From NCBI RefSeq assembly GCF_000949475.1, contig NZ_JRHC01000007.1:124001-188000 (forward strand): 64,000 nt of DNA, given 5' to 3'. Shown here piece by piece: positions 1 to 64,000 of the stretch. Numbering within the stretch: the stretch's first letter is position 1; every line of letters starts with the position of its first letter. The notes beneath the pieces were generated by a model. That model did no database searches. It had not been told where the DNA came from and worked only from the letters and a program-made list of their open reading frames with translations. Position numbers and translations under genes: made by a program. This DNA is from Draconibacterium sediminis (GTDB lineage Bacteria; Bacteroidota; Bacteroidia; Bacteroidales; Prolixibacteraceae).

Positions 1-219
1 ATTCTGGTAGAGGATAACTTATTTAATGCTTTTCCTTTGGGCGATAAAAACGATCCATTATTTAAAGCCGCCATTGAAGATATTACCGGAACACCTGTTG
101 TAGCCATGAAAAGTGCACCTAAAGTAAGTTTCAACTACAAAATGATTGATCGTGGTTTTTCACGTTTCGATGAAAACAAACGCAATGCACCAATTGGGTT
201 GATCAAACTGAAGGAATAG
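1..219 (+). CDS. C-terminal end of an unidentified protein (5' truncated)
   Basis: The frame is open from the first base of the window, so the gene begins outside it; about 72 C-terminal residues are visible, ending at the TAA at 217-219. The tail is mixed alpha/beta in character, with no membrane segment, no cysteine cluster and a basic end (IGLIKLKE). I do not recognise the family from this fragment. A strong hairpin terminator follows at about 255-283, so this is the last gene of its transcript. A TTG at 37 lies within the frame but there is no reason to treat it as a start. Confidence 0.6.
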   Translation: MLVEDNLFNAFPLGDKNDPLFKAAIEDITGTPVVAMKSAPKVSFNYKMIDRGFSRFDENKRNAPIGLIKLKE

Positions 220-254
220 GCAAAAACAAAGAATTATAGAAACACAACCATAAA

Positions 255-283
255 AAAAGGTGCTCAAAATGAGCACCTTTTCT
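255..283. terminator. Bidirectional intrinsic terminator
   Basis: The inverted repeat AAAAGGTGCTC / GAGCACCTTTT surrounds a short AAAAT-type loop. The flanking A and T runs make it U-tailed in both directions. It sits between the rightward partial gene and the leftward NigD-like gene and probably ends both transcripts. Confidence 0.85.
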
Positions 284-303
284 GTTTTACACTGTTTAAT
301 TTT

Positions 304-1014
304 TTATGGTGTGGGTAATTCCAGATTGCTATAATTAAACACGCCACTGTCTTGATAAGCAACACCATCATAATCGGTTGCAATCACTTCAAAACGTACC
401 GAATCAAGACCATCCACGCGCAAACTATTCAAACTAAACGATACATAAGCGGTATAAGGAATCGACTCCTGATCGTCGTTTGCATTGTGTCTCAACTCCA
501 GTTGAAAAGGCTGATCGTCGGCAGTCAATTCTCCCGGTTCTTTTACCAGGTTTAAAAAGTGGGTTTTATTGTATCCCCAGTATTTCAACCTAAAATTCAG
601 CAAACTATCCGAAATCCAGGCATCTTGAACAATTATCGGATCGTTACCAATACTGTCTTCAATCTCTTCAGTAATGTCCATAATTCCTTTCATCAAAACA
701 TCACTGATATCATTTACCTTTACAAGGTAACGTTCTACCGCACTGCTGGTATCATCATCATCTAAAATGGTATAGTTCACCAAAACACGGTCGCCATCAG
801 AAAAATGAGAAGACCAACCAGGGCTTGATGCAGCGACAGGAATCAAAACAGAACCGTTGTCCATTACCAAACTAACTGCTCCGGCATCATCTCCGTTATA
901 AATTCCAAACCCAATCCAATAATTGCCCAACGAATAACCATCGTCGTCATCTAAACAGCTGGTAAAAGCTACCAGTAATCCCATTAAAATTCCAAATGCT
1001 AATTTTTTCATCAC
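304..1014 (-). CDS. NigD-like lipoprotein
   Basis: A 236-residue protein with a short basic N-terminus, a hydrophobic core and a lipobox ending at Cys20 (FTSC), followed by a run of aspartates (LDDDD). The 'SLGNYWIGFGIY' segment and the beta-rich layout match the NigD-like family, which has an N-terminal OB-like domain and a C-terminal beta-sandwich. The Asp run after the lipidated Cys fits retention or surface export of Bacteroidota lipoproteins. The molecular function of the family is not established. The gene stands alone, ending at the shared terminator and starting 191 bp from the divergent thioredoxin gene. Confidence 0.75.
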   Translation of the reverse strand: MMKKLAFGILMGLLVAFTSCLDDDDGYSLGNYWIGFGIYNGDDAGAVSLVMDNGSVLIPVAASSPGWSSHFSDGDRVLVNYTILDDDDTSSAVERYLVKVNDISDVLMKGIMDITEEIEDSIGNDPIIVQDAWISDSLLNFRLKYWGYNKTHFLNLVKEPGELTADDQPFQLELRHNANDDQESIPYTAYVSFSLNSLRVDGLDSVRFEVIATDYDGVAYQDSGVFNYSNLELPTP

Positions 1015-1150
1015 TCTTTTATTAATTTAATCACAGCTGATAGACGAATGAATAAGAAAAAAGGTTGCGTTGAGAACTTAAAATATATTGTAGTTTTAGG
1101 AAGATAAAATTTGGCACAGCATTTGTCATTTAAATATCTATATATTTGCA

Positions 1151-1158
1151 TATATTTG
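1151..1158 (+). promoter_or_regulatory. Bacteroidota -7 element for the thioredoxin gene
   Basis: TATATTTG, a perfect TAnnTTTG box, occurs at 1151-1158 and again at 1141-1148, 48-65 nt before the ATG at 1206. No well-spaced TTTG -33 box was found for either copy, so which one is used is unclear. Confidence 0.5.
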
Positions 1159-1205
1159 AACAAATTTTTGTTCTTACAGGTTGATATTAATAAAAACAGA
1201 ATAAA

Positions 1206-1727
1206 ATGAAAACAAGATTTATTACACTTATGATGGCTGCTTTCTTGTTGTTTGGCTACAGCTCTTGTACGGCAAAAGCAGAGAAAAACGATAGCGAAAA
1301 ACCAACAGAATCGGTTTCTGAAGCAGGAAAAGCCACAACCATGCTAACCAAAGCCATGTTTTTGGAAAAAGTTTGGGACTATGAAAGTTCTCCGAAAGAA
1401 TGGAAATACAAAGGCGATAAACCGGCGTTGATCGATTTCTATGCCGACTGGTGTGGTCCTTGCCGAACTGCAGCTCCTATTTTGGAAGAAGTGGCAGCAG
1501 AATTTTCGGGAGAAGTAATTGTATACAAAATTGATACACAAGTTGAACGCGAGCTGGCCGCTGTGTTTGGCGTAAAAAGTATACCGGCTTTTCTTTACAT
1601 TCCGATGGAAGGAAGACCAACGATGGCTTCAGGTATTGCCCGTACCAAGGAAGACACTAAAAAAATGTTTACAGAAAATATTAATACCATATTGCTTAAT
1701 AAGCAAGCAGGTAACAGTGCACTTTAA
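1206..1727 (+). CDS. Lipid-anchored thioredoxin-fold protein
   Basis: A 173-residue protein with a signal peptide ending in a lipobox (YSSC, Cys21), a charged linker to about residue 70, then a thioredoxin domain with the WCGPC active site (Cys83/Cys86) and the cis-proline region (SIPAFLYI). The WCGPC site is that of classical reducing thioredoxins, but the lipoprotein signal puts it in the periplasm, where it would reduce or exchange disulfides, perhaps fed by a DsbD-type protein not present here. It is a single gene with its own -7 box and a strong terminator that it shares with hutH. Confidence 0.85.
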   Translation: MKTRFITLMMAAFLLFGYSSCTAKAEKNDSEKPTESVSEAGKATTMLTKAMFLEKVWDYESSPKEWKYKGDKPALIDFYADWCGPCRTAAPILEEVAAEFSGEVIVYKIDTQVERELAAVFGVKSIPAFLYIPMEGRPTMASGIARTKEDTKKMFTENINTILLNKQAGNSAL

Positions 1728-1744
1728 TAATTAAGGTGCGAAAG

Positions 1745-1784
1745 AAAAAAGGCTGTCTGAAAATTTTCAGACAGCCTTTTTTTA
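1745..1784. terminator. Bidirectional terminator between thioredoxin and hutH
   Basis: A perfect 26-bp palindrome at 1751-1776 (arms GGCTGTCTGAAAA and TTTTCAGACAGCC) is flanked by an A run on the left and a T run on the right, giving a U-tailed hairpin on both strands. It ends the rightward thioredoxin gene. The hutH stop codon lies at its right edge. Confidence 0.92.
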
Positions 1785-3284
1785 TAAACGGTTGAATTTT
1801 GTTTCATTCAAAAAGTCAATGGTGAGATTAATAGCTTCGTACATTACAATGTCTTCCTCTACAAAACTTACCATTTTACGGTATTCTTTTATAAAACGTT
1901 CGATAAACGGCGACGATTTTATTGGCCGGCGAAAATCCATTGCCTGAGCTGCGTTATACAACTCAATTGCCAGAATCTTCTCGGTATTCAAAACCACTTT
2001 TAAGGCTTTTGTAGCGGCATTTCCTCCCATACTAACGTGGTCTTCCTGCTCGTTCGACGATGGTATAGAATCCACCACACAAGGTGTACAAAGTTGTTTA
2101 TTCTGGCTAACAATCGATGCTGCAGCATACTGCGGAATCATAAACCCTGAATTTAATCCCGGATTGGCCACCAAAAACTCGGGTAATCCTCGTTCGCCCG
2201 ATATCAGGCGGTAAGTTCTTCGCTCCGATATACTGCCCAACTCACTCATTGCCATTGCCAGAAAATCAAGCGACAGGGCAAGCGGCTCGCCATGAAAATT
2301 ACCTCCTGAAATGATCAGGTCCTCATCCGGGAAAACCGTTGGATTATCCGTTACCGAGTTAATTTCGGTTTCAATAACCGTTGCCACATAATTAACCGCA
2401 TCTTTTACTGCTCCGTGAACCTGCGGAATACAGCGGAAAGAATATGGATCCTGAATGTGAGCTTTTGGTTTGGCCTGCATTTCGCTGCCGGTCAAAACAT
2501 TTCTGAAATTCTTTGCGGTTTCGGCCTGTCCTTTATGCGGACGAATACGTTGTATATTTTCAGAAAATGGCTCAATCAATCCGTCAAAAGCATCCAGCGA
2601 AAGTGCCCCGATAATATCGCCCTGATCGATGATTCGGAATGTTTTTAACAAAGTATAAACGGCGTGTGCACTCATAAACTGTGTACCATTCAGCAAGGCA
2701 AGTCCCTCCTTGGCTTCCAGTTTTATGGGCTCCCACCCCAATTTTTCAAGCACTTTACCAGCCTGTTGTTTTTTCCCTTCAAAATTAACTTCGCCTAAGC
2801 CAAGCAAAGGAAGGAATAATTTTGCCAGAGGCGCCAAATCACCGCTGGCACCAAGCGATCCCTGCTCGCAAACTACCGGTAAAACATCGTTGTTAAAGAG
2901 GTCAAGAATTCGTTGTACCGTTATTAATTGCACCGCCGAATTCCCTTTTGACAGTGCGTGTGCTTTTAGCAACAACATCAGTTTCACAATATCGGCCGGT
3001 ATTTCCGGACCAATATTACAGGCGTGTGAAACGACCAGATTTTCCTGCAATTTACTTAAGCTGTCTTTCGAAATTTCAATATCGCACAAGGCGCCAAAGC
3101 CGGTATTAATTCCGTAAAGAGGCTTATCGGCTCTTTCCAGTTTATTGTCGAGGTACTTTTTGCTTTTATGAATGAGTTGTACAGATATTTCGGAAAGTTT
3201 GAGCTTTACATTGTTTTCAAAAATATCCTGGATAATATCGAATGTGAGGTTTTTGGGTGTTATTTCAAATATACGGTTGGCCAT
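1782..3284 (-). CDS. hutH: Histidine ammonia-lyase
   Basis: A 500-residue cytosolic enzyme that deaminates L-histidine to urocanate, the first step of histidine degradation. The Ala-Ser-Gly triad (146-148, in GSLGASGDLAPL) forms the MIO cofactor. The selectivity pair Ser-His (86-87, in NLVVSHACNIG) and QEDHVSM are histidine-type rather than tyrosine- or phenylalanine-type. The length is that of the family. It is an orphan here: no hutU, hutI or hutG is adjacent, and the same-strand neighbour hisS uses the same amino acid for tRNA charging, which is probably coincidence. The stop codon overlaps the edge of the palindromic terminator. Confidence 0.93.
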   Translation of the reverse strand: MANRIFEITPKNLTFDIIQDIFENNVKLKLSEISVQLIHKSKKYLDNKLERADKPLYGINTGFGALCDIEISKDSLSKLQENLVVSHACNIGPEIPADIVKLMLLLKAHALSKGNSAVQLITVQRILDLFNNDVLPVVCEQGSLGASGDLAPLAKLFLPLLGLGEVNFEGKKQQAGKVLEKLGWEPIKLEAKEGLALLNGTQFMSAHAVYTLLKTFRIIDQGDIIGALSLDAFDGLIEPFSENIQRIRPHKGQAETAKNFRNVLTGSEMQAKPKAHIQDPYSFRCIPQVHGAVKDAVNYVATVIETEINSVTDNPTVFPDEDLIISGGNFHGEPLALSLDFLAMAMSELGSISERRTYRLISGERGLPEFLVANPGLNSGFMIPQYAAASIVSQNKQLCTPCVVDSIPSSNEQEDHVSMGGNAATKALKVVLNTEKILAIELYNAAQAMDFRRPIKSSPFIERFIKEYRKMVSFVEEDIVMYEAINLTIDFLNETKFNRL

Positions 3285-3294
3285 GATTTAAACT

Positions 3295-3343
3295 GTAAAT
3301 TGGTGAAATTGCAAAATTGAGAAACTGTTAAATTGATGAATTG
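3295..3343. repeat. Degenerate 8-nt tandem repeat array upstream of hutH
   Basis: Six consecutive units share the form nnnAATTG: GTAAATTG, GTGAAATTG (9 nt), CAAAATTG, AGAAACTG, TTAAATTG, ATGAATTG. The array begins 10 bp upstream of the hutH ATG (hutH reads leftward), so it would lie in the hutH leader or promoter. Confidence 0.6.
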
Positions 3344-3471
3344 TAAATAACGGATACGCTGAAATATCCAATTCATCTGCCAGCAGTCGGGCATAAATAA
3401 TGCACGTCAATCACGGGAAACGTACATCTCCACCAAGTGTTTTTACAAGTCTGTTTGAAACCGATGCAATC

Positions 3472-3496
3472 ATTGCTCCACTTATTTTGGAGCAAT
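3472..3496 (-). terminator. Hairpin downstream of hisS (possible terminator)
   Basis: A perfect 9-bp stem (ATTGCTCCA / TGGAGCAAT) with a 7-nt loop lies 18 nt beyond the hisS stop. It has no following U tract, so it may end transcription weakly or only protect the 3' end. Confidence 0.4.
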
Positions 3497-3514
3497 ATCG
3501 TACAAACGAAGCAG

Positions 3515-4876
3515 CTATTTAAGGATATTTATCAGTTCTTGCGAGTCAACTATTTGCTGCTCTCCGGTTTCCATATTTTTAAGCGTGAACTTTTGGGCAG
3601 CTATTTCATTATCGCCGGCCAGAATAACATATGCAATTTCTTTGCGGTTGGCATACGTCATTTGCTTTTTCATTTTGGCACTTTCGGGAAAGATCTCGGC
3701 ATTGATACCATTTTTACGCAACTGAGCCAAAATCGGTAAACAGTAAGCTTCTTCCTTCTCTCCGAAGTTCACAAACAATGCTTTTGTGGTTTCCAGCGAC
3801 TCTTCAGGAAAAGCATCCAGTTGAACCAAAACATCGTATATACGCTCAGCACCAAACGACACGCCAACACCTGAAACATCAGGCATACCAAAAATTCCGG
3901 TCAGGTCGTCGTAACGGCCTCCACCGCAAATACTACCAATTTGCACATCGTTCGATTTTACCTCGAAAATTGCGCCGGTGTAATAATTCAATCCACGCGC
4001 CAAAGTCAGGTCTAATTCAACTGTTGTATTTAGCTCAATGTTTTGAAGATAAGCAAACATGGTACGCATTTCGGCAATTCCCTTGGCACCAATTTCGGTT
4101 CCGCCAATAACTGTTTCAATCTGCGCCAGTTTTTCAACGGTATTTCCTTCCAGTTTCAAAATCGGCTGAAGTTTATCAACGGCATCCTGCGAAATTCCTT
4201 TGTCAAGCATTTCAGCATTTACCTTTTCCAAACCGATCTTATCCAGTTTATCGATGGCGACGGTAATGTCTACCATTCGGTCGGCTTCGTCAATTGCTTC
4301 GGCAATTCCGGCCAGAATTTTACGGTTGTTGATTTTTACCGTTGTATTAATTCCCAGTCGTTGGAAAACCTCATCGATAATTTGTACCAGCTCCACTTCA
4401 TTCAGCAAACTGTTGCTGCCAATTACATCAACATCGCACTGGTAAAACTCGCGGTAACGTCCTTTCTGAGGTCGGTCGGCACGCCAAACCGGCTGTATCT
4501 GGTAACGTTTAAACGGGAAAGCTATATCATTTCGGTATTGCACAACGTAACGTGCAAATGGCACAGTTAAGTCGTAACGCAATCCTTTTTCAGATAGTTT
4601 TGTGGTAAGCTTATTCGAGTTTTTCTCGTCCAACATTTCCTGCGGAACTTTCGAAATAAAATCACCCGAATTCAAAATTTTAAACAACAGCTTATCGCCT
4701 TCTTCACCGTATTTTCCCATCAATGTAGATAGATTTTCCATTGCCGGTGTTTCAATGGGTTGAAATCCGTACAAACGAAATACATCTTTAATCGTATTGA
4801 AAATATAGTTTCTTCTCACCATTTCTGACGGTGAAAAATCGCGGGTGCCTTTTGGAATCGAAGGTTTCTGTGCCAT
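3515..4876 (-). CDS. hisS: Histidyl-tRNA synthetase
   Basis: Class II aminoacyl-tRNA synthetase of 453 residues that charges tRNA-His. The start is the ATG at 4876 ([14 protein letters not shown]); the frame stays open 31 codons further upstream, but that stretch would include the promoter and REP palindrome. Visible motifs are the N-terminal PKGTRDF, motif 2 with [10 protein letters not shown], the histidine-specific [13 protein letters not shown] and [11 protein letters not shown], and a C-terminal anticodon-binding domain from about residue 355. A TACTTTTG box lies about 23-30 nt upstream of the start codon. Confidence 0.95.
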
Positions 4877-4898
4877 CGTTTTAAATTTTATGAGGCTG

Positions 4899-4926
4899 CA
4901 AAAGTAAGAATTTCTGTTTAAACAAA
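4899..4926 (-). promoter_or_regulatory. Predicted hisS promoter
   Basis: On the minus strand a TTTG (4923-4926) is followed after 16 nt by TACTTTTG (4899-4906), a match to TAnnTTTG. The spacing is a little short for the family. The RAYT-associated palindrome begins only 4 bp further upstream. Confidence 0.55.
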
Positions 4927-4930
4927 CAGA

Positions 4931-4963
4931 AAGGATGTCATCTTTTAAAAAGATGACATCCTT
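4931..4963. repeat. REP-like palindrome, left copy
   Basis: A perfect 33-nt palindrome: 16-nt arms AAGGATGTCATCTTTT and its exact complement around a single central A. It lies 42 nt upstream of the RAYT start codon and directly upstream of the hisS promoter on the other strand. The same arm recurs at 5617 and 36672. Confidence 0.85.
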
Positions 4964-5005
4964 ATCCATGAAAACTGTTCTATTAATAATTTCGTATATT
5001 TATGT

Positions 5006-5611
5006 ATGCCTTCAATAAAATCAATAACACCCTTTACTAGTGGAAGTTACTACCATGTTTTCAACCGTGGAATTAATGGACAGAGAATTTTCATAAAGAA
5101 AAAGAACTATCAGCATTTTCTCACACTAATAAAAAAACATTTAACAGAATATGTAGATATTTTGGCCTATTGTCTTTTACCCAATCATTTTCATTTAGTT
5201 ATAAAAGTCAAGGATGTCATTTTTCAAAACGATTACATAATTGAAAATGAAACCGAAATAGGCAAAATTGTTTCGAATCAATTTAGGAAAATGTTTGTTA
5301 GTTATTCAATGGCTATTAATAATCAGGAAAGCAGAACCGGAAGTTTATTTAACCGGCCTTTTAAACGACTAGAAATTACACAACAAGATTACCTGGAATA
5401 CGCAATATTTTATGTGCATTACAATCCTGAGCGGCATGGATTAACAGAGAATTTCAAAACATATAACTATAGCTCTTTTATTACGCTATGCTCCCAAGGT
5501 CCTACAAAGTTAAAACGTGATTTAGTACATGAAATATTTGGCAGCAAGAAAGATTTTGCATCGTACCATAACGGAATGCATTACGAAAGGACAGCAATTG
5601 TTATTGAATGA
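5006..5611 (+). CDS. REP-associated tyrosine transposase (Y1/IS200-like)
   Basis: A 201-residue Y1-type HUH nuclease. The N-terminal Y-H-V-F-N-R-G (residues 16-22), the HUH motif His61-Phe-His63 within LLPNHFHLVIK and the helix carrying FYVHYNPERHG (probable catalytic Tyr136) are typical of the Y1_Tnp family, in particular the single-copy REP-associated RAYT group. Such proteins nick and rejoin single-stranded DNA at hairpins. The gene starts at ATG 5006; an out-of-frame ATG lies at 5002. It is flanked at 42 nt and 5 nt by two copies of one palindrome, which are its likely substrates. No accessory TnpB is present. Confidence 0.85.
   Translation: MPSIKSITPFTSGSYYHVFNRGINGQRIFIKKKNYQHFLTLIKKHLTEYVDILAYCLLPNHFHLVIKVKDVIFQNDYIIENETEIGKIVSNQFRKMFVSYSMAINNQESRTGSLFNRPFKRLEITQQDYLEYAIFYVHYNPERHGLTENFKTYNYSSFITLCSQGPTKLKRDLVHEIFGSKKDFASYHNGMHYERTAIVIE
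5210..5237. repeat. Partial REP-like sequence inside the RAYT gene
   Basis: Eleven bases (AAGGATGTCAT) match the palindrome arm exactly, and a following T/A-rich centre leads to GATTACAT, as in the right arm of the downstream copy. It encodes residues 69-78 (KDVIFQNDYI). It could be a decayed internal copy or chance. Confidence 0.35.
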
Positions 5612-5616
5612 TATTG

Positions 5617-5649
5617 AAGGATGTCATCTTTTAAAAAGATTACATCCTT
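5617..5649. repeat. REP-like palindrome, right copy
   Basis: Left arm AAGGATGTCATCTTTT is identical to the 4931 copy. The right arm differs by one base (GATTACATCC instead of GATGACATCC). It begins 5 nt after the RAYT stop codon and could also act as its transcription end. Confidence 0.85.
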
Positions 5650-5661
5650 TGGCAATTAATA

Positions 5662-6018
5662 TTATTGCAAAAAACGGATGGTAAAAGGGTATTTATAAGG
5701 TGTTCCGTTACTTGCCGATACCGAAGCCACAATAACCAAAACCAGCCAGGCTATGCCGAATCCAACCAGCATTAAAACGCCAATTCCTACAATGATAAGT
5801 AGGATTGAAATGAAAAATATGATCGACCAGGTGATCTGAAAATTAAGTACTTCCTTGCCTTGTTCGTTAACAAATTCATACTCGTCTTTTTTCATTAAAT
5901 AAATAATAAGCGGGCCAATTATATTTCCGGCAACAGGTAAAATAAAAGTGGCCAAAGCAGCAATATGTACTAACATTCCCCACTGGCGTTCGTTTGGATC
6001 TTCGATTATTCGGTGCAT
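5662..6018 (-). CDS. DUF4870 small membrane protein
   Basis: A 118-residue protein with a short soluble N-terminus (RIIEDPNERQWGML), then about three hydrophobic segments (around residues 16-40, 60-82 and 84-103). The core H-I-A-A-L-A...GPLIIYLMKKDEYEFVNEQGKEVLNFQ is the signature of DUF4870 proteins (Tic20-like fold). Function is unknown. A second, more divergent member of this type lies at 42483-42773. The start ATG at 6018 agrees with the family length. Confidence 0.75.
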   Translation of the reverse strand: MHRIIEDPNERQWGMLVHIAALATFILPVAGNIIGPLIIYLMKKDEYEFVNEQGKEVLNFQITWSIIFFISILLIIVGIGVLMLVGFGIAWLVLVIVASVSASNGTPYKYPFTIRFLQ

Positions 6019-6098
6019 TTTTTTAGTTTTTAGATCAACTAAACTAACGATTTTTTGTTAATTCGTGCAACAATTCAAAAGGCAGAATTAATATAAAA

Positions 6099-6560
6099 AT
6101 GGAAGACCGAAAAAAAGAAGGCCGATACGGAAGGATCTACAAACAACTGAGCGAACTGGTACTAAAAAGTAACAACACGCAGGCGCGTATGGCGACCATA
6201 ATTGCCATTTTGCACCATAAAATGGACTACTTTTTCTGGACGGGATACTACCTGATTGAAGATGGTGAAATGACCGTTAACTCTTACCAGGGGCCTGTTG
6301 CCTGCCAAATACTGGAAAAAAATAAAGGAGTGTGTTGGGCTGCCTTTAACCGAAAAGAAACGGTTGTTGTTGAAGATGTGCACGCTTTCCCTGACCATAT
6401 TGCCTGCGATGCCCGCTCGAACTCGGAGATTGTAGTTCCGCTAAAAAACAAAGCCGGCGAAATATTTGGTGTTTTGGATATCGACAGCTCTGAAAAAGCT
6501 GCGTTTACTGAAGTTGATGCGCAATGGCTGGAAAAAATTCTGGAATTAATTTGGAGCTAA
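6099..6560 (+). CDS. msrC: Free methionine-(R)-sulfoxide reductase (GAF domain)
   Basis: A 153-residue single GAF-domain protein. The three cysteines that define fRMsr are all present: Cys69 (GPVAC), Cys79 (KGVC) and Cys103 (HIACD), with the surrounding VEDVHAFPDHIACDARSNSEIVVP block. The family reduces free Met-R-O using thioredoxin through a disulfide relay. It complements the peptide-bound Met-S-O reductase MsrA at 10335. It is cytosolic and monocistronic or loosely linked to the downstream transporter gene. Confidence 0.88.
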   Translation: MEDRKKEGRYGRIYKQLSELVLKSNNTQARMATIIAILHHKMDYFFWTGYYLIEDGEMTVNSYQGPVACQILEKNKGVCWAAFNRKETVVVEDVHAFPDHIACDARSNSEIVVPLKNKAGEIFGVLDIDSSEKAAFTEVDAQWLEKILELIWS

Positions 6561-6611
6561 TCTTCTCATTTTGCAAGACAAGATTTAATATTACCCAATT
6601 TTAGTTTTATC

Positions 6612-7055
6612 ATGAAATTAATATATACAACAATTGTTTTGCTAATTGGCTTTTTACTGGCAATTCAGGGAAGTATTAATACCCAACTAACTACCTATTT
6701 AAAACACCCGATGCAAGGAGCTTTAATAAGTTTTTTTGTGGGTTTTTTGGCACTTCTCGCATTAAATTTCATATTCAAAACAGAAGTTCCAAACTGGGGA
6801 CATTTAAATACGGCTCCATGGTATGTATTTGCCGGCGGTTTGCTGGGAGCAATTTTTGTTTCGTCTGTTATATTTTTCATACCAAAGATTGGCGTCACCA
6901 CCGTTTTGGCGGCTTCTATTGCCGGGCAACTCATTGCAGCTTCTGTTATTGATCATTTTGGGTTTTTCGGTTTAGCCCAGCACCCTGTTTCAATGGGTAA
7001 AATCGGAGGAATTGTTCTATTAGCCTTTGGTATTTTCCTTATCCAAAAATATTAA
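6612..7055 (+). CDS. YdcZ-type DMT family membrane protein
   Basis: A 147-residue hydrophobic protein with about five membrane helices. The opening LAIQGSINTQLTTYLKHPMQGALISFFVGF and the later GGLLGAIFVSS...GVTTVLAASIAGQLIAASVIDHFGFF fit the DMT/YdcZ (DUF606) family, half-size members of the drug/metabolite transporter superfamily that may work as dimers. The substrate is unknown. It lies 51 nt after the Met-sulfoxide reductase gene and may share its transcript. Confidence 0.8.
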   Translation: MKLIYTTIVLLIGFLLAIQGSINTQLTTYLKHPMQGALISFFVGFLALLALNFIFKTEVPNWGHLNTAPWYVFAGGLLGAIFVSSVIFFIPKIGVTTVLAASIAGQLIAASVIDHFGFFGLAQHPVSMGKIGGIVLLAFGIFLIQKY

Positions 7056-7163
7056 CAGATGCACCCTTGCAAAAGCTATTCAACTGATTCGAAGCCAGAT
7101 ATTCGGATTCATTTGAATTAAACTGCACTAAAAGCAATCACCCGGCGCTAACTATTTATTTCC

Positions 7164-7171
7164 TACTTTTG
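7164..7171 (+). promoter_or_regulatory. -7 element directly before rluF
   Basis: TACTTTTG (TAnnTTTG) ends 7 nt before the rluF ATG at 7179. Transcription from this box would start almost at the start codon, giving a nearly leaderless mRNA. No clear -33 box is visible. Confidence 0.5.
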
Positions 7172-7178
7172 TACCAGG

Positions 7179-7910
7179 ATGGAAAGCAAACGATTAAATA
7201 AAGCCATTTCGGAAACCGGATTTTGCTCGCGGCGCGAAGCCGACCGGCTGATTGAAAGCGGGAAGGTTAAAGTAAATGGCGAAGTGGTAGGACTTGGTGT
7301 TCAGGTGTCTTCAAACGATCGTATTGAAGTGGACGGACAACTAATCACGAAAGAGGTTCCGAATATCTACCTGGCATTTCATAAACCGGTTGGAATTACC
7401 TGCACCACCGACACCAGCAAAAAGGATAACATCGTTGATTTTATCAATTTCCCCGAGCGTATCTTTCCCATTGGCCGATTGGACAAACCCAGCGAAGGAC
7501 TGATTTTTATGACCAACGACGGCGACATCGTCAACAAAATTCTTCGCGCCGGAAACAATCATGAAAAAGAATACATTGTTAACGTAAACCGTAAAATTAC
7601 AAAAGCATTTATACGGCAAATGAGTAATGGCGTTCCGATTCTTGATACGGTAACTAAAAAATGCCGGGTGGAACGCATCAACGATTTTACGTTCAAAATT
7701 GTTCTTACGCAGGGACTGAACCGGCAAATTCGGAGAATGTGCTCGCATTTGGGCTACGAAGTTAACCGATTGAAACGTGTACGAATAATGAATATCGAAC
7801 TCGGGAATTTAATACGGGGAGAATACCGTCATTTTACACCGGACGAACTAAATGAAATTAATCGCCTGGTCGCCAACTCAAGCAAAACAGCAGAAGCTTC
7901 TGAAGATTAA
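7179..7910 (+). CDS. rluF: 23S rRNA pseudouridine synthase RluF
   Basis: A 243-residue enzyme with an N-terminal S4 RNA-binding domain (residues 4-60, SETGFCSRREADRLIESGKV) and an RsuA-family catalytic domain with the motif GRLDKPSEGL, whose Asp is the catalytic residue. KPVGITCTTD and the C-terminal NRQIRRMCSHLGYEVNRLKRVRIMNIELG are typical of RluF, which isomerises U2604 (E. coli numbering) in 23S rRNA. The related RluB/RluE/RsuA enzymes are less likely given KPVGITCTT. No operon partners. Confidence 0.88.
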   Translation: MESKRLNKAISETGFCSRREADRLIESGKVKVNGEVVGLGVQVSSNDRIEVDGQLITKEVPNIYLAFHKPVGITCTTDTSKKDNIVDFINFPERIFPIGRLDKPSEGLIFMTNDGDIVNKILRAGNNHEKEYIVNVNRKITKAFIRQMSNGVPILDTVTKKCRVERINDFTFKIVLTQGLNRQIRRMCSHLGYEVNRLKRVRIMNIELGNLIRGEYRHFTPDELNEINRLVANSSKTAEASED

Positions 7911-8049
7911 GACAGGTTCCGGTCTCCTATCAAGCATAATATTTTGTTGTAACATTTAAGTTTTTTTGTGATTAATTTGGTCGCTCAATCAAAAACATTT
8001 TAATAATAAAAGTGTTTATTTGCAACGAGTTAAACGATGAGGTAATTGT

Positions 8050-9318
8050 ATGAGAGCGAGTATTTTCTTATTAATACCACTTTTTATTTTTATGCTATTG
8101 GTAGATTTTTACACCTTCCGTGGCATAAAACCACTACTTGCAAAACTCAGAAATAAATTCATAAAACAATCCTTAAGCATTTTGTTCTGGGCAATTTCAG
8201 TTCTTGTGTTTAGCGGATTTTGCCTTTTTATGTTCGGGATAAAACATGTAAAACAATCCGAAGCGTACATTTATGCCGGCTACCTGGTAGCAGCATTTGC
8301 ATTGTTCTATTTCCCGAAGTTCGTGTTTATTGTATTTGTATTATTAAGAGATATACAGTTGATTTTTCAGAAGATTTTCAACTGGATTAAAGGAAAAAGA
8401 GAAAAGGATCTATCACAAAATAATTCGGGAAGGAAAATGGAGAGAGCAGAGTTTTTATATCAAATGGGGTTGGTTTTGGCAGCCGTTCCGTTTGCGTCGA
8501 TTCTTTATGGAGTTACAAAAGGGAAATTTAATTACCGCGTAATGCGCGAAAATTTGACCTTCAATAATTTGCCAAAATCGTTTAAAGGATTAAAAATCGT
8601 ACAGATATCAGACATGCATCTGGGTAGCTTTAACAAAAAGTTCGACCAGGTAGCTAAAGCTGTTGAGCTGATTAACGAACAAGAACCGGATATTCTTTTA
8701 TTTACAGGTGATCTGGTAAATAATTTTGCCGAAGAAACCGATGGTTGGGCGCCTGTTTTATCACAATTGAAAGCCAAAATAGGAAAATACTCGGTGCTTG
8801 GAAATCACGATTACGGTGATTATTCGGAATGGGAATCGGCGGCTGCCAAGGAAAAGAACCTGGCTGCCATCAAAAAATTTCATCAGAAAATTGGCTTCCG
8901 CTTATTGCTGAATGAAACAGAAACTTTAAGCATTAACGGCGAAGAAATTGCACTGATTGGTGTTGAAAACTGGGGCAAACCACCGTTCCCTCAACATGGC
9001 GATTTGCAAAAAGCTTCCATAGAAGCGCAAGGCCAGCCATTCAAAATTTTAATGAGTCATGATCCTTCGCACTGGGATGCTGAAGTGTTAGAATCCACCG
9101 ATATCGACCTCACATTTGCCGGGCACACCCACGGTATGCAGTTTGGAATTGAACGTGCCGGAATTAAGTGGAGCCCGGTTCAATATAAATACCCGCGCTG
9201 GGGAGGTTTGTACCGCGAGAAAAAACAATTTTTGTACGTCAACCGTGGCTTTGGATATATTGGGTTTCCGGGCAGAATTGGCATGCCTCCCGAGATTACC
9301 GTGGTAGAATTAACTTAA
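8050..9318 (+). CDS. Membrane-anchored metallophosphoesterase (YaeI-like)
   Basis: A 422-residue protein with an N-terminal membrane part of about four helices (residues 1-25, 40-60, 75-105, 140-155) followed by a calcineurin-like phosphoesterase domain. All metal-binding blocks are present in order: ISDMHLGS, LLFTGDLVNN, LGNHDYGD, LMSHDPSHWD and FAGHTHGMQFG. Relatives include E. coli YaeI and various membrane phosphodiesterases; the substrate is not predictable. The next gene starts about 90 nt downstream. Confidence 0.85.
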   Translation: MRASIFLLIPLFIFMLLVDFYTFRGIKPLLAKLRNKFIKQSLSILFWAISVLVFSGFCLFMFGIKHVKQSEAYIYAGYLVAAFALFYFPKFVFIVFVLLRDIQLIFQKIFNWIKGKREKDLSQNNSGRKMERAEFLYQMGLVLAAVPFASILYGVTKGKFNYRVMRENLTFNNLPKSFKGLKIVQISDMHLGSFNKKFDQVAKAVELINEQEPDILLFTGDLVNNFAEETDGWAPVLSQLKAKIGKYSVLGNHDYGDYSEWESAAAKEKNLAAIKKFHQKIGFRLLLNETETLSINGEEIALIGVENWGKPPFPQHGDLQKASIEAQGQPFKILMSHDPSHWDAEVLESTDIDLTFAGHTHGMQFGIERAGIKWSPVQYKYPRWGGLYREKKQFLYVNRGFGYIGFPGRIGMPPEITVVELT

Positions 9319-9411
9319 GAAAAAATCTTCTCCCCATTCGCTTACATTGGCATAGTTTTGGCGGCTAACATGTCTTTTATTTTGTAAATTGCCGTGCAAA
9401 CGAAATCAGCT

Positions 9412-9987
9412 ATGAATCTAAGTCCGCGAATACAATTTCTGATTAAAAATGGCTTAAAAGGATTTGTCTGGTTACTCATAATTTTGGGTGCCTACTTTCT
9501 TTTTAAAGAATTTGTAATATCGCGCACTCCCGATGCCTGGATGGATAAAATATACGCCCAACCCCTATTGGTTTACCTGGTGTATTGTTTCTCCGAATTT
9601 TTCTTTGGAATTATTCCTCCCGAACTTTTTATGATTTGGGCCATCAATAAAGATACCATTGCGCATTATTTCATAAACCTGGCTTTCTTTGCTACGGTTT
9701 CCTATTTTATGGGCTACCTCACATTTCTTATTGGTCGCTTTTTCTACAAACGCGACGGGCTTAAACGTTTCAGAAACACCCTGCTGAAAGAACAATGGCC
9801 TTTGCTAAAAAAATATGGTTTGTTTCTGATTATTGTTGCGGCGCTTACTCCGCTGCCGTGGGCTGCAATAAGTTTGCTGGTTGGTTCGGCCGGCTACCCC
9901 TCGAAACGCTACCTGAAATATGCCCTGTTCCGCTTTTTACGATTTGCCATCTACGGTTACATCATCTTTCAAACCCATATTATTTAA
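9412..9987 (+). CDS. VTT/DedA-like membrane protein
   Basis: A 191-residue integral membrane protein (start chosen at ATG 9412; the frame also offers GTG 9394). Four to five hydrophobic helices are visible. The segment FFFGIIPPELFMIWAI and the later LTPLPWAAISLLVGSAGYP resemble the re-entrant and glycine/proline motifs of VTT (SNARE-associated/DedA/YqaA) proteins, implicated in lipid scrambling and membrane homeostasis. Assignment is by motif appearance only. Confidence 0.6.
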   Translation: MNLSPRIQFLIKNGLKGFVWLLIILGAYFLFKEFVISRTPDAWMDKIYAQPLLVYLVYCFSEFFFGIIPPELFMIWAINKDTIAHYFINLAFFATVSYFMGYLTFLIGRFFYKRDGLKRFRNTLLKEQWPLLKKYGLFLIIVAALTPLPWAAISLLVGSAGYPSKRYLKYALFRFLRFAIYGYIIFQTHII

Positions 9988-10041
9988 ATTAACACAAAAC
10001 ATACATTCTATTCTTTTGTTAATAGTAGCAAAAGTGAGATA

Positions 10042-10338
10042 ATGTTTGAGCGACTAAAAAAGAGATGGAACCTGAACAGTAATTTCCAGGTTTTAATTAT
10101 TCTGTTTGTATTTTCAATTACCGGAAGTGCCGCGCTTTATGTGCGCAAAGGAGTTTTCGATTTGGTGGGTATAACCGAAGCAACCAGCCTTTGGATAAAA
10201 GTACCTCTGTATATCGTAACCGTAGTTCCGGCTTACCAGGTGCTATTTTTACTGATTGCATCTGTTTTTGGGCAATTTCGCTTTGCCTGGGAGTTTGAGA
10301 AAAAAACCTTTTCACGATTTATACCCAAAAAGAAATGA
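10042..10338 (+). CDS. DUF6787 family small membrane protein
   Basis: A 98-residue protein with a basic N-terminus ([15 protein letters not shown]), two hydrophobic segments (about residues 17-37 and 50-73) and a charged C-terminus. The layout matches a small Bacteroidota family of unknown function that I identify as DUF6787. Its stop codon overlaps the msrA start codon (ATGA), so the two are translationally coupled. Confidence 0.65.
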
Positions 10339-10925
10339 GGACACTGGCACTTATATTCACATTATTAATTTATTCAAACAGCGGCATGAGTAAAGATTTG
10401 CAAAAAGCCACACTTGGCGGAGGATGTTTTTGGTGCACCGAAGCCATTTACCTGGAGTTAAAAGGAGTTACTGATGTAAAACCGGGTTACAGCGGAGGCC
10501 ACGTAAAAAACCCAACCTATAAGCAGGTTTGCGACGGAACTACCGGCCATGCCGAAGTAGTGCAAATTACTTTTGATCCGGAAGTGGTGAGCTATTCCGA
10601 AATCCTGGAAGTGTTTTTTATGACACACGACCCAACAACATTAAACAGACAAGGTAACGATGTTGGACCGCAGTACCGTTCTGCAATATTCTATCATAAC
10701 GAAGAACAAAAAGAAGTGGCAGAACGCGTTATCGATCTTTTTGAAAAAGAAGAGGTTTACAGTAATCCAATCGTAACCGAAGTTTCCGAATTCGACCAAT
10801 TTTATATTGCCGAAGATTACCATATCAACTATTATGCACGAAACAAAACGAAAGGTTATTGCCAGTTTGTGGTAGCTCCGAAACTGGAGAAATTCAAAAA
10901 GATATTTAAAGACCAACTGAAATAA
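10335..10925 (+). CDS. msrA: Peptide-methionine (S)-S-oxide reductase
   Basis: A 196-residue MsrA with the active site GGGCFWCTE at about residues 28-36 and a resolving-type Cys near the C-terminus (KGYCQFVV). It reduces Met-S-sulfoxide in proteins. The ATGA overlap with the preceding gene supports the start at 10335. That start adds the hydrophobic leader [14 protein letters not shown], so this enzyme may be exported and repair periplasmic proteins; initiation at Met18 (10386) would give a cytosolic form. No MsrB domain is fused. Confidence 0.92.
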
Positions 10926-10953
10926 TTAAGAGCGTTTCACCAAATTGTCACGT

Positions 10954-11451
10954 ATGAAAAGAATTGCTTTTGCTCCCGACGCTTCGGTCGGGATTTGGCT
11001 TGGGCCGATTTTCAATTCGCGCAGCACAGCTGCTCTCAACTTTTACCTTTTAATTTTTGCCTTTTTCCTTTTCACTTTTGCCTTTAGCCATGCTGTTTCG
11101 GCGCAAGATCAGCGAGAATTCTCCTACACCGAAGGCGATACCACCTACACCATGAAACGTTATGTTTTTATGCTGCTGAATAAAGGAACCAGCACCAGTC
11201 AGGATTCTACCGAGGCTGCTCAAATTCAGGCGCAGCATATGGCGCATTTGAATGGTCTTGCAGAACAGGGAAAGTTAGTGGTGGCAGGTCCTTTCGAGCA
11301 AGGCGGCGATCATCGCGGTTTGCTGATTTTTGATGTTGAAACGGTTGATGAAGCGCTAAAATTGGAAGGTGAAGATCCGGCAGTAAAAAAAGGCCGGTTG
11401 AGTATGGAAGCCTTTTATTGGTGGGGTGCAAAAGGTACAGTCATTAAATAA
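10954..11451 (+). CDS. Exported YciI-like protein with an abnormal leader
   Basis: A 165-residue protein (start ATG 10954; TTG 10945 is also open). From about residue 65 it is a YciI-like ferredoxin-fold domain: RYVFMLLNKG...QAQHMAHLNGLAEQGKLVVAGPFEQGGDHRGLLIFDV, including the family's conserved central His and GPF. YciI domains act as small hydrolase or binding modules of unclear function. The leader is odd: a GC hairpin (10974-10993) encodes APDASVG, and seven heptanucleotide repeats (11041-11089) encode the hydrophobic signal core, which ends at AVSA-QDQ. The original start may have been destroyed by these insertions. Confidence 0.7.
   Translation: MKRIAFAPDASVGIWLGPIFNSRSTAALNFYLLIFAFFLFTFAFSHAVSAQDQREFSYTEGDTTYTMKRYVFMLLNKGTSTSQDSTEAAQIQAQHMAHLNGLAEQGKLVVAGPFEQGGDHRGLLIFDVETVDEALKLEGEDPAVKKGRLSMEAFYWWGAKGTVIK
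10974..10993. repeat. Short GC-rich hairpin inside a leader
   Basis: TCCCGAC and GTCGGGA form a 7-bp stem around GCTTCG. It lies in the N-terminal coding part of the YciI-like gene and looks like an inserted repetitive hairpin rather than ancestral coding sequence. Confidence 0.5.
11041..11089. repeat. Heptanucleotide array (TTTTnnC) in a signal-peptide region
   Basis: Seven uninterrupted 7-nt units: TTTTACC, TTTTAAT, TTTTGCC, TTTTTCC, TTTTCAC, TTTTGCC, TTTAGCC. They encode the Phe/Leu-rich membrane core of the YciI-like protein's leader. A change by one unit would shift the reading frame. Confidence 0.7.
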
Positions 11452-11553
11452 TTCCCTATCAATTCACAAATCTCCCCTCTTTCATTTGATGTCATATCTG
11501 TTTCTTGAATATTAATCTTTTCTAAACTCAATTGCATTTTTCACTATTATATC

Positions 11554-11587
11554 GTGTGCGATTTTATTTTGCACTATATTTGCACAC
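11554..11587 (+). promoter_or_regulatory. ohrR-type promoter with operator-like repeats
   Basis: The -7 box TATATTTG (11575-11582) lies 20 nt before the ATG at 11603. It is overlapped by a direct repeat TTTGCAC (11568-11574 and 11579-11585) and bracketed by an inverted repeat GTGTGC (11554-11559) / GCACAC (11582-11587). This is a plausible binding site for the regulator encoded immediately downstream. Confidence 0.55.
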
Positions 11588-11602
11588 CAAAAGTTTTAAT
11601 AA

Positions 11603-12028
11603 ATGGATGAGGAGTTAAAATTAAAGAGTCAGGTATGTTTTCCGGTTTACGCCTTATCGCGCGAAATCGTTAATGTATATCGTCCGATTCTTGAAGAGAT
11701 CGATCTTACCTATCCGCAATACCTGGTAATGATGGTTTTGTGGGAAAATGAACCGCAAAAGGTAAATGAAATTGGCGATAAACTCAATCTCGATAACGGA
11801 ACAATCACCCCATTATTAAAACGAATGGCCGCAAAAGGTTTGATTTCGCGTAAACGAAACACCAAGGATGAGCGTGTAGTGGAGATCTCGCTTACCGAGA
11901 GCGGTAAACAATTACAAACAAAAGCGGCAGAGGTTCCGCAAAAAGTTGTAAAAGCAATGGGAATTACGCCTGAAGATTTAATGCAGCTGAAGGATTTAGT
12001 AGTTAAAATATTAAACAGAGCCAAATAG
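11603..12028 (+). CDS. MarR-family redox regulator (OhrR type)
   Basis: A 141-residue winged-helix regulator. The segment KSQVCFPVYALSREI holds a Cys at residue 12 in the position of the peroxide-sensing Cys15 of Bacillus OhrR, followed by DLTYPQYLVMMVLWE and the winged helix (TPLLKRMAAKGLISRKRN...DERVVEISLT). By family knowledge it represses its target until organic peroxides or related oxidants modify the Cys. It lies 31 nt upstream of a nitroreductase gene in one transcript, with repeats over its promoter that suggest autoregulation. No ohr peroxidase gene is adjacent. Confidence 0.82.
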   Translation: MDEELKLKSQVCFPVYALSREIVNVYRPILEEIDLTYPQYLVMMVLWENEPQKVNEIGDKLNLDNGTITPLLKRMAAKGLISRKRNTKDERVVEISLTESGKQLQTKAAEVPQKVVKAMGITPEDLMQLKDLVVKILNRAK

Positions 12029-12059
12029 GGCTTCATTATTAAAGTCAAAATATTAAACA

Positions 12060-12692
12060 ATGTCATTATTAGAAAATTTACAGTGGAGATATGCCACTAA
12101 AAAGTACGACCCCACAAAAAAAGTAGCACAGGAAGATGTAGATAAAATTGTTGAGGCAGCGCGCCTTGCTCCTACTTCTTCAGGATTGCAACAGTTTCGT
12201 GTAATTATAATCACCGACCAGGAATTGAAGGATAAAATCGTTCCGATTGCATGGGGACAAGAAATCGTTGCCGAGTGTTCGCACTTGTTGGTTTTTGCAG
12301 CCTGGGATCGTTATACCGAAGAACGAATTGATGAAATTTACAACAGAACAACCGATGAGCGTGGTTTGCCTCGCGGGCGTTTTGAATCTTACACTGATAA
12401 ACTAAAAGCAGCTTACTTACCTCAATCGGCTGAGGAAAACTTTATCCATACTGCACGCCAGGCGTACATTGGCTTTGGATTAGCCATTGCACAAGCCGCT
12501 GAACAAAAAGTAGATTGTACGCCAATGGAAGGTTTTACGACCGAAGAGCTGGATGAATTGCTTGATTTAAAATCAAAAGGATTAAAAAGTGTAACGATGC
12601 TTCCATTAGGATATCGTGATAATGATGGCGACTGGTTAGCATCAATGAAAAAAGTACGTAACCCGAAAGAAGAATTTGTGATGGAATTCTAA
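12060..12692 (+). CDS. NAD(P)H-dependent nitroreductase-family oxidoreductase
   Basis: A 210-residue FMN-dependent nitroreductase of the NfsB/YfkO group. The opening LLENLQWRYATKKYDPTKKV, the phosphate-binding RLAPTSSGLQQFRV and the late LPLGYRDNDGDWLASMKKVRNP are family features. Such enzymes reduce nitroaromatics, quinones or other electrophiles with NAD(P)H. It is the second gene of the OhrR operon and so is probably induced by oxidants. A strong terminator follows. Confidence 0.85.
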   Translation: MSLLENLQWRYATKKYDPTKKVAQEDVDKIVEAARLAPTSSGLQQFRVIIITDQELKDKIVPIAWGQEIVAECSHLLVFAAWDRYTEERIDEIYNRTTDERGLPRGRFESYTDKLKAAYLPQSAEENFIHTARQAYIGFGLAIAQAAEQKVDCTPMEGFTTEELDELLDLKSKGLKSVTMLPLGYRDNDGDWLASMKKVRNPKEEFVMEF

Positions 12693-12711
12693 TTAAAAGA
12701 TAAATACTATT

Positions 12712-12749
12712 AAAAAGCCTGTTCCAGAATGTTGGAACAGGCTTTTTAA
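12712..12749. terminator. Bidirectional terminator between two nitroreductase genes
   Basis: A 15-bp stem, AAAAAGCCTGTTCCA / TGGAACAGGCTTTTT, with loop GAATGT is U-tailed on both strands. It ends the rightward OhrR-nitroreductase operon and the leftward exported nitroreductase gene. Confidence 0.92.
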
Positions 12750-12762
12750 TTTTATTTAAGAA

Positions 12763-13449
12763 TTAAAAACTGTTGCTAACAATAAAATCTCCGAGTGCCT
12801 GCTTTTCTTTTTCAGGCCATTCAACCGGAACGCCAACAGGTGTAATACATACGCGTGTATAATACTCCGGGATATTAAATACTTTGCGAGTCAGCTCCTC
12901 CGAAAAGGAATCAGTTATATGAACTGTTCCATAACCAAGCGCACGTGCAGCAAGCATTAAATTTCCGGCAGCCAGCGGGCCATCCCAATGATTGTACTGC
13001 GGATATCGACTGTTATTATCCGTTAGAACTACAATGTAAGCCGGTGCCGACAGATACCCACCTGTTAACTGTTTGTCGTACTCGCTTAATTGCTTCTTCA
13101 GTTCTTCGCCTGCCAGCTTTTTCTCCTCTTTTAAATAGGTTTCAGTTTCTTTCAGTTTTGCAGCTTTTAATGCCTCAATTTTGTTTTTGTCGGTAACAAC
13201 CAGAAATTTCCAGGGCTGTTGGTTTCCTGCTGTAGGGGCCATTCGTGAGGCATCTACTATTTTTTTCAGGTCAGCCTCCGGCACCGGATCGGATTTAAAT
13301 GCACGTACTGAGCGGCGTTTTTTAATCACCTCCCAAAATGAGTCTTCGGTCTGGCTAACCAAATTTTCTCCGGCAGATTTTACAACCGGAATTAATGTTA
13401 GTCCGGTAACTAATGCAGCACCGGCCTTTAAACTGTGTCTTCTGTTCAT
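12763..13449 (-). CDS. Tat-type exported nitroreductase-family protein
   Basis: A 228-residue protein. The N-terminus NRRHSLKAGAALVTGLTLIPVVKSAG has a twin arginine and a modest hydrophobic stretch, as in Tat signals that export folded cofactor enzymes. The mature part is a nitroreductase domain: KKRRSVRAFKSDPVPEADLKKIVDASRMAPTAGNQQPWKFLVV (FMN phosphate site), and AAGNLMLAARALGYGTVHI. It would bind FMN in the periplasm; the substrate is unknown. It converges on the other nitroreductase gene, although the two proteins are not close in sequence. Confidence 0.8.
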   Translation of the reverse strand: MNRRHSLKAGAALVTGLTLIPVVKSAGENLVSQTEDSFWEVIKKRRSVRAFKSDPVPEADLKKIVDASRMAPTAGNQQPWKFLVVTDKNKIEALKAAKLKETETYLKEEKKLAGEELKKQLSEYDKQLTGGYLSAPAYIVVLTDNNSRYPQYNHWDGPLAAGNLMLAARALGYGTVHITDSFSEELTRKVFNIPEYYTRVCITPVGVPVEWPEKEKQALGDFIVSNSF

Positions 13450-13549
13450 TGTTTCAATTTTTTAAAGGTTATTTCAGCAAAACAGCAATAAGTAAAATTA
13501 TCCGTTCAAAAATCGGATTGTTCACTGTCGCTGCTTTATTGGTTTTATT

Positions 13550-14638
13550 TTATTTCAGAATTTTTATGCCGTTCAGGTTTTCGAACCGGGCTTTAAATCC
13601 CCAGCCGCCAAAATTCTCGGCTACCATTACAAGGATTTCATTCTTCCCGGATTTCAGATCGAGGTAAACAGAATCGAAATAGCCTATCGTTCCCAGAAAA
13701 CGATAATCGCGGCTTCGATATATATCAACGCCCATCCACACAGCTTTACCGTTTACAAATATTTTGGTCACATCGCTAAAACCAAAATTCATCATCTTAA
13801 CGAGGTCGGTTTCCGAGTCAATGGTGATTTTCAGGAGAACCGCATTCTTTTTCTCTGCCAAAGCAGCGGTTTTCGAGATATTTAGTAAACCATCGGCTTC
13901 CGTATCCCAATTCCGGAATTCCAGTTTATTGATAAAATTTGCCGGTAACAGGTTTTCATTCATCAGCTTTTCGGCATCAAATGCTTCAGAAACCTCATAG
14001 CTTTTTATTACTTCATTGCCAGCTTCAACAATTTCAACGAATTCTCCCTTTAACTCAGGAAATTCCGCTGGAGTAATTTTTATATCTGCAAAGCGGGCCG
14101 GACCGTAAAATGCAATTTTCCCTTCGCGTTCGCCCATTTTCAACTCATGAATTACCAGCACCGGCTTTTGCATATCCGAGATGTAAACCTCGCCTCTACT
14201 TCCCGAGACTACGAGTTTTACCTGAAACCACTCGTCAAAAACATGTTGCTTTACCGCACCATAACCTTCGCCGTAGTATAGCTGCCAACCTGCATTGCCG
14301 TTATAAACCGGCGTATATTGCATGGCATCGGGATTACCACTTTGATGTTTGCGAATGTAAAACTCTTCAGTGTCTCCCATTCCATCGCCCCGAAAACGTA
14401 CGCCGGCAAATCCCCTTCCCGGCTGAATACACATCATAAATTCAATGATGCCGTTTTTTAACGCAATATCTCTAGCAATGGCAACTCCATCGTCGGTTTT
14501 TAAACAGTCTTTTCCTTTATAATTTTCGCTTACAACTTTTCCGTTCAAAATCCATTCTATTCCGTTAATGCTGGTATGCTCCTGTGCAAAAACAGAAAGA
14601 TTGACCAGTATAAAAAGTAGTGTTAGAATTGTTTTCAT
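13550..14638 (-). CDS. Secreted LamG/DUF1080-like carbohydrate-associated protein
   Basis: A 362-residue protein (ATG at 14638; the frame is open 19 codons further). A signal peptide (ILTLLFILVNLSVFAQ) is followed by a concanavalin-like sandwich from about residue 25 to 200 with phrases typical of LamG/DUF1080 folds (GIIEFMMCIQPGRGFAGVRFR, EEFYIRKHQSGNPDAMQY, WFQVKLVVSGSRGEVYI). A second beta-rich domain resembling a jelly-roll binding module covers about 220-360 (ILVMVAENFGGWGFKARFEN). No catalytic residues can be assigned. It is divergently transcribed from the membrane regulator at 14788, whose outer domain is of a similar kind. Confidence 0.6.
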   Translation of the reverse strand: MKTILTLLFILVNLSVFAQEHTSINGIEWILNGKVVSENYKGKDCLKTDDGVAIARDIALKNGIIEFMMCIQPGRGFAGVRFRGDGMGDTEEFYIRKHQSGNPDAMQYTPVYNGNAGWQLYYGEGYGAVKQHVFDEWFQVKLVVSGSRGEVYISDMQKPVLVIHELKMGEREGKIAFYGPARFADIKITPAEFPELKGEFVEIVEAGNEVIKSYEVSEAFDAEKLMNENLLPANFINKLEFRNWDTEADGLLNISKTAALAEKKNAVLLKITIDSETDLVKMMNFGFSDVTKIFVNGKAVWMGVDIYRSRDYRFLGTIGYFDSVYLDLKSGKNEILVMVAENFGGWGFKARFENLNGIKILK

Positions 14639-14787
14639 TGTTTTGGTGTTTTTGAATTTTATGAAACAAATTTCAGTAATCAGTCTGGAAATCAAGATTC
14701 AAACCATGGTCAAAACATAATCAAAATACATTCAAGCCTAAAAAACCAATCGTTCTTACTATTTTTAGGAACCAGAAATTAATAACC

Positions 14788-16062
14788 ATGTATACCGAAG
14801 CAGAACAGGAAAAAAAGTTCGTAACAATAATTATTCAGCATATTGCAGAGAAATTGCATGTTAAGGATCCGGAACAATTACAGCAACGCGATTATGAAAA
14901 TCTGAACCTTCTGATTCAGGAGAAAACCGGTATCAATCTGAGTGTTTCTACCCTGAAAAGAATTTCTAAAAACCAGTTTCAGCGCATTCCTCAAAAAAAT
15001 ACACTTAACGCACTGGCACAATTTCTTGATTATAAAGACTGGTACGATTTTAAAGATAACCATGCGGATACACCTGTTGCCAAAAGAAAAAGTAGAAGGT
15101 TGAATTTTAAGTTTCGTAAACGCGCGTTGTATATCCCGGTTACTGCCATAGTTGCGGCCCTGTTTGCAGTTATTCTTTTCAACAGTAAACCGGCGCAAAG
15201 TTACGCTGAGGCCAGCTTTACAAGCCGCACAAATGTTAGCAGCGGAGTTCCCAACACGGTTATTTTCGATTACGATATCTCGATGTATGATTTTGACAGT
15301 GCTTTTATTCAACAATCGTGGGATGCCCGCCGACGTGCAGAAATTAAAAGGCACGAAAAATATTCCACCTCGGTATACTATTATCCGGGCTATCATCGTG
15401 CAAAAATCATGATCAATGATCAGTTAGTAAAAGAAATTCCGGTTTACATTACAACCAGCGGCTGGCTATCGCTCATTCAAAATCCGGAAAATGATCTTAT
15501 CCCGATTTACGTGAATGAAAACTGTATCAATAACAATCAAATTTACATTTCGCCGGAAACGGTTAAAGCCCATCATATCGATCTGTCGAAGAATAATCAT
15601 GCAACATGTTTTTACTATGTAAACGAAAATTTTAGCGGCGACAGTGACAATTTTTCATTTGAAAGCCGCGTAAAAAATAATATTGACGAGGGAGCACTGG
15701 CTTGCCAGATTTGCGAAATATCAATATTTGCAGAATACGGAAGACATGTGATTCAATTGGCGAATCCCGGATGTATTGGAAGTATTTTTCAGAAATTCGG
15801 AACAGAATACGCGATGGGCACGAACAACGATCTGTCGGCATTCGGCACTGATCTGAATAACTGGAACACCGTTAAACTGGAAATCAGCAATAAATTCGTA
15901 ACTGTTTTACTGAACGATGAGGAAATCTACACCACCACGTATCAGAACAGCAACGGCGCTTTAAAAGGCATTTCGTACCGATTTGCAGGCAGCGGAGCTG
16001 TTGACTATGCAAAATTGTCGGACAATAACGATCAACTTGTTTTCTCTGAAGAATTTGAATGA
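14788..16062 (+). CDS. Single-pass membrane regulator with HTH-like inner and lectin-like outer domain
   Basis: A 424-residue protein. Residues 1-90 are soluble and contain KTGINLSVSTLKRISK...RIPQKNTLNALAQFLDYKDWYDF, a helical DNA-binding-like pattern seen in other Bacteroidota membrane proteins. A basic stretch (99-112) precedes one transmembrane helix (about 114-132). The rest is predicted periplasmic: a short PKD-like strand region, then a beta-rich C-terminal part (about 270-420) with LamG-like phrases such as NWNTVKLEISNKFVTVLLNDEEIY. The architecture suggests a ToxR/CadC-like one-component sensor. The divergent neighbour is a secreted LamG-like protein. The function is inference. Confidence 0.55.
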   Translation: MYTEAEQEKKFVTIIIQHIAEKLHVKDPEQLQQRDYENLNLLIQEKTGINLSVSTLKRISKNQFQRIPQKNTLNALAQFLDYKDWYDFKDNHADTPVAKRKSRRLNFKFRKRALYIPVTAIVAALFAVILFNSKPAQSYAEASFTSRTNVSSGVPNTVIFDYDISMYDFDSAFIQQSWDARRRAEIKRHEKYSTSVYYYPGYHRAKIMINDQLVKEIPVYITTSGWLSLIQNPENDLIPIYVNENCINNNQIYISPETVKAHHIDLSKNNHATCFYYVNENFSGDSDNFSFESRVKNNIDEGALACQICEISIFAEYGRHVIQLANPGCIGSIFQKFGTEYAMGTNNDLSAFGTDLNNWNTVKLEISNKFVTVLLNDEEIYTTTYQNSNGALKGISYRFAGSGAVDYAKLSDNNDQLVFSEEFE

Positions 16063-16086
16063 TTCACATCCACAGTTTATTTCATA

Positions 16087-16121
16087 AAAAAACCGGAAGT
16101 ACAAACTCCCGGTTTTCTTTT
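16087..16121. terminator. Intrinsic terminator
   Basis: AAAACCGG / CCGGTTTT arms, extended by AGT/ACT inside, are followed by a T-rich tract. It lies between the rightward membrane regulator and the leftward DUF1080 gene and probably serves both. Confidence 0.75.
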
Positions 16122-16137
16122 ATCTTTTGGAATTGAT

Positions 16138-16890
16138 CTACAATTCGCGAATCCAGATATTGCGGTAACTCACCGGATTTCCATGGTCTTGCAACTGAAT
16201 AACATCGGCGCCATGTTTTTCAACGCTGTACTCAGGAATACCAATGTATTCCGTTGGTCCGCGCAGTTTTGAATTGTTTTGAACCAAAACGCCGTTGTGC
16301 AAAACAGTTACAGTTGGCGGAGTAAAATACGTACCATCTTCGTTAAAACGTGGTGCAGTGTAAATAATATCGTACACCTGCCACTCGCCCGGTCCTTTAC
16401 ATGCATTTACCAGTGGTGCATGTTGTTTGTATAAACTTCCGGCCTGGCCATTGCGGTAAGTACGGTTGTTGTAATTATCCAACACCTGAACCTCGTAACG
16501 TTTCTGAAGAAAAACGCCACTGTTTCCACGTCCCTGGCTCTCGCCAACTACTTCGGCAGGAGATCTCCACTCGATGTGTAACTGAAAATCTTCGAAAGCA
16601 CGTTTTGTCTGAATGATTCCGGCACCTCTTTCAACGGTTACACAACCATCGGCTACTTTCCAGCCAACAGGGCCACCATCTCCGTTTGTCCACTCGCGGT
16701 CGATATCAACACCGTCGAATAAAACTATGGCATCCGAAGGTGCATCTGCCGGAGTTTCTCCCGGTGTAATTACCGGCACTTCAGGATCCCAGATTTCAGT
16801 CATTTCAGGAACCATTTGCGGTCTCTCATCTTGAGCTACTGCGCACACTGCAACAAAAAGCAGCGCTACTGTTAAAATTTTAAATTTCAT
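16138..16890 (-). CDS. Secreted DUF1080 (3-keto-disaccharide hydrolase-type) protein
   Basis: A 250-residue protein (ATG 16890; upstream in-frame ATGs at 16920 and 16956 would disrupt the signal peptide). Signal peptide LTVALLFVAVCAVAQ, then one DUF1080 domain: DAIVLFDGVDIDREWTNGDGGPVGW, FEDFQLHIEWRSP, GRGNSGVFLQKRYEVQVLDN, and the terminal GNPVSYRNIWIREL. Members of this domain family cleave 3-keto-glycosides or bind glycans in the periplasm. It lies 69 bp downstream of the phospho-sugar mutase on the same strand. Confidence 0.85.
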   Translation of the reverse strand: MKFKILTVALLFVAVCAVAQDERPQMVPEMTEIWDPEVPVITPGETPADAPSDAIVLFDGVDIDREWTNGDGGPVGWKVADGCVTVERGAGIIQTKRAFEDFQLHIEWRSPAEVVGESQGRGNSGVFLQKRYEVQVLDNYNNRTYRNGQAGSLYKQHAPLVNACKGPGEWQVYDIIYTAPRFNEDGTYFTPPTVTVLHNGVLVQNNSKLRGPTEYIGIPEYSVEKHGADVIQLQDHGNPVSYRNIWIREL

Positions 16891-16959
16891 TTTTATTGAT
16901 TTAGGTATTTTATTATTCATGCGCCAAGCGGTTTTGAACCGCTTAGCGTTTATCACAAT

Positions 16960-18702
16960 TTACAATCCCAGTTCTTCCATTATGGCATCGATCCTGGCAT
17001 CGGCTTTTTGCTCTTCTGCATCAAAATCTTCACGCGATTTCAGTTCGCCGGTTACTTCAAAATAGAACTTAATTTTAGGCTCTGTTCCCGATGGACGAAC
17101 CGAAATTTTTGTTCCATCCTGTGTAAAGAACTGCAACACGTTTGAAGTAATTTTCTGATCGATTTTCTTTTCCTCGCCGGTAATCAGGTTTTTCGCAACT
17201 AATGTAGAATAATCTTTTACCCACTCCATTGGCGAACCACCCAGTTCTTTTGGCGGATCGTTGCGGAATTTCGTCATGATCTGCTGAATTTCTTCGGCAC
17301 CCGATTTTCCTTTACGAACCACATATTTCATTTTCTCGCGCGAGAAACCATATTCCAGATAAATATCCTGCAACAGTTCGTACAATGTTTTGCCCTGATC
17401 GATTGCCCATGCAGTGATCTCTGCCATTAAAGCACATGCAGAAACGGCATCTTTGTCGCGAACAAAGTCAGAAGGCATAAAACCAAAACTTTCCTCGCCA
17501 CCACCGATGTATTTTTTCACACCTTCGTTATCGCGAATTACTTCGGCAATAAATTTAAATCCGGTGTATACGTCAAAATATTCGATGTTATTTCGGCGGG
17601 CAACTTCAGCAATCATTTCGGTAGAAACGATGGTTTTTACTACAAACTCATTCCCTTTCAACTTGCCTGCTTCCTTCATTTTTACAATGATGTAATAGAA
17701 GAAAAGCAGCGCTGTTTGATTACCGTTTATAATGATGTATTCGCCTTTATCGTCTTTTACAACAACACCAATCCGGTCTGAATCGGGATCGGAAGCCATA
17801 ACAACATCCGCATCAATTTCGGCGGCTTTTTTCATTGCCATTTCCATAGCCGCAGGTTCTTCCGGGTTTGGCGAAACCACTGTTGGGAAATCGCCGCTAA
17901 CCACATCCTGTTCAGGAATATTTATGATGTTGGTAAAACCAAATTCGCGTAAGGCGGCAGGAATTAATTTCACTCCTGTTCCGTGAATTGGCGTATATAT
18001 GATTTTTATGTCTTTGTGGCGCTCAACCACGTCAGGTGAAATGGAAACCTTTTTAACCTCTGCAAGGAATTTGTTATCCATCTCCTCTCCCAGAATTTCG
18101 ATCAACTCGTCGGGACCGTCAAACTTAATGTCCTCAGGTTTAATTTTGGCCACTTCGTTAACGATGTTTACATCGTGTGGGCCAACAATCTGCGAACCAT
18201 CTTCCCAATACGCTTTGTAGCCGTTGTATTCTTTTGGGTTGTGCGATGCGGTAAGAATAATACCACTCTGGCAGCCCAACTCACGAATGGCGAATGAAAG
18301 CTCCGGTGTAGGACGCAAATCGTCGAATAAGTACGCTTTAATTCCATTGGCGGCAAAAATCTTTGCACTGGTTTCAGAGAACAAACGACTGTTGTTCCGG
18401 CAATCGTGACCAATCGCCACTTTTATTTCATCAAGATCAGCGAAATTCTTCTTCAGATAATTACTTAATCCTTGGGTGGCTGCACCAACGGTGTAAATAT
18501 TCATGCGGTTGGTTCCAACGCCCATAATGCCGCGAAGACCGCCGGTACCAAACTCCAGGCTGCGGTAAAAAGAATCAATCAGCTCTGTCGGGTCTTCAGC
18601 ATCAAGCAATGCCTGAACCTGAGCTCTTGTTTCTTCATCGTAAGTATCCGAAAGCCATTCCTGCGCTTTCGCTCTTACTTCCATCAATTCTTGATTTTCC
18701 AT
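16960..18702 (-). CDS. Phospho-sugar mutase (alpha-phosphohexomutase)
   Basis: A 580-residue enzyme that interconverts hexose 6- and 1-phosphates. All four domains are recognisable: EFGTGGLRGIMGVG near the N-terminus, the phosphoserine loop TASHNPKEYNGYKAYW, the metal loop ASDPDSDRIGVVV, the sugar-specificity loop GGGEESFGFM and the phosphate-binding SVRPSGTEPKIKFYFEV. The length is that of the phosphoglucomutase/phosphomannomutase 'PgcA-like' group. It starts 2 bp after rfbD, so it is cotranscribed with the rfb genes and would supply glucose 1-phosphate to RfbA. Confidence 0.9.
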   Translation of the reverse strand: MENQELMEVRAKAQEWLSDTYDEETRAQVQALLDAEDPTELIDSFYRSLEFGTGGLRGIMGVGTNRMNIYTVGAATQGLSNYLKKNFADLDEIKVAIGHDCRNNSRLFSETSAKIFAANGIKAYLFDDLRPTPELSFAIRELGCQSGIILTASHNPKEYNGYKAYWEDGSQIVGPHDVNIVNEVAKIKPEDIKFDGPDELIEILGEEMDNKFLAEVKKVSISPDVVERHKDIKIIYTPIHGTGVKLIPAALREFGFTNIINIPEQDVVSGDFPTVVSPNPEEPAAMEMAMKKAAEIDADVVMASDPDSDRIGVVVKDDKGEYIIINGNQTALLFFYYIIVKMKEAGKLKGNEFVVKTIVSTEMIAEVARRNNIEYFDVYTGFKFIAEVIRDNEGVKKYIGGGEESFGFMPSDFVRDKDAVSACALMAEITAWAIDQGKTLYELLQDIYLEYGFSREKMKYVVRKGKSGAEEIQQIMTKFRNDPPKELGGSPMEWVKDYSTLVAKNLITGEEKKIDQKITSNVLQFFTQDGTKISVRPSGTEPKIKFYFEVTGELKSREDFDAEEQKADARIDAIMEELGL

Positions 18703-18704
18703 GA

Positions 18705-19562
18705 TTATTCTCTTTCTAGATGTTTTATACAGATTTTTAAACTATCACGCCAATACGGAACTTCCAGGTGATAAGTTTCTTTTATTTTTGCTTTATTCAG
18801 CACGCTGTAGGCCGGTCGTTTTGCCGGTGTCGGAAAATTCTCCGAGAGTACCGGTTTAACTTTACAGTCCACTCCCGAGAGTTCGAAAATTGCCAAAGCA
18901 AAATCGTACCAGCTGGCCACTCCTTCGTTGGAATAGTGATAGACACCCGGCACAAACTCTTTACTTTCGGCTATTTCTAAAATTGCCTCAGCCAAATCGG
19001 CGGCATAAGTCGGCGATCCTACCTGATCGAAAACCACGCCCAATTCTCCTCGCTCTTTTCCGAGGCGCAACATGGTTTTTACAAAGTTATTTCCGAAGGT
19101 TGAATACAACCAAGCCGTTCTGATGATCACCGTTTCCGGATTCTCAGCCCGGCAGTTTTGCTCACCTTCCAGCTTTGTTTTTCCGTACGCTCCGTTTGGC
19201 GCAACTACATCAGTCTCTTCATAAGGAAGATGTGCATCGCCGGCAAAAACATAATCGGTTGAAACATGAATCAACTTTGCACCAACAGCTTTCGAGTATT
19301 TTGCAAGCAGCTTTGGAGCCAATGCATTTACTTTTTGTGCCGTTTCAAAATCCGACTCGGCCTTATCTACAGCAGTGTAAGCGGCACAATTAATTACCAG
19401 CTCAAAATTGTTGTCGGCAAAGTAACTTTTTACCTGATCTTCATCCGTAATATCCAACGAATCAACATCAGTAAAAACAAATTCCCATTTGGGGTAATTT
19501 TTACTGAGTACTTTTAATTCGTTCCCCAGTTGTCCGTAAGCGCCTGTTATTAATATCTTCAT
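18705..19562 (-). CDS. rfbD: dTDP-4-dehydrorhamnose reductase
   Basis: A 285-residue short-chain dehydrogenase/reductase with the N-terminal nucleotide loop TGAYGQLGNEL and the catalytic pattern STDYVFAG...YGKTKLEGE (Tyr-x3-Lys). It performs the last step of dTDP-L-rhamnose synthesis with NAD(P)H. It lies 5 bp after rfbC. The cytosolic product feeds O-antigen or other surface glycans. Confidence 0.93.
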   Translation of the reverse strand: MKILITGAYGQLGNELKVLSKNYPKWEFVFTDVDSLDITDEDQVKSYFADNNFELVINCAAYTAVDKAESDFETAQKVNALAPKLLAKYSKAVGAKLIHVSTDYVFAGDAHLPYEETDVVAPNGAYGKTKLEGEQNCRAENPETVIIRTAWLYSTFGNNFVKTMLRLGKERGELGVVFDQVGSPTYAADLAEAILEIAESKEFVPGVYHYSNEGVASWYDFALAIFELSGVDCKVKPVLSENFPTPAKRPAYSVLNKAKIKETYHLEVPYWRDSLKICIKHLERE

Positions 19563-19567
19563 TGTTG

Positions 19568-20122
19568 TTAATACACAAAATTCATTTGAGCCTTTTCAAA
19601 CGCCGGAGCGTTTTTGTCTTTCTCAGAAACCAAGGCTTCCTCTTCTTTTACCTGCCAGTCGATTCCCAATGTTTTATCAAACGGGTTAATTGAACTTTCG
19701 GCATCGCGATTGTATAAGTTATCACATTTGTAGGTAAAAATAGCTGTTTCGCTTAAAACCGAGAAACCGTGAGCAAAACCACGCGGCACATATAACTGTT
19801 TCTTATTATTTTCGTTCAATTCCACTCCAAACCACTTTCCAAAAGTCGGTGATCCTTTGCGTAAATCAACGGCTACATCATAAACACTTCCCTGTATAAC
19901 GCGCACCAGCTTGGCTTGTGCCGCATCACCCAATTGGAAATGCAAACCCCGGACAACTCCTTTTACCGATCGTGATTCATTATCTTGTATAAATGGTCTT
20001 TCAATTCCTGCCTCGCGGTACCTTTCCTGCTGAAATGTTTCGAAAAAATACCCTCTGTCATCTTCAAACACCCGCGGCTCAATAACAACCAGTCCGGGGA
20101 TTCCCGTCTCTACTATATTCAT
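19568..20122 (-). CDS. rfbC: dTDP-4-dehydrorhamnose 3,5-epimerase
   Basis: A 184-residue cupin enzyme: PGLVVIEPRVFEDDRGYFFETF at the N-terminus, the catalytic-His region RGLHFQLGDAAQAKLVRVIQGSVYDVAVDLR, and PRGFAHGFSVLSETAIFTYKCDNLY. It epimerises C3 and C5 of the 4-keto sugar. Length and motifs are normal. It lies 7 bp after rfbA in the operon. Confidence 0.94.
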   Translation of the reverse strand: MNIVETGIPGLVVIEPRVFEDDRGYFFETFQQERYREAGIERPFIQDNESRSVKGVVRGLHFQLGDAAQAKLVRVIQGSVYDVAVDLRKGSPTFGKWFGVELNENNKKQLYVPRGFAHGFSVLSETAIFTYKCDNLYNRDAESSINPFDKTLGIDWQVKEEEALVSEKDKNAPAFEKAQMNFVY

Positions 20123-20129
20123 TCGTTAA

Positions 20130-21011
20130 TTAAAATGTAAATGCTTTTTTGCTGGCGATTTTTAATAAATATTCGCCGTATTGATTTTTACTGAGTGGTT
20201 TGGCTAAATCAATCAATTGTTCGGTGCTGATATAGCCTTTTTTCCATGCAATTTCTTCAATGCACGAAACTTTCAGGCCCTGCCGTTGCTCAATTGTTGA
20301 TATAAAATTAGAAGCCTGCAATAAACTGTCGTGTGTTCCGGTATCCAGCCAGGCAAATCCCCGGCTAAGCAGTTTCACGTTCAAACGGTTCTCTTCAAGA
20401 TAAATACGATTCAAATCCGTAATCTCAAGCTCTCCACGTTTTGATGGTTTTAATCCTTTCGCTTTTTCAACCACATCATTCGAATAGAAATAAAGGCCGG
20501 TTACCGCATAATTCGATTTTGGCTCATCCGGTTTTTCCTCGATACTTATTACTTTACCTGCATCATCAAATTCAACAACTCCGTAGCGCTCCGGATCATT
20601 CACATAATACCCGAACACTGTTGCACCGTCCTCAAGTGTGGCAGCCTGTTCCAGTATTTTTCTGAATTTATAACCATAAAATATATTGTCGCCCAAAATC
20701 ATACTTACGTTATCATCACCAATAAATTCTTCGCCAAGGATAAATGCCTGTGCCAAACCATCGGGCGATGGCTGAATTTTATACGCCAGCTTCAAGCCCA
20801 GTTGCGAACCGTCGCCAAATAATTTCTCGTACAAACCAATATCTTCGGGTGTTGATATAATTAATATCTCACGAATTCCTGCCAGCATTAAAACCGACAG
20901 CGGGTAATAAATCATTGGTTTATCGTAAACCGGAATTATTTGTTTTGAAATTGATCGTGTAATTGGATAAAGACGGGTTCCTGAACCGCCGGCTAAAATT
21001 ATTCCCTTCAT
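20130..21011 (-). CDS. rfbA: Glucose-1-phosphate thymidylyltransferase
   Basis: A 293-residue nucleotidyltransferase with the signature [36 protein letters not shown], followed by GDNIFYG and the sugar-binding [19 protein letters not shown]. It makes dTDP-glucose from glucose 1-phosphate and dTTP. It is the first gene of the rfbA-rfbC-rfbD-mutase operon. rfbB (dTDP-glucose 4,6-dehydratase), usually in the same cluster, is not in this window and must be encoded elsewhere if the pathway is complete. Confidence 0.95.
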
Positions 21012-21102
21012 ATTATATGGTTTATTCGTTCTATAGCTTGTCTGATTTCCTATTTCCCAACTTTTTAATGATTATGAAAAGAGGACTCATTTTATCAGGC
21101 TT

Positions 21103-21133
21103 CAAAAGTAAATAAAAGAAAATCGGAATGCAA
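21103..21133 (-). promoter_or_regulatory. Predicted promoter of the rfb operon
   Basis: Read on the minus strand: TTG (21131-21133), 20 nt spacer, then TACTTTTG (21103-21110). Transcription would start about 85 nt before the rfbA ATG. Confidence 0.55.
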
Positions 21134-21233
21134 TCCAAAATAAGGGCATAAAACTAAACTATGTTAATCAAAGGGCATTTAAAGCTAAAAAACAGCCCAA
21201 TTTTGCTCTATTTCAATAAAATAACACGAATCT

Positions 21234-21264
21234 TTTGTTTTAATTGAATTTAGTTATAATTTTG
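21234..21264 (+). promoter_or_regulatory. Predicted rpsA promoter
   Basis: TTTG (21234-21237), a 19-nt spacer and TAATTTTG (21257-21264) give a textbook Bacteroidota -33/-7 promoter. The predicted start falls in or just after the palindrome TTTGCGCGCGCAAA (21261-21274). Confidence 0.75.
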
Positions 21265-21319
21265 CGCGCGCAAATTTTAACAAATATAAAGTCTAACTCA
21301 TTAATTTAATTAAAATTAC

Positions 21320-23278
21320 ATGACAGAAGAGAAGAAAAAAGAGCTTGAACAAGAAGTAGCAGAAACTCCTGTTCAAGACGAAAAAAATGAAGTAGTTGCA
21401 GAAACTACAGAAGCTCCGGTTGAAGAGACTGCAGCTGAAGAAAAAGCGGAAGCTCCTAAAGCAGAAGCAAAAAAAGAAAAAAAGGCCGTTGAAACAACAG
21501 CTGAAGCAGATGCTGATTTCGATTGGGACAGCCTGGAAGAAGGAAGAGATGCCTATTCTGAAAAAGAACGTGGCAGCCTTGAAGATCTTTACAACAACAC
21601 ACTAAACACCGTTACAGAAAAAGAAGTTCTGGAAGGAAAAGTTATTTCGTTAAACAAACGCGAAGTAGTTGTTGACATAGGTTACAAGTCGGACGGTATT
21701 GTTAGCTTGAACGAATTCCGCTACAATCCAGAGTTGAAAGTAGGCGACAAAGTAGATGTTTACATCGAAAGTCTTGAAGATAAAAAAGGACAGATGATCC
21801 TTTCGCACAAAAAAGCGCGTGCAACTCGTTCATGGGAGCGTGTTAACGAATCGCTTGAAAACGATGAAATCATCAAAGGATACATCAAGTGTCGTACTAA
21901 AGGTGGTATGATCGTTGACGTATTTGGTATTGAAGCATTCTTGCCAGGTTCGCAAATTGATGTTAAACCTATCCGCGATTACGATGTATACGTTGGTAAA
22001 ACAATGGAATTCAAAGTTGTTAAAATCAACCACGAATACCGTAACGTTGTTGTTTCTCACAAAGCACTTATCGAGGCTGAGCTTGAGCAACAGAAAAAAG
22101 AAATTATCGCTAAACTTGAAAAAGGTCAGGTATTGGAAGGAACCGTTAAAAACGTTACTTCATACGGTGTATTTATGGACCTTGGTGGTGTTGACGGATT
22201 GATCCACATCACTGACTTGTCTTGGGGACGTATTTCTCACCCAAGCGAGATCGTTGAATTAGACCAGAAACTGAACGTTGTTATCCTTGATTTTGATGAT
22301 GACAAAAAACGTATTGCTCTTGGTCTGAAACAATTAACTCCTCACCCATGGGATAACCTGGATTCAGAGTTGAAAGTTGGCGACAAAGTAAAAGGTAAAG
22401 TTGTTGTTATTGCCGACTACGGTGCATTCGTTGAGATTGCTCCTGGAGTTGAAGGTTTGATCCACGTTTCAGAAATGAGCTGGAGCCAGCACCTGCGCAG
22501 TGCACAAGACTTCTTAAGCGTTGGCGACGAAGTTGAAGCAGCAATTCTTACATTAGACCGCGACGAACGCAAAATGTCGTTGGGTATTAAACAACTGAAA
22601 GAAGATCCTTGGTCGAAAATTGATACTGAATACGCTGTTGGAAGCAAGCACGCTGCAAAAGTGCGCAACTTCACTAACTTCGGTGTATTTGTAGAAATTA
22701 CTGAAGGTGTTGACGGTTTGATTCACATTTCAGACCTGAGCTGGACGAAAAAGATCAAGCACCCATCAGAATTCACTGCAATTGGTGAAGAAATTGAAGT
22801 TGTAGTACTTGACATCGACAAAGAAAACCGTCGTTTAAGTTTAGGACACAAACAACTGGAAGAAAATCCATGGGATGTATTCGAAACAATTTTCACTGCC
22901 GATTCAATCCACGAAGGAACTGTGGTTGAGTTGATGGACAAAGGTGCTGTAATTGCACTTCCATACGGTGTTGAAGGATTCGCAACTCCTCGTCACCTGG
23001 TGAAAGAAGACGGTTCTTCAGTTAAGCAAGACGAAAAACTTGATTTCAAAGTTATCGAGTTCAACAAGTCGGCTAAACGAATCATTGTTTCTCACTCACG
23101 TATTTTCGAAGATGTGAAACGTGCAGCAGAAGGCGAGCAGCGTAAAGCTCAGAAGAGCACTAACAAGCGCGCCATGAAAACTGTTAGCGATAACATCGAA
23201 AAAACTACTCTTGGCGACGTAAGCGATTTGGCTGCGCTGAAGAAGCAAATGGAGCAAGAAGAGAAAAAAGACAAATAA
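21320..23278 (+). CDS. rpsA: 30S ribosomal protein S1
   Basis: A 652-residue protein. An acidic, Lys/Glu/Ala-rich N-terminal extension of about 80 residues is followed by six S1 (OB-fold) repeats; the best conserved are GTVKNVTSYGVFMDLGGVDG, GKVVVIADYGAFVEIAPGVEG and AKVRNFTNFGVFVEITEGVDG, each followed by a LIH-type strand. S1 binds mRNA at the ribosome and is especially important where Shine-Dalgarno sequences are weak, as in Bacteroidota. It has its own strong promoter; no cmk gene precedes it. Confidence 0.95.
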   Translation: MTEEKKKELEQEVAETPVQDEKNEVVAETTEAPVEETAAEEKAEAPKAEAKKEKKAVETTAEADADFDWDSLEEGRDAYSEKERGSLEDLYNNTLNTVTEKEVLEGKVISLNKREVVVDIGYKSDGIVSLNEFRYNPELKVGDKVDVYIESLEDKKGQMILSHKKARATRSWERVNESLENDEIIKGYIKCRTKGGMIVDVFGIEAFLPGSQIDVKPIRDYDVYVGKTMEFKVVKINHEYRNVVVSHKALIEAELEQQKKEIIAKLEKGQVLEGTVKNVTSYGVFMDLGGVDGLIHITDLSWGRISHPSEIVELDQKLNVVILDFDDDKKRIALGLKQLTPHPWDNLDSELKVGDKVKGKVVVIADYGAFVEIAPGVEGLIHVSEMSWSQHLRSAQDFLSVGDEVEAAILTLDRDERKMSLGIKQLKEDPWSKIDTEYAVGSKHAAKVRNFTNFGVFVEITEGVDGLIHISDLSWTKKIKHPSEFTAIGEEIEVVVLDIDKENRRLSLGHKQLEENPWDVFETIFTADSIHEGTVVELMDKGAVIALPYGVEGFATPRHLVKEDGSSVKQDEKLDFKVIEFNKSAKRIIVSHSRIFEDVKRAAEGEQRKAQKSTNKRAMKTVSDNIEKTTLGDVSDLAALKKQMEQEEKKDK

Positions 23279-23317
23279 GCACTTGGTGAATTTAATTTGA
23301 TTTTCGTAAATTGAAGC

Positions 23318-23671
23318 ATGGCATTCGAAATTCGAAAAAACGAGAAGTATACCTTAGTAAAGGTAAACACCGACAGATTAGACACCAATAATGCGCCCGA
23401 CTTGAAATCGGAGCTTGTAGTTATTAATAACAATGGTGAAAAAAACATCGTTCTTGACCTGAGTAGCGTTGCTTACTGCGACTCATCAGGTTTGAGATCA
23501 GTTTTAGTCGCCAACCGGTTATGCGAAGACGCAATAGGTACTTTTATCCTTTGCGGTTTGCAGCCCGATGTAGAAAACCTGGTAAAGATTTCGATGCTTC
23601 ATACCGTGTTGTTAATTACTGATACGGTTAAGCAAGCAGAGGAATTGTTGGAGAAGAAAGAAAACCTGTAA
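23318..23671 (+). CDS. STAS-domain protein (anti-sigma factor antagonist-like)
   Basis: A 117-residue single STAS domain. The motif LDLSSVAYCDSSGLRSVLVANRLC corresponds to the SpoIIAA phosphorylation loop, with the Ser of D-S-S-G as the probable phospho-acceptor. Proteins of this type take part in partner-switching with a serine kinase; no kinase or phosphatase partner is visible nearby. It lies 39 nt after rpsA and 7 nt before rnz, suggesting cotranscription. Confidence 0.8.
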   Translation: MAFEIRKNEKYTLVKVNTDRLDTNNAPDLKSELVVINNNGEKNIVLDLSSVAYCDSSGLRSVLVANRLCEDAIGTFILCGLQPDVENLVKISMLHTVLLITDTVKQAEELLEKKENL

Positions 23672-23678
23672 TTACAGA

Positions 23679-24590
23679 ATGTCTTTCGAATTAACCATAC
23701 TGGGTAGTAATTCAGCATTACCGACTTCAAACAGATATCCAACAGCCCAGGTACTTGATGTACCTGGGCGTTGTTTTTTAATCGACTGTGGTGAAGGAAC
23801 CCAAATACAACTGCGCAGAAACAAGATCAGTTTCAGCAAAATCAGGCATATTTTTATTTCGCATTTACATGGCGACCATTACTACGGATTAATTGGTTTG
23901 TTATCGACTATGAATCTGCTGGGGGTAAAAAGCGATGTGCACATTTATGCCCCATCGGAATTAAAAACGCTCATCCAGCCTCAACTCGATTTTATTCGCG
24001 GAGAAATGAGCATAAAACCCATTTTTCATCCGCTAAACCTGAAAAAACGGCAAACAGTATTCGAGAATAAAAACATCGAAGTACTTTCGTTTCCGGTAAA
24101 ACACAGCATTCCAACTGTTGGCTTCCTGTTCCGTGAAAAGCCCAAACAAGCCAATATTAAAAAGGAAATGATTAAGGCCTACAATATCCCTCTTGCAAAA
24201 ATTAAGGATATTAAAGCGGGAGCCGATTTTGAAACGGAAGACGGAAGATTAATTCCAAACGAAAAACTGACAACTCCCCCACCAAAACCAAAATCGTATG
24301 CATTTTGCACCGACACTGCTTTTCATCCGCCAATTGCAGAAATTATTAGTGGTGTGGACTTGTTGTACCACGAAGCTACATTTTTGGAAGAGCTAAAAGA
24401 TCTGGCAGAAAAAACACTCCACTCCACTGCCCGCCAGGCCGCAGAAATGGCAAAAATTAGTAACGCTTCCAAACTGTTGATCGGTCATTTTTCAAGCCGG
24501 TTTAAAAAGCTCGAGAATTTTAAAACCGAAGCCCGGGAAGTTTTTAAGAATACAGAATTGGCCATTGAAGGAAAGAAATACATTATTTAG
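23679..24590 (+). CDS. rnz: Ribonuclease Z
   Basis: A 303-residue metallo-beta-lactamase-fold nuclease that trims tRNA 3' ends. The Zn motif SHLHGDHYYGL, the N-terminal LIDCGEGTQIQLRRNKI, the flexible arm region (about 160-215), FCTDTAFHP, and LLIGHFSSRF near the end are those of the short bacterial RNase Z. It converges with the helicase gene, leaving only 2 bp between the stop codons. Confidence 0.92.
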   Translation: MSFELTILGSNSALPTSNRYPTAQVLDVPGRCFLIDCGEGTQIQLRRNKISFSKIRHIFISHLHGDHYYGLIGLLSTMNLLGVKSDVHIYAPSELKTLIQPQLDFIRGEMSIKPIFHPLNLKKRQTVFENKNIEVLSFPVKHSIPTVGFLFREKPKQANIKKEMIKAYNIPLAKIKDIKAGADFETEDGRLIPNEKLTTPPPKPKSYAFCTDTAFHPPIAEIISGVDLLYHEATFLEELKDLAEKTLHSTARQAAEMAKISNASKLLIGHFSSRFKKLENFKTEAREVFKNTELAIEGKKYII

Positions 24591-24592
24591 AT

Positions 24593-26020
24593 TTATTCTT
24601 CCCCTTCGAAAAATCCTTTATCGAAATTTACTAAATATAGTTTTTCTGTTGGGCGCGTAAAAGCCGTGTATAACCAACGATAATACTCCGTATCCAGCAT
24701 ATCTTCCACCAGGTAACCATGATCGACAAAAACAGCCTTCCACTGCCCACCCTGCGCTTTATGGCAAGTTAAAGCATAAGCATATTTCACCTGCAAAGCA
24801 TTAAAATACGGATTCTCTTTAATCTTTTTCCAACGCTCTTTTTTGTTACGGACATCCTGGTAATCTTCAGAAACGGCATTGAATAACTCTCTGTTCCGCT
24901 CCGACGAAAAAGAGGCCGTTTCAATACTCAGTGTCTCCAAAAAGATTTTACAGTCGAGTTCAACATCTTCGTAGTCAACAAAACGCAAACACACATCAGC
25001 AAACCGGAATCCGTACAATTCTTCGTATCCGTAAATCGATATGATTTCGGCAATATCGCCGTTGGCAATAAAATCAAGTTTATCATCCTCGCCGGGCCAG
25101 AAATAGTTGTTTTTTACGACCATCACTAAATCGCCCCGCTCAATTTCATTCTCTTTATACAGAATGGAACCCCGTATTCCTTTATTAAACAGATTAGCGC
25201 GTTTATTCGAACGGGTAACCACAGTAGTATCAAAAAAACCGTATTTATCGTAACACGATGAAATGGTTTCAATCAACTCTCCTCCCGATATACGTTCAAC
25301 ATCCGGAAAGCTTTTAGTTTCTATCGGGAAAAAACCTTCGTAATGCTGTTCGGCAATAATATTTCGCATTTCGGTGGCATTCGATAATACTCCTGATCCT
25401 TCTGCCTGACGAACCACTTCTTTCAGTTCCACTTCGGTAACCGAAAAACCATATTGCTCCAAACTAAACGCTTCCAAAGCAGGACTGATATTTAAACCAA
25501 CTGGCGGCAACTGTGCGGTATCTCCAACCAAAACCAGATGGCAATTTTCGCCCGAATAAACATACTGAAGCAAATCATCAAGCAAACGCCCGCTGCCAAA
25601 AACAGCGTTCTCACTCATTTCGTTCGAAATCATCGAAGCCTCGTCAACAATAAAGTAGGTATTCTTATACATATTTTTATTTAGCACAAAACGCCCCATT
25701 CCGTCTGATGCCGACTGTTGCCTGTATATTTTTTTATGGATGGTAAAAGCAGGCATACCGGAGTATGAGGCCATAACTTTTGCCGCGCGACCGGTTGGCG
25801 CCATTAAAACGGAACGAATTTTGAGGGAGAGCAAACATTGTGTCAAAGAATAAAGCATGGTTGTTTTTCCCGTTCCGGCATAGCCTTTTATCAACATTAT
25901 CCGATCGGGCTCTGAAGCGGAGATAAATTCGGCTAAATTGTCGATTAAACGAGCTTGACAATTTGTTGGCGGAAAGCCCAGTTTTTCAGTTAATATGGCT
26001 TTTAAGTGATTTTTGATCAT
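24593..26020 (-). CDS. RecD-like superfamily 1 DNA helicase
   Basis: A 475-residue ATPase. Walker A is GYAGTGKTTML (about 46-56), Walker B is FIVDEASMI, then VGDTAQLPPVG (motif III), and a C-terminal UvrD_C_2-type domain with YALTCHKAQGGQW and WLYTAFTRPTEKLYLVNF. This is a compact RecD2/Dda-like 5'-3' helicase without the N-terminal extension of RecD2. It acts alone here; no recB or recC is present. A role in DNA repair or replication restart is inferred. Confidence 0.85.
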   Translation of the reverse strand: MIKNHLKAILTEKLGFPPTNCQARLIDNLAEFISASEPDRIMLIKGYAGTGKTTMLYSLTQCLLSLKIRSVLMAPTGRAAKVMASYSGMPAFTIHKKIYRQQSASDGMGRFVLNKNMYKNTYFIVDEASMISNEMSENAVFGSGRLLDDLLQYVYSGENCHLVLVGDTAQLPPVGLNISPALEAFSLEQYGFSVTEVELKEVVRQAEGSGVLSNATEMRNIIAEQHYEGFFPIETKSFPDVERISGGELIETISSCYDKYGFFDTTVVTRSNKRANLFNKGIRGSILYKENEIERGDLVMVVKNNYFWPGEDDKLDFIANGDIAEIISIYGYEELYGFRFADVCLRFVDYEDVELDCKIFLETLSIETASFSSERNRELFNAVSEDYQDVRNKKERWKKIKENPYFNALQVKYAYALTCHKAQGGQWKAVFVDHGYLVEDMLDTEYYRWLYTAFTRPTEKLYLVNFDKGFFEGEE

Positions 26021-26068
26021 AGCAGCTAAAATAACACAGGGTAAAAGAAACTAATTTATTTTTTTTTT

Positions 26069-26076
26069 TAAATTTG
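26069..26076 (+). promoter_or_regulatory. -7 element for the DUF3822-rsmD cluster
   Basis: TAAATTTG lies 36 nt before the ATG at 26113, after a run of T. No -33 box is obvious. Confidence 0.5.
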
Positions 26077-26112
26077 CAGGCAAACGAAAAATGAACTTAT
26101 AAAAAAATAAAA

Positions 26113-26745
26113 ATGAGAACCGTAATTCAGATTGTACTTTTCCTTGTAGCCGTTGTGCTTACCTATTTAATCTATCAAAGTATTCAGCGCCCAATTGATT
26201 TTGAAAAAGCTAAAGATGCGCGTTACGAAGCAACCGTTGCAAAGTTAAAAGATATTCGTAAAGCGGAATTGGCCTACAAAGATATTTATGGTCAGTTTAC
26301 AGGAAGCTGGGATACATTAATCAGCTTCGTTTCAAACGACTCGGTAAGAAACGTAAGAGCTATCGGCGAATTGACTGACAGTATGATCGAAGCCAAAATT
26401 ACTGAGAAAAAAGCAATTGAAATGGGACTTATCATTCGTGATACGATTAAAATTGGAGTAATCGATGCACTTTTTGGTGGTGAATACGATGCAAATAGTT
26501 TGCGTTATGTTCCTGTTCCTGGCGAACCTACTGAGTTCCACCTGGGAGCAACAATCATTACTACCGGTTCTGGTATCAAGGTTCCTGTTTTTGAAGCAAA
26601 AGCACATAACAACGTTATTCTAAGAGGCTTAGATGAGCAATTGGTCATCAACCTTAACGATCAGCGCAGAACAAACGAAAAATATCCTGGTTTACGAGTT
26701 GGTTCGTTAGAAGAAACAAACAATAATGCGGGTAACTGGGAATAA
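26113..26745 (+). CDS. Conserved membrane-anchored protein of unknown function
   Basis: A 210-residue protein with an N-terminal membrane helix (VIQIVLFLVAVVLTYLIYQSI), then a helical segment rich in charged residues (KARYEATVAKLKDIRKAELAYKDIY, given here only in outline) and a beta-rich C-terminal half. The helix-plus-'KAELAYKDIYGQF' layout recalls pseudopilin-like or periplasm-facing anchored proteins, but I cannot name a family. It lies 3 bp before the DUF3822 gene, in one operon with rsmD. Confidence 0.6.
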   Translation: MRTVIQIVLFLVAVVLTYLIYQSIQRPIDFEKAKDARYEATVAKLKDIRKAELAYKDIYGQFTGSWDTLISFVSNDSVRNVRAIGELTDSMIEAKITEKKAIEMGLIIRDTIKIGVIDALFGGEYDANSLRYVPVPGEPTEFHLGATIITTGSGIKVPVFEAKAHNNVILRGLDEQLVINLNDQRRTNEKYPGLRVGSLEETNNNAGNWE

Positions 26746-26748
26746 ACC

Positions 26749-27561
26749 ATGCATGAATTTGTAGACGAAACGTTTCAGCCGGAAACTACCGGTGAAAAAA
26801 TATTATCCATTCAGGCTAGCCTGAATGGATTTTCTTTTTCTATTGTTTGCCCCAATCAAAGAAAATTGCTCTACTTTAAGGATATTGCCCTGAAAATAAG
26901 TAACGCAAATTTATTGGCCAGGCATTTTGAATCGTTGTTTGCAGAAGAAACTATTCTTCAAAATAACTACCACAAAATTTTCCTTGTTTACCATTCCCGA
27001 AATTTCACATTGATTCCGGAACAGTTCTATCAGGATAACATTGACCAAAATATCACTCCACTGCTTTTTGAGCAGAACGAGCAGGCCAACTGGATGAACA
27101 ACAAAATTGCCGGAGTAAACGGAGAATTGCTTTTTGCCATTCCGGAGAGTTTTCAGCAGGCACTAAACAAACGTTTACCTTCAGCACAAATTATTCACCC
27201 TTTGTATCGAATAATTGAGCAAACAAGCATTTCGGAGGCTGCTCCAAAACTTCTGCTTCTTTTTGGTACCGATCATTTTTCGCTGGCCCTGTTTGGCCAG
27301 AACGAATTGAAGCTGATCAATAATTTTAGTTTTAAACACCCCAACGATGTGGTGTATTTTGTACTAACTGTTTTGCGCCAGTTTGGTATTTCGGCCAAAG
27401 ATATTACGGTGCAGTTTGCAGGAAATACAAAAGCCCATGCCGGATTAGAGGATGTATTGCAAAAGCATTTTTCGCAACCAGCATTAATAAATGCCGAAAT
27501 TGCCGTACCTCCATTTATCGACAAAGTGCTTATTACAAAAAATATTAGTCTATTTTTGTAG
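26749..27561 (+). CDS. DUF3822 family protein
   Basis: A 270-residue cytosolic protein with an actin/ASKHA-like two-lobe appearance: ILSIQASLNGFSFSIVCPNQRKLLYF at the start, GVNGELLFAIPESFQQAL in the middle and LLLLFGTDHFSLALFGQNELKLINNF later. These are the recognisable features of the Bacteroidota DUF3822 family, whose role is unknown. The start ATG lies 3 bp after the preceding gene and rsmD follows after 5 bp, so the three are cotranscribed. Confidence 0.8.
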   Translation: MHEFVDETFQPETTGEKILSIQASLNGFSFSIVCPNQRKLLYFKDIALKISNANLLARHFESLFAEETILQNNYHKIFLVYHSRNFTLIPEQFYQDNIDQNITPLLFEQNEQANWMNNKIAGVNGELLFAIPESFQQALNKRLPSAQIIHPLYRIIEQTSISEAAPKLLLLFGTDHFSLALFGQNELKLINNFSFKHPNDVVYFVLTVLRQFGISAKDITVQFAGNTKAHAGLEDVLQKHFSQPALINAEIAVPPFIDKVLITKNISLFL

Positions 27562-27566
27562 TTCAT

Positions 27567-28100
27567 ATGAGAATAATCGGAGGCGAATTTAAAGGAAGGA
27601 TTTTTCACCCGGGCAAAAAATTTAAAGCCCGGCCAACAACCGACATTGCAAAAGAAGGCTTGTTTAATATTCTTGAAAACCGTTATGAGTTTTCGAATAA
27701 AAATATTCTGGATCTGTTTTCGGGAACAGGAAGTATGGGTTACGAATTCTTGAGCAGAGGCTGTTTAAGCGCCACACTGGTTGAAACGCACTTCCCACAC
27801 TATAAATTTATTTTGGAGGTAATAGACGCCCTTAAAATAAGCAACGCGAAGGTTTTTAAGGCCGATGCATTTAAGTTTGTGCAAAAAACACCCGACAGCT
27901 TTAATATTATTTTTGCCGACCCTCCATTCGATCACCCGAAGTTTAAAGAAGTACCGGATGCTGTGTTAAATACCGACATTTTAGCACCGGACGGTCTGTT
28001 TATTCTGGAGCATCCAAAAGAATTTGATTTCTCATCGCATACCTGTTTTAAAGAGCTGCGAACTTACGGCAAAGTAAATTTCAGTTTCTTTGAGAAATAA
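27567..28100 (+). CDS. rsmD: 16S rRNA (guanine966-N2)-methyltransferase
   Basis: A 177-residue SAM-dependent methyltransferase. N-terminal MRIIGGEFKGRIF and RPTTDIAKEGLFNIL, the SAM-binding DLFSGTGSMGYEFLSRG and the catalytic DPPF (IIFADPPFDHP) identify RsmD, which methylates G966 of 16S rRNA. It is the last gene of its operon and is followed by a hairpin terminator. Confidence 0.92.
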   Translation: MRIIGGEFKGRIFHPGKKFKARPTTDIAKEGLFNILENRYEFSNKNILDLFSGTGSMGYEFLSRGCLSATLVETHFPHYKFILEVIDALKISNAKVFKADAFKFVQKTPDSFNIIFADPPFDHPKFKEVPDAVLNTDILAPDGLFILEHPKEFDFSSHTCFKELRTYGKVNFSFFEK

Positions 28101-28131
28101 AAAACTCCCGTCCATTACAGACGAGAGTTTC
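28099..28131. terminator. Terminator between rsmD and the redoxin gene
   Basis: Arms AAACTC-C-CGTC and GACG-A-GAGTTT with one internal mismatch and a 7-nt loop, bounded by A and T tracts. It serves the convergent rsmD and redoxin genes. Confidence 0.75.
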
Positions 28132-28155
28132 TACAATTTATAATCAAAACTATAA

Positions 28156-28764
28156 CTAATCTACTTTTCGCTTAATTCCGCATCCCAAAGGTTTTGTTTC
28201 GGCAATAGCGATGTTTTTGTCGTTTCCCAAACTTACAAGAGCTTCTTTCAAATACGCTTGTTTAACGCCTTCAGCATCTTTGTAATTATCATCAATTGCC
28301 CCTTTGTAGGCCAGTTTCATATCGCCATCAAATAAAAATACATGCGGCGTTGTTTGCCCTCCAAAAGCATTTGCAATTTTACTGTCCTTATCAACTACGT
28401 AATTAAAGTTGTATCCTTCGGCTTCCGCCTTTTTTTTCATCTCATCAAAACTATCGGCTCCGTCGCGTTCCTGATAATTCGAGTTTAACACGATCATACC
28501 AACCTCATTGTTGTCGGCCCACTCTTTCACTTCGTTAAAACGATCTTCCCAGGCCACAACAAACGGACAAGTATTACACGAAAACATTACTAAAAGTCCA
28601 TTTTCCTTACTGGCATCACTCAAGGATATTTCAGCTCCTGATACATCTTTCATTTTTACATCGGTATGAACAGCTTTATCGCCAATTGCCAACTGTTTAC
28701 CGTCTCCGGCATAAGCAATATTCACACTCAGTAGAATTCCTAAAATAAAAGCTAATTTTTTCAT
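28156..28764 (-). CDS. Secreted AhpC/TSA-type redoxin
   Basis: A 202-residue protein (ATG 28764 chosen because it gives a clean signal peptide, LAFILGILLSVNIAYAG). The thioredoxin-fold domain has the active site SCNTCPFV (CxxC), followed by GMIVLNSNYQERDGADSF and the cis-Pro segment GGQTTPHVFLFDG. It is likely a periplasmic thiol oxidoreductase or peroxidase of the 'thioredoxin family, CxxCPF' group. Its C-terminal GCGIKRKVD carries a third Cys. No partner genes adjoin. Confidence 0.82.
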   Translation of the reverse strand: MKKLAFILGILLSVNIAYAGDGKQLAIGDKAVHTDVKMKDVSGAEISLSDASKENGLLVMFSCNTCPFVVAWEDRFNEVKEWADNNEVGMIVLNSNYQERDGADSFDEMKKKAEAEGYNFNYVVDKDSKIANAFGGQTTPHVFLFDGDMKLAYKGAIDDNYKDAEGVKQAYLKEALVSLGNDKNIAIAETKPLGCGIKRKVD

Positions 28765-28990
28765 ACGGCTATAATTTAAATTAAAAACGGTTTTGTAGTC
28801 CTGCCGGTTGAAGACAGGAATTTTCACATTTTAAAAGACCTCATAGTCTTTTATTTAAAAACAATGGCATAAATAAATGGTTCAGTGATACGACAATGTG
28901 TAAACAAAATATGGTGTTTGGGGTTATGCTGACAAACGATTTTAGGCTTTGCAAAAACAATCAGAAATCAAAAAAAAACCGCGCAAGACT

Positions 28991-29626
28991 ATGAAATTAG
29001 ATAGCATAAGAAGAGAATACCGATTTGCAGCACTCACCAAACAAAGTGTGGCTGCTTCCCCAATCGATCAGTTTAAAGAATGGCTCAACGACGCGCAACG
29101 TGCCAACGTAAACGATTTTTCGGCGATGAGCCTGGTTACTGCAGAAACCGGTGCTTTTCCCCAATCACGAATTGTGCTGTTGAAAGATATTTCGGTGGAT
29201 GGATTTACCTTCTTCACCAATTACGACAGCCAAAAAGGAAAGGCCATTGAAAAGAACAACAAGGTTGGTCTTCATTTCTTTTGGCCCGAATTGGAGCGAC
29301 AAGTGCGTATTGACGGCGTTGCCGAAAAAACATCAAGAGAAGCATCGGTACAGTATTTTAAATCGCGCCCTTTGGAAAGTCAGATTGCAGCTTGTGCTTC
29401 GGCTCAAAGTGCCACATTAACCTCCCGAAGTAAACTTGAAGAACAATACCGATCCTTACAAAATGCCTTACAGGGCGACCATCCTGAATGCCCGGAGAAT
29501 TGGGGAGGTTACCTGGTTCGTCCGGTAAAAATGGAATTTTGGCAGGGCCGCGAAAGCCGCCTGCACGACCGTATTGTTTATGAGTTAGTTGAAAACGAAT
29601 GGAAAATTAAACGTCTGTCGCCTTAA
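28991..29626 (+). CDS. pdxH: Pyridoxamine 5'-phosphate oxidase
   Basis: A 211-residue FMN enzyme (ATG 28991; an upstream TTG at 28949 is open but unlikely). Visible motifs: LDSIRREYRFAAL, SRIVLLKDISVDGFTFFTNYDSQKG, QVRIDGVAEK, and the C-terminal signature WGGYLVRPVKMEFWQGRESRLHDR with the final RLSP. It oxidises pyridoxamine/pyridoxine phosphate to PLP. It overlaps the 3' end of dnaX by 4 bp in a tail-to-tail arrangement. Confidence 0.94.
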   Translation: MKLDSIRREYRFAALTKQSVAASPIDQFKEWLNDAQRANVNDFSAMSLVTAETGAFPQSRIVLLKDISVDGFTFFTNYDSQKGKAIEKNNKVGLHFFWPELERQVRIDGVAEKTSREASVQYFKSRPLESQIAACASAQSATLTSRSKLEEQYRSLQNALQGDHPECPENWGGYLVRPVKMEFWQGRESRLHDRIVYELVENEWKIKRLSP

Positions 29627-31373
29627 AAATCAAGGTTTAAAGTTCGTTTCAGTAAGGCCAGGTTTGGATTCTTTTTGGCCATTTCCTGGTACTTTTCAAT
29701 ATCGGAATAAATCACTTTCTCACGCACAATATCTGAAACCACCGTTTTTAGGCCAATCTTCGAGTTGCGTAATTCTTTGCGCAGGTACGAAACCAATTCC
29801 GGCTTAATATTTACCAGTAACTCATCCTGAATACGGTTATCCACTTCCAGCAACAAACTCCAGTCTTCCTGAATTGTTGGTAAAATCGACAAGGTGGCTT
29901 TCAAACTCGGACGATCATCCAGACGTGGCAAAAATGCTTTCCACTTTTCTTCCAGCTGTTCGGCCGTAAACGGTTCGGTTTCATCAGCTTTTGAATACAA
30001 TTTAAACTGCTCTTTCGCCGACAATTGTTTGTTCTCATCATCAAAATCACCTTTCAGTGCTCTTTTTATCGAGGTTGTTCCAAGTCCGCGGCCCGAACGT
30101 TTTACTAATCTTTTTGGTGGTGTTGCCGGTGTTGAACTTACCGCTTGTTCCGGTTGAGTATTCTGTTGTGGTATTTTAACCGGCTGACTTTTGGGTTGAG
30201 CAACAAGCTTTTCGTCGGGCAGGTTTATGCCCGAAAAAATGGGTTCCAGGATGTCATCCTGACCTTCAGCTATTTTTTTTTTAAGGTTAGCTGTGCTATC
30301 CGAATCAAAGCCAGCTCAATAAGCAGACGTTTGTTTTGGCTTGTTTTGTACTGTATATCGCAGGTGTTGGCAATTTGCATCGCATCCAGCAGGAAGTCGC
30401 TTTCGGTGGCTGCGGCCTGAGCACGATAGCGTTCTTTTATATCGCCACCAACTTCCAGCAGCTGTATCGTTACCGGATCTTTACATACCAGCAAATCTCT
30501 GAAATGGCTACTCAGCCCGGTAATAAAATGATGCCCGTCGAAACCGTGGTTCAGGATATCGTTGAAAATCACCAATACCTCGGTTACATTGTTTTTCAGA
30601 AACTCGTCAACCAAACGGAAATAGTAATCGTAGTCCAACACATTCAGGTTGGTAATTACATCCTGATAGGTAATCTTTTTTCCTGAGAAACTTACTATCT
30701 GGTCGAAAATTGAAAGTGCATCACGCATGGCGCCGTCGGCTTTTTGCGCAATAATATTCAATCCTTCGCCTTCCACTTCAACACTTTCACTTTTCGCCAC
30801 ATATTCCAAATGCTCTGAAATATCGGATACGCCAATGCGGTTAAAATCAAAGATCTGACAACGCGAAAGAATGGTTGGAATGATCTTATGTTTTTCGGTG
30901 GTAGCCAAAATAAAAATGGCATGTTTTGGCGGCTCCTCCAGCGTTTTCAGGAAAGCGTTAAAAGCCTGCGACGACAACATGTGAACCTCATCGATGATAT
31001 ATACGCTGTACTTCCCCATTTGAGGCGGTACACGCACCTGGTCGGTCAGGTTCCGGATATCGTCGACCGAGTTATTCGAAGCGGCATCCAATTCGTGAAT
31101 ATTAAACGAACGGCTGCTGTTAAACGAAGTACACGACTCGCATGTGTTGCATGCTTCAGTCTCGTCGGTAAGGTTGGTGCAGTTTATTGTTTTGGCAAAA
31201 ATACGCGCACAAGTTGTTTTCCCCACACCACGCGGCCCGCAAAACAAATAGGCATGCGCCAACTGATTGCTCTTAATGGCATTCTTTAGCGTGTTGGTAA
31301 TCGATGCTTGTGCAACAACCGTCTGAAACGAGTCCGGTCTGTATTTTCGTGCTGATACAATAAAATTCTCCAT
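29623..31373 (-). CDS. dnaX: DNA polymerase III subunit tau (full length through a -1 frameshift)
   Basis: The clamp-loader gene is split between two frames. Residues 1-367 (from ATG 31373; GTG 31379 is also open) contain the AAA+ module: CGPRGVGKTTCARIFAK, the four-Cys zinc motif (CTNLT...CNTCESC), IDEVHMLS, LEEPPKHAIFILATTE. They end LTLKKK-stop at 30270. The -1 frame continues without a stop from the A10 run (30273-30282) to 29623 and encodes a Pro/Gln-rich linker and a C-terminal domain (SAKEQFKLYSKADE...KRTLNLDF), as in tau. The frameshifted product would be 583 residues. Tau tethers polymerase cores and DnaB. A homopolymer sequencing error is the alternative. Confidence 0.85.
30242..30282 (-). 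promoter_or_regulatory. Predicted dnaX frameshift/slippage signal
   Basis: On the coding (minus) strand: ten consecutive A (30282 down to 30273), the zero-frame stop TAG, an 8-nt spacer (TAGCTGAA), then a stem CAGGAT-GAC-ATCCTG (30261-30247) extended by GGT/ACC across a 2-nt bulge. Slippery run, spacer and hairpin match the layout of known -1 frameshift sites; the A10 run could also cause transcriptional slippage. Confidence 0.7.
30270..31373 (-). CDS. dnaX: DNA polymerase III subunit gamma-like product (zero-frame)
   Basis: Normal decoding ends at the TAG directly after the A10 run, giving a 367-residue protein that contains the ATPase and collar-type helical domains (ending LLIELALIRIAQLTLKKK) but lacks the tau-specific linker and C-terminal domain. 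This is the size and domain content of a gamma subunit, able to work in the clamp loader without binding polymerase. Its existence depends on the A10 count being correct. Confidence 0.75.
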   Translation of the reverse strand: MENFIVSARKYRPDSFQTVVAQASITNTLKNAIKSNQLAHAYLFCGPRGVGKTTCARIFAKTINCTNLTDETEACNTCESCTSFNSSRSFNIHELDAASNNSVDDIRNLTDQVRVPPQMGKYSVYIIDEVHMLSSQAFNAFLKTLEEPPKHAIFILATTEKHKIIPTILSRCQIFDFNRIGVSDISEHLEYVAKSESVEVEGEGLNIIAQKADGAMRDALSIFDQIVSFSGKKITYQDVITNLNVLDYDYYFRLVDEFLKNNVTEVLVIFNDILNHGFDGHHFITGLSSHFRDLLVCKDPVTIQLLEVGGDIKERYRAQAAATESDFLLDAMQIANTCDIQYKTSQNKRLLIELALIRIAQLTLKKK

Positions 31374-31459
31374 AGTCACTTTAGAAGTTGACCAAAGATA
31401 ATTAAATATGGCTTTTTAGCAGTGTTTTTTTATTAACATCGAAAGCCTTACTTTTAGCC

Positions 31460-31594
31460 TGATTAATTGAATTAATCACCCGTAGGGCTGACGAAATAAT
31501 TGATAAACAATTATTTGTCAGGGCTAACCTTGACATTGAAAATCAACGTATTTATTGCCCACCGAAACATACTCTTCTGATTTTCAATCGTCAA
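31460..31594. other. Intergenic region with three inverted repeats
   Basis: Between dnaX and gpx: GATTAATTGAATTAATC (31461-31477); a stem TGACgAAATAATTG / CAATTATTTGTCA (31489-31520) with one bulged G and loop ATAAA; and a wider stem TTGACATTGAAAATCA / TGATTTTCAATcGTCAA (31530-31594) with a 32-nt loop and one bulge. No U tract follows. No ORF is seen in 31380-31662. Confidence 0.55.
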
Positions 31595-31662
31595 CATTTT
31601 GTGTGAAAAATTTGTAGAATTTTTCAGGTTAGAACAGTTTGATAGTGAAAAGCTTAATTACC

Positions 31663-32193
31663 ATGAGAAAATATATCTTTTTTGTTCTGCTCTTTTGCAC
31701 CACTTCGGTTGCCGCCCAATATAAAACCTTATACGACTTTTCGGCCCCAACAATTGATGGCGACACCCTGCATTTTTCAAGCTTAAAAGGCAAGAAAGTG
31801 CTGATCGTAAATACAGCATCGGAATGTATGTTAACACCGCAATACGAAAAATTGCAGGAACTTTACGAAGAATATGGTGGTGATGATTTTGAAATTGTTG
31901 CATTTCCGTGTAACGATTTTGGGAAACAGGAACCGGGCGACAACGAAACCATAAAAACATTCTGCACCCAATACCACATCAGTTTTACGCTAATGGAAAA
32001 AATAGCGATAAAAGACAATCCTCCGCCGGTTTACCGTTGGTTAATGAACAGCGAAGAGAATGGCACACTTGATGCAAAAGTCTGGTGGAACTTTCAAAAG
32101 TTTATGATTGACGAAGAAGGGAAAGTGGTTGATTTTGTGCGCCCGACCAAAAGTCCGTTATGCGATAAAATCATCAACTGGCTTAACGAGTAG
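31663..32193 (+). CDS. Glutathione peroxidase family protein (Cys type, exported)
   Basis: A 176-residue protein (ATG 31663; upstream TTG 31639 open). A signal peptide (YIFFVLLFCTTSVAAQ) precedes a GPx fold: KKVLIVNTASECMLTPQYEKLQELYEEY with the peroxidatic Cys55, VAFPCNDFGKQEPGDNETI and the tryptophan motif WWNFQKFMID. It has Cys rather than selenocysteine, so it probably uses thioredoxin-like reductants to reduce hydroperoxides in the periplasm. Its 3' end overlaps the convergent small membrane-protein gene by 11 bp. Confidence 0.87.
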   Translation: MRKYIFFVLLFCTTSVAAQYKTLYDFSAPTIDGDTLHFSSLKGKKVLIVNTASECMLTPQYEKLQELYEEYGGDDFEIVAFPCNDFGKQEPGDNETIKTFCTQYHISFTLMEKIAIKDNPPPVYRWLMNSEENGTLDAKVWWNFQKFMIDEEGKVVDFVRPTKSPLCDKIINWLNE

Positions 32194-32506
32194 AATTTTT
32201 GTTAAAGTATTTGCCAGGAGCCTTAGTCTTCGTTGGTACTTTTCCGTGAATATTCCCGCCCCGCCATTCGGTGCGGCTTTTGTTTTTATTAAAACTGATC
32301 GATTTCTTATCGGTCTTGCCAAATTCCTGCCTGAAATACTCGTAACTGTACAGCGGAATGAAAACCACAAAAAAAACGATCAGACCGCCGATTAGCCACG
32401 GACGCGCATTAACAGACGTAAATAAATGAATGAACAAGGCCACCAGTTCAACAAACAGAACACCCGGTCCGGCAATAATTAGTACTATTTTTTTCAGCTT
32501 TTCCAT
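32183..32506 (-). CDS. Small two-helix membrane protein of unknown function
   Basis: A 107-residue protein with two hydrophobic segments (about residues 6-29 and 36-53) and a basic, Lys/Asn-rich C-terminal tail of about 50 residues. No family is recognised. It begins 8 bp after the GPP34-like gene and is likely cotranscribed with it. The final codons overlap the 3' end of gpx on the other strand. Confidence 0.55.
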   Translation of the reverse strand: MEKLKKIVLIIAGPGVLFVELVALFIHLFTSVNARPWLIGGLIVFFVVFIPLYSYEYFRQEFGKTDKKSISFNKNKSRTEWRGGNIHGKVPTKTKAPGKYFNKNSTR

Positions 32507-32514
32507 GGTGTAAA

Positions 32515-33189
32515 TTAACTTCTGGCAGCAGCAGTTGCAGCGGCACTTGCAGCCACCGAGGCGGCAATGGCTTGAGATGCAGCAATAGCATCGGCAACCG
32601 CACCCGACACCTGGTTTTTAATCCTCATTTGTTTTAGGCGTTCCCGGGCCTGTTTCCGTTTTCTCCGGTCCTGATAGATCATTCGTAACATGGCTGCCGG
32701 TTCCAAAAACGACAGAAAGATCAGTTCATCCTCGGCTGTAGTTCCTTTAAAAATTTGATTATCAATTTCCGATATCATTCGGTACAGCACCTGCTTATTC
32801 AAAATAACCGGCTTTTTCCATTTGAAAAACAAAAACTGCTTTTCTTCCAATCGTATCAGTCGTTTGGCTACTAATCCTTTTTGTACTTCACTTCTGATGA
32901 ATTTCTGCGAGTAATTGAGTTTACTAATCCAGGTCGAAATCTTTTTTGGCGATTTAACCTGGTTCATTTTTCCCAGCACAAACCGATGTAATTCATTATC
33001 CGATTTCGTGGAAAGTACAATCACCCGTTTCTCTTCAAATTTAATTTTCTTCTGCAGGTACAAATCCATCAGAAGTGTTCCGATAACAACAAAGTGCATT
33101 GCCGAGACTGACCCCGACCGAATTCCACCTTTTTCAGGATGAATACCTAGAAAATAAATCTTTTGAGCTAAAGGAATTGGCTGATCCAT
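32515..33189 (-). CDS. GPP34 (Golgi phosphoprotein 3-like) family protein
   Basis: A 224-residue protein. The start PIPLAQKIYFLGIHPEKGGIRSG, the central helices (RLIRLEEKQFLFFKWKKPVILN) and the ending EDELIFLSFLEPAAMLRMIYQDRRKRKQA match the GPP34 fold (PF05719), whose eukaryotic member GOLPH3 binds phosphoinositides. Bacterial roles are poorly known. It carries an unusual Ala-rich tail of about 28 residues (GAVADAIAASQAIAASV and on), likely an amphipathic helix. It is paired with the small membrane protein downstream. Confidence 0.75.
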   Translation of the reverse strand: MDQPIPLAQKIYFLGIHPEKGGIRSGSVSAMHFVVIGTLLMDLYLQKKIKFEEKRVIVLSTKSDNELHRFVLGKMNQVKSPKKISTWISKLNYSQKFIRSEVQKGLVAKRLIRLEEKQFLFFKWKKPVILNKQVLYRMISEIDNQIFKGTTAEDELIFLSFLEPAAMLRMIYQDRRKRKQARERLKQMRIKNQVSGAVADAIAASQAIAASVAASAAATAAARS

Positions 33190-33256
33190 ATAATATTTAG
33201 TTTTTTCTTACTTAATTCGTACGACAATTGACATAAAATTACAAATAAACAACCAT

Positions 33257-34282
33257 ATGTTTAAAGGATTTGCAAGCGATAATAATTCAGGCGTTCATCC
33301 GTCCATTTTAAGGGCTATGGAAGATGCCAACCACGGACACGTTGTGGGTTATGGCAACGACCCGTTTACGGCTAAAGCCATCGACATTTTTAAAGAGAAG
33401 TTTGGTGCCGCCACCGAGGTATTTTTTGTTTTTAACGGCACCGGCGCCAATGTGCTGAGTTTATCAACGCTTACCCAAAGTTTTAACTCGGTAATTTGCG
33501 CCGAAACCGCGCATATTCAGGAAGACGAATGTGGAGCACCTGAGAAATTTACCGGCTGCAAACTCATTCCTGTAGAGCCGGTGAACGGAAAAGTTACTTC
33601 CGAAGCAGTATTGCCACATTTAAAAGGTTTTGATTTTGAACATCACTCGCAACCCAAGGTAATTTCTATTTCGCAAGTTACTGAGATGGGAACGGTGTAC
33701 TCGCCCGGTGAAATAAAAACACTGGCCGATCTGGCGCATAAACACCAAATGTATTTGCACATGGACGGTGCCCGGATTTCCAATGCTGCCATTGCGCTCG
33801 ACATGGATTTTCGTGAGTTTACAGTAGATTGTGGTGTTGATGTTCTGTCGTTTGGAGGCACAAAAAACGGAATGATGATGGGTGAAGCAGTTTTGTTTTT
33901 TAATCCGGATTTGACAAAACAAACCAAATATCTTCGCAAACAAAGTATGCAGCTGTACTCGAAAATGCGTTATGTGGGTGCACAGTTTATTGTCTACCTC
34001 GAGAACGATCTTTGGAAAGAAACAGCATCGCATTCCAATAAAATGGCCAAATTGCTGGAAGCTGAAGTGGCCAAAATTCCGCAGATAAAAATTACTCAAC
34101 CGGTTTCGGCAAATGGTGTTTTTGCTATCGTTCCAAAAGAAATTATCGAGCCACTGCGCGAACGGTTCTTTTTTTATACGTGGGACGAAATAAACTCGGA
34201 AGTGCGCTGGATGACTTCGTTTGACACCACCGAAGATGAAATTTATGCGTTTGTGGAATTGATTAAGGAGTTGCTGAATTAA
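33257..34282 (+). CDS. ltaE: Low-specificity L-threonine aldolase family enzyme
   Basis: A 341-residue PLP enzyme. Key features are FASDNNSGVHPSILRAM, VFNGTGANVLSL, SQVTEMGTVYSPGEIK, LHMDGARISNAA (PLP-ring Asp) and the Lys in FGGTKNGMMMGEA that forms the Schiff base. It cleaves threonine or allo-threonine to glycine and acetaldehyde. It is cytosolic and single; a repetitive hairpin (34302-34346) separates it from the rhomboid gene. Confidence 0.87.
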   Translation: MFKGFASDNNSGVHPSILRAMEDANHGHVVGYGNDPFTAKAIDIFKEKFGAATEVFFVFNGTGANVLSLSTLTQSFNSVICAETAHIQEDECGAPEKFTGCKLIPVEPVNGKVTSEAVLPHLKGFDFEHHSQPKVISISQVTEMGTVYSPGEIKTLADLAHKHQMYLHMDGARISNAAIALDMDFREFTVDCGVDVLSFGGTKNGMMMGEAVLFFNPDLTKQTKYLRKQSMQLYSKMRYVGAQFIVYLENDLWKETASHSNKMAKLLEAEVAKIPQIKITQPVSANGVFAIVPKEIIEPLRERFFFYTWDEINSEVRWMTSFDTTEDEIYAFVELIKELLN

Positions 34283-34301
34283 TTTCGTTATTACAATGAG
34301 G

Positions 34302-34346
34302 CTTCGACTCCACTCGGCCTGATCGTCATCCTGCGCGGAGTCGAAG
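34302..34346. repeat. Dispersed-type hairpin repeat
   Basis: Perfect 10-bp arms CTTCGACTCC and GGAGTCGAAG enclose 25 nt that include GTCATCCTG. It has the look of a genome-dispersed palindromic repeat rather than a terminator, since no T tract follows. Confidence 0.55.
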
Positions 34347-34383
34347 TGTGTATTACAAGAAATATTTTAAAGTAAACACTTAT

Positions 34384-35115
34384 ATGCCACTATTCAGATA
34401 CTATCCAAGCAACCCGAAAAACCTGGATCCGGAGATGGAAAAGAAGATCTTTTTCCATAGCCTGCTGTTTCCGGCGCTGTTTGTATTGTTGTTATGGATA
34501 GTTAAAATAGTAGAACTAAGCTCAGGATTGAGTTTTGTGGAATTTGGTATTTTCCCGCGGCACATAAACGGGCTGCAGGGAATTCTCTTCTCCCCTTTTA
34601 TTCATTCCGATTTCAGCCACTTAATTTCCAATTCGCTGCCCTTTTTTATACTGGGTTTTATGCTCATTTACTTTTATCGCCGTATTTCGTACCGCATCTT
34701 TTTTCTGCTGTATATTTTATCGGGTATCAGCACCTGGTTTATGGGCCGCGAAGCCTGGCACATCGGCGCCAGCGGTGTTGTTTATGCGCTGGCAGCCTTT
34801 CATTTTGTTAGCGGAATTATTCGCTCCGATGTGCGTTTGCTTACGCTTTCGGCAATTGTGGTTTTTCTTTATGGCGGACTTGTTTGGGGATTGTTGCCCA
34901 TTCGCCCCGAAATTTCGTGGGAAGGCCATTTATCGGGAGCTATATTTGGTGTGGCATTGGCCTTTTATTACCGCAAATACATCGTTCGCCGTGAAAAATT
35001 CGATTGGGAAGACGAGCCCGACGAGGATGAGGAAAATGATGACGATACAATAACATTTTCAAACAAAGAATTTTCCGACAGCTCTAAGAATGACTCAACA
35101 AATTCCACATTGTAA
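34384..35115 (+). CDS. Rhomboid-family intramembrane serine protease
   Basis: A 243-residue protein (ATG 34384 chosen; GTG 34348 would read through the end of the hairpin repeat region). Six or so membrane helices. The catalytic Ser lies in HIGASGVVYALAAF (GxSG) and the His in SWEGHLSGAIFGVALA; HSDFSHLISNSLPFF supplies the oxyanion-loop Asn region. It ends in an acidic cytosolic tail (DEDEENDDDTI). It cleaves membrane proteins within the bilayer; the substrate is unknown. Confidence 0.9.
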   Translation: MPLFRYYPSNPKNLDPEMEKKIFFHSLLFPALFVLLLWIVKIVELSSGLSFVEFGIFPRHINGLQGILFSPFIHSDFSHLISNSLPFFILGFMLIYFYRRISYRIFFLLYILSGISTWFMGREAWHIGASGVVYALAAFHFVSGIIRSDVRLLTLSAIVVFLYGGLVWGLLPIRPEISWEGHLSGAIFGVALAFYYRKYIVRREKFDWEDEPDEDEENDDDTITFSNKEFSDSSKNDSTNSTL

Positions 35116-35117
35116 TC

Positions 35118-35141
35118 GACTTCGCGACTTCGGCTTCCGAT
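35118..35141. repeat. Short 8-nt repeat array
   Basis: Three octads, GACTTCGC, GACTTCGG and CTTCCGAT, directly after the rhomboid stop codon. Composition is similar to the 7-nt array at 38803. Confidence 0.45.
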
Positions 35142-35217
35142 ATATTCAATAAATAAAAAAGTATATTTGCCTCCTTCAGATTCCCATCGGGATTGAACAA
35201 ACAGATTTGCATGTAAT

Positions 35218-36513
35218 ATGAAAGGCGAAAAAATACATTGGAAAATAGTATGGGTTTTAACGATTTTGCTTTTCATTTCAGCTATTGCCAGTGCGCAGAG
35301 TTTAGGTACCTCAACCGAAGGAAGTACGGCAATCACACTACGGGAAAACAACAGTGATCCTTCTGAATTATTCGACTCCCTGTTTTTTTCAACGCCCATT
35401 ATACACCGCCTCGGAGTCGAAATACGGCCCGGTTATATTTTGCCAACCAATCCGTATTTTAAAGGAGAGAATAGCACATCACAGCCCGTCCGCTCGTCTT
35501 TTTCAACACATCTAAAATATTCTTTCCGCTTTTTCCCGAATACCCTGGCCGATAAAATTTATGCCAAACCATACCAGGGAATTGGACTGGTGGCTTACAA
35601 TTTAAGTCATAGTCAGGAACTGGGAACCCCATTTGTATTTTACCTGTTTCAGGGGGCGCAAATAAGCCAGATCAACCCAAAACTATCGTTAAATTACGAG
35701 TGGAACTTTGGATTATCTTTGGGATGGAAACCTTACAATCGTGAAACAAACCCAGGCAATACGGTAATCGGTTCGAAAGCAAATGCCTACATCAACACCA
35801 ACTTTTATTTTAGCTGGTTGCTTTCCGAGCGCTTGAATTTTGATACCGGTTTATCGATCACCCATTTTTCAAACGGCAATACCAAGTTCCCCAATGCCGG
35901 GCTTAATACGCTTGCCTTAAAAGCCGGAGTACTGTATAGTTTCGCGCGCAAAAGTGAGCCGCAAATTCGCCCGTCGGACTTATTTATTCCGACATTTAAA
36001 CGGCACATCAGCTACGACTTGGTTATGTTTGGCTCGTGGCGACGTACCGGCGTTGATTTTCTGGATGCGCAAGTTGCATCGCCCGTGGCTTACCCGGTAA
36101 TGGGATTTTGTTTTGCGCCCATGTATAATTTTGGCTATAAACTTCGCCTTGGGGTATCGCTCGACGGATTTTACGACGGAAGCGCCAATGTTTACACCCA
36201 GGATTACATTGCAGGTACCGAACAGGAGTTTTTTAAACCGCCACTCGATGAGCAACTGGCTTTGGGAATATCGGGCCGTGCCGAATATGTTATGCCCTAT
36301 TTTACCGTTGGACTGGGCGTGGGTAAAAGTTTCCTGTACAGCAAAGGCGATTTAAAAGCTTTTTACCAGATTATAGCACTGAAAACAGAAATTACCCGCA
36401 ACTCGTTTGTGCATATTGGCTACAGCATTAAAGATTTTCATATGCCAAATTTTCTGATGATTGGTCTTGGTTTCCGATTTAACAACCAATATCCTTCTTT
36501 TTACCGCAAATAG
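35218..36513 (+). CDS. Acyloxyacyl hydrolase / lipid A deacylase (PagL-like) outer membrane protein
   Basis: A 431-residue protein. A signal peptide (WVLTILLFISAIASAQ) is followed by a beta-barrel-like sequence with alternating hydrophobic residues. The motif LSITHFSNGNTKFPNAGLNTL carries the His-x-Ser pair expected at the PagL active site. PagL-type enzymes remove the 3-linked acyl chain of lipid A. The protein is much longer than Pseudomonas PagL (about 170 residues), with an extra C-terminal barrel-like half, as is common in Bacteroidota. Confidence 0.75.
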   Translation: MKGEKIHWKIVWVLTILLFISAIASAQSLGTSTEGSTAITLRENNSDPSELFDSLFFSTPIIHRLGVEIRPGYILPTNPYFKGENSTSQPVRSSFSTHLKYSFRFFPNTLADKIYAKPYQGIGLVAYNLSHSQELGTPFVFYLFQGAQISQINPKLSLNYEWNFGLSLGWKPYNRETNPGNTVIGSKANAYINTNFYFSWLLSERLNFDTGLSITHFSNGNTKFPNAGLNTLALKAGVLYSFARKSEPQIRPSDLFIPTFKRHISYDLVMFGSWRRTGVDFLDAQVASPVAYPVMGFCFAPMYNFGYKLRLGVSLDGFYDGSANVYTQDYIAGTEQEFFKPPLDEQLALGISGRAEYVMPYFTVGLGVGKSFLYSKGDLKAFYQIIALKTEITRNSFVHIGYSIKDFHMPNFLMIGLGFRFNNQYPSFYRK

Positions 36514-36671
36514 TACGTGTAGCCTTACAAAGTGAGTGACATTGCCGACGGAATAAAAAACTGCGGCCGCTAGGTTTTCTGGAAAAACAAAGCACGACTG
36601 AAAAACTACCGTAATATATATAAGAATACTTTTGAAGGCTGCGGAAGACGTTTAACACCTCCGAACACACA

Positions 36672-36705
36672 AAGGATGTCATCTTTTCGGAAAGATGATA
36701 TCCTT
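36672..36705. repeat. Solo REP-like palindrome
   Basis: The left arm AAGGATGTCATCTTTT is identical to those flanking the RAYT gene 31 kb away. The right arm is GAAAGATGATATCCTT: both differences from perfect symmetry replace a Watson-Crick pair with a G-T/G-U wobble, so an RNA hairpin from the plus strand is kept. The centre is CG. Confidence 0.85.
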
Positions 36706-36757
36706 CTATTACAACCATGCCTTTTCGCTCTGCCCATCTCTACCTGCGCAAATCTGC

Positions 36758-36871
36758 TCAATCAAGGTCATCAGCATTCACTTCCTTCACATTAAAATAA
36801 TACCGGTGAAACAACAAATTATAGCCTGCATTCACCTTGTTCTGCCTGCTATTCTGTTGTATTATCGGCAT
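36758..36871 (-). CDS. Possible small ORF or gene remnant
   Basis: ATG 36871 to TGA 36758 encodes 37 residues; the middle (YNLLFHRYYFNVKEVNADD) has protein-like composition and the frame stays open about 17 codons upstream of the ATG. I recognise no family and see no promoter or ribosome site. It may be a decayed gene end or chance. Confidence 0.18.
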   Translation of the reverse strand: MPIIQQNSRQNKVNAGYNLLFHRYYFNVKEVNADDLD

Positions 36872-36973
36872 TAACAATTGTAGTCTTCTAAATTTCGTAC
36901 GGCATTTAAAAGAACAATTGATTTAACTTTCTGCAATTGCTTTCTTTTCTGTGCAGGGATTCAAAAAAAGATG

Positions 36974-36981
36974 TAATTTTG
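36974..36981 (+). promoter_or_regulatory. -7 element for the nusB operon
   Basis: TAATTTTG lies 28 nt before the nusB ATG. An upstream TTCTG about 22 nt away is a weak -33 candidate. Confidence 0.55.
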
Positions 36982-37009
36982 CATCGAAATTATACGAAGT
37001 TCATTAAAA

Positions 37010-37957
37010 ATGATTAGCAGAAGGATTATCCGCACAAAGGTCTTACAAGTATTGTACGCCTACTACTCCACCGACGAGAAATCGATCAACAACACAGAGA
37101 AAGAATTGTTCTTTTGTATCCACAAAGCTTACGACCTTTACCACTACCTGCTGGCGCTGGTACCCGAAATTGCAGACTATGCAGAGGGCCGTATCGAAAT
37201 CAGAAGAAATAAACATCAGCCAACCCACGAAGATCTGAATCCGAACACCAAGTTTATAACCAACCAGGTTATCGATCAGTTGCGTAAAAACAACAAACTG
37301 AACACCTACCTGGATCAGAAAAAACTGAGTTGGAAAGATCATCCTGAACTCATCAAGGAATTGTACCTGATGATGATCGAATCGGATATGTACCAGGAGT
37401 ATATGGCCGACAAAAACCGCTCGTACATGGACGACCGCAAATTTATTGAGAAACTTTTTAATAAGATTATCCTTATTTCGGAAGACCTGTACATGGTGCT
37501 TGAAGAGCAAAGTATTTACTGGAACGACGATGTAGAATTTGTGATTTCGATGATCGCTAAAACTTTGCGTCGTTTTAACGAACTTTCAGATTCGGATCAG
37601 TCGCTGATGCCAATGTATAAAGACCAGGAAGACCGCGATTTTACTAAAGATCTTTTGCGTAAGTCCATCATTAATCACAACGAATTACGTGAGTTGATTA
37701 AGGAACACTCGCGCAACTGGGATGTGGAACGCATTGCTTTTATGGACATTTTAATTATGCAACTGGCCATTACCGAGTTCCTGTATTTCCCCACTATTCC
37801 TACAAAAGTGACCTTGAATGAATACATCGAGCTATCGAAGTTTTACAGCACCGAAAAGAGCCGTAATTTTATTAACGGTATTTTGGATAAAACGCTGAAA
37901 GACTTAAAAAGCACCGAAAAAATCAGTAAACAAGGACGCGGATTGATTGGCGAATAA
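37010..37957 (+). CDS. nusB: Transcription antitermination factor NusB (long form)
   Basis: A 315-residue protein. MISRRIIRTKVLQVLYAYYST at the start and the C-terminal part (about residues 190-305) with NWDVERIAFMDILIMQLAITEFLYFPTIPTKVTLNEYIELSKFYSTEKSRNFINGILDKTL form the NusB fold. The middle 100 residues are a helical insertion typical of Bacteroidota NusB. It assists rRNA antitermination and ribosome assembly. It overlaps the next gene by one base (TAATG). Confidence 0.92.
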   Translation: MISRRIIRTKVLQVLYAYYSTDEKSINNTEKELFFCIHKAYDLYHYLLALVPEIADYAEGRIEIRRNKHQPTHEDLNPNTKFITNQVIDQLRKNNKLNTYLDQKKLSWKDHPELIKELYLMMIESDMYQEYMADKNRSYMDDRKFIEKLFNKIILISEDLYMVLEEQSIYWNDDVEFVISMIAKTLRRFNELSDSDQSLMPMYKDQEDRDFTKDLLRKSIINHNELRELIKEHSRNWDVERIAFMDILIMQLAITEFLYFPTIPTKVTLNEYIELSKFYSTEKSRNFINGILDKTLKDLKSTEKISKQGRGLIGE

Positions 37958-38388
37958 TGTACAAACTGGCATTCATATTTTTGATGATTGTATTGGTTTC
38001 GTGCGAAGCCAGCAAAAGCAACAGTAACGATCAAAAACAAACAACTGAAAAATTGGCACTAACCGAAATTTCAATTGATGAAGCCATTCATAATTTTGGG
38101 CAATTAAAAGCCGGCGAAATTGTTTTACACACCTTTGTTTTAACCAACACCGGCAATAACGATTTTGTAATCGAGAGCCTTGAAACCGACTGTGGCTGCG
38201 TAACCACACACTTTAACAGGCAGCCCGTAAAACCCGGAGAAAACGCTTTAATTGAAGTTGAATTTAACACTGCCGGATTGGTTGGAAGAGAATACAAAAC
38301 AATTGAAGTACTTGGAAATAGCAAAGAATTAAAACATTTAGCTATTTTTGCCCAGGTTGAGAACGAACTTATTGATATTAAATATTAA
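37957..38388 (+). CDS. DUF1573 lipoprotein
   Basis: A 143-residue protein with a lipobox (IVLVSC, Cys16) and one DUF1573 domain, an Ig-like beta-sandwich: AIHNFGQLKAGEIVLHTFVLTNTGNNDFVIESLETDCGCV. The CGC motif and the VKPGENALIEVEFNTAGLVGREYKTIEV strand set are characteristic. The function is unknown; it is envelope-located. It is translationally coupled to nusB and 11 bp before yajC. Confidence 0.85.
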   Translation: MYKLAFIFLMIVLVSCEASKSNSNDQKQTTEKLALTEISIDEAIHNFGQLKAGEIVLHTFVLTNTGNNDFVIESLETDCGCVTTHFNRQPVKPGENALIEVEFNTAGLVGREYKTIEVLGNSKELKHLAIFAQVENELIDIKY

Positions 38389-38399
38389 AAATTATAGAC

Positions 38400-38723
38400 A
38401 TGTTGAATTCGATTTTATTAATGATGCAGCCACAAGATGGTGCTGATGCCAATCCTTTAATGAGCTTTTTGCCATTGTTGCTGATCATCGTAGTATTTTA
38501 CTTTTTTATGATCCGCCCTCAGGTAAAACGCCAGAAAGAAACCCGTAAGTTTCGCGAAAGCTTGCAAAAAGGCGACAAAGTAGTTACCACCGGTGGTATT
38601 TACGGAAAAGTTGTAAAGATTGAAGAAACAGCCATTCAACTGGAAATTGCAAAAGACGTTGTAATTAAAGTTGACAAAAACGGTATTGTAAAAGACTTAA
38701 GCGACGTTCAACCACAAAAGTAA
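38400..38723 (+). CDS. yajC: Preprotein translocase accessory subunit YajC
   Basis: A 107-residue protein with one membrane helix (FLPLLLIIVVFYFFMIRPQ) followed by KRQKETRKFRESLQKGDKVVTTGGIYGKVVKI, the standard YajC signature. It associates with SecDF in the inner membrane. It is the last gene of the nusB operon, followed by a perfect hairpin terminator. Confidence 0.94.
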   Translation: MLNSILLMMQPQDGADANPLMSFLPLLLIIVVFYFFMIRPQVKRQKETRKFRESLQKGDKVVTTGGIYGKVVKIEETAIQLEIAKDVVIKVDKNGIVKDLSDVQPQK

Positions 38724-38761
38724 AACAACGCTTTTAAGCTCTCCATAAAGGAGTATACAAT

Positions 38762-38798
38762 AAAAGGCGTGAAAGAATATTCTTTCACGCCTTTTATT
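38762..38798. terminator. Bidirectional terminator between yajC and ychF
   Basis: A perfect palindrome with arms AAAAGGCGTGAAAGAAT and ATTCTTTCACGCCTTTT, followed by T-rich sequence. It ends yajC and probably the leftward ychF. Confidence 0.92.
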
Positions 38799-38802
38799 TT
38801 TC

Positions 38803-38830
38803 TTCCGACTTCGGTCTCCCGACTTCAGAC
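38803..38830. repeat. Heptanucleotide array next to ychF
   Basis: Four units of 7 nt, TTCCGAC, TTCGGTC, TCCCGAC and TTCAGAC, lie between the terminator and the ychF stop codon. Confidence 0.55.
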
Positions 38831-38834
38831 TCTT

Positions 38835-39935
38835 TCATACATTAAACCTGAAGTGCATTATATCGCCATCGTTTACGACATACTCTTTTCCTTCGATCGA
38901 CATTTTACCGGCTTCTTTACAGGCCAGTTCCGATCCTAACGTTACAAAGTCGTTGTATTTAATCACCTCGGCGCGAATAAATCCTTTCTCAAAATCCGAG
39001 TGGATTACTCCCGCAGCCTGTGGTGCTTTACTTCCTTTATGGTAGGTCCATGCACGAACTTCTTTTACTCCTGCGGTAAAATACGTCTCCAGCTGAAGTA
39101 ACTTGTAAGCCGATTTAATCAGTTTGCTAACTCCGGCTTCTTTTAATCCAAGATCATCCAAAAACATTTGGCGCTCTTCAAAATCATCCAACTCGGCAAT
39201 ATCAGCTTCGGTTGCTGCTGCAATCATCAGCATTTCCGAATTCTCGTCTTTTATGGCTTCTTTTACGGCTTCAACGTGGGCATTTCCTTTAACCACGGCA
39301 GGTTCGTCAACATTACAAACATACAGTATCGGTTTGTTGGTCAGCAATTCAAGGCTTTTTACAGCTGCAGCATCCGATGGATCAACCTCAACAGTACGTG
39401 CCGATTTTCCTTCCATCAACACCTCTTTGTATTTTGAAAGAATGCGGAACATACGTTTGGCTTCCGGATCGTTTCCGGTACGGGCCTGTTTTTCAACTTT
39501 GGCAATGCGGCTTTCAACGGTCTCCAGGTCCTTCAGCTGAAGTTCAATATCGATGGTCTCCTTATCGCGCACCGGATCGATAGTTTCATCAACGTGCGTA
39601 ATATTTTCGTTCTCGAAACAACGCAATACGTGAATAATCGCATCGGTTTCGCGAATATTACCCAGGAATTTATTTCCCAAACCTTCTCCTTTACTTGCCC
39701 CGCGAACCAACCCGGCGATATCAACAATTTCAACCGTTGTTGGAACCACACGTTGCGGTTTTACCAATTCCTCTAATTTTGTTAATCTTTCGTCGGGTAC
39801 AGTTATCACCCCTAAATTGGGTTCGATTGTACAAAAAGGAAAATTTGCCGATTGCGCTTTTGCACTCGACAAACAATTAAACAGTGTTGATTTTCCGACG
39901 TTTGGTAAACCAACAATACCACATTTCAAAGCCAT
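38835..39935 (-). CDS. ychF: Redox-regulated P-loop ATPase YchF/OLA1
   Basis: A 366-residue OBG-family protein. G1 is GLPNVGKSTLFNCLS, followed by NFPFCTIEPNLGVI, VDIAGLVRGASKGEGLGNKFL and the altered G4 (NVDE) that gives ATP preference, and a C-terminal TGS domain (TYFTAGVKEVRAWTYHKGSKAPQAAGVIHSD, shown in outline). It binds ribosomes and affects stress responses. A TACCTTTG box on the minus strand (39960-39967) lies 25 nt upstream. Confidence 0.94.
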   Translation of the reverse strand: MALKCGIVGLPNVGKSTLFNCLSSAKAQSANFPFCTIEPNLGVITVPDERLTKLEELVKPQRVVPTTVEIVDIAGLVRGASKGEGLGNKFLGNIRETDAIIHVLRCFENENITHVDETIDPVRDKETIDIELQLKDLETVESRIAKVEKQARTGNDPEAKRMFRILSKYKEVLMEGKSARTVEVDPSDAAAVKSLELLTNKPILYVCNVDEPAVVKGNAHVEAVKEAIKDENSEMLMIAAATEADIAELDDFEERQMFLDDLGLKEAGVSKLIKSAYKLLQLETYFTAGVKEVRAWTYHKGSKAPQAAGVIHSDFEKGFIRAEVIKYNDFVTLGSELACKEAGKMSIEGKEYVVNDGDIMHFRFNV

Positions 39936-39959
39936 TTTACTTATTTAAAAATTGCGGTG

Positions 39960-39967
39960 CAAAGGTA
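39960..39967 (-). promoter_or_regulatory. -7 element for ychF
   Basis: CAAAGGTA on the plus strand reads TACCTTTG toward ychF, a TAnnTTTG match. No good -33 box is seen. Confidence 0.5.
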
Positions 39968-40054
39968 ATTTATTTTTGCTATTTAAAAATTGATGTTTTT
40001 GCATACTTTTTCGTCAATAAAACAGGGCTTATTGTATCTTTCACAAGTTAAATA

Positions 40055-40086
40055 TTGGTTTTTTATAAAATCAGTAACTACATTTG
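40055..40086 (+). promoter_or_regulatory. Predicted promoter of the Nudix-like regulator
   Basis: TTG (40055-40057), a 21-nt spacer and TACATTTG (40079-40086), 17 nt before the ATG at 40103. Confidence 0.6.
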
Positions 40087-40102
40087 TGTAAACTTTTAAC
40101 TT

Positions 40103-40849
40103 ATGATACTACGACATCTTTCTATTGACTGTGTAATTTTTGGCTTTAAAGACAACAAACTGTGTGTACTGCTATGGCAATCGGAGTCTGATGTTGCCAA
40201 ACGTTTTTTTAGCGAAAAAGATAACTATGAGGAGGTTGAAGACCTCTTTACCAAAAACCCAATGCATACCGGGCAAGATTACTGGGCATTAATCGGATCT
40301 CACCTGCCGGAAGATGAAGATATTGATGAATACGCCAAATTTATTTTATCGAAAACTACCGGCCTCGAAAATGTTTACCTCAACCAGGTAAAAACTTTCG
40401 GGAAGTTGGACCGTGTTCCTTTCTCGCGCGTTTTAACTACGGCCTACTATGCCATTATTAACCCGGAATATCACGATTTGCGCCAATCAGAATTGGCCAA
40501 AGTATTAAACTGGTTCGAGATCGACAAACTTCCGAAACTGGTTTTCGACCATAAAGTAATTATTGAAGAAGCATTAAAAAAACTACATTCCGAGGTAAAA
40601 TATCACCCTGTAGGATTCCGAATGCTACCCGATAAATTTACGTTAACAGAACTGCAAACCTTGTACGAAGTTATTCTTGACACCACACTCGATACCCGCA
40701 ATTTCAGGAAGAAAATTCAAAATATGGGGCTGCTAATCGATACCGGCGAAAAACAAACCAACGTTGCACACCGGGCAGCAAAACTTTATTCTTTCGACCT
40801 TGATGTGTACAACAAATTAAGAGAAGAAGGATTAAATTTCAGAATCTGA
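40103..40849 (+). CDS. NrtR/AraR-type regulator with degenerate Nudix domain
   Basis: A 248-residue protein. Residues 1-140 form a Nudix fold (SIDCVIFGFKDNKLCVLLW at the start; YWALIGSHLPEDEDIDEY; FILSKTTGLENVYLNQVKTFG). The Nudix box has lost its REXXEE core (FILSKT instead), so it should bind but not hydrolyse a ligand. Residues 160-240 are a winged helix (FTLTELQTLYEVILDTTLDTRNFRKKIQNMGLL). This architecture belongs to NrtR-like repressors, which in Bacteroidota include sugar regulators such as AraR. No metabolic operon adjoins, so the ligand cannot be guessed. Confidence 0.8.
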   Translation: MILRHLSIDCVIFGFKDNKLCVLLWQSESDVAKRFFSEKDNYEEVEDLFTKNPMHTGQDYWALIGSHLPEDEDIDEYAKFILSKTTGLENVYLNQVKTFGKLDRVPFSRVLTTAYYAIINPEYHDLRQSELAKVLNWFEIDKLPKLVFDHKVIIEEALKKLHSEVKYHPVGFRMLPDKFTLTELQTLYEVILDTTLDTRNFRKKIQNMGLLIDTGEKQTNVAHRAAKLYSFDLDVYNKLREEGLNFRI

Positions 40850-40897
40850 TTTTTTTGTTAAACCTTTGCCGGCAGATAGTGTCTGATTGGTAGCTTC

Positions 40898-41446
40898 ATG
40901 CAAAATACGGATAAAAATATCATTGCCGATTTAAAGGATGTAAACAAGCGCGATCTTGCTTTTCATCAACTCGTTGGTACTTATCAGGAGCGATTGTATT
41001 GGCATATCCGAAAAATTGTAATGAACCATGACGACACCGACGATGTTTTGCAGAATACCTTTTTAAAGGTGTGGCGCAGCATCGATAATTTTCGGGAGGA
41101 ATCGAGCTTGTTTACCTGGTTATATCGTATCGCCACCAACGAATCGATCACGTTTATCAATTCGAAAAAGAAAAAGGGCTTGATGCCGATGAACGATGCC
41201 AGCGAGTTTTTAATGGATAATCTTACTTCCGATCCCTATTTTGAAGGAGATGAAATTCAGCTAAAGCTACAGAAAGCAATTTTACGTTTACCCGAAAAGC
41301 AACGTATAGTGTTTAATATGAAGTATTTTGATGATTTAAAGTACGATGAAATGTCGGAAATCCTCGATACATCGGTTGGAGCGTTAAAAGCATCCTATCA
41401 TCATGCAGCAAAAAAAATTGAAGAATACTTAAAAAGCACGGATTAA
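40898..41446 (+). CDS. RNA polymerase ECF sigma factor
   Basis: A 182-residue sigma-70 family protein. Region 2 (FHQLVGTYQERLYWHIRKIVMNHDDTDDVLQNTFLKVWRSI, in outline) and region 4 (LPEKQRIVFNMKYFDDLKYDEMSEILDTSVGALKASYHHAAKKIEEYL) are complete and separated by a short linker. It heads a three-gene unit with a membrane protein and a Spy-like periplasmic protein, which suggests control of an envelope-stress response. Confidence 0.9.
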   Translation: MQNTDKNIIADLKDVNKRDLAFHQLVGTYQERLYWHIRKIVMNHDDTDDVLQNTFLKVWRSIDNFREESSLFTWLYRIATNESITFINSKKKKGLMPMNDASEFLMDNLTSDPYFEGDEIQLKLQKAILRLPEKQRIVFNMKYFDDLKYDEMSEILDTSVGALKASYHHAAKKIEEYLKSTD

Positions 41447-41501
41447 TAGTTTGTTTTTAAACCTTTTAAATGAGATATAGTCAATAGATAAAAATGCCGC
41501 A

Positions 41502-41951
41502 ATGGAAGAATTAAAGAACATAGCACCAAATTTGTCGAAAATGAAGAAGGAAAACCCTTTTGGGGCTCCGAAACATTATTTCGACGATTTTTCCGCACGC
41601 ATGCAAATGCAAATCGAAGCGGAAAAACATGTGGCCACCAACAAGGAATTTAAACTTATCACTCTTTTAAAGCCTGCACTTGGTCTTGCTGCCAGTTTTG
41701 CTATCATATTCATGCTGGTATATATACCATTAAAAACATTTATACCACAGGAACAGTTTATTGAAACAACGGTTTCAACAAACTTTTCCGATAAGCAAAT
41801 GCATTCTATCCTGGAGGAACTCGACGAAACATCATTCTTTACATTACTGGAAAACGATGATAACAACGAAACATTTAGCGACGAAGATTTGCTTGCATAC
41901 GTGAGCTCCAATTTTAATGCATACGAAATTTTTGAATATACAGAAGAGTAA
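41502..41951 (+). CDS. Putative membrane anti-sigma factor
   Basis: A 149-residue protein with a cytosolic N-terminal part of about 55 residues (including ENPFGAPKHYFDDFSARM), one transmembrane helix (about 58-78) and an acidic periplasmic tail. No zinc motif is present. Position directly after an ECF sigma gene and topology suggest an anti-sigma factor; the sequence alone does not prove it. It precedes the Spy-like gene by 5 bp. Confidence 0.6.
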   Translation: MEELKNIAPNLSKMKKENPFGAPKHYFDDFSARMQMQIEAEKHVATNKEFKLITLLKPALGLAASFAIIFMLVYIPLKTFIPQEQFIETTVSTNFSDKQMHSILEELDETSFFTLLENDDNNETFSDEDLLAYVSSNFNAYEIFEYTEE

Positions 41952-41956
41952 GAATT

Positions 41957-42427
41957 ATGAGACAACTAATTGCAATACTAACACTAGGATTGTTGATTTT
42001 TACCCAAACACAGGCAAATGCACAAAGAAATGACGATGAAGAAGACCGCTGGGAGCGTTACCGCACCGAAAAGGTAGCCTTCTTTACCACCAATCTTGAT
42101 TTTACACCGGAAGAAGCTCAAAAATTCTGGCCGGTATACAATCAGATGGAAAAAGAGATGGGTGAATTTCAGCAAAAACGCCACGAGCTGGAAGATAAGG
42201 TGAGAAATGTGGATGAAAACCTGTCGAACAAGGAGTTGATAAAACTAACGCGCGAACACGTAGCATTGGGGAAAACTGAAGCAGAAGTGCGGGAGAAATA
42301 CAATGAAAAATTTCTTGAAATTTTGCCACCATTAAAAGTGATAAAATTGTACAAAATGGAATACGAGTTCCGCATTTATATGTTCCGCAAATACCGCGAT
42401 AGAAACCGGGGAAACAACAATGACTAA
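41957..42427 (+). CDS. Spy/CpxP-like periplasmic protein
   Basis: A 156-residue protein. A signal peptide (LIAILTLGLLIFTQTQANAQ) is followed by an almost wholly helical, highly charged sequence with the LTxxQ-like motif DFTPEEAQKFWPVYNQME and many Arg/Glu residues. Spy-like proteins act as periplasmic chaperones or stress sensors. As the third gene of the sigma/anti-sigma unit it may feed back on sigma activity or be one of its outputs. A good terminator follows. Confidence 0.75.
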   Translation: MRQLIAILTLGLLIFTQTQANAQRNDDEEDRWERYRTEKVAFFTTNLDFTPEEAQKFWPVYNQMEKEMGEFQQKRHELEDKVRNVDENLSNKELIKLTREHVALGKTEAEVREKYNEKFLEILPPLKVIKLYKMEYEFRIYMFRKYRDRNRGNNND

Positions 42428-42433
42428 GCATAA

Positions 42434-42464
42434 AAAAAGACAGGCCAATAACCTGTCTTTTTCT
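42434..42464. terminator. Terminator of the ECF sigma operon
   Basis: Arms AAAGACAGG / CCTGTCTTT with a 7-nt loop are flanked by A and T tracts, so it can serve both the sigma operon and the leftward DUF4870 gene. Confidence 0.88.
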
Positions 42465-42482
42465 TTATAGCTTTTTTTTTGA

Positions 42483-42773
42483 TTATAATGCTCTAAACCA
42501 ATCCTGAAAATATTTCCCAATCCATGGTATTTCTTTCATTTCCCCGTTTATTGCTCCAAGCAAACTAATAATCCAGAAAACCAGTGTAACAACCCATCCG
42601 ATAGCAATAAGAGGAGGAATTAAAGATATAACTACCGAAAACAGCCAAATGCCTAACGTTTGCCTGATATAAAAACTTGCCAGCTCTTCTCTGTCATTCG
42701 AATTTACAATAAGCGCAATAATCCAACCCACCCAGAAGATGTGGGCTACAATTGCTTTTGTTTTTCCATCCAT
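42483..42773 (-). CDS. Small DUF4870-like membrane protein
   Basis: A 96-residue protein with three hydrophobic segments (about 5-24, 38-56 and 57-76). The pattern AIVAHIFWVGWIIALIVNSNDREELASFYIRQTLGIWLF resembles the short DUF4870/Tic20-like 'import component' proteins. The function is unknown. It is shorter and more divergent than the protein at 5662-6018. Confidence 0.7.
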   Translation of the reverse strand: MDGKTKAIVAHIFWVGWIIALIVNSNDREELASFYIRQTLGIWLFSVVISLIPPLIAIGWVVTLVFWIISLLGAINGEMKEIPWIGKYFQDWFRAL

Positions 42774-42866
42774 ATTATTTGAGTTTAAAAAGTGTAACGA
42801 AATGTAGGGATTTCTTTTCGTAAATAAACAAAATAGTTGAATGAAGTTTTTTCGTAATCCCGGTTT

Positions 42867-44414
42867 TTAATCCTCGTCCACTCCTTTATACTCTGATCTC
42901 CAGGTATTCATTAACTCATTTGGGGTTCGCTCGTCAGTTGGGTAATTCGGACTGTACAATAAAGTCTCCGATCTCTGAACCAGCTTTCCATTCTTTACAA
43001 ATCCTTCTCCCCTTTCACTTAGATGATCAACCATCTTTTGGCGCCAGTTTTCTGTTATTTCCAAATTTGAGGAAGAAAGGTCGAATTGTTCTCCCGGATC
43101 AGTTTTCAGGTTAAAAAGCTGCTCTTTTCCGGTTCTGAAAAACCAGATATATTTCCAGGCACCATCAGTTAAAGCACACCAGTAGTTCTCTTCACTGTAG
43201 GTTGTTGCATGTTCCAAATCGATGTAATTTCTCCATGCATTATGCGGATTTTTTATCAACTGGAGAACGGAAAGGCCATCCATATCGTCGGGAATTTCTG
43301 CTCCGGCTGCATCTAAAAATGTTGGGAGAAAATCGCGCAGTTCGGTAACCTGTTCCAATTTTGTTCCGGGCGCTGATTTACTTTTGAGAGATTCAGGCCA
43401 TTTTATAATAAAGGGAATATTGGACGAACCTTCGTAAGCATAGGTTTTGCGCCAGTGGTAATGGTCGCCCAACATGTCGCCATGGTCGGATGTAAAACAA
43501 ATAAGCGTGTTTTCGTATATCCCTTTATCTTTTAGCGTTTGAATGATCTTTCCAACCATCTCGTCAATAAAGGTGATGCTCGCATAATAATGTCGTCGGC
43601 TTTCAATGGCATGATCAACTCCAAAATCTCCAAAAGCGGCGTCTTTTCCACCTTCCAAACCTTCGTATTGTTCGTCCCACTCACCTGTATACGGTGTCGG
43701 AATCTGAACATCTTTATACAAATCGAGAAAACGTTGTGGCGGGTCGTACGGACTATGTGGACGAGCAAATGATACTTTTAGAAAAAGTGGTTTATCCTGA
43801 TTGTAATTTTCGATTAATTCAACAGCGGTTTGGCCGGTCCAGTATGTAGGGTGTAATTTTTCGTCGAGCTGATAAACTCCTGAACGGTGTTCATTCCAAC
43901 CTATTCCCGTTTTATCGGGATCTTCGCCGGGGGCCTGCAGTTTAAACCAATCGCGATAATCACTAACAAAACCATCCTGTTCAACACGGCCACTTTCATC
44001 AACCAGCGTTCCGTGAAATCCGTGCAAAGCTTTTTGCGGAAACCAGTGCATCTTACCAATTCCAAACGTGTAATAACCGGCTTCGCGCAACATACGTGGC
44101 ATTTCGTATTTATACTTGCGGGCTACACGGCCATAACCTAACATACCGTGGTGCCAGGGCGACAAACCAGTAAGCAAACCCGCCCGTGCCGGTGTACAAC
44201 TGGGCACCGATGAATAGGCGTTTACAAAGGTAGCACCTGCTTCAGCAAGCCTATCAATATTGGGTGATATTACGGCAGCATTGCCCATGCAGCCCAGTGC
44301 ATCGGCGCGTTGCTGATCGGTAATAATAAAAATAATGTTGGGTTGTGTTCCTTTTTCAGCAGCATTGAGTGCCGCTACCATTACCAAAAAGGCAATTACA
44401 AATAGATGTTTCAT
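42867..44414 (-). CDS. Secreted sulfatase (S1 family)
   Basis: A 515-residue protein with a signal peptide (LFVIAFLVMVAALNAA). The formylglycine motif is CTPAR (Cys73, in SVPSCTPARAGLLTGLSPWHHG); the metal-binding TDQQRAD (residues 32-38) and FTSDHGDMLGDH complete the site. It hydrolyses sulfate esters, probably of polysaccharides or small aryl or choline-type sulfates. It needs an FGly-generating or anaerobic maturase not seen here. No SusC/D genes adjoin. Two perfect inverted repeats lie just upstream of its start codon. Confidence 0.88.
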   Translation of the reverse strand: MKHLFVIAFLVMVAALNAAEKGTQPNIIFIITDQQRADALGCMGNAAVISPNIDRLAEAGATFVNAYSSVPSCTPARAGLLTGLSPWHHGMLGYGRVARKYKYEMPRMLREAGYYTFGIGKMHWFPQKALHGFHGTLVDESGRVEQDGFVSDYRDWFKLQAPGEDPDKTGIGWNEHRSGVYQLDEKLHPTYWTGQTAVELIENYNQDKPLFLKVSFARPHSPYDPPQRFLDLYKDVQIPTPYTGEWDEQYEGLEGGKDAAFGDFGVDHAIESRRHYYASITFIDEMVGKIIQTLKDKGIYENTLICFTSDHGDMLGDHYHWRKTYAYEGSSNIPFIIKWPESLKSKSAPGTKLEQVTELRDFLPTFLDAAGAEIPDDMDGLSVLQLIKNPHNAWRNYIDLEHATTYSEENYWCALTDGAWKYIWFFRTGKEQLFNLKTDPGEQFDLSSSNLEITENWRQKMVDHLSERGEGFVKNGKLVQRSETLLYSPNYPTDERTPNELMNTWRSEYKGVDED

Positions 44415-44416
44415 AG

Positions 44417-44455
44417 ATTAGATTTATACTACAAATCTAATCATGAAATTTCATC
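44417..44455. promoter_or_regulatory. Operator-like palindromes upstream of the sulfatase
   Basis: A perfect 10-bp inverted repeat GATTAGATTT / AAATCTAATC with a 7-nt spacer (44417-44443) is followed at once by the palindrome ATGAAATTTCAT (44444-44455). The first arm starts 2 bp from the sulfatase ATG. Confidence 0.5.
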
Positions 44456-44466
44456 TATCAAGACAA

Positions 44467-44487
44467 CTTTGTAAAATATTTACAAAG
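44467..44487 (-). terminator. AT-rich hairpin after ribBA
   Basis: CTTTGTAAA / TTTACAAAG with a 3-nt loop lies 6 bp downstream of the ribBA stop codon. It lacks a clean U tract, so termination is uncertain; it could also belong to the sulfatase regulatory region. Confidence 0.4.
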
Positions 44488-44493
44488 TGCAAA

Positions 44494-45720
44494 TTATCTA
44501 TCGTAGTTAAATTTTCGAAGGTGATGCCCCATTCGGTCGCGTTTGGTTTTCATGTAACGCTGATTATGCTCGTTTGGAGCAATTTCTATGGGTACAATTT
44601 CGGTAACTTCCAAACCATAACCTTCTAAACCAACACGTTTTACCGGATTATTGGTTAGCAAACGCATTTTGGTAACACCAAGATTACATAAAATTTGCGC
44701 TCCCACGCCATAATCACGTTCGTCGGCTTTAAATCCAAGATGAAGATTGGCTTCAACGGTATCCATTCCCTGGTCCTGAAGCTTGTAAGCAGCAATTTTA
44801 TTGAGTAGCCCAATGCCTCGTCCTTCCTGCATCATGTAAACGATAACACCTTTTCCGGCTTTTTCTATCATTTCCATCGAGCTATGCAGCTGATCGCCAC
44901 ATTCGCAACGCATGGATCCAAATATATCGCCGGTCATACATGAAGAGTGCACGCGAACCATAATAGGCTCGTTTGGCTCCCACTCGCCTTTTATCAAAGC
45001 AACATGTTCGGCACCATTCGATTTCTGACGGAAAGGAACGATTCTGAAATCGCCGTAATCGGTTGGTAAAGCCACTTCTTCACCTCTTTCAATCAGACTT
45101 TCGCTCTGGAACAGGAAAGAAATCAGATCTTTTATGGTAATCAGCTTCAGCTTATGTTTTTGAGCAAACTCATACAATTGTGGCAAACGGGCCATTGTTC
45201 CGTCGTCGTTCATAATTTCAACCAGCACACCCGAAGGTTTTAAACCGGCTAAACGAGCAAGGTCAACAGCAGCCTCGGTGTGTCCGGTACGGCGCAACAC
45301 CCCACGTTCCATAGCTTTTAAAGGAAAAATATGCCCCGGTCGGCCCAATTGTTCCGGTCGGGTTTTTTTATCAACCAGCATTTTAATGGTAATTGCCCGG
45401 TCGGCAGCAGAAATTCCCGTAGTTACTTCTGGATGAATTGCATCAACCGAAACGGTAAAAGCCGTTTCATTGGCCGAAGTGTTTTTACCCACCATCAATT
45501 CCAGCTCCAGTTCCTTGCAACGGTCCTCTGTTAATGCTACGCAAATAAGGCCGCGAGCCTGCGAAGCCATAAAATTTACGATTTCAGTGGTGATCAATTC
45601 CGAGGCGACAATTAAATCACCTTCGTTCTCTCTATCTTCATCATCAACAACAATTACCATTTCACCTCTCTGTATAGCAGCTATGGCTTCAGGAATTGTG
45701 TTAAGCTTAATATCTGTCAT
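44494..45720 (-). CDS. ribBA: Bifunctional DHBP synthase / GTP cyclohydrolase II
   Basis: A 408-residue riboflavin-biosynthesis enzyme. The RibB half (1-205) has [19 protein letters not shown] and [17 protein letters not shown]. The RibA half (from about 208) has [21 protein letters not shown], with the three zinc cysteines, and [21 protein letters not shown]. The first half makes the four-carbon precursor from ribulose 5-phosphate, the second opens GTP. A TAATTTTG box lies about 22 nt upstream (45742-45749). No FMN riboswitch fits in the short leader. Confidence 0.94.
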
Positions 45721-45741
45721 ATCTGTCCTTTAAATCAGCCG

Positions 45742-45749
45742 CAAAATTA
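45742..45749 (-). promoter_or_regulatory. -7 element for ribBA
   Basis: CAAAATTA on the plus strand reads TAATTTTG toward ribBA; the implied leader is only about 15 nt. Confidence 0.5.
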
Positions 45750-45813
45750 CAAAGTTTTCTGAAACGGTTTCATGACTTTTTGATATCATTTGCGTGAAAT
45801 AACATTAACTACA

Positions 45814-48174
45814 CTAAGGATTAACCACAAGAAAACGTTTTGTGAGAATATTTCCAAGATTATCGCTTACGCTAAGGGTGTGCCATCCCGGCTCCGGCCG
45901 AAGCTCAAACTGATGAATATTTTTTGTAATTCCCAGAAAATCATCGTCCAGATACCAGTAAACATCAACATTAGTTAAACGGTGTGCCAGCTCAACAATT
46001 AACTTACCTTTGGTTCCATCCAGTTCTACCGGAATAAAAATCCGGTTCCATTCTCTCGGATAAATAAAATCAAGTTGCTGTTGATTTTCTGTACAACCGG
46101 GCATTAGCGGGGGCAAAGTTGCATAAAGTACATTCTCTCGTTTGTAATAATATTCCATTGATGGCGGGAGGACAAACCAGTTTTTGTGCACCATTTTTGA
46201 TACCGGATAACAATTGGCGTTTACCCGGTGTGTTTGCTCTGCATTTAAATGAATACGCTGATGCCTCCGGCAAACACCAATTTTATTTCCTTGTGGAACA
46301 AGTATAGTCTTTCTATTTTCACAGTTTTCTCCGGGTAAGAAGCCACTTTCGCTGCAAACTTCAATGCTGTCCATTTCGTCAACAGGAGTCTCAAACCAGC
46401 TGGCATCGGGTAAAGTTGAAAACACATCAAACATTACCGGAGCGGCAGCCGACACGCCTGTTAATCCGGCCCGCCCTTCTCCATCGGCATTTCCGCACCA
46501 CACAGCAACCACATATTTTGATGTAATACCAACTGCCCAGGCGTCACGAAATCCAAAACTGGTACCTGTTTTCCATGCAATTCTTTTCGAATGAGCAAAC
46601 CGCTCCCAGCCACTTTCAGTCTCGGGCCGCGTTACTTCTAAAAGAGCCTTAAACGTTGAATATATTGATGCTGACCGAACAACCGGTTGTTTCAATTCTG
46701 ATCCTTGCTCTGCATTTTCATTTTCATGCCAAATTAAAGGGGTAAAAGGCATTGAAAGATATAAACCGTCCTGGTTATTGTAAGTATCTAAAATTGTTGC
46801 TAAAGAGGCATACATTCCGGCAAGGTCCCAAAGTTTTACTTCAGCACCCCCCAAAATCAGTGATAGTCCGTAATAATCGGAGGACTGATACAAGGTTGAC
46901 ATTCCGGTTTGTTTCAAAAAGGAATAAAAAGGTGCTACGCCAAATTCGCGTAATAAATGCACGGCAGGAATGTTTAACGACCGTGCTAAAGCTTCTTCTG
47001 CAGGCACTGCTCCATTGTATTGCCGATCGAAATTCATAGGGGTAAAACCGCCAAAACGTATCGGGATATCAGGTACCAACATGCCTGGCAAGAGCATGCC
47101 ATCGTCCATCATTTTACAATACAAAAACGGCTTCAGAATACTACCTGTACTTCTGGGTGATTGTATAACATCTACAAAATTTCCGTGATCCAAACTATCA
47201 ATGGAAAAAGTATTTCCCACATAAGCCAGTACTTTTTTTGATGGTATTTCAGCCACCAAAACAGCCATATTGTTTATGTAGTTGGCTTTTAAACGCCTCT
47301 GGTGTTTTCGCACAACCTGTTTGGCCCGGTTTTGAATTACGCTATTAATGGTTGAACGTGTTCGCTGTCCCTTTCTTTCTTCATTCATCATTTCCGTAAA
47401 ATGATAAGCCGGATTTGGCAAAGCATTTACTTTTTCAGGCAAAGATTCAGAAATTGCCAATTCGAAGGTCATACTGTCGATTTTTCCGACTTCCAGTAGT
47501 TTTTCTAAAAGGCGATCACGCTTCTGCTTCAGTTTATCGTCGAGCCGGCCGGGATAAATTAGCGAAGGAGCATTGGGAAGCACTGCTAAAGTGGCCGATT
47601 CGGCCCAGGATAATTGTTCGCTATCGCGGGCAAAATATCGCCACGATGCCGCTTCAATACCAACAACGTTTCCGCCAAAAGGTGCATGTGATGCATAGAG
47701 TTTCAGAATTTCGGCTTTTGAATAACGCAGCTCGATGTGTAAAGCCCAAAAAACTTCAATCAATTTATTTTTCAGGCTTCGTTTTCTATTTCCACGTGCC
47801 AGTCTGCTCACCTGCATGGTAATGGTACTACCACCACTTACCACTTCACGGGCTTTTATATTTTGAACCATCGCACGTACTATCGATGCCAGATTTACAC
47901 CGGGATGATGATAAAAATGCTTGTCCTCAAACTGTAATACACAAACTTCATACTTATACGGAATACTATCGTTAGCAGGGAAACGCCACTGTTCGTCATC
48001 CGAAATTCGTGCCCCCAATAAATCGCCATTGCTGCTTTCTACAACCGTTGAATAGGAAGTTGTAAACAACGGGCTTGGTATAAAAAGGCCACCAAGCAAG
48101 AAAAGGACAAGTATTGATAAAAATCCAATACTTCCCCATTTCCAAAACCGTCTGTTTTTCAGAATCTTTACCAA
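45814..48174 (-). CDS. pbpC: Penicillin-binding protein 1C
   Basis: A 786-residue class A PBP. One N-terminal membrane helix (about 15-33), a glycosyltransferase domain (QFEDKHFYHHPGVN, GGSTITMQVSRLARG), a transpeptidase domain (Ser-x-x-Lys in RSTGSILKPFLYC; KTGTSFGFRDAWAVG) and a C-terminal BiPBP_C domain (from about 690) are in the usual order. PbpC is usually non-essential and linked to an alpha-2-macroglobulin gene, as here (12 bp gap). The products lie in the periplasm. Confidence 0.94.
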   Translation of the reverse strand: MVKILKNRRFWKWGSIGFLSILVLFLLGGLFIPSPLFTTSYSTVVESSNGDLLGARISDDEQWRFPANDSIPYKYEVCVLQFEDKHFYHHPGVNLASIVRAMVQNIKAREVVSGGSTITMQVSRLARGNRKRSLKNKLIEVFWALHIELRYSKAEILKLYASHAPFGGNVVGIEAASWRYFARDSEQLSWAESATLAVLPNAPSLIYPGRLDDKLKQKRDRLLEKLLEVGKIDSMTFELAISESLPEKVNALPNPAYHFTEMMNEERKGQRTRSTINSVIQNRAKQVVRKHQRRLKANYINNMAVLVAEIPSKKVLAYVGNTFSIDSLDHGNFVDVIQSPRSTGSILKPFLYCKMMDDGMLLPGMLVPDIPIRFGGFTPMNFDRQYNGAVPAEEALARSLNIPAVHLLREFGVAPFYSFLKQTGMSTLYQSSDYYGLSLILGGAEVKLWDLAGMYASLATILDTYNNQDGLYLSMPFTPLIWHENENAEQGSELKQPVVRSASIYSTFKALLEVTRPETESGWERFAHSKRIAWKTGTSFGFRDAWAVGITSKYVVAVWCGNADGEGRAGLTGVSAAAPVMFDVFSTLPDASWFETPVDEMDSIEVCSESGFLPGENCENRKTILVPQGNKIGVCRRHQRIHLNAEQTHRVNANCYPVSKMVHKNWFVLPPSMEYYYKRENVLYATLPPLMPGCTENQQQLDFIYPREWNRIFIPVELDGTKGKLIVELAHRLTNVDVYWYLDDDFLGITKNIHQFELRPEPGWHTLSVSDNLGNILTKRFLVVNP

Positions 48175-48186
48175 AGCACTGAACTA

Positions 48187-51100
48187 TTATTTTACAACAA
48201 CCATTCTACCGGCTTTTCTTGCGTTTACTGAATTATCATACATGGCCTCGCAACTTACCGGAGGTTGATAAAACTGACCTTTGTAGGCCGCATTTAAATA
48301 GAATACAAAAGATTTCTGCTCATTCATATCCAGGTCAAAATAGGTGTAAATCCGGTCATCGCGAATATCCTGGTACTCAAAATTCGATTCCTCTCCCGGA
48401 ACATCACCAATGCGTTTATTCAGAATTTCCCACCCCGATGGTATTAACGTTGACAATACCATTTCTTCATAATCAACACGTTTACCCGGATGTTTTACGG
48501 TAACTTCCATTCTGAAATCACTACCCTGCTCAATGCTTTCGGGATTAATTTCCTTGTTTGCACTATCCAGGTACTTCACATTCATCACCAGATTCGCTGA
48601 AGAAGAAACAGAATCGATACCCGACGGAACTCCTTTTGCCACAACTCTTACATAAGTTGCACTACTTCCTTTGTTCTCATATTCAACATTAACTTTATCC
48701 GCAGTACCATTCTCCACCGGAATTTTAACTACCGGTATTTTTGTGCGCAATTGATGCTTCTTACCATTTAGCGTAAGTTCGAATGCGGTTTCGTTACCAT
48801 CGGTATAAAATTCTTCCGAAAAGCGCGCTGCCGCGTATAAACACCATGCAGCCGTTTGTGTACTCAGCCAGTCACGGCTGTTCAACTCATCAGATATCGA
48901 CTTTAACATTTCGAAAGCATTTTCCTGATCCTTAAGCAAGGTTAATGCATCAAGCAGCATGGCTTTGTCGCGTAACGACGATCCGAAAGTTCCTCCAAAC
49001 TCGATATAATCTTTTACTTCGGTTGTTAAGTTAGCAACCAGTTGCTCTGCGGCATCCTTTTTTCCTGCCAAAATATAAGCCGAAGCCAAACGCCAGCTAA
49101 CATCTGAGGCTTTACTGCCTTTTTCGCGCAAACGGTTCATCGCCCCCATGTCAGGATTTCCGGCCAAAGCTAAAGTATACAAACGATACGCTTGTGTTAA
49201 GTCGTAGTTTCGTAATTGCGAATAATGCGCGAAATATTGATTTCCTTTCCAGTTTCTGGCCTCCGATTGCTGATAGCGCAGCCATTTATCTTTTAAGCCA
49301 AATGGAAGTGAATAACCGGCCTTTTCGGCCATAAGAATAAAGTGCCCGACGTAATTTGTTGCCCAGCTGTTTACGTAAGCCGATCCGGGCCAGTAGCTAA
49401 ATCCGCCACTACCTAATTGGAACGACTGCAATTTTACAAGCGCCTTACGCACATTGTCCTCTATCGCCAGTTTCTGGTCGGCGGTTAAATCGGTTAATTG
49501 TCCCAGGAACAATTGCGGGAAAACCGAAGAAGTAACCTGCTCTACACAACCGTGAGGATATTGTATCAGATAATCCAAATGTTTTGACAGGTTCAATGGA
49601 GGGAATCCTGAAATTTCAATCCAGGCTTCATTTGTTCCCGGCGTTCCGGGCGACTGCAAATTACAAGTCCAGCTTTGGTTACCGGGAACCAGTTTTGCAT
49701 CTTGTTTCACAACCTCTAAATTCGGATTCCGCACGTCAACCTCCACCTCATAAGTGGCGCGTTCGTTGCCCGATTTTGCTTCAACAACAATTTTCCCAAC
49801 GCCAATATCGTCCTTTACCTTTAATTTAAAGAAGGTCATTTTATCACCAATTTCAGTAAACTGAATGGAGTTCTCTTTCTCGCCTACAAGCTCAAACAGC
49901 TCATTTGTTTTTACTGAAACTGAAACATTTTTCACATGATCTTTCATGGCAAATACATCAACAGGAAGATCAAATGTTTCTAATGGCGCCAACATTCGGG
50001 GAACCGTGGCCAGCAACATCAATCCTTTACGCACCGGCACCAAAACTTCTTCGGCACCATATGCGCCCTGGTTTCCGGCCACAACCATCATCCGAACCGC
50101 ACCAACATAATTTGGCATTTTAAATTCATGCTTTTGGGTTTTTCCTGCCTCAAGCGTAAAAGGCCCGGCAAACTGCACTACCGGTTTAAAACGGTTGGCT
50201 TCCTTTTTATCTGTCTCTACCAAACTGCCATCGCCACCAACAGCAAAGGCTTTTTCAAGACGCGCACCATACGCTCCAACCACATAATCGTACATATCCC
50301 AGGTTTTAACGCCCAATGCTTCACGCTGATAAAACGAGTAGTGCGGATTTGGGGTTTTATAATTGGTTAAGCCCAACAATCCTTCATCGACAATGGCCAG
50401 TGTGTAAGTCATTTTTTTGCCGGCTTTTTCCGACACTTCCACTGTATAATTTGTTTCCGGTTCAATTTCCTTACTGGTTTTAATCTGTGGCTGAAGAATG
50501 GTTTCCGGGTCTTCAACTTTAACCGGAATTATACCGTAAAGCCTTAAAGGAGCATCATTTCCCGTGCTTTCATAAGCCTGAATCAAACTTACATTCACAT
50601 AAAAATTGGGTGCCATCTTTTTATTGGCTTTTAGCGTAAAACGTGTTTCCTTATCGGTCGTTTCTACCCAAAACATATCAATTACTTCGGTTCCGTTTTC
50701 AAGACTTACCAATGCTTTCCCGGCTTTCGACGATGGAATAATTACTTCAATATCATCGCCAACATTGTATTTTTCTTTGTCGGTACGAACACTAAGCATA
50801 GTAGCCCCCTGCTCCATACCATCAGAACGCCAGCTTCCCCATCTCGACATGTAGAAAGTTATTCCGGTAGCATGCCCCGAAGTTTTGTCTTTCACCCACA
50901 AAAAGTACCGGCCGTTATCTTGCCAGTTGTTGTATTTTACATTGAGTTTAATTTTTGATTTATGTTTGGCATCCGGAATATTCCAGTTACTCACCGGCTG
51001 ATAATACCTGCCTGAGACGTAATGCGCCAGATTCTCAGAACCCGACTCCCACCACCAGCGCCAGTTGATTTTATATAGTCTTACTTCGAGATCATCACCT

Positions 51101-53709
51101 GATACTGCTTTGCCGTTTTTATCTACCGTAACAATCTCCGGTAAATAATCGGTATCGGTGGTATACCAGTTATCATCCGATTCGGGCATTCGCACACCAA
51201 CATACGATTCGAAAGGAGAATATTTGGCACTGCTTATTGATGTACTAAAATCGCCTCCACTTTCGAACACCCGCGAAGTAAACCATACATTCAGCATTCC
51301 GGGAGCATTATCCAATCCTTCCAATACAAAAGGAACTTTTGCTTTTCCGGTTTCATCCAGTTTCCCATCAAAAACAGTTTGCTCTTTTTGTGCATAACCA
51401 GATGCAGGGTCGGTAAACGAATAGTTTTGATAATCTTCAAATGTTGTATTGGTTTTGGCCAGCGATACTTCAACTTTTGCCTTTAACGATTTTGCCGGGC
51501 TACCGTGCAACCAACTTGCTGTAATTGGTACTACATCATTACTTTCATCTAGCACTTTGTCTTCCGGCAGATCGAGGTCAATTTTTAAGCGGTTGGGTTT
51601 TATGGTTTCAATTTTTACCCGTTTTGAAAACCGGCTGTTGCCAACCTGCACTTCTGCACGCCAGTTGCCGGTTGGTGCATCTTTTTCGCTAGTTGTTGTT
51701 AATTGATAAAAACCATTTTCATTGTTGGTTACCACACGTCGTTCTACCTGCTGGTCTTTTGGGTTAATCAGACTAAAAATTACAGGATGATTCCCGGGGC
51801 GGTCAGCATTTGTTTCCAGGATAAAATTGAGAAACAGCGTATCGCCGGGGCGCCAAACATCGCGTTCGCCATAAATAAATCCTTTCATTCCATCGGTTAT
51901 TTCCTGTCCTGAAACATTAAAATTACTTACCGATAGCGAAGTTCCATCATCCAAACGTAAATAGCCAAACTGATTTCCTTTATGAGCAATCAACAAGAAT
52001 GGCTTTTTCTTTAAGTCCACTTCTGCCAATCCCCGAGAATCAGTTTTTACTCGTTCAATTAGCTGATGTTGAAAATTATATAGCTTCAAATCCACATCGC
52101 TTTCCGGAGCTGTGTTTAACAAATTAGAAACAGCAAAAAACATCCGGTGATCTTTTCCTTCTTTGGCAACAATTCCCAATTGCGAAGCCATAATATTTTT
52201 GCTCACAAACCGGTCGTAATTGTAATATGAAACATGACAAGGATTATCGCGTTCGCGCCAGTTGTAACCATCAGGATAATAGTAATTGCTATACCAACCG
52301 GGCGTATCCCAACTGGTTTTATAGTCTTCCTCCCGGCTTAAATCTGTTTCATGCAGGCTTTCTTCCGTTTCGTTATCGGGGCAATTGTACAACGAATATT
52401 CTTTTCGAAAACGCAACTCCACTCTGTAAATGGCTCCCTGCTCAATATCGACCATTTTGGCCAGATCAATTTTAAAGGTGTTCCAGTTGTTATAATTAAT
52501 CGGTTCATCAGAATACAGATCAACCTTTTTTTCGTACACCAAACGCCCAACTTGTTTTAAGTTTTCGTCTCCGTCAATGCTGTTCTCCTGAAAAAACTGC
52601 GCTACATTATCTTTAAAAATCTGAATGATCCGAACATCAACGGCATTTAAACTTATGGCTTCAAAAGGAAAAATCATCGATTCGCTTTGCGGAACAATTA
52701 CACCTTTACCCAACAACCTCACCTTTGGCTCGGCATTGGTAAATTGTAATAAAAAATTCTCACCCGACTTCAAGCGCGCATAATTGCTACTTTTAATTCC
52801 TTCGTGAACGGTTAGATTTACTTCACCGATAATTCTTTTATCAATCCAAACTTTAAGCAGGTTGCCATCCAATTCAACCCGCAGGTTCTTATTACCTTCA
52901 AGTTCTACTAGTCCCGTAAGGTCCTGTGTTTTTAGTAATGCGTCAGAAAATCTTATAGTAACACATTGTTCAGGTTGCTGCACTACATTGGCCTCAAGCA
53001 CTTTAAAATCACTTAACGACGGCACTTCAAGTTCTTTCATTCCCTTTTCATCCACATCCAGCGAACCACCATCCCAGCTGACTTGCAGTTGACCCGACTC
53101 ATCCTCTTTGCGTTGAATACTATCGACGGTAAAAAAGTGTTTACGTCCGCCTGTTTCATGGTTCCATGTTACGGGCAACTCTTCACCATCCAATCGGGTT
53201 GTCAGCATATTTTCAACAGCCAGTGCCTCGGCTACGTCGGCGGTTAAAATATAACCGTTTAACTGCATCTGAGTAGCACCAATATCTTCGTAATTCTTTA
53301 ACCCTTCAACCGTAACTGTAAACGATTGAGGTACCGTTGAAAACCGGAATGGCATTTCCTGCAAATCGTTTTTAACATCCAATACTTTGCCCAGGAAAAA
53401 ACTGGCTTCGTATTCAGTGCCTTGTTTTAACGGCTCTGAAGACCGAAACTCAAAAATCCGATCTCCAACTTGCACGGTTTCGCCCTTTATCTCCGGTTTA
53501 AATTCAAAAAGTTCGCCTGCCGGGCCGTCCAGCTCCACTGGTTTGGTAAGGTAAACCGCAATTGTTGTTCTACTGGAAATTACACCACTCGTGTATGCCT
53601 GAACGTAATGAGCAAACTCTGCTCCGGGATCAGCTTTTGTTTTGTTCGATTTTTTGCATGAAGCTGCAACGAGAAGCAAAAAAAACAAGGGGACAATAAA
53701 CTTTTTCAC
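48187..53709 (-). CDS. Bacterial alpha-2-macroglobulin (thioester type) lipoprotein
   Basis: A 1840-residue protein anchored by a lipobox (VAASC, Cys18). Successive MG-type beta-sandwich domains cover most of the chain; the central MG3-MG5 and the bait-like region lie before about residue 1150, followed by the A2M signature and the thioester domain with YPHGCVEQVTS at about residue 1386, then an alpha/alpha toroid and a C-terminal receptor-like domain. GCVEQ is the intact Cys-Gln thioester. It is expected to trap proteases in the periplasm, with PbpC repairing the wall. Its gene precedes pbpC in the same transcript. Confidence 0.92.
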   Translation of the reverse strand: MKKFIVPLFFLLLVAASCKKSNKTKADPGAEFAHYVQAYTSGVISSRTTIAVYLTKPVELDGPAGELFEFKPEIKGETVQVGDRIFEFRSSEPLKQGTEYEASFFLGKVLDVKNDLQEMPFRFSTVPQSFTVTVEGLKNYEDIGATQMQLNGYILTADVAEALAVENMLTTRLDGEELPVTWNHETGGRKHFFTVDSIQRKEDESGQLQVSWDGGSLDVDEKGMKELEVPSLSDFKVLEANVVQQPEQCVTIRFSDALLKTQDLTGLVELEGNKNLRVELDGNLLKVWIDKRIIGEVNLTVHEGIKSSNYARLKSGENFLLQFTNAEPKVRLLGKGVIVPQSESMIFPFEAISLNAVDVRIIQIFKDNVAQFFQENSIDGDENLKQVGRLVYEKKVDLYSDEPINYNNWNTFKIDLAKMVDIEQGAIYRVELRFRKEYSLYNCPDNETEESLHETDLSREEDYKTSWDTPGWYSNYYYPDGYNWRERDNPCHVSYYNYDRFVSKNIMASQLGIVAKEGKDHRMFFAVSNLLNTAPESDVDLKLYNFQHQLIERVKTDSRGLAEVDLKKKPFLLIAHKGNQFGYLRLDDGTSLSVSNFNVSGQEITDGMKGFIYGERDVWRPGDTLFLNFILETNADRPGNHPVIFSLINPKDQQVERRVVTNNENGFYQLTTTSEKDAPTGNWRAEVQVGNSRFSKRVKIETIKPNRLKIDLDLPEDKVLDESNDVVPITASWLHGSPAKSLKAKVEVSLAKTNTTFEDYQNYSFTDPASGYAQKEQTVFDGKLDETGKAKVPFVLEGLDNAPGMLNVWFTSRVFESGGDFSTSISSAKYSPFESYVGVRMPESDDNWYTTDTDYLPEIVTVDKNGKAVSGDDLEVRLYKINWRWWWESGSENLAHYVSGRYYQPVSNWNIPDAKHKSKIKLNVKYNNWQDNGRYFLWVKDKTSGHATGITFYMSRWGSWRSDGMEQGATMLSVRTDKEKYNVGDDIEVIIPSSKAGKALVSLENGTEVIDMFWVETTDKETRFTLKANKKMAPNFYVNVSLIQAYESTGNDAPLRLYGIIPVKVEDPETILQPQIKTSKEIEPETNYTVEVSEKAGKKMTYTLAIVDEGLLGLTNYKTPNPHYSFYQREALGVKTWDMYDYVVGAYGARLEKAFAVGGDGSLVETDKKEANRFKPVVQFAGPFTLEAGKTQKHEFKMPNYVGAVRMMVVAGNQGAYGAEEVLVPVRKGLMLLATVPRMLAPLETFDLPVDVFAMKDHVKNVSVSVKTNELFELVGEKENSIQFTEIGDKMTFFKLKVKDDIGVGKIVVEAKSGNERATYEVEVDVRNPNLEVVKQDAKLVPGNQSWTCNLQSPGTPGTNEAWIEISGFPPLNLSKHLDYLIQYPHGCVEQVTSSVFPQLFLGQLTDLTADQKLAIEDNVRKALVKLQSFQLGSGGFSYWPGSAYVNSWATNYVGHFILMAEKAGYSLPFGLKDKWLRYQQSEARNWKGNQYFAHYSQLRNYDLTQAYRLYTLALAGNPDMGAMNRLREKGSKASDVSWRLASAYILAGKKDAAEQLVANLTTEVKDYIEFGGTFGSSLRDKAMLLDALTLLKDQENAFEMLKSISDELNSRDWLSTQTAAWCLYAAARFSEEFYTDGNETAFELTLNGKKHQLRTKIPVVKIPVENGTADKVNVEYENKGSSATYVRVVAKGVPSGIDSVSSSANLVMNVKYLDSANKEINPESIEQGSDFRMEVTVKHPGKRVDYEEMVLSTLIPSGWEILNKRIGDVPGEESNFEYQDIRDDRIYTYFDLDMNEQKSFVFYLNAAYKGQFYQPPVSCEAMYDNSVNARKAGRMVVVK

Positions 53710-53940
53710 TTTTTGGGTTTTATGATTTCATATTAAGATGATAAAAATAAGAAATTTGTAACCACTTCTAAACTTTTGGTTATTTATGTTTCATCTGTTT
53801 AATCGTGTTTATTTATTTTCGTAACAGATGCAACCCGCCATGAATTTTAATCATTCTGTTTTGTAAATTTTAGAATATCAAAATTCATGTTCGTTTCATA
53901 ATTTTATTCATTAAATTGGGAAAAAAAACAGTTCAGGCAA

Positions 53941-54537
53941 ATGAAAAAAATACTAATACTTTTTGCACATCCGGCTTTTCACAAGTCGCTCATAAACAAA
54001 ACGCTAATGGAAGCTATTAAAGATCTGGATGGCGTTACAGTTAATAATTTGTATGAAAAGTATCCCGATTTTTTTATTGATGTGCCTGTTGAACAAAAAC
54101 TGCTAACCCAGCACGATATCATAATCTGGCAACATCCGTTTTACTGGTACAGTGCTCCGGCTATTATCAAAGAATGGATGGATTTGGTGTTGCAACATGG
54201 CTTTGCTTATGGTACACACGGACGGGCTTTGGAAGGTAAATGGGCCATGTCGTGCATTTCAACAGGCGGAAGAAAAGAAGTATACAGTGCCGAGGGGAAA
54301 AACCGGTATACCATAAACCAGTTTTTAGCACCTTTTATACAATCGGCCAGTCTTTGCCGGATGGAAAACCTCCCGCCTTTTGTAGTGCACGGTTCAAATA
54401 CCCTAAGCAGAGATGACATAAAAAAATTTGCCGACGATTATCGTAAGGTTATAACTCTGCTTCGCGACAACGAGATCGATTCGGAACAACTGAACACAAT
54501 GGAGTACATGAACGAAATAATTAAGCACGATGCATAA
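53941..54537 (+). CDS. kefF: KefF-like NAD(P)H oxidoreductase
   Basis: A 198-residue flavodoxin-fold quinone reductase: KILILFAHPAFHKSLINKTLMEAI (FMN site), DIIIWQHPFYWYSAPAIIKEWMDLVLQHGFAYG and SCISTGG. Such proteins are the cytosolic activating subunits of glutathione-gated K+ efflux systems. The stop codon lies inside the start of the antiporter gene (8-bp overlap), which supports the functional pair. Homology to MdaB/KefF/KefG types cannot be separated further by eye. Confidence 0.82.
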   Translation: MKKILILFAHPAFHKSLINKTLMEAIKDLDGVTVNNLYEKYPDFFIDVPVEQKLLTQHDIIIWQHPFYWYSAPAIIKEWMDLVLQHGFAYGTHGRALEGKWAMSCISTGGRKEVYSAEGKNRYTINQFLAPFIQSASLCRMENLPPFVVHGSNTLSRDDIKKFADDYRKVITLLRDNEIDSEQLNTMEYMNEIIKHDA

Positions 54538-56422
54538 TCAGGAATTCTTTTTAAACGCATTAATTTACCTTGGTGCAGCAGTAGTTTCTGTTCCAATCGC
54601 CAAAAAACTGGGTCTTGGTTCGGTGCTGGGTTACCTGCTTGCCGGAATTATTATCGGACCATTTGTGTTACGATTGGTGGGCAACGAAGCCGGAGAAGTG
54701 ATGCATTTTGCCGAGTTTGGCGTTGTGCTTATGCTTTTTATTATCGGTCTGGAACTGGAGCCCAAACTATTGTGGAAAATGCGGCGATCTATTTTTGGAC
54801 TCGGGGGATTACAAGTTCTTCTTACCGCAGGAATAATTACCGGAGTAGCTCTTTTACTCAACTTCCAGCTAAACAGGGCGGTGGCAATCGGGCTTATTCT
54901 TGCACTTTCGTCAACAGCAATTGTATTACAAACTTTAAGCGAAAAAGGATTAATGCGCAACATTGCCGGGCGATCGGCTTTTTCGGTTTTATTGTTTCAG
55001 GATATGGCGGTTATTCCAATACTTGCATTACTACCAATTATAGCCACTCTGGGGACACCGGCCGATCTTTCGGATACATCGATAAACAGTATTGGACAGG
55101 TTGCACAATTGCCCGGCTGGCTGCAATTATTAATTATTATTGGAGCGATTACCGTATTGGTTATTATTGGCCGGTTTGCTGCCCGCCATATTTTTCGTCT
55201 GGTTGCCGAAACCGGTTTACACGAGGTTTTTGTAGCACTGGCCCTGCTAATGGTTATTGGAACTGCTCTTGGTATGGATGCCATTGGATTATCACCCGCA
55301 CTTGGAACTTTTATCGCCGGCGTTGTTCTGGCCGACAGCGAATACCGCCACGAGCTGGAAACAACCATCGATCCGTTTAAAGGATTACTGCTGGGACTCT
55401 TTTTTATTTCTGTGGGAGCCGGCATCAACTTTAACCTGCTTATCGAAGATCCATGGGTAATCATTCTGTTTGTGCTCCTTCTTATTTTTATAAAGTTTGT
55501 GGTTCTGTTGATATTGGGCAGAATATTCCGGCTTAAAAAAGGTTTTGAGTTTCTTTTTGCATTTCTGTTGGCACAGGCCAGCGAATTTGCTTTTGTACTT
55601 ATCTCTTTCTCGAAACAAAACAAACTGTTCGACGAACAAACTTCGGGCATGCTTTTACTGGTAGTTACCTTATCGATGGCGATTTCGCCACTACTGCTAA
55701 TTTTTAACGACAAAGCGGTGAGCCCTATTTTGGCGCGCTGGCAAAACAAACTGGAATACGATGATATTGAGGATGAAGAGACACCGGTAATTCTTGCAGG
55801 TTTCGGGCGATTTGGACTGACAGTTGGCCGTATTTTACTGGCAAACGGAATAAAAGTTACCATCCTCGATAATAATCCATCGAACGTTGAAACACTGCGT
55901 AAATATGGTTTCAAACTGTATTTTGGTGATATTACCCGCCCTACAATGCTCGAAAAAGCAGGAATTGAAAATGCCCGTTTGCTGATTCTTAGTATGGCCG
56001 AGCATGAAAACGCGTTGAAAGTGGCAGAGATTGTGCGTAAGAAATACCCGCATGTAAAAATACTGGCGCGTGCCAAAGATATTTTCCATGTGTTTGAATA
56101 CCTGAATTTAAACATTAACAAAGTACAACGCGAAAACTTTCATTCGGCCGCCGAACTGGGAAACGACGCATTGATTGAACTGGGATTTTCGAAATACGAA
56201 GCCTACCGTGCCACACGCACTTTTAAACACCACGAAGACCAGGTTACAGAAGAGCTGTACCGACACTGGCTGGAAGACCAGGGTAAGTTTATTCAGGAAA
56301 CCCGTCGTTTTGCAGAACAGGTAAAAGAAACCTTGCAAGCCGAAAAAAACTACTCCATTCATGAAACCGATTGCGCCTGGGATGTGGATTCGCTGAAGGA
56401 TGAAGCTAAAAAGGAAAAGTAG
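54530..56422 (+). CDS. KefB/KefC-type CPA2 monovalent cation:proton antiporter
   Basis: A 630-residue protein. About 12 membrane helices (residues 5-395) include GLGSVLGYLLAGIIIGPF, LFIIGLELEPKLLW, SSTAIVLQTLSEKGLMRNIAGR and GTFIAGVVLADSEYRHELE. A TrkA-N/RCK domain follows from about residue 418 (VILAGFGRFGLTVGRILLANG, Rossmann type), then a charged helical tail. Kef systems release K+ and acidify the cytosol to protect against electrophiles. It overlaps kefF. Confidence 0.9.
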   Translation: MHNQEFFLNALIYLGAAVVSVPIAKKLGLGSVLGYLLAGIIIGPFVLRLVGNEAGEVMHFAEFGVVLMLFIIGLELEPKLLWKMRRSIFGLGGLQVLLTAGIITGVALLLNFQLNRAVAIGLILALSSTAIVLQTLSEKGLMRNIAGRSAFSVLLFQDMAVIPILALLPIIATLGTPADLSDTSINSIGQVAQLPGWLQLLIIIGAITVLVIIGRFAARHIFRLVAETGLHEVFVALALLMVIGTALGMDAIGLSPALGTFIAGVVLADSEYRHELETTIDPFKGLLLGLFFISVGAGINFNLLIEDPWVIILFVLLLIFIKFVVLLILGRIFRLKKGFEFLFAFLLAQASEFAFVLISFSKQNKLFDEQTSGMLLLVVTLSMAISPLLLIFNDKAVSPILARWQNKLEYDDIEDEETPVILAGFGRFGLTVGRILLANGIKVTILDNNPSNVETLRKYGFKLYFGDITRPTMLEKAGIENARLLILSMAEHENALKVAEIVRKKYPHVKILARAKDIFHVFEYLNLNINKVQRENFHSAAELGNDALIELGFSKYEAYRATRTFKHHEDQVTEELYRHWLEDQGKFIQETRRFAEQVKETLQAEKNYSIHETDCAWDVDSLKDEAKKEK

Positions 56423-56665
56423 ATTCCTTCCGTTTTATTTAACAGAACAAAATTACACGGCTAAAGACGAAGTACACTTTAATTGCACAAACTCAAGCAT
56501 TAAAGACTGGTTTACACTTTAAATCTGAACTTAAATTCAGAACGTATTTCCTTACTTTTTCGAACTAATTATAGAAAGGTTCGACAATCTAAATTAGACT
56601 ACTTATAAATAGTCCTGTTTTCAGAAAAATTGTATTTCTGTCATTTCGAGATTCAATTTATTATA

Positions 56666-56673
56666 TAGTTTTG
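56666..56673 (+). promoter_or_regulatory. -7 element for the rseC-rnf operon
   Basis: TAGTTTTG matches TAnnTTTG. Transcription would start at about 56680, roughly 20 nt before the reading frame that encodes the conserved RseC N-terminus. Confidence 0.6.
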
Positions 56674-56701
56674 CCATCTGCAAATAGCAAAATTTACAGC
56701 T

Positions 56702-57118
56702 ACGGAATCTATAATTAGACATAAGGGATTTGTTAAAGCAATAAAAGATGCTTCGCTTACTGTGAATATTGTAAGCCAGTCGGCCTGCTCAACTTGTCAC
56801 GCACAAGGCGCCTGTTCGGTTTCCGATTTCCAGGACAAGGAAATTGAGGTAAGCGAATACAAAGGCAGCTACAAAATTGGCGACGAGGTTACCATTCTTT
56901 TTAAACAATCAAAAGGTTTTACAGCACTTATCTGGGGGTATGTAATTCCGTTTTTTGTTGTGTTAGGCACTTTAATCATTGCACTTGAAGTTACCGGCGA
57001 CGAACTAAAATCGGGGCTTCTCTCCTTATTCATTCTGGTACCATACTATATAACATTATATTTTTTTAGGCATTTATTAAAAAAAGTATTGAAATTCGAA
57101 CTCGAAGAAACCAATTAA
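56702..57118 (+). CDS. rseC: RseC/MucC-family protein (start codon unclear)
   Basis: A protein of about 138 residues if it starts at 56702. The N-terminal IRHKGFVKAI and the cysteine motif SACSTCHAQGACSV are RseC-like, followed by KIGDEVTIL and two membrane helices (about 75-95 and 103-122). RseC proteins accompany Rnf/SoxR-reducing systems. The first canonical start, GTG 56762, would cut off the conserved IRHKG region. The frame is open back to a TAG at 56666, with ACG at 56702 exactly where family members have ATG; ATA 56711 and ATT 56714 are other options. It heads the rnf operon and ends 3 bp before rnfB. Confidence 0.75.
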   Translation, partial: TESIIRHKGFVKAIKDASLTVNIVSQSACSTCHAQGACSVSDFQDKEIEVSEYKGSYKIGDEVTILFKQSKGFTALIWGYVIPFFVVLGTLIIALEVTGDELKSGLLSLFILVPYYITLYFFRHLLKKVLKFELEETN

Positions 57119-57121
57119 AAC

Positions 57122-57988
57122 ATGAGTATCACGGTTGTATATACAATTGTCACATTAGCCGTAATTGGCGCCGCAGCAGCGGTAATTCTATATTTTGTGG
57201 CACAGAAATTCAAAGTTATTGAAGATCCGCGCATCGACGATGTTGACGAAGCATTGCCGGGAGCTAACTGCGGAGGTTGTGGTTTTGCAGGCTGTAGAGC
57301 TTTTGCCGAAGCCTGTGTAAAAGCCAGCGAGTTGGGCGATTTAAACTGTCCGGTTGGAGGAAACGAAACCATGAGCAATGTGGCTTCTATCCTGGGGCTT
57401 GAGGCTGTTAAAAAAGATCCGCGTGTGGCTTACATTCGTTGTAACGGAACCTGCGATCACCGCCCGAAAACCAGTAGTTTCGATGGAGCAACTACCTGCG
57501 CCATCGCATCATCGGTTTACAGTGGCGAATCCGGTTGCCAGTTTGGCTGTTTGGGTTACGGCGATTGTTTCGATGCCTGCGATTTTGATGCTATTGTTAT
57601 GCATCCCGAAACCGGAATTCCGGAAATTATCGACGACAAATGTGTGGCCTGCGGAGCATGTGTTGACGCTTGTCCGAAAGACCTTATTGAGTTGCGCAAG
57701 AAGATGCCTAAAAACCGAAAAGTGGTGGTATCGTGCCGCAACCAGGATAAAGGTGGCGTAGCTCGCAAAGCTTGTAGTGTTGCATGTATCGGTTGCAGCA
57801 AGTGTTTCAAAGAATGTCCGTTTGATGCCATTACCATGGAAAACAACCTGGCATACATTGATTCCGACAAGTGTAAACTGTGCCGCAAATGTGTGGCCGT
57901 TTGCCCAACAGGTGCCATCATCGAAGAGAACTTTCCTCCACGGAAAGTAAAACCAGAAGAAAAAAAAGAAACTGAACCAGTAAATTAA
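57122..57988 (+). CDS. rnfB: Rnf electron transport complex subunit B
   Basis: A 288-residue protein with an N-terminal membrane anchor (ITVVYTIVTLAVIGAAAAVILYFVA), the [4Fe-4S] motif GANCGGCGFAGC near residue 45, a second cysteine group (NGTCDH...FGCLGYGDC) and several ferredoxin-type clusters (CVACGACVDACP, CIGCSKCFKECP, CKLCRKCVAVCP). It takes electrons from ferredoxin and passes them to RnfC/RnfG. The tail is Lys/Glu-rich. Confidence 0.94.
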   Translation: MSITVVYTIVTLAVIGAAAAVILYFVAQKFKVIEDPRIDDVDEALPGANCGGCGFAGCRAFAEACVKASELGDLNCPVGGNETMSNVASILGLEAVKKDPRVAYIRCNGTCDHRPKTSSFDGATTCAIASSVYSGESGCQFGCLGYGDCFDACDFDAIVMHPETGIPEIIDDKCVACGACVDACPKDLIELRKKMPKNRKVVVSCRNQDKGGVARKACSVACIGCSKCFKECPFDAITMENNLAYIDSDKCKLCRKCVAVCPTGAIIEENFPPRKVKPEEKKETEPVN

Positions 57989-57994
57989 TACAGG

Positions 57995-59326
57995 ATGTTG
58001 AAGACGTTCAAAATTGGCGGAGTACATCCTCCCGAAAATAAGTTATCGAAAGATAAAAAGATTGAGGTACTGCCACTTCCAAAAACAGTGTTTATCCCGG
58101 TAGCTCAGCACATTGGTGCACCGGCTACTCCGGTGGTAAAAAAAGGCGACGAGGTAAAAGTAGGACAGGTAATTGCGCAAAGCAGCAGTTTTGTTTCTAC
58201 AAATATCCATTCATCGGTTTCAGGAAAAGTTACCAAGGTTGATTTCTCAGCCGACAGTTCGGGTTATCCGAAGCAAGGTATTTTTATTACCGTTGAAGGC
58301 GATGAGTGGGTGGAAGGCATCGACCGCTCGGAAGATTTGGTTAAGGAAATTTCTGTTGACGGACCTGAAATCGTTAAAAAGATTCAGGAAGCCGGAATCG
58401 TAGGTTTGGGTGGTGCAACCTTCCCTACCCACGTAAAACTGGTGCCGCCAAAAGGAATGAAAGCTGAAGTGCTGTTGATTAACGGCGTGGAATGCGAACC
58501 TTACCTGACTTCGGACCACCGTTTGATGCTTGAAAAAGCCGACGAGATTATGGTGGGAATCCAGTTGCTGATGAAAGCAATGGGCGTTGACAAAGCCGTT
58601 ATCGGTATTGAAAACAACAAGCCCGATGCCATTAAACTGCTAAATGAAAAATGCGCTGACTATAACGGAGTGAGCGTTCAGGCGCTTAAAGTACAATACC
58701 CGCAGGGGGGTGAAAAACAACTCATCAACGCGGTAACAGGAAAAGAAGTTCCTTCGGGAGCTTTACCAATTGCAGTTGGTGCTGTGGTAAGTAATGTAGG
58801 TACTGCTTTTGCAGTTTACGAGGCCATTCAGAAAAATAAACCATTGTTTGAGCGCGTAGTTACCGTAACCGGAAAAGGCGTTGAAAAACCATCGAACTTT
58901 ATGGTTCGTGTTGGTACTGCTACCTCCGAGTTGATTGAAGCTGCCGGCGGTCTTCCTGAGAATACAGGAAAGATTATCAGTGGTGGCCCTATGATGGGAC
59001 GCGCCATTGCATCGCTCGATGTTCCGGTAACAAAAGGGACTTCAGGACTTCTTCTGATGCAGGAAGAAGAAAGTAAACGTGAAGAGATACAAGCATGTAT
59101 TCGCTGCTCGCGTTGTACATCGGTTTGCCCGATGGGACTGGAACCTTACCTGCTGATGACATTAGGTGAAAAACAAATTTTCGAGCGTGCAGAAAACGAA
59201 CGCATAATGGATTGTATCGAGTGTGGCTCATGCAGTTACACCTGTCCATCAAGCCGTCCGTTGCTCGATTATATCCGTTTTGGAAAAGGGAAAGTTGGAG
59301 CGATGATTCGCTCACGTAAAAAATAA
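57995..59326 (+). CDS. rnfC: Rnf electron transport complex subunit C
   Basis: A 443-residue peripheral subunit with the N-terminal GGVHPPENK and QHIGAPATPVVKKGDEVKVGQVIA, the Rossmann-like NADH/FMN domain (VGLGGATFPTHVKL, LINGVECEPYLTSDHRLMLE) and two [4Fe-4S] motifs near the end (CIRCSRCTSVCP, CIECGSCSYTCP). It exchanges electrons with NAD. It lies 6 bp after rnfB. A repetitive hairpin separates it from rnfD. Confidence 0.94.
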   Translation: MLKTFKIGGVHPPENKLSKDKKIEVLPLPKTVFIPVAQHIGAPATPVVKKGDEVKVGQVIAQSSSFVSTNIHSSVSGKVTKVDFSADSSGYPKQGIFITVEGDEWVEGIDRSEDLVKEISVDGPEIVKKIQEAGIVGLGGATFPTHVKLVPPKGMKAEVLLINGVECEPYLTSDHRLMLEKADEIMVGIQLLMKAMGVDKAVIGIENNKPDAIKLLNEKCADYNGVSVQALKVQYPQGGEKQLINAVTGKEVPSGALPIAVGAVVSNVGTAFAVYEAIQKNKPLFERVVTVTGKGVEKPSNFMVRVGTATSELIEAAGGLPENTGKIISGGPMMGRAIASLDVPVTKGTSGLLLMQEEESKREEIQACIRCSRCTSVCPMGLEPYLLMTLGEKQIFERAENERIMDCIECGSCSYTCPSSRPLLDYIRFGKGKVGAMIRSRKK

Positions 59327-59339
59327 AAATCAAACCAAA

Positions 59340-59376
59340 TGTCATGCTGTCCGTCAACCGGCGGATTGAAATGACA
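59340..59376. repeat. Hairpin repeat between rnfC and rnfD
   Basis: TGTCAT ... ATGACA arms with an inner TCCG ... CGGA pair. It begins 13 nt after the rnfC stop and ends 28 nt before rnfD. The GTCATGCTG segment recalls the GTCATCCTG in the 34302 repeat. As no U tract follows, it probably does not end the operon. Confidence 0.5.
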
Positions 59377-59404
59377 AGAAGAAAGAAAAACAAACAACTG
59401 AGTA

Positions 59405-60382
59405 ATGAGTAAATTATTAACAGTTTCACCATCACCGCACGTTCATTCGAGCGAATCAACCCAGAAGATTATGCTTCGGGTGGTATATGCGATGATTCCG
59501 GCCATGATCTGGGGTATTTATATGTTTGGCCTCGATGCCGTTCGGGTTGGATTAATTTCAGTCCTGTCCTGTCTGGCTATCGAATTCCTCATTCAAAAAT
59601 ATGTAATGAAGGTAAAACCTAGTCTTACCGACGGTTCAGCCTTAATCACAGGTGTACTTTTAGCATTTAATGTGCCGGTAAGTCTGCCATGGTGGATCAT
59701 TATAATTGGTGCTATTGCTGCCATGGGAGTTGGCAAACTGTCGTTTGGCGGTTTAGGATCAAACGTGTTTAACCCGGCTTTGGTAGGCAGGGTATTCCTG
59801 TTGATCTCGTTCCCGGTGCAAATGACATCGTGGCCCGTAACCCGAATGATGGACGTTGATGCTGTTTCGGCAGCCACACCACTTGCCATTATTAAAGAAG
59901 GTATTAAAAACGGTATTCCGGTTTCACAACTTCAGGGACTGCCCAACTTATCCGACATGGCCATTGGTTTCAACCACGGTTCAATGGGCGAAATATCAGC
60001 GCTGTTGCTGGTTCTTGGAGGCCTTTACATGCTTTGGAAAAAAGTGATAACCTGGCAAACGCCGGTATCGATTCTACTTACTGTTTTGGTGGTTTCGGGT
60101 ATTTTCTGGATGATAAATCCTGAAATGTATGTAAACCCGGTTTACCACATATTTACCGGAGGTTTAATGTTGGGAGCCATATTTATGGCCACCGATATGG
60201 TAACTTCTCCAATGACCGGAAAAGGACAACTGATCTACGGTTTTGGAATTGGTTTGATCACCATCTCCATTCGTATGTTTGGCGCTTACCCCGAAGGTAT
60301 TTCGTTCGCAATTCTGATTATGAATGCGTTTGTGCCACTAATTAACATGTATGTTAAACCTAAACGTTTTGGAGGACAGTAA
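59405..60382 (+). CDS. rnfD: Rnf electron transport complex subunit D
   Basis: A 325-residue integral protein with about nine helices. The Thr in AVSAATPLAI is the expected site of covalent FMN attachment; PSLTDGSALITGVLLAFNVP and GGLGSNVFNPALVGRVFLL are family signatures. Together with RnfG it forms the flavin path through the membrane. Its stop codon is 1 nt before the rnfG ATG. Confidence 0.93.
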   Translation: MSKLLTVSPSPHVHSSESTQKIMLRVVYAMIPAMIWGIYMFGLDAVRVGLISVLSCLAIEFLIQKYVMKVKPSLTDGSALITGVLLAFNVPVSLPWWIIIIGAIAAMGVGKLSFGGLGSNVFNPALVGRVFLLISFPVQMTSWPVTRMMDVDAVSAATPLAIIKEGIKNGIPVSQLQGLPNLSDMAIGFNHGSMGEISALLLVLGGLYMLWKKVITWQTPVSILLTVLVVSGIFWMINPEMYVNPVYHIFTGGLMLGAIFMATDMVTSPMTGKGQLIYGFGIGLITISIRMFGAYPEGISFAILIMNAFVPLINMYVKPKRFGGQ

Positions 60383-60383
60383 A

Positions 60384-60986
60384 ATGGCAAAACGAGAATC
60401 GAGTTTTACAAATATGGTGGTAACACTGGTTTTAGTAACCGGTATTGCTGCAGCTGCCCTGGGGTTTGTGTACGATTTCACAAAAGGACCTATCGAAGTG
60501 GCAAAGTTAAAAGCACAAACCGAGGCAATTAAAACTGTATTGCCCGAGTTTGACGAGTTGGGAGAAAGTATGGTGCTCAGCCCCGGAGAAGGACAAGACT
60601 CACTGGAATTTTTCCCTGCCTATAAAAATGGCGAACTGGTTGGAACAGCCATAAAAACCTATACAAAAAGTGGTTTCAGCGGATTTATTTCCATAATGGC
60701 CGGTATTGATAAAGACGGCAATTTTTCGGGTTACTCCGTGTTGGAACATGCCGAAACACCCGGTTTGGGTTCAAAAATGGATGTTTGGTTTAGCAACCCG
60801 GAAAAACCAAATCAGTATGTGATTGGTAAAAACCCGGAGACAACCAAATTTTCAGTTTCGAAAGATGGAGGAGACATTGACGCAATTACTGCCTCTACCA
60901 TTAGCTCTCGCGCATTTCTTGATGCATTGAACAGAGCATACAGTACTTATAAAGACAATAAAACCACCGGAGATTCCGGACAATAA
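60384..60986 (+). CDS. rnfG: Rnf electron transport complex subunit G
   Basis: A 200-residue protein (ATG 60384, preceded by GGAGG at 60371-60375; the frame is open further upstream inside rnfD). One membrane helix (about 9-31), then an extracytoplasmic FMN-binding domain; the Thr in ITASTISSRAF is the probable covalent FMN site. GLGSKMDVWF and KDGGDIDAITAS are typical. It accepts electrons from RnfB/RnfD. Confidence 0.92.
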   Translation: MAKRESSFTNMVVTLVLVTGIAAAALGFVYDFTKGPIEVAKLKAQTEAIKTVLPEFDELGESMVLSPGEGQDSLEFFPAYKNGELVGTAIKTYTKSGFSGFISIMAGIDKDGNFSGYSVLEHAETPGLGSKMDVWFSNPEKPNQYVIGKNPETTKFSVSKDGGDIDAITASTISSRAFLDALNRAYSTYKDNKTTGDSGQ

Positions 60987-60995
60987 TTTCGTGTT

Positions 60996-61580
60996 ATGAA
61001 TCAGTGGAAAAACTTTTCAAAAGGCTTCTTAAAAGAAAATCCGGTATTTGTATTGTTGCTGGGAATGTGCCCTACCCTGGGTGTTACCTCGTCGGCAATT
61101 AACGGTCTGGGCATGGGTCTGGCCACTACTTTTGTATTGCTGATGTCGAACATTGTGGTATCGCTGGTAAAAAGCGCCATTCCTGAAAAAGTGCGTATTC
61201 CGGCATTTATCGTAATTATAGCCACGTTTGTAACCATTGTGCAACTTACTATGCAGGCCTTTGTTCCTGCGTTGTACAAAAGCCTCGGTTTGTTTATTCC
61301 CTTAATCGTGGTAAACTGTATCGTACTGGGTCGTGCCGAAGCTTTTGCCTCGAAAAACAATGTTGGTTCTTCAGCCATTGACGGACTTGGCATTGGACTC
61401 GGGTTTACATTCGCACTGGTTTTACTGGGAGGTATCAGAGAAATTCTGGGAAGCGGTAAAATCTTTAATATTACCATTTACCCCGAGAACTACGTAACCC
61501 TTGTATTTGTGCTGGCACCCGGAGCATTTATTGTTCTTGGTTACCTGATTGCATTAATCAACCGAATGAAAAAGAATTAG
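60996..61580 (+). CDS. rnfE: Rnf electron transport complex subunit E
   Basis: A 194-residue membrane protein of six helices. [35 protein letters not shown] and [34 protein letters not shown], given in outline, are those of RnfE/NqrD. The CP-x-L motif and the later NC pair hold the cysteines thought to bind a cluster jointly with RnfA. It starts 9 bp after rnfG. Confidence 0.94.
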
Positions 61581-61591
61581 GAGGATAAAAG

Positions 61592-62164
61592 ATGAACTAT
61601 TTAGTAATTGTAATAGGCGCCATACTTGTAAACAACATTGTTCTAATGCAGTTTTTGGGAATTTGCCCGTTTTTGGGTGTTTCCAAAAAAGTGTCGACCG
61701 GTATTGGTATGACCGGCGCCGTTGCCTTTGTAATGATTCTGGCAACCATTGTAACTTACCTGATACAAAACTATGTGCTTGAAAAATTCGGATTAGGATT
61801 TTTGCAAACCATAGCCTTTATTTTGGTAATCGCTTCGTTGGTGCAAATGGTGGAAATTATTCTAAAAAAAGTAAGTCCTCCACTCTACCAGGCGTTGGGA
61901 ATTTTCCTGCCGCTTATTACAACCAACTGTGCTATTTTAGGTGTGGCAATTCTTACTGTGCAAAACGAATTTAACCTTTTGGAAGGCGTTATTTTTTCAA
62001 CGTCGCATGCCATCGGTTTTGGACTGGCACTGATCATCTTTGCCGGTATTCGCGAGCACCTCGATCTGCAAGATGTACCAAAAGGATTAAAAGGTACTCC
62101 AATTGCATTAATAACTGCAGGTATTCTTGCAATGGCTTTTATGGGATTCTCTGGCTTAGTGTAA
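61592..62164 (+). CDS. rnfA: Rnf electron transport complex subunit A
   Basis: A 190-residue membrane protein, six helices, with NNIVLMQFLGICPFLGVSKK and LPLITTNCAILGVAIL, the RnfA/NqrE counterparts of the RnfE cysteine motifs. A good ribosome site (AGGAGG) precedes the ATG. It is the last gene of the order rseC-B-C-D-G-E-A typical of Bacteroidota; no hairpin terminator is evident after it. Confidence 0.94.
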   Translation: MNYLVIVIGAILVNNIVLMQFLGICPFLGVSKKVSTGIGMTGAVAFVMILATIVTYLIQNYVLEKFGLGFLQTIAFILVIASLVQMVEIILKKVSPPLYQALGIFLPLITTNCAILGVAILTVQNEFNLLEGVIFSTSHAIGFGLALIIFAGIREHLDLQDVPKGLKGTPIALITAGILAMAFMGFSGLV

Positions 62165-62310
62165 GTTAGTTTTAGATTAACCCAATATTAACCATTTATG
62201 ATTTTTGTCATAGAGACAAAATAAACATGCACGCCTTACACAAATTTATTAAATTTGCTATGTAGAGATTACAAAATCTACAAACTCAATTTAATCTAAA
62301 ATCGTAAACA

Positions 62311-63492
62311 TTGGAATTTTTTCAACAAGTACATAAGTCATTACTTCAGGGTTCAAAAGATACCATCCAGAGAGAGCTGATGAACAATATCGATTGGAAC
62401 GAAAGGCTTATCTGTATCAAAGGATTCAGGAGTGTTGGAAAAACAACATTTTTGCTCGACTATATAAAAGCGCATCACCCCGACAGCAACGATGTACTTT
62501 ATCTTAACCTGAATAATTTTTATTTCACAAAACGCAAAATCAGTTCATTTGCCGACGAATTTGCAAAACGCGGAGGGAAATTACTTCTGCTCGATCAGAT
62601 ACAAAAGTACCCCGACTGGTCGGCCGATTTGCGTAAATGTCTGGATGAAATTCCTGACCTGAAAATTATTTTCACATCGTCGCCGGTACTGCGTATTACC
62701 GAGGATAACCCTGATTTGGAGGGAATGGCTACCATTTACCACCTCGAAGGTTTATCGTTCCGCGAGTACCTGAATCACGAAACAGGAAGCAATTTTACAA
62801 CATACACCCTTGAGGAGATACTGAAAAACCACATTGAAATTGCACAAAAAGTGGTCGATCAGGTAAGACCTCTGGCGTATTTCGACGATTATTTACGTCA
62901 TGGTTATTTCCCCTACTACATTCACGATCCGAATTTTTATATCGACAAGTTGTTAAAGAATATCAACCTGGCATTGGAGATTGATGTACCATACATCAAC
63001 CAGATTGAATTTAAATACCTTCCAAAACTCAGAAAGCTGCTGCACATCATTGCTTCAGAAGCGCCTTTTACTCCGAATGTTAGTAAATTAGCAAGTTCAG
63101 TTGAGACGTCGCGTGCAACCATTATGAATTACCTGAAATATTTGAAGCACGCCCGACTGATTAACCTGCTTTATGAAAACGGCGGAAGTGATGATGACCA
63201 GATGAAGAAGCCGGACAAAGTGTACATGCACAATACCAACCTGCTAAACGCTATTGCTCCGAATAATTACGATAAAGCCACGGTAAGACAAACGTTCTTT
63301 TACAACCAGGTTGGCTATGTATGCCAGTTGGCGAAATCGCCGGCTGCCGATTTTTGCGTCAACGGAAAATACAAATTCAATGTTGGCGGACGAAAACTAA
63401 AACCTGAAAAAGGAATTTATGCTGCCTCTGATGTAATCGAGGTTGGCCAGGGAAATAAAATTCCATTATGGCTCTTTGGATTCCTGTACTAG
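62311..63492 (+). CDS. AAA-type ATPase (AAA_14/DUF4143-like) with altered Walker B
   Basis: A 393-residue protein starting at TTG 62311, the only start that fits. Walker A is GFRSVGKTTFLLDY (38-51). The Walker B region reads LLLLDQIQKYPDW, with Gln96 where relatives have the catalytic Glu (DE). A winged-helix/DUF4143-like C-terminal half follows (SVETSRATIMNYLKYLKHARLINLLYE). Family members are common in Bacteroidota and archaea and their role is unknown. If the Gln is real, ATP may be bound without efficient hydrolysis. The stop codon abuts a heptad repeat array. Confidence 0.75.
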   Translation: MEFFQQVHKSLLQGSKDTIQRELMNNIDWNERLICIKGFRSVGKTTFLLDYIKAHHPDSNDVLYLNLNNFYFTKRKISSFADEFAKRGGKLLLLDQIQKYPDWSADLRKCLDEIPDLKIIFTSSPVLRITEDNPDLEGMATIYHLEGLSFREYLNHETGSNFTTYTLEEILKNHIEIAQKVVDQVRPLAYFDDYLRHGYFPYYIHDPNFYIDKLLKNINLALEIDVPYINQIEFKYLPKLRKLLHIIASEAPFTPNVSKLASSVETSRATIMNYLKYLKHARLINLLYENGGSDDDQMKKPDKVYMHNTNLLNAIAPNNYDKATVRQTFFYNQVGYVCQLAKSPAADFCVNGKYKFNVGGRKLKPEKGIYAASDVIEVGQGNKIPLWLFGFLY

Positions 63493-63525
63493 ATACTGGA
63501 TTTTGGATACTGGATACTGGATATC
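63493..63525. repeat. Heptanucleotide array, left of the four-helix-bundle gene
   Basis: ATACTGG, ATTTTGG, ATACTGG, ATACTGG, then partial ATATC: nearly five units of 7 nt, starting at the stop codon of the ATPase gene. Confidence 0.75.
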
Positions 63526-63555
63526 GATAAAATAGATTATAACTGAATAAAATAA

Positions 63556-64000
63556 ATGTCTTATAAGAAACTTGAAATATGGCAATTGGCAAATGAACTG
63601 GTAATTAAGGTTCATAAAATGACCATGGAAGAACTGCCGGGTTTCGAGTTATACGAAGAAGGCAGTCAGATAAGACGTTCATCGAAATCTTCTAAATCGC
63701 AAATTGTTGAGGGTTATGGAAGAAGAAGATATAAAATGGATTTTTTACGATTTCTAACGTATTCAATTGCATCGAATGATGAAACAATCGACCACCTGGA
63801 GAACCTTTTTAATACAGGATCTCTGAAAAACGAAAAATTATATAGCGAATTAAAAAACTTAGCAAACTTATTGGGCAGAAAGCTAAACAACTTTATTAGT
63901 TCAGTGGACAAACACCACAACACATTAGCAGAACCAATTGAAGATTATTATACAAATTTTGAAAATCAAACATCAAGTATCCCGGATCAAGAATCCAGCA
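63556..64000 (+). CDS. Four-helix-bundle protein (23S rRNA intervening-sequence type), 3' truncated
   Basis: An ATG at 63556 opens a frame that runs to the window edge (148 codons, no stop). The start [21 protein letters not shown], the [18 protein letters not shown] segment and [23 protein letters not shown] mark the four-helix-bundle family first known from intervening sequences in 23S rRNA genes and related to Avd. About residues 1-118 cover the bundle. The remaining visible residues are a low-complexity tail partly encoded by a heptad repeat array in inverted orientation to the one upstream. No rRNA gene is adjacent. Confidence 0.8.
63972..64000. repeat. Heptanucleotide array, right of the four-helix-bundle gene (cut by the window edge)
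   Basis: TCAAGTA, TCCCGGA, TCAAGAA, TCCAGCA: four 7-nt units. Their complement (TGCTGGA, TTCTTGA, TCCGGGA, TACTTGA) resembles the left array (TACTGGA phase), so the two arrays form an imperfect inverted repeat around the gene. Confidence 0.6.

Follow-up and report, generated by a model that had tools for sequence, protein, structure and literature searches.

A run of ten adenines with the other reading frames closed suggests slippage decoding of dnaX in Bacteroidota and of coaBC in one family

Introduction

In the parts of their paper that concern dnaX, Antonov et al. (2013; PMC3711429) described a two-ORF form of this gene in 17 genes of 12 genera, nine of them with ten A, for which transcriptional realignment was predicted; their criterion for transcription over translation was the presence of both shift directions among orthologues. 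The dnaX gene in our window (the whole 64,000-nucleotide stretch of Draconibacterium sediminis DNA analysed here) is like these A10 genes in having gamma in the zero frame, tau in the -1 frame and ten A at the junction, and it belongs to this class already described in 2013. One architecture is named in those parts of the 2013 paper, whereas here we found all three frame states over 387 loci, counted closed frames and included genes that lack the run.

Thermus thermophilus dnaX is decoded by transcriptional slippage at A9 and has nearby stops in both non-tau frames, as described in the sections cited of PMC1088944 and PMC5009743. The window gene is similar in its A homopolymer, in the close stops in both non-tau frames, and in the predicted derivation of gamma and tau from one gene. 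The two differ in that tau is the templated frame in Thermus, whereas gamma is templated in the window; the in-frame half of the Bacteroidota genes reported below matches Thermus. E. coli dnaX (L484) likewise yields gamma and tau from one gene through a frame change in an A-rich site, but its site has six A and a G (A_AAA_AAG) with an upstream Shine-Dalgarno (SD)-like element and a stem (PMC3711429, dnaX sections, and the sequence of L484), whereas that of the window is pure A10; the E. coli frameshift makes gamma, whereas the frame change in the window would make tau. Shigella mxiE, as treated in the relevant part of PMC1088944, depends on slippage to reach the longer of two products from overlapping frames, as proposed here, but it is an unrelated gene with a run of U.

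Results and Discussion

The dnaX locus of the window

The features of the locus are as follows.

30270..31373, minus strand: dnaX gamma (zero) frame, AAA+ clamp-loader core and domain III (Pfam, NCBIfam)
30273..30282, minus strand: A10, the putative slippery run (T10 on the plus strand, with CTA before it at 30270-30272)
30270..30272, minus strand: TAG, stop of the zero (gamma) frame, immediately 3' of the run
30266..30268, minus strand: TGA, stop of the third frame, which messages with two A too many or one too few would enter
29623..30273, minus strand: tau C-terminal tail in the -1 frame, 215 codons past the run and a stop (NF011531, dN/dS)
30247..30261, minus strand: hairpin CAGGAT-GAC-ATCCTG, kept in some congeners
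30216-30235, minus strand: second stem CGGGCA...TGCCCG, about 38 nt behind the run, common to the window, L085 and L086

The minus-strand context of the run is ...ACC TTA AAA AAA AAA TAG. The gamma ORF (30270-31379) is 369 residues long from a GTG, with an ATG at 31373, and its C-terminus is KKK; the -1 frame reads through the run without interruption, and the tail stops at 29623-29625. A gamma frame ending in AAA AAA AAA TAG next to a -1 tail open for about 215 codons was what the first-pass annotation had claimed, and we confirmed it in the sequence. The gamma part matched Pfam DNA_pol3_delta2, DNAX_ATPase_lid and DNA_pol3_gamma3 as well as NCBIfam TIGR02397 and NF011531 (PRK14971, DnaX, 614 positions), the last over 1-365. 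A Pfam search with the tail gave no match; searched alone against NF011531, the tail matched positions 428-612 with an E-value of 7.8e-24, and we therefore assigned it as the tau C-terminus. The dN/dS of the tail was 0.076 against L085 and 0.093 against L086, both congeners, indicating purifying selection (for five further relatives dS was saturated and gave no ratio). Within the tail frame of the window the first ATG or GTG lies at codon 142 and a TTG lies about 83 codons in (ORF 29623-30024). Since the tail is under purifying selection and has no near start, it is a maintained part of dnaX, and a frame change is the simplest route to it. The earlier proposal that the -1 tail is that of tau thus held up on both the profile match and the selection. 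Its companion, that gamma and tau both derive from one dnaX with tau reached solely via a frame change at A10, is supported as the probable reading. The nearest named relative among the best 80 of at least 594 stretches was Sunxiuqinia (Prolixibacteraceae, L005), at 80% in the dnaX core.

Conservation of the run

We sampled 60 genomes of the same GTDB family, of which 58 gave a dnaX core, and all 58 genes had an A run at the boundary between core and tail (A9 in one, A10 in 49, A11 in eight). Within the family the position of the run and its flanks vary while its length hardly varies. The first-pass annotation had named relatives without run and stop as a refuting case; there were none in the family, where 54 of the 58 genes have a -1 tail.

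The wider sample comprised 387 Bacteroidota loci, 80 of them from named genome contigs (the best 80 of at least 594 stretches) and the rest from family, order and phylum searches. The order search found a match in 187 of 198 genomes, from which 120 loci were taken: one for each of 110 families, from its first genome with a match, and ten more. Nine or ten of these extra loci were picked mainly because their open frame was short; this choice raises the out-of-frame count and leaves the one-per-family figures unaffected. From other classes of the phylum 93 of 109 matches were taken, and the paralogue hits L002-L004 were excluded. A boundary run of at least nine A was present in 281 of the 387 loci and was exactly ten long in 198; the longest boundary run was A8 in 10, A9 in 42, A11 in 34, A12 in four, A13 in three, and shorter than eight or absent in 96. 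When each family was represented by one locus, the run was present in 72 of 143 families, and it occurred in 35 of 36 loci from other orders of the class and in 60 of 93 from other classes of the phylum. Elsewhere in dnaX, runs of nine or more A numbered zero in 406,085 bases of core and four in 177,653 bases of tail, so the 281 boundary runs are beyond chance. The run was retained at GC3 values up to 0.94, and 44 of the 274 genes scored below had a GC3 above 0.6.

The 96 runless loci, which count against the slippage reading, are partly whole clades, with seven clades of four or more on our tree. Examples are L178-L193, L200-L203, L010, L021 and L040, and runless genes had no excess of closed frames at the boundary. 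We considered whether another slippery heptamer replaces the run in them and rejected this idea; an in-phase heptamer occurred in 24 of the 96 (from -20 to +150 codons), at scattered positions.

Frame of the tail and stops in the other frames

Genes were scored when they had a run of at least nine A and a tail open for at least 120 codons, which gave 274 of 280 (duplicate L011 removed); the contig ends in the tail in L033, L052 and L269, and the tail is open for 39, 44 and 94 codons in L280, L315 and L354. Relative to the core, the tail was in frame in 137 genes, in the -1 frame in 126 and in the +1 frame in 11, a split between in-frame and -1 genes that is no population estimate as the loci are non-independent (58 from one family) and nine or ten of those from the order had been selected by frame length. 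Both shift directions, the sign of transcriptional realignment in the cited part of Antonov et al. (2013), thus occur here. The family alone had 54 tails in -1, three in frame and one in +1, and the three in-frame genes (L087, L109 and L112) carry A11 with LKKKIAD unchanged. On a FastTree phylogeny of the dnaX core (run excluded, 385 rows) frame state changed at least 43 times over 273 tips, a count that tree errors would raise, compared with 98 for shuffled labels. Ten of 79 sister pairs differed in frame, e.g., Aquimarina mytili (L067, in frame) and Aquimarina sp. RZ0 (L077, -1). The run was longer in +1 genes than in -1 genes (means of 10.6 and 10.0; Mann-Whitney P 0.001, in a test that ignores kinship), as would be expected if a +1 tail needs a rarer slip.

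Frames other than that of tau were regularly closed behind the run. Both non-tau frames stopped within five codons in 66% of in-frame, 71% of -1 and 91% of +1 genes among the 274, and within 10 codons in 91%, 96% and 100%, respectively. Positions drawn at random from the tails of these genes gave 11, 8 and 8% (within five codons) and 30, 22 and 24% (within 10), and at the same place in 90 of the 96 runless genes, which have tau in frame, the values were 4-5% and 15-16%. With one gene per family, both other frames were closed within 10 codons in 62 of 69. In the window the TAG follows at once and the TGA two codons on. Pure -1 shifting never enters the third frame, so its closure argues that all three frames are probably used, which is how Thermus dnaX mRNA has been described (PMC1088944 and PMC5009743). 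We rejected the third-frame stop of a single gene as a clean divider from E. coli, in which the +1 frame stops 12 codons on; the counts decide, not single genes.

Proposed mechanism

We favour, with good confidence, a reading in which dnaX is decoded by slippage on the A10, most likely by RNA polymerase. The polymerase would reiterate or skip on the T10 template and produce a pool of mRNAs with 10, 11, 12 or 9 A. Translation of messages with the templated number would end at the TAG and yield a gamma with KKK at its C-terminus; one additional A would lead into the -1 tail and yield tau; and two additional A, or the loss of one, would lead to the TGA and so to another product of gamma size. The signal would then be the run together with stops in all frames except one, which would leave the tail free to drift in frame through single-base indels, and relatives do have it in all three frames. 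Homopolymer slippage fits because it accounts for a run length that stays constant, a frame that is free, the loose phase of the run, the closed third frame and both shift directions; the arrangement also recurs in coaBC. The sequence, its conservation, the closing of both other frames, the selective constraint on the tail and the absence of a nearby start codon are direct observations; slippage itself, its transcriptional level, its efficiency and the use of both products are what we infer. RNA polymerase seems the likelier slipping machine than the ribosome by analogy with Thermus and with the RNA polymerase hybrid, which is 9-10 bp according to the relevant part of PMC5009743. Thermus-type transcriptional slippage had been offered as the second of two mechanisms in the first-pass annotation, and it appears the better fit given the frame-free tails and the closure of both other frames. 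Counting against slippage, -1 tails far outnumber +1 tails (126 to 11), which is also expected of -1 ribosomal shifting; insertion-biased slippage by the polymerase likewise predicts this excess.

Hairpin, upstream elements and ribosomal shifting

An unlikely alternative is that the mRNA is faithful and that the ribosome shifts on the run, either by a hairpin-aided -1 shift on A_AAA_AAA or by multi-frame sliding on poly(A). A -1 shift would suffice for 126 of the 274 genes, and E. coli ribosomes do slide on iterated AAA (PMC4363877, in the part cited). The CAGGAT/ATCCTG stem to which the first-pass annotation had pointed does exist, with a GAC loop and 8 nt past the TAG. Among the five members of the genus it is kept in the window, in L085 and in L087 (where both partners of one pair differ), disrupted in L086 despite 98% identity over the gamma core, and absent in L088; the second stem, as listed above, is common to the window, L085 and L086. 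Of the parts of the proposed signal, the run is kept in all 58 family genes and the hairpin in three of five genus members.

Stems of at least 6 bp behind the run showed no enrichment, being present in 10 of the 58 family genes versus 5-11 of 58 at five control offsets, in 14 of 126 -1 genes (controls 6-21) and in 10 of 137 in-frame genes (controls 12-22). These counts, with folding of the 60 nt behind the run, led us to reject the hairpin as a general stimulator: mean z-scores were -0.34 (-1 genes) and -0.41 (in-frame genes) versus -0.16 and -0.36 at +150 to +210, and z-scores below -2 occurred in 8.7% and 12.4% versus 5.6% and 11.7%, although this mononucleotide z-test is blind to the E. coli dnaX stem (z -0.14), making the z-scores weak evidence. 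The 60 nt after the window's run, which contain both stems, had a z-score of -3.0. From these comparisons the hairpin does not seem to be a general part of the mechanism, and it may have a local role in the window's genus. SD-like AGGA or GAGG motifs within 25 nt upstream were in small excess (18-21% versus 11-15% in control windows; 19% of the 126 -1 genes versus 15%, and 21% of in-frame genes versus 13%), and the E. coli-type heptamer A_AAA_AAG is absent at the window's run, in which the ten A are followed by T.

Plain -1 shifting would yield no tau in the 11 +1 genes and would need neither a closed third frame nor ten A. The first-pass proposal of -1 ribosomal frameshifting with a hairpin stimulator is unlikely as a general mechanism: these 11 relatives need +1, half of the scored genes are in frame, the third frame is closed and the stem is not enriched. 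In a comparison of genomes, sliding on poly(A) would look much like polymerase slippage, but it should favour phasing by whole AAA codons, whereas the phase of the run relative to the codons was loose (phases 0/1/2: 22/76/39 in frame and 3/56/67 in -1 genes) and phase 1, with two full AAA in ten A, was commonest in frame (76 of 137). These counts weakly disfavour poly(A) sliding proper.

Sequencing error, phase variation and separate genes

Homopolymers are error-prone, and the in-frame family genes L087, L109 and L112 have A11, so we considered whether a sequencing or assembly error in the run conceals a gene that is truly in one frame. This is highly improbable, since A9-A11 is present in all 58 family genes; moreover, 54 of these, in separate assemblies, would need the same shift, the conserved stops in both other frames are beyond what errors produce, and the shift is also found in isolate contigs with stated coverage of 309 (L081) and 372 (L075).

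Comparably improbable is DNA-level phase variation, in which slipped-strand mispairing at the run would generate tau-making and tau-less clones. Frame switches are indeed seen inside genera (genus g1, for instance, has both A10 and A11), but the in-frame genes have the same stops, and run length stays near ten over the phylum; contingency loci are expected to show a spread of run lengths. Tau is needed in every cell in E. coli, and presumably every cell here needs it as well.

Least probable of all is a pair of separate genes, in which the tail would have its own start or be reached by re-initiation: the stop does lie directly before the tail and the window has its TTG, but across the 137 two-frame genes the first ATG or GTG of the tail is at median codon 54 (TTG uncounted), within five codons in 0.7%, and an ATG or GTG upstream of the run is found in seven, with the window at codon 142.

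A second candidate gene, coaBC

Across the 6.0-Mb genome there were 25 distinct A10 or T10 sites (27 hits). Besides dnaX, two sense A10 runs lay well inside long frames, those of coaBC (L410) and L404. The former is placed as follows.

Contig C12, 308256-308265, minus strand: coaBC A10 (L410/L425), between CoaC and CoaB (TIGR00521)

A coaBC match was found in 39 of 41 genomes of the family (loci outside the window genome are L455-L483 and L485-L493), with A9 in five, A10 in 28, A11 in three and no such run in three (A7, A4 and A4). Among the 36 with the run, 16 had CoaB in frame, 19 had it in -1 and one had it in +1, and both other frames stopped within five codons in 89% and within 10 in 92%, whereas random sites within CoaB gave 8% and 27%. 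Twenty genes with the run are thus split. Five of these have a candidate start no more than five codons from the aligned CoaB start (ATG or GTG in L489-L491, TTG in L481 and L488); in L483 an ATG lies 15 codons in, in L485 an ATG lies 71 codons upstream in the open CoaB frame, and in the remaining 13 the first ATG comes 23-29 codons in. A minority of the split genes, judging from these positions, may have their own start or use re-initiation. L492 and L493 (genus g15) lack the run and have a TTG at the CoaB start, so that coaC and coaB look like separate genes there; their lineage may use a second start instead of slippage. Outside the order, 38 other genomes had a match, and over the 29 loci taken from them the A run at this place reached at most eight. 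From this pattern coaBC is likely a second slippage gene of the window's family. Among the matches of a full-text search of open-licence papers we found no report of coaBC frameshifting or slippage, and Antonov et al. (2013) do not mention it in their main text.

Implications

On comparative grounds we lean towards a broader interpretation, in which the A10 with stops in all frames but one would be a general, frame-agnostic punctuation module of Bacteroidota that gives a short and a full-length protein through RNA polymerase slippage, its length being kept while the frame drifts; in the window's family it would have been recruited to coaBC, where CoaB in many species has no near start and would be slippage-dependent. 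As far as our searches reach, the phylum-wide frame-agnostic pattern of dnaX, to which no title or opening of an abstract pointed among the matches listed from open-licence papers, and the presence of the same module in 36 of 39 coaBC loci of the family are new. If slippage on A10 is indeed used, the genomic frame of dnaX in much of the phylum does not tell which protein is templated, and annotation that ignores slippage may label many such genes broken. Natural replicates are available in sister species that differ in the frame of tau (in frame, -1 or +1) and in the runless clades, so the role of gamma would be testable by comparison. With coaBC, dependence on transcriptional slippage may extend to an essential gene of metabolism.

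Other A and T runs

The other A or T runs of at least nine in the window are a T11 at 26059-26069, between listed ORFs; an A9 at 28970-28978, near the start of ORF 28949-29626; and a T9 at 42472-42480, inside a short TTG ORF right behind a 96-residue ORF. Elsewhere in the genome, the in-frame A10 of L404 (contig C1 at 2418245) lies in an 874-codon open frame, the other frames stopping after 15 and 5 codons. The A10 sites L397, L398, L409, L414 and L417 are apparently outside genes or at gene edges, and in L402, L406 and L408 the mRNA strand of an open frame (96, 92 and 307 codons, respectively) carries T10.
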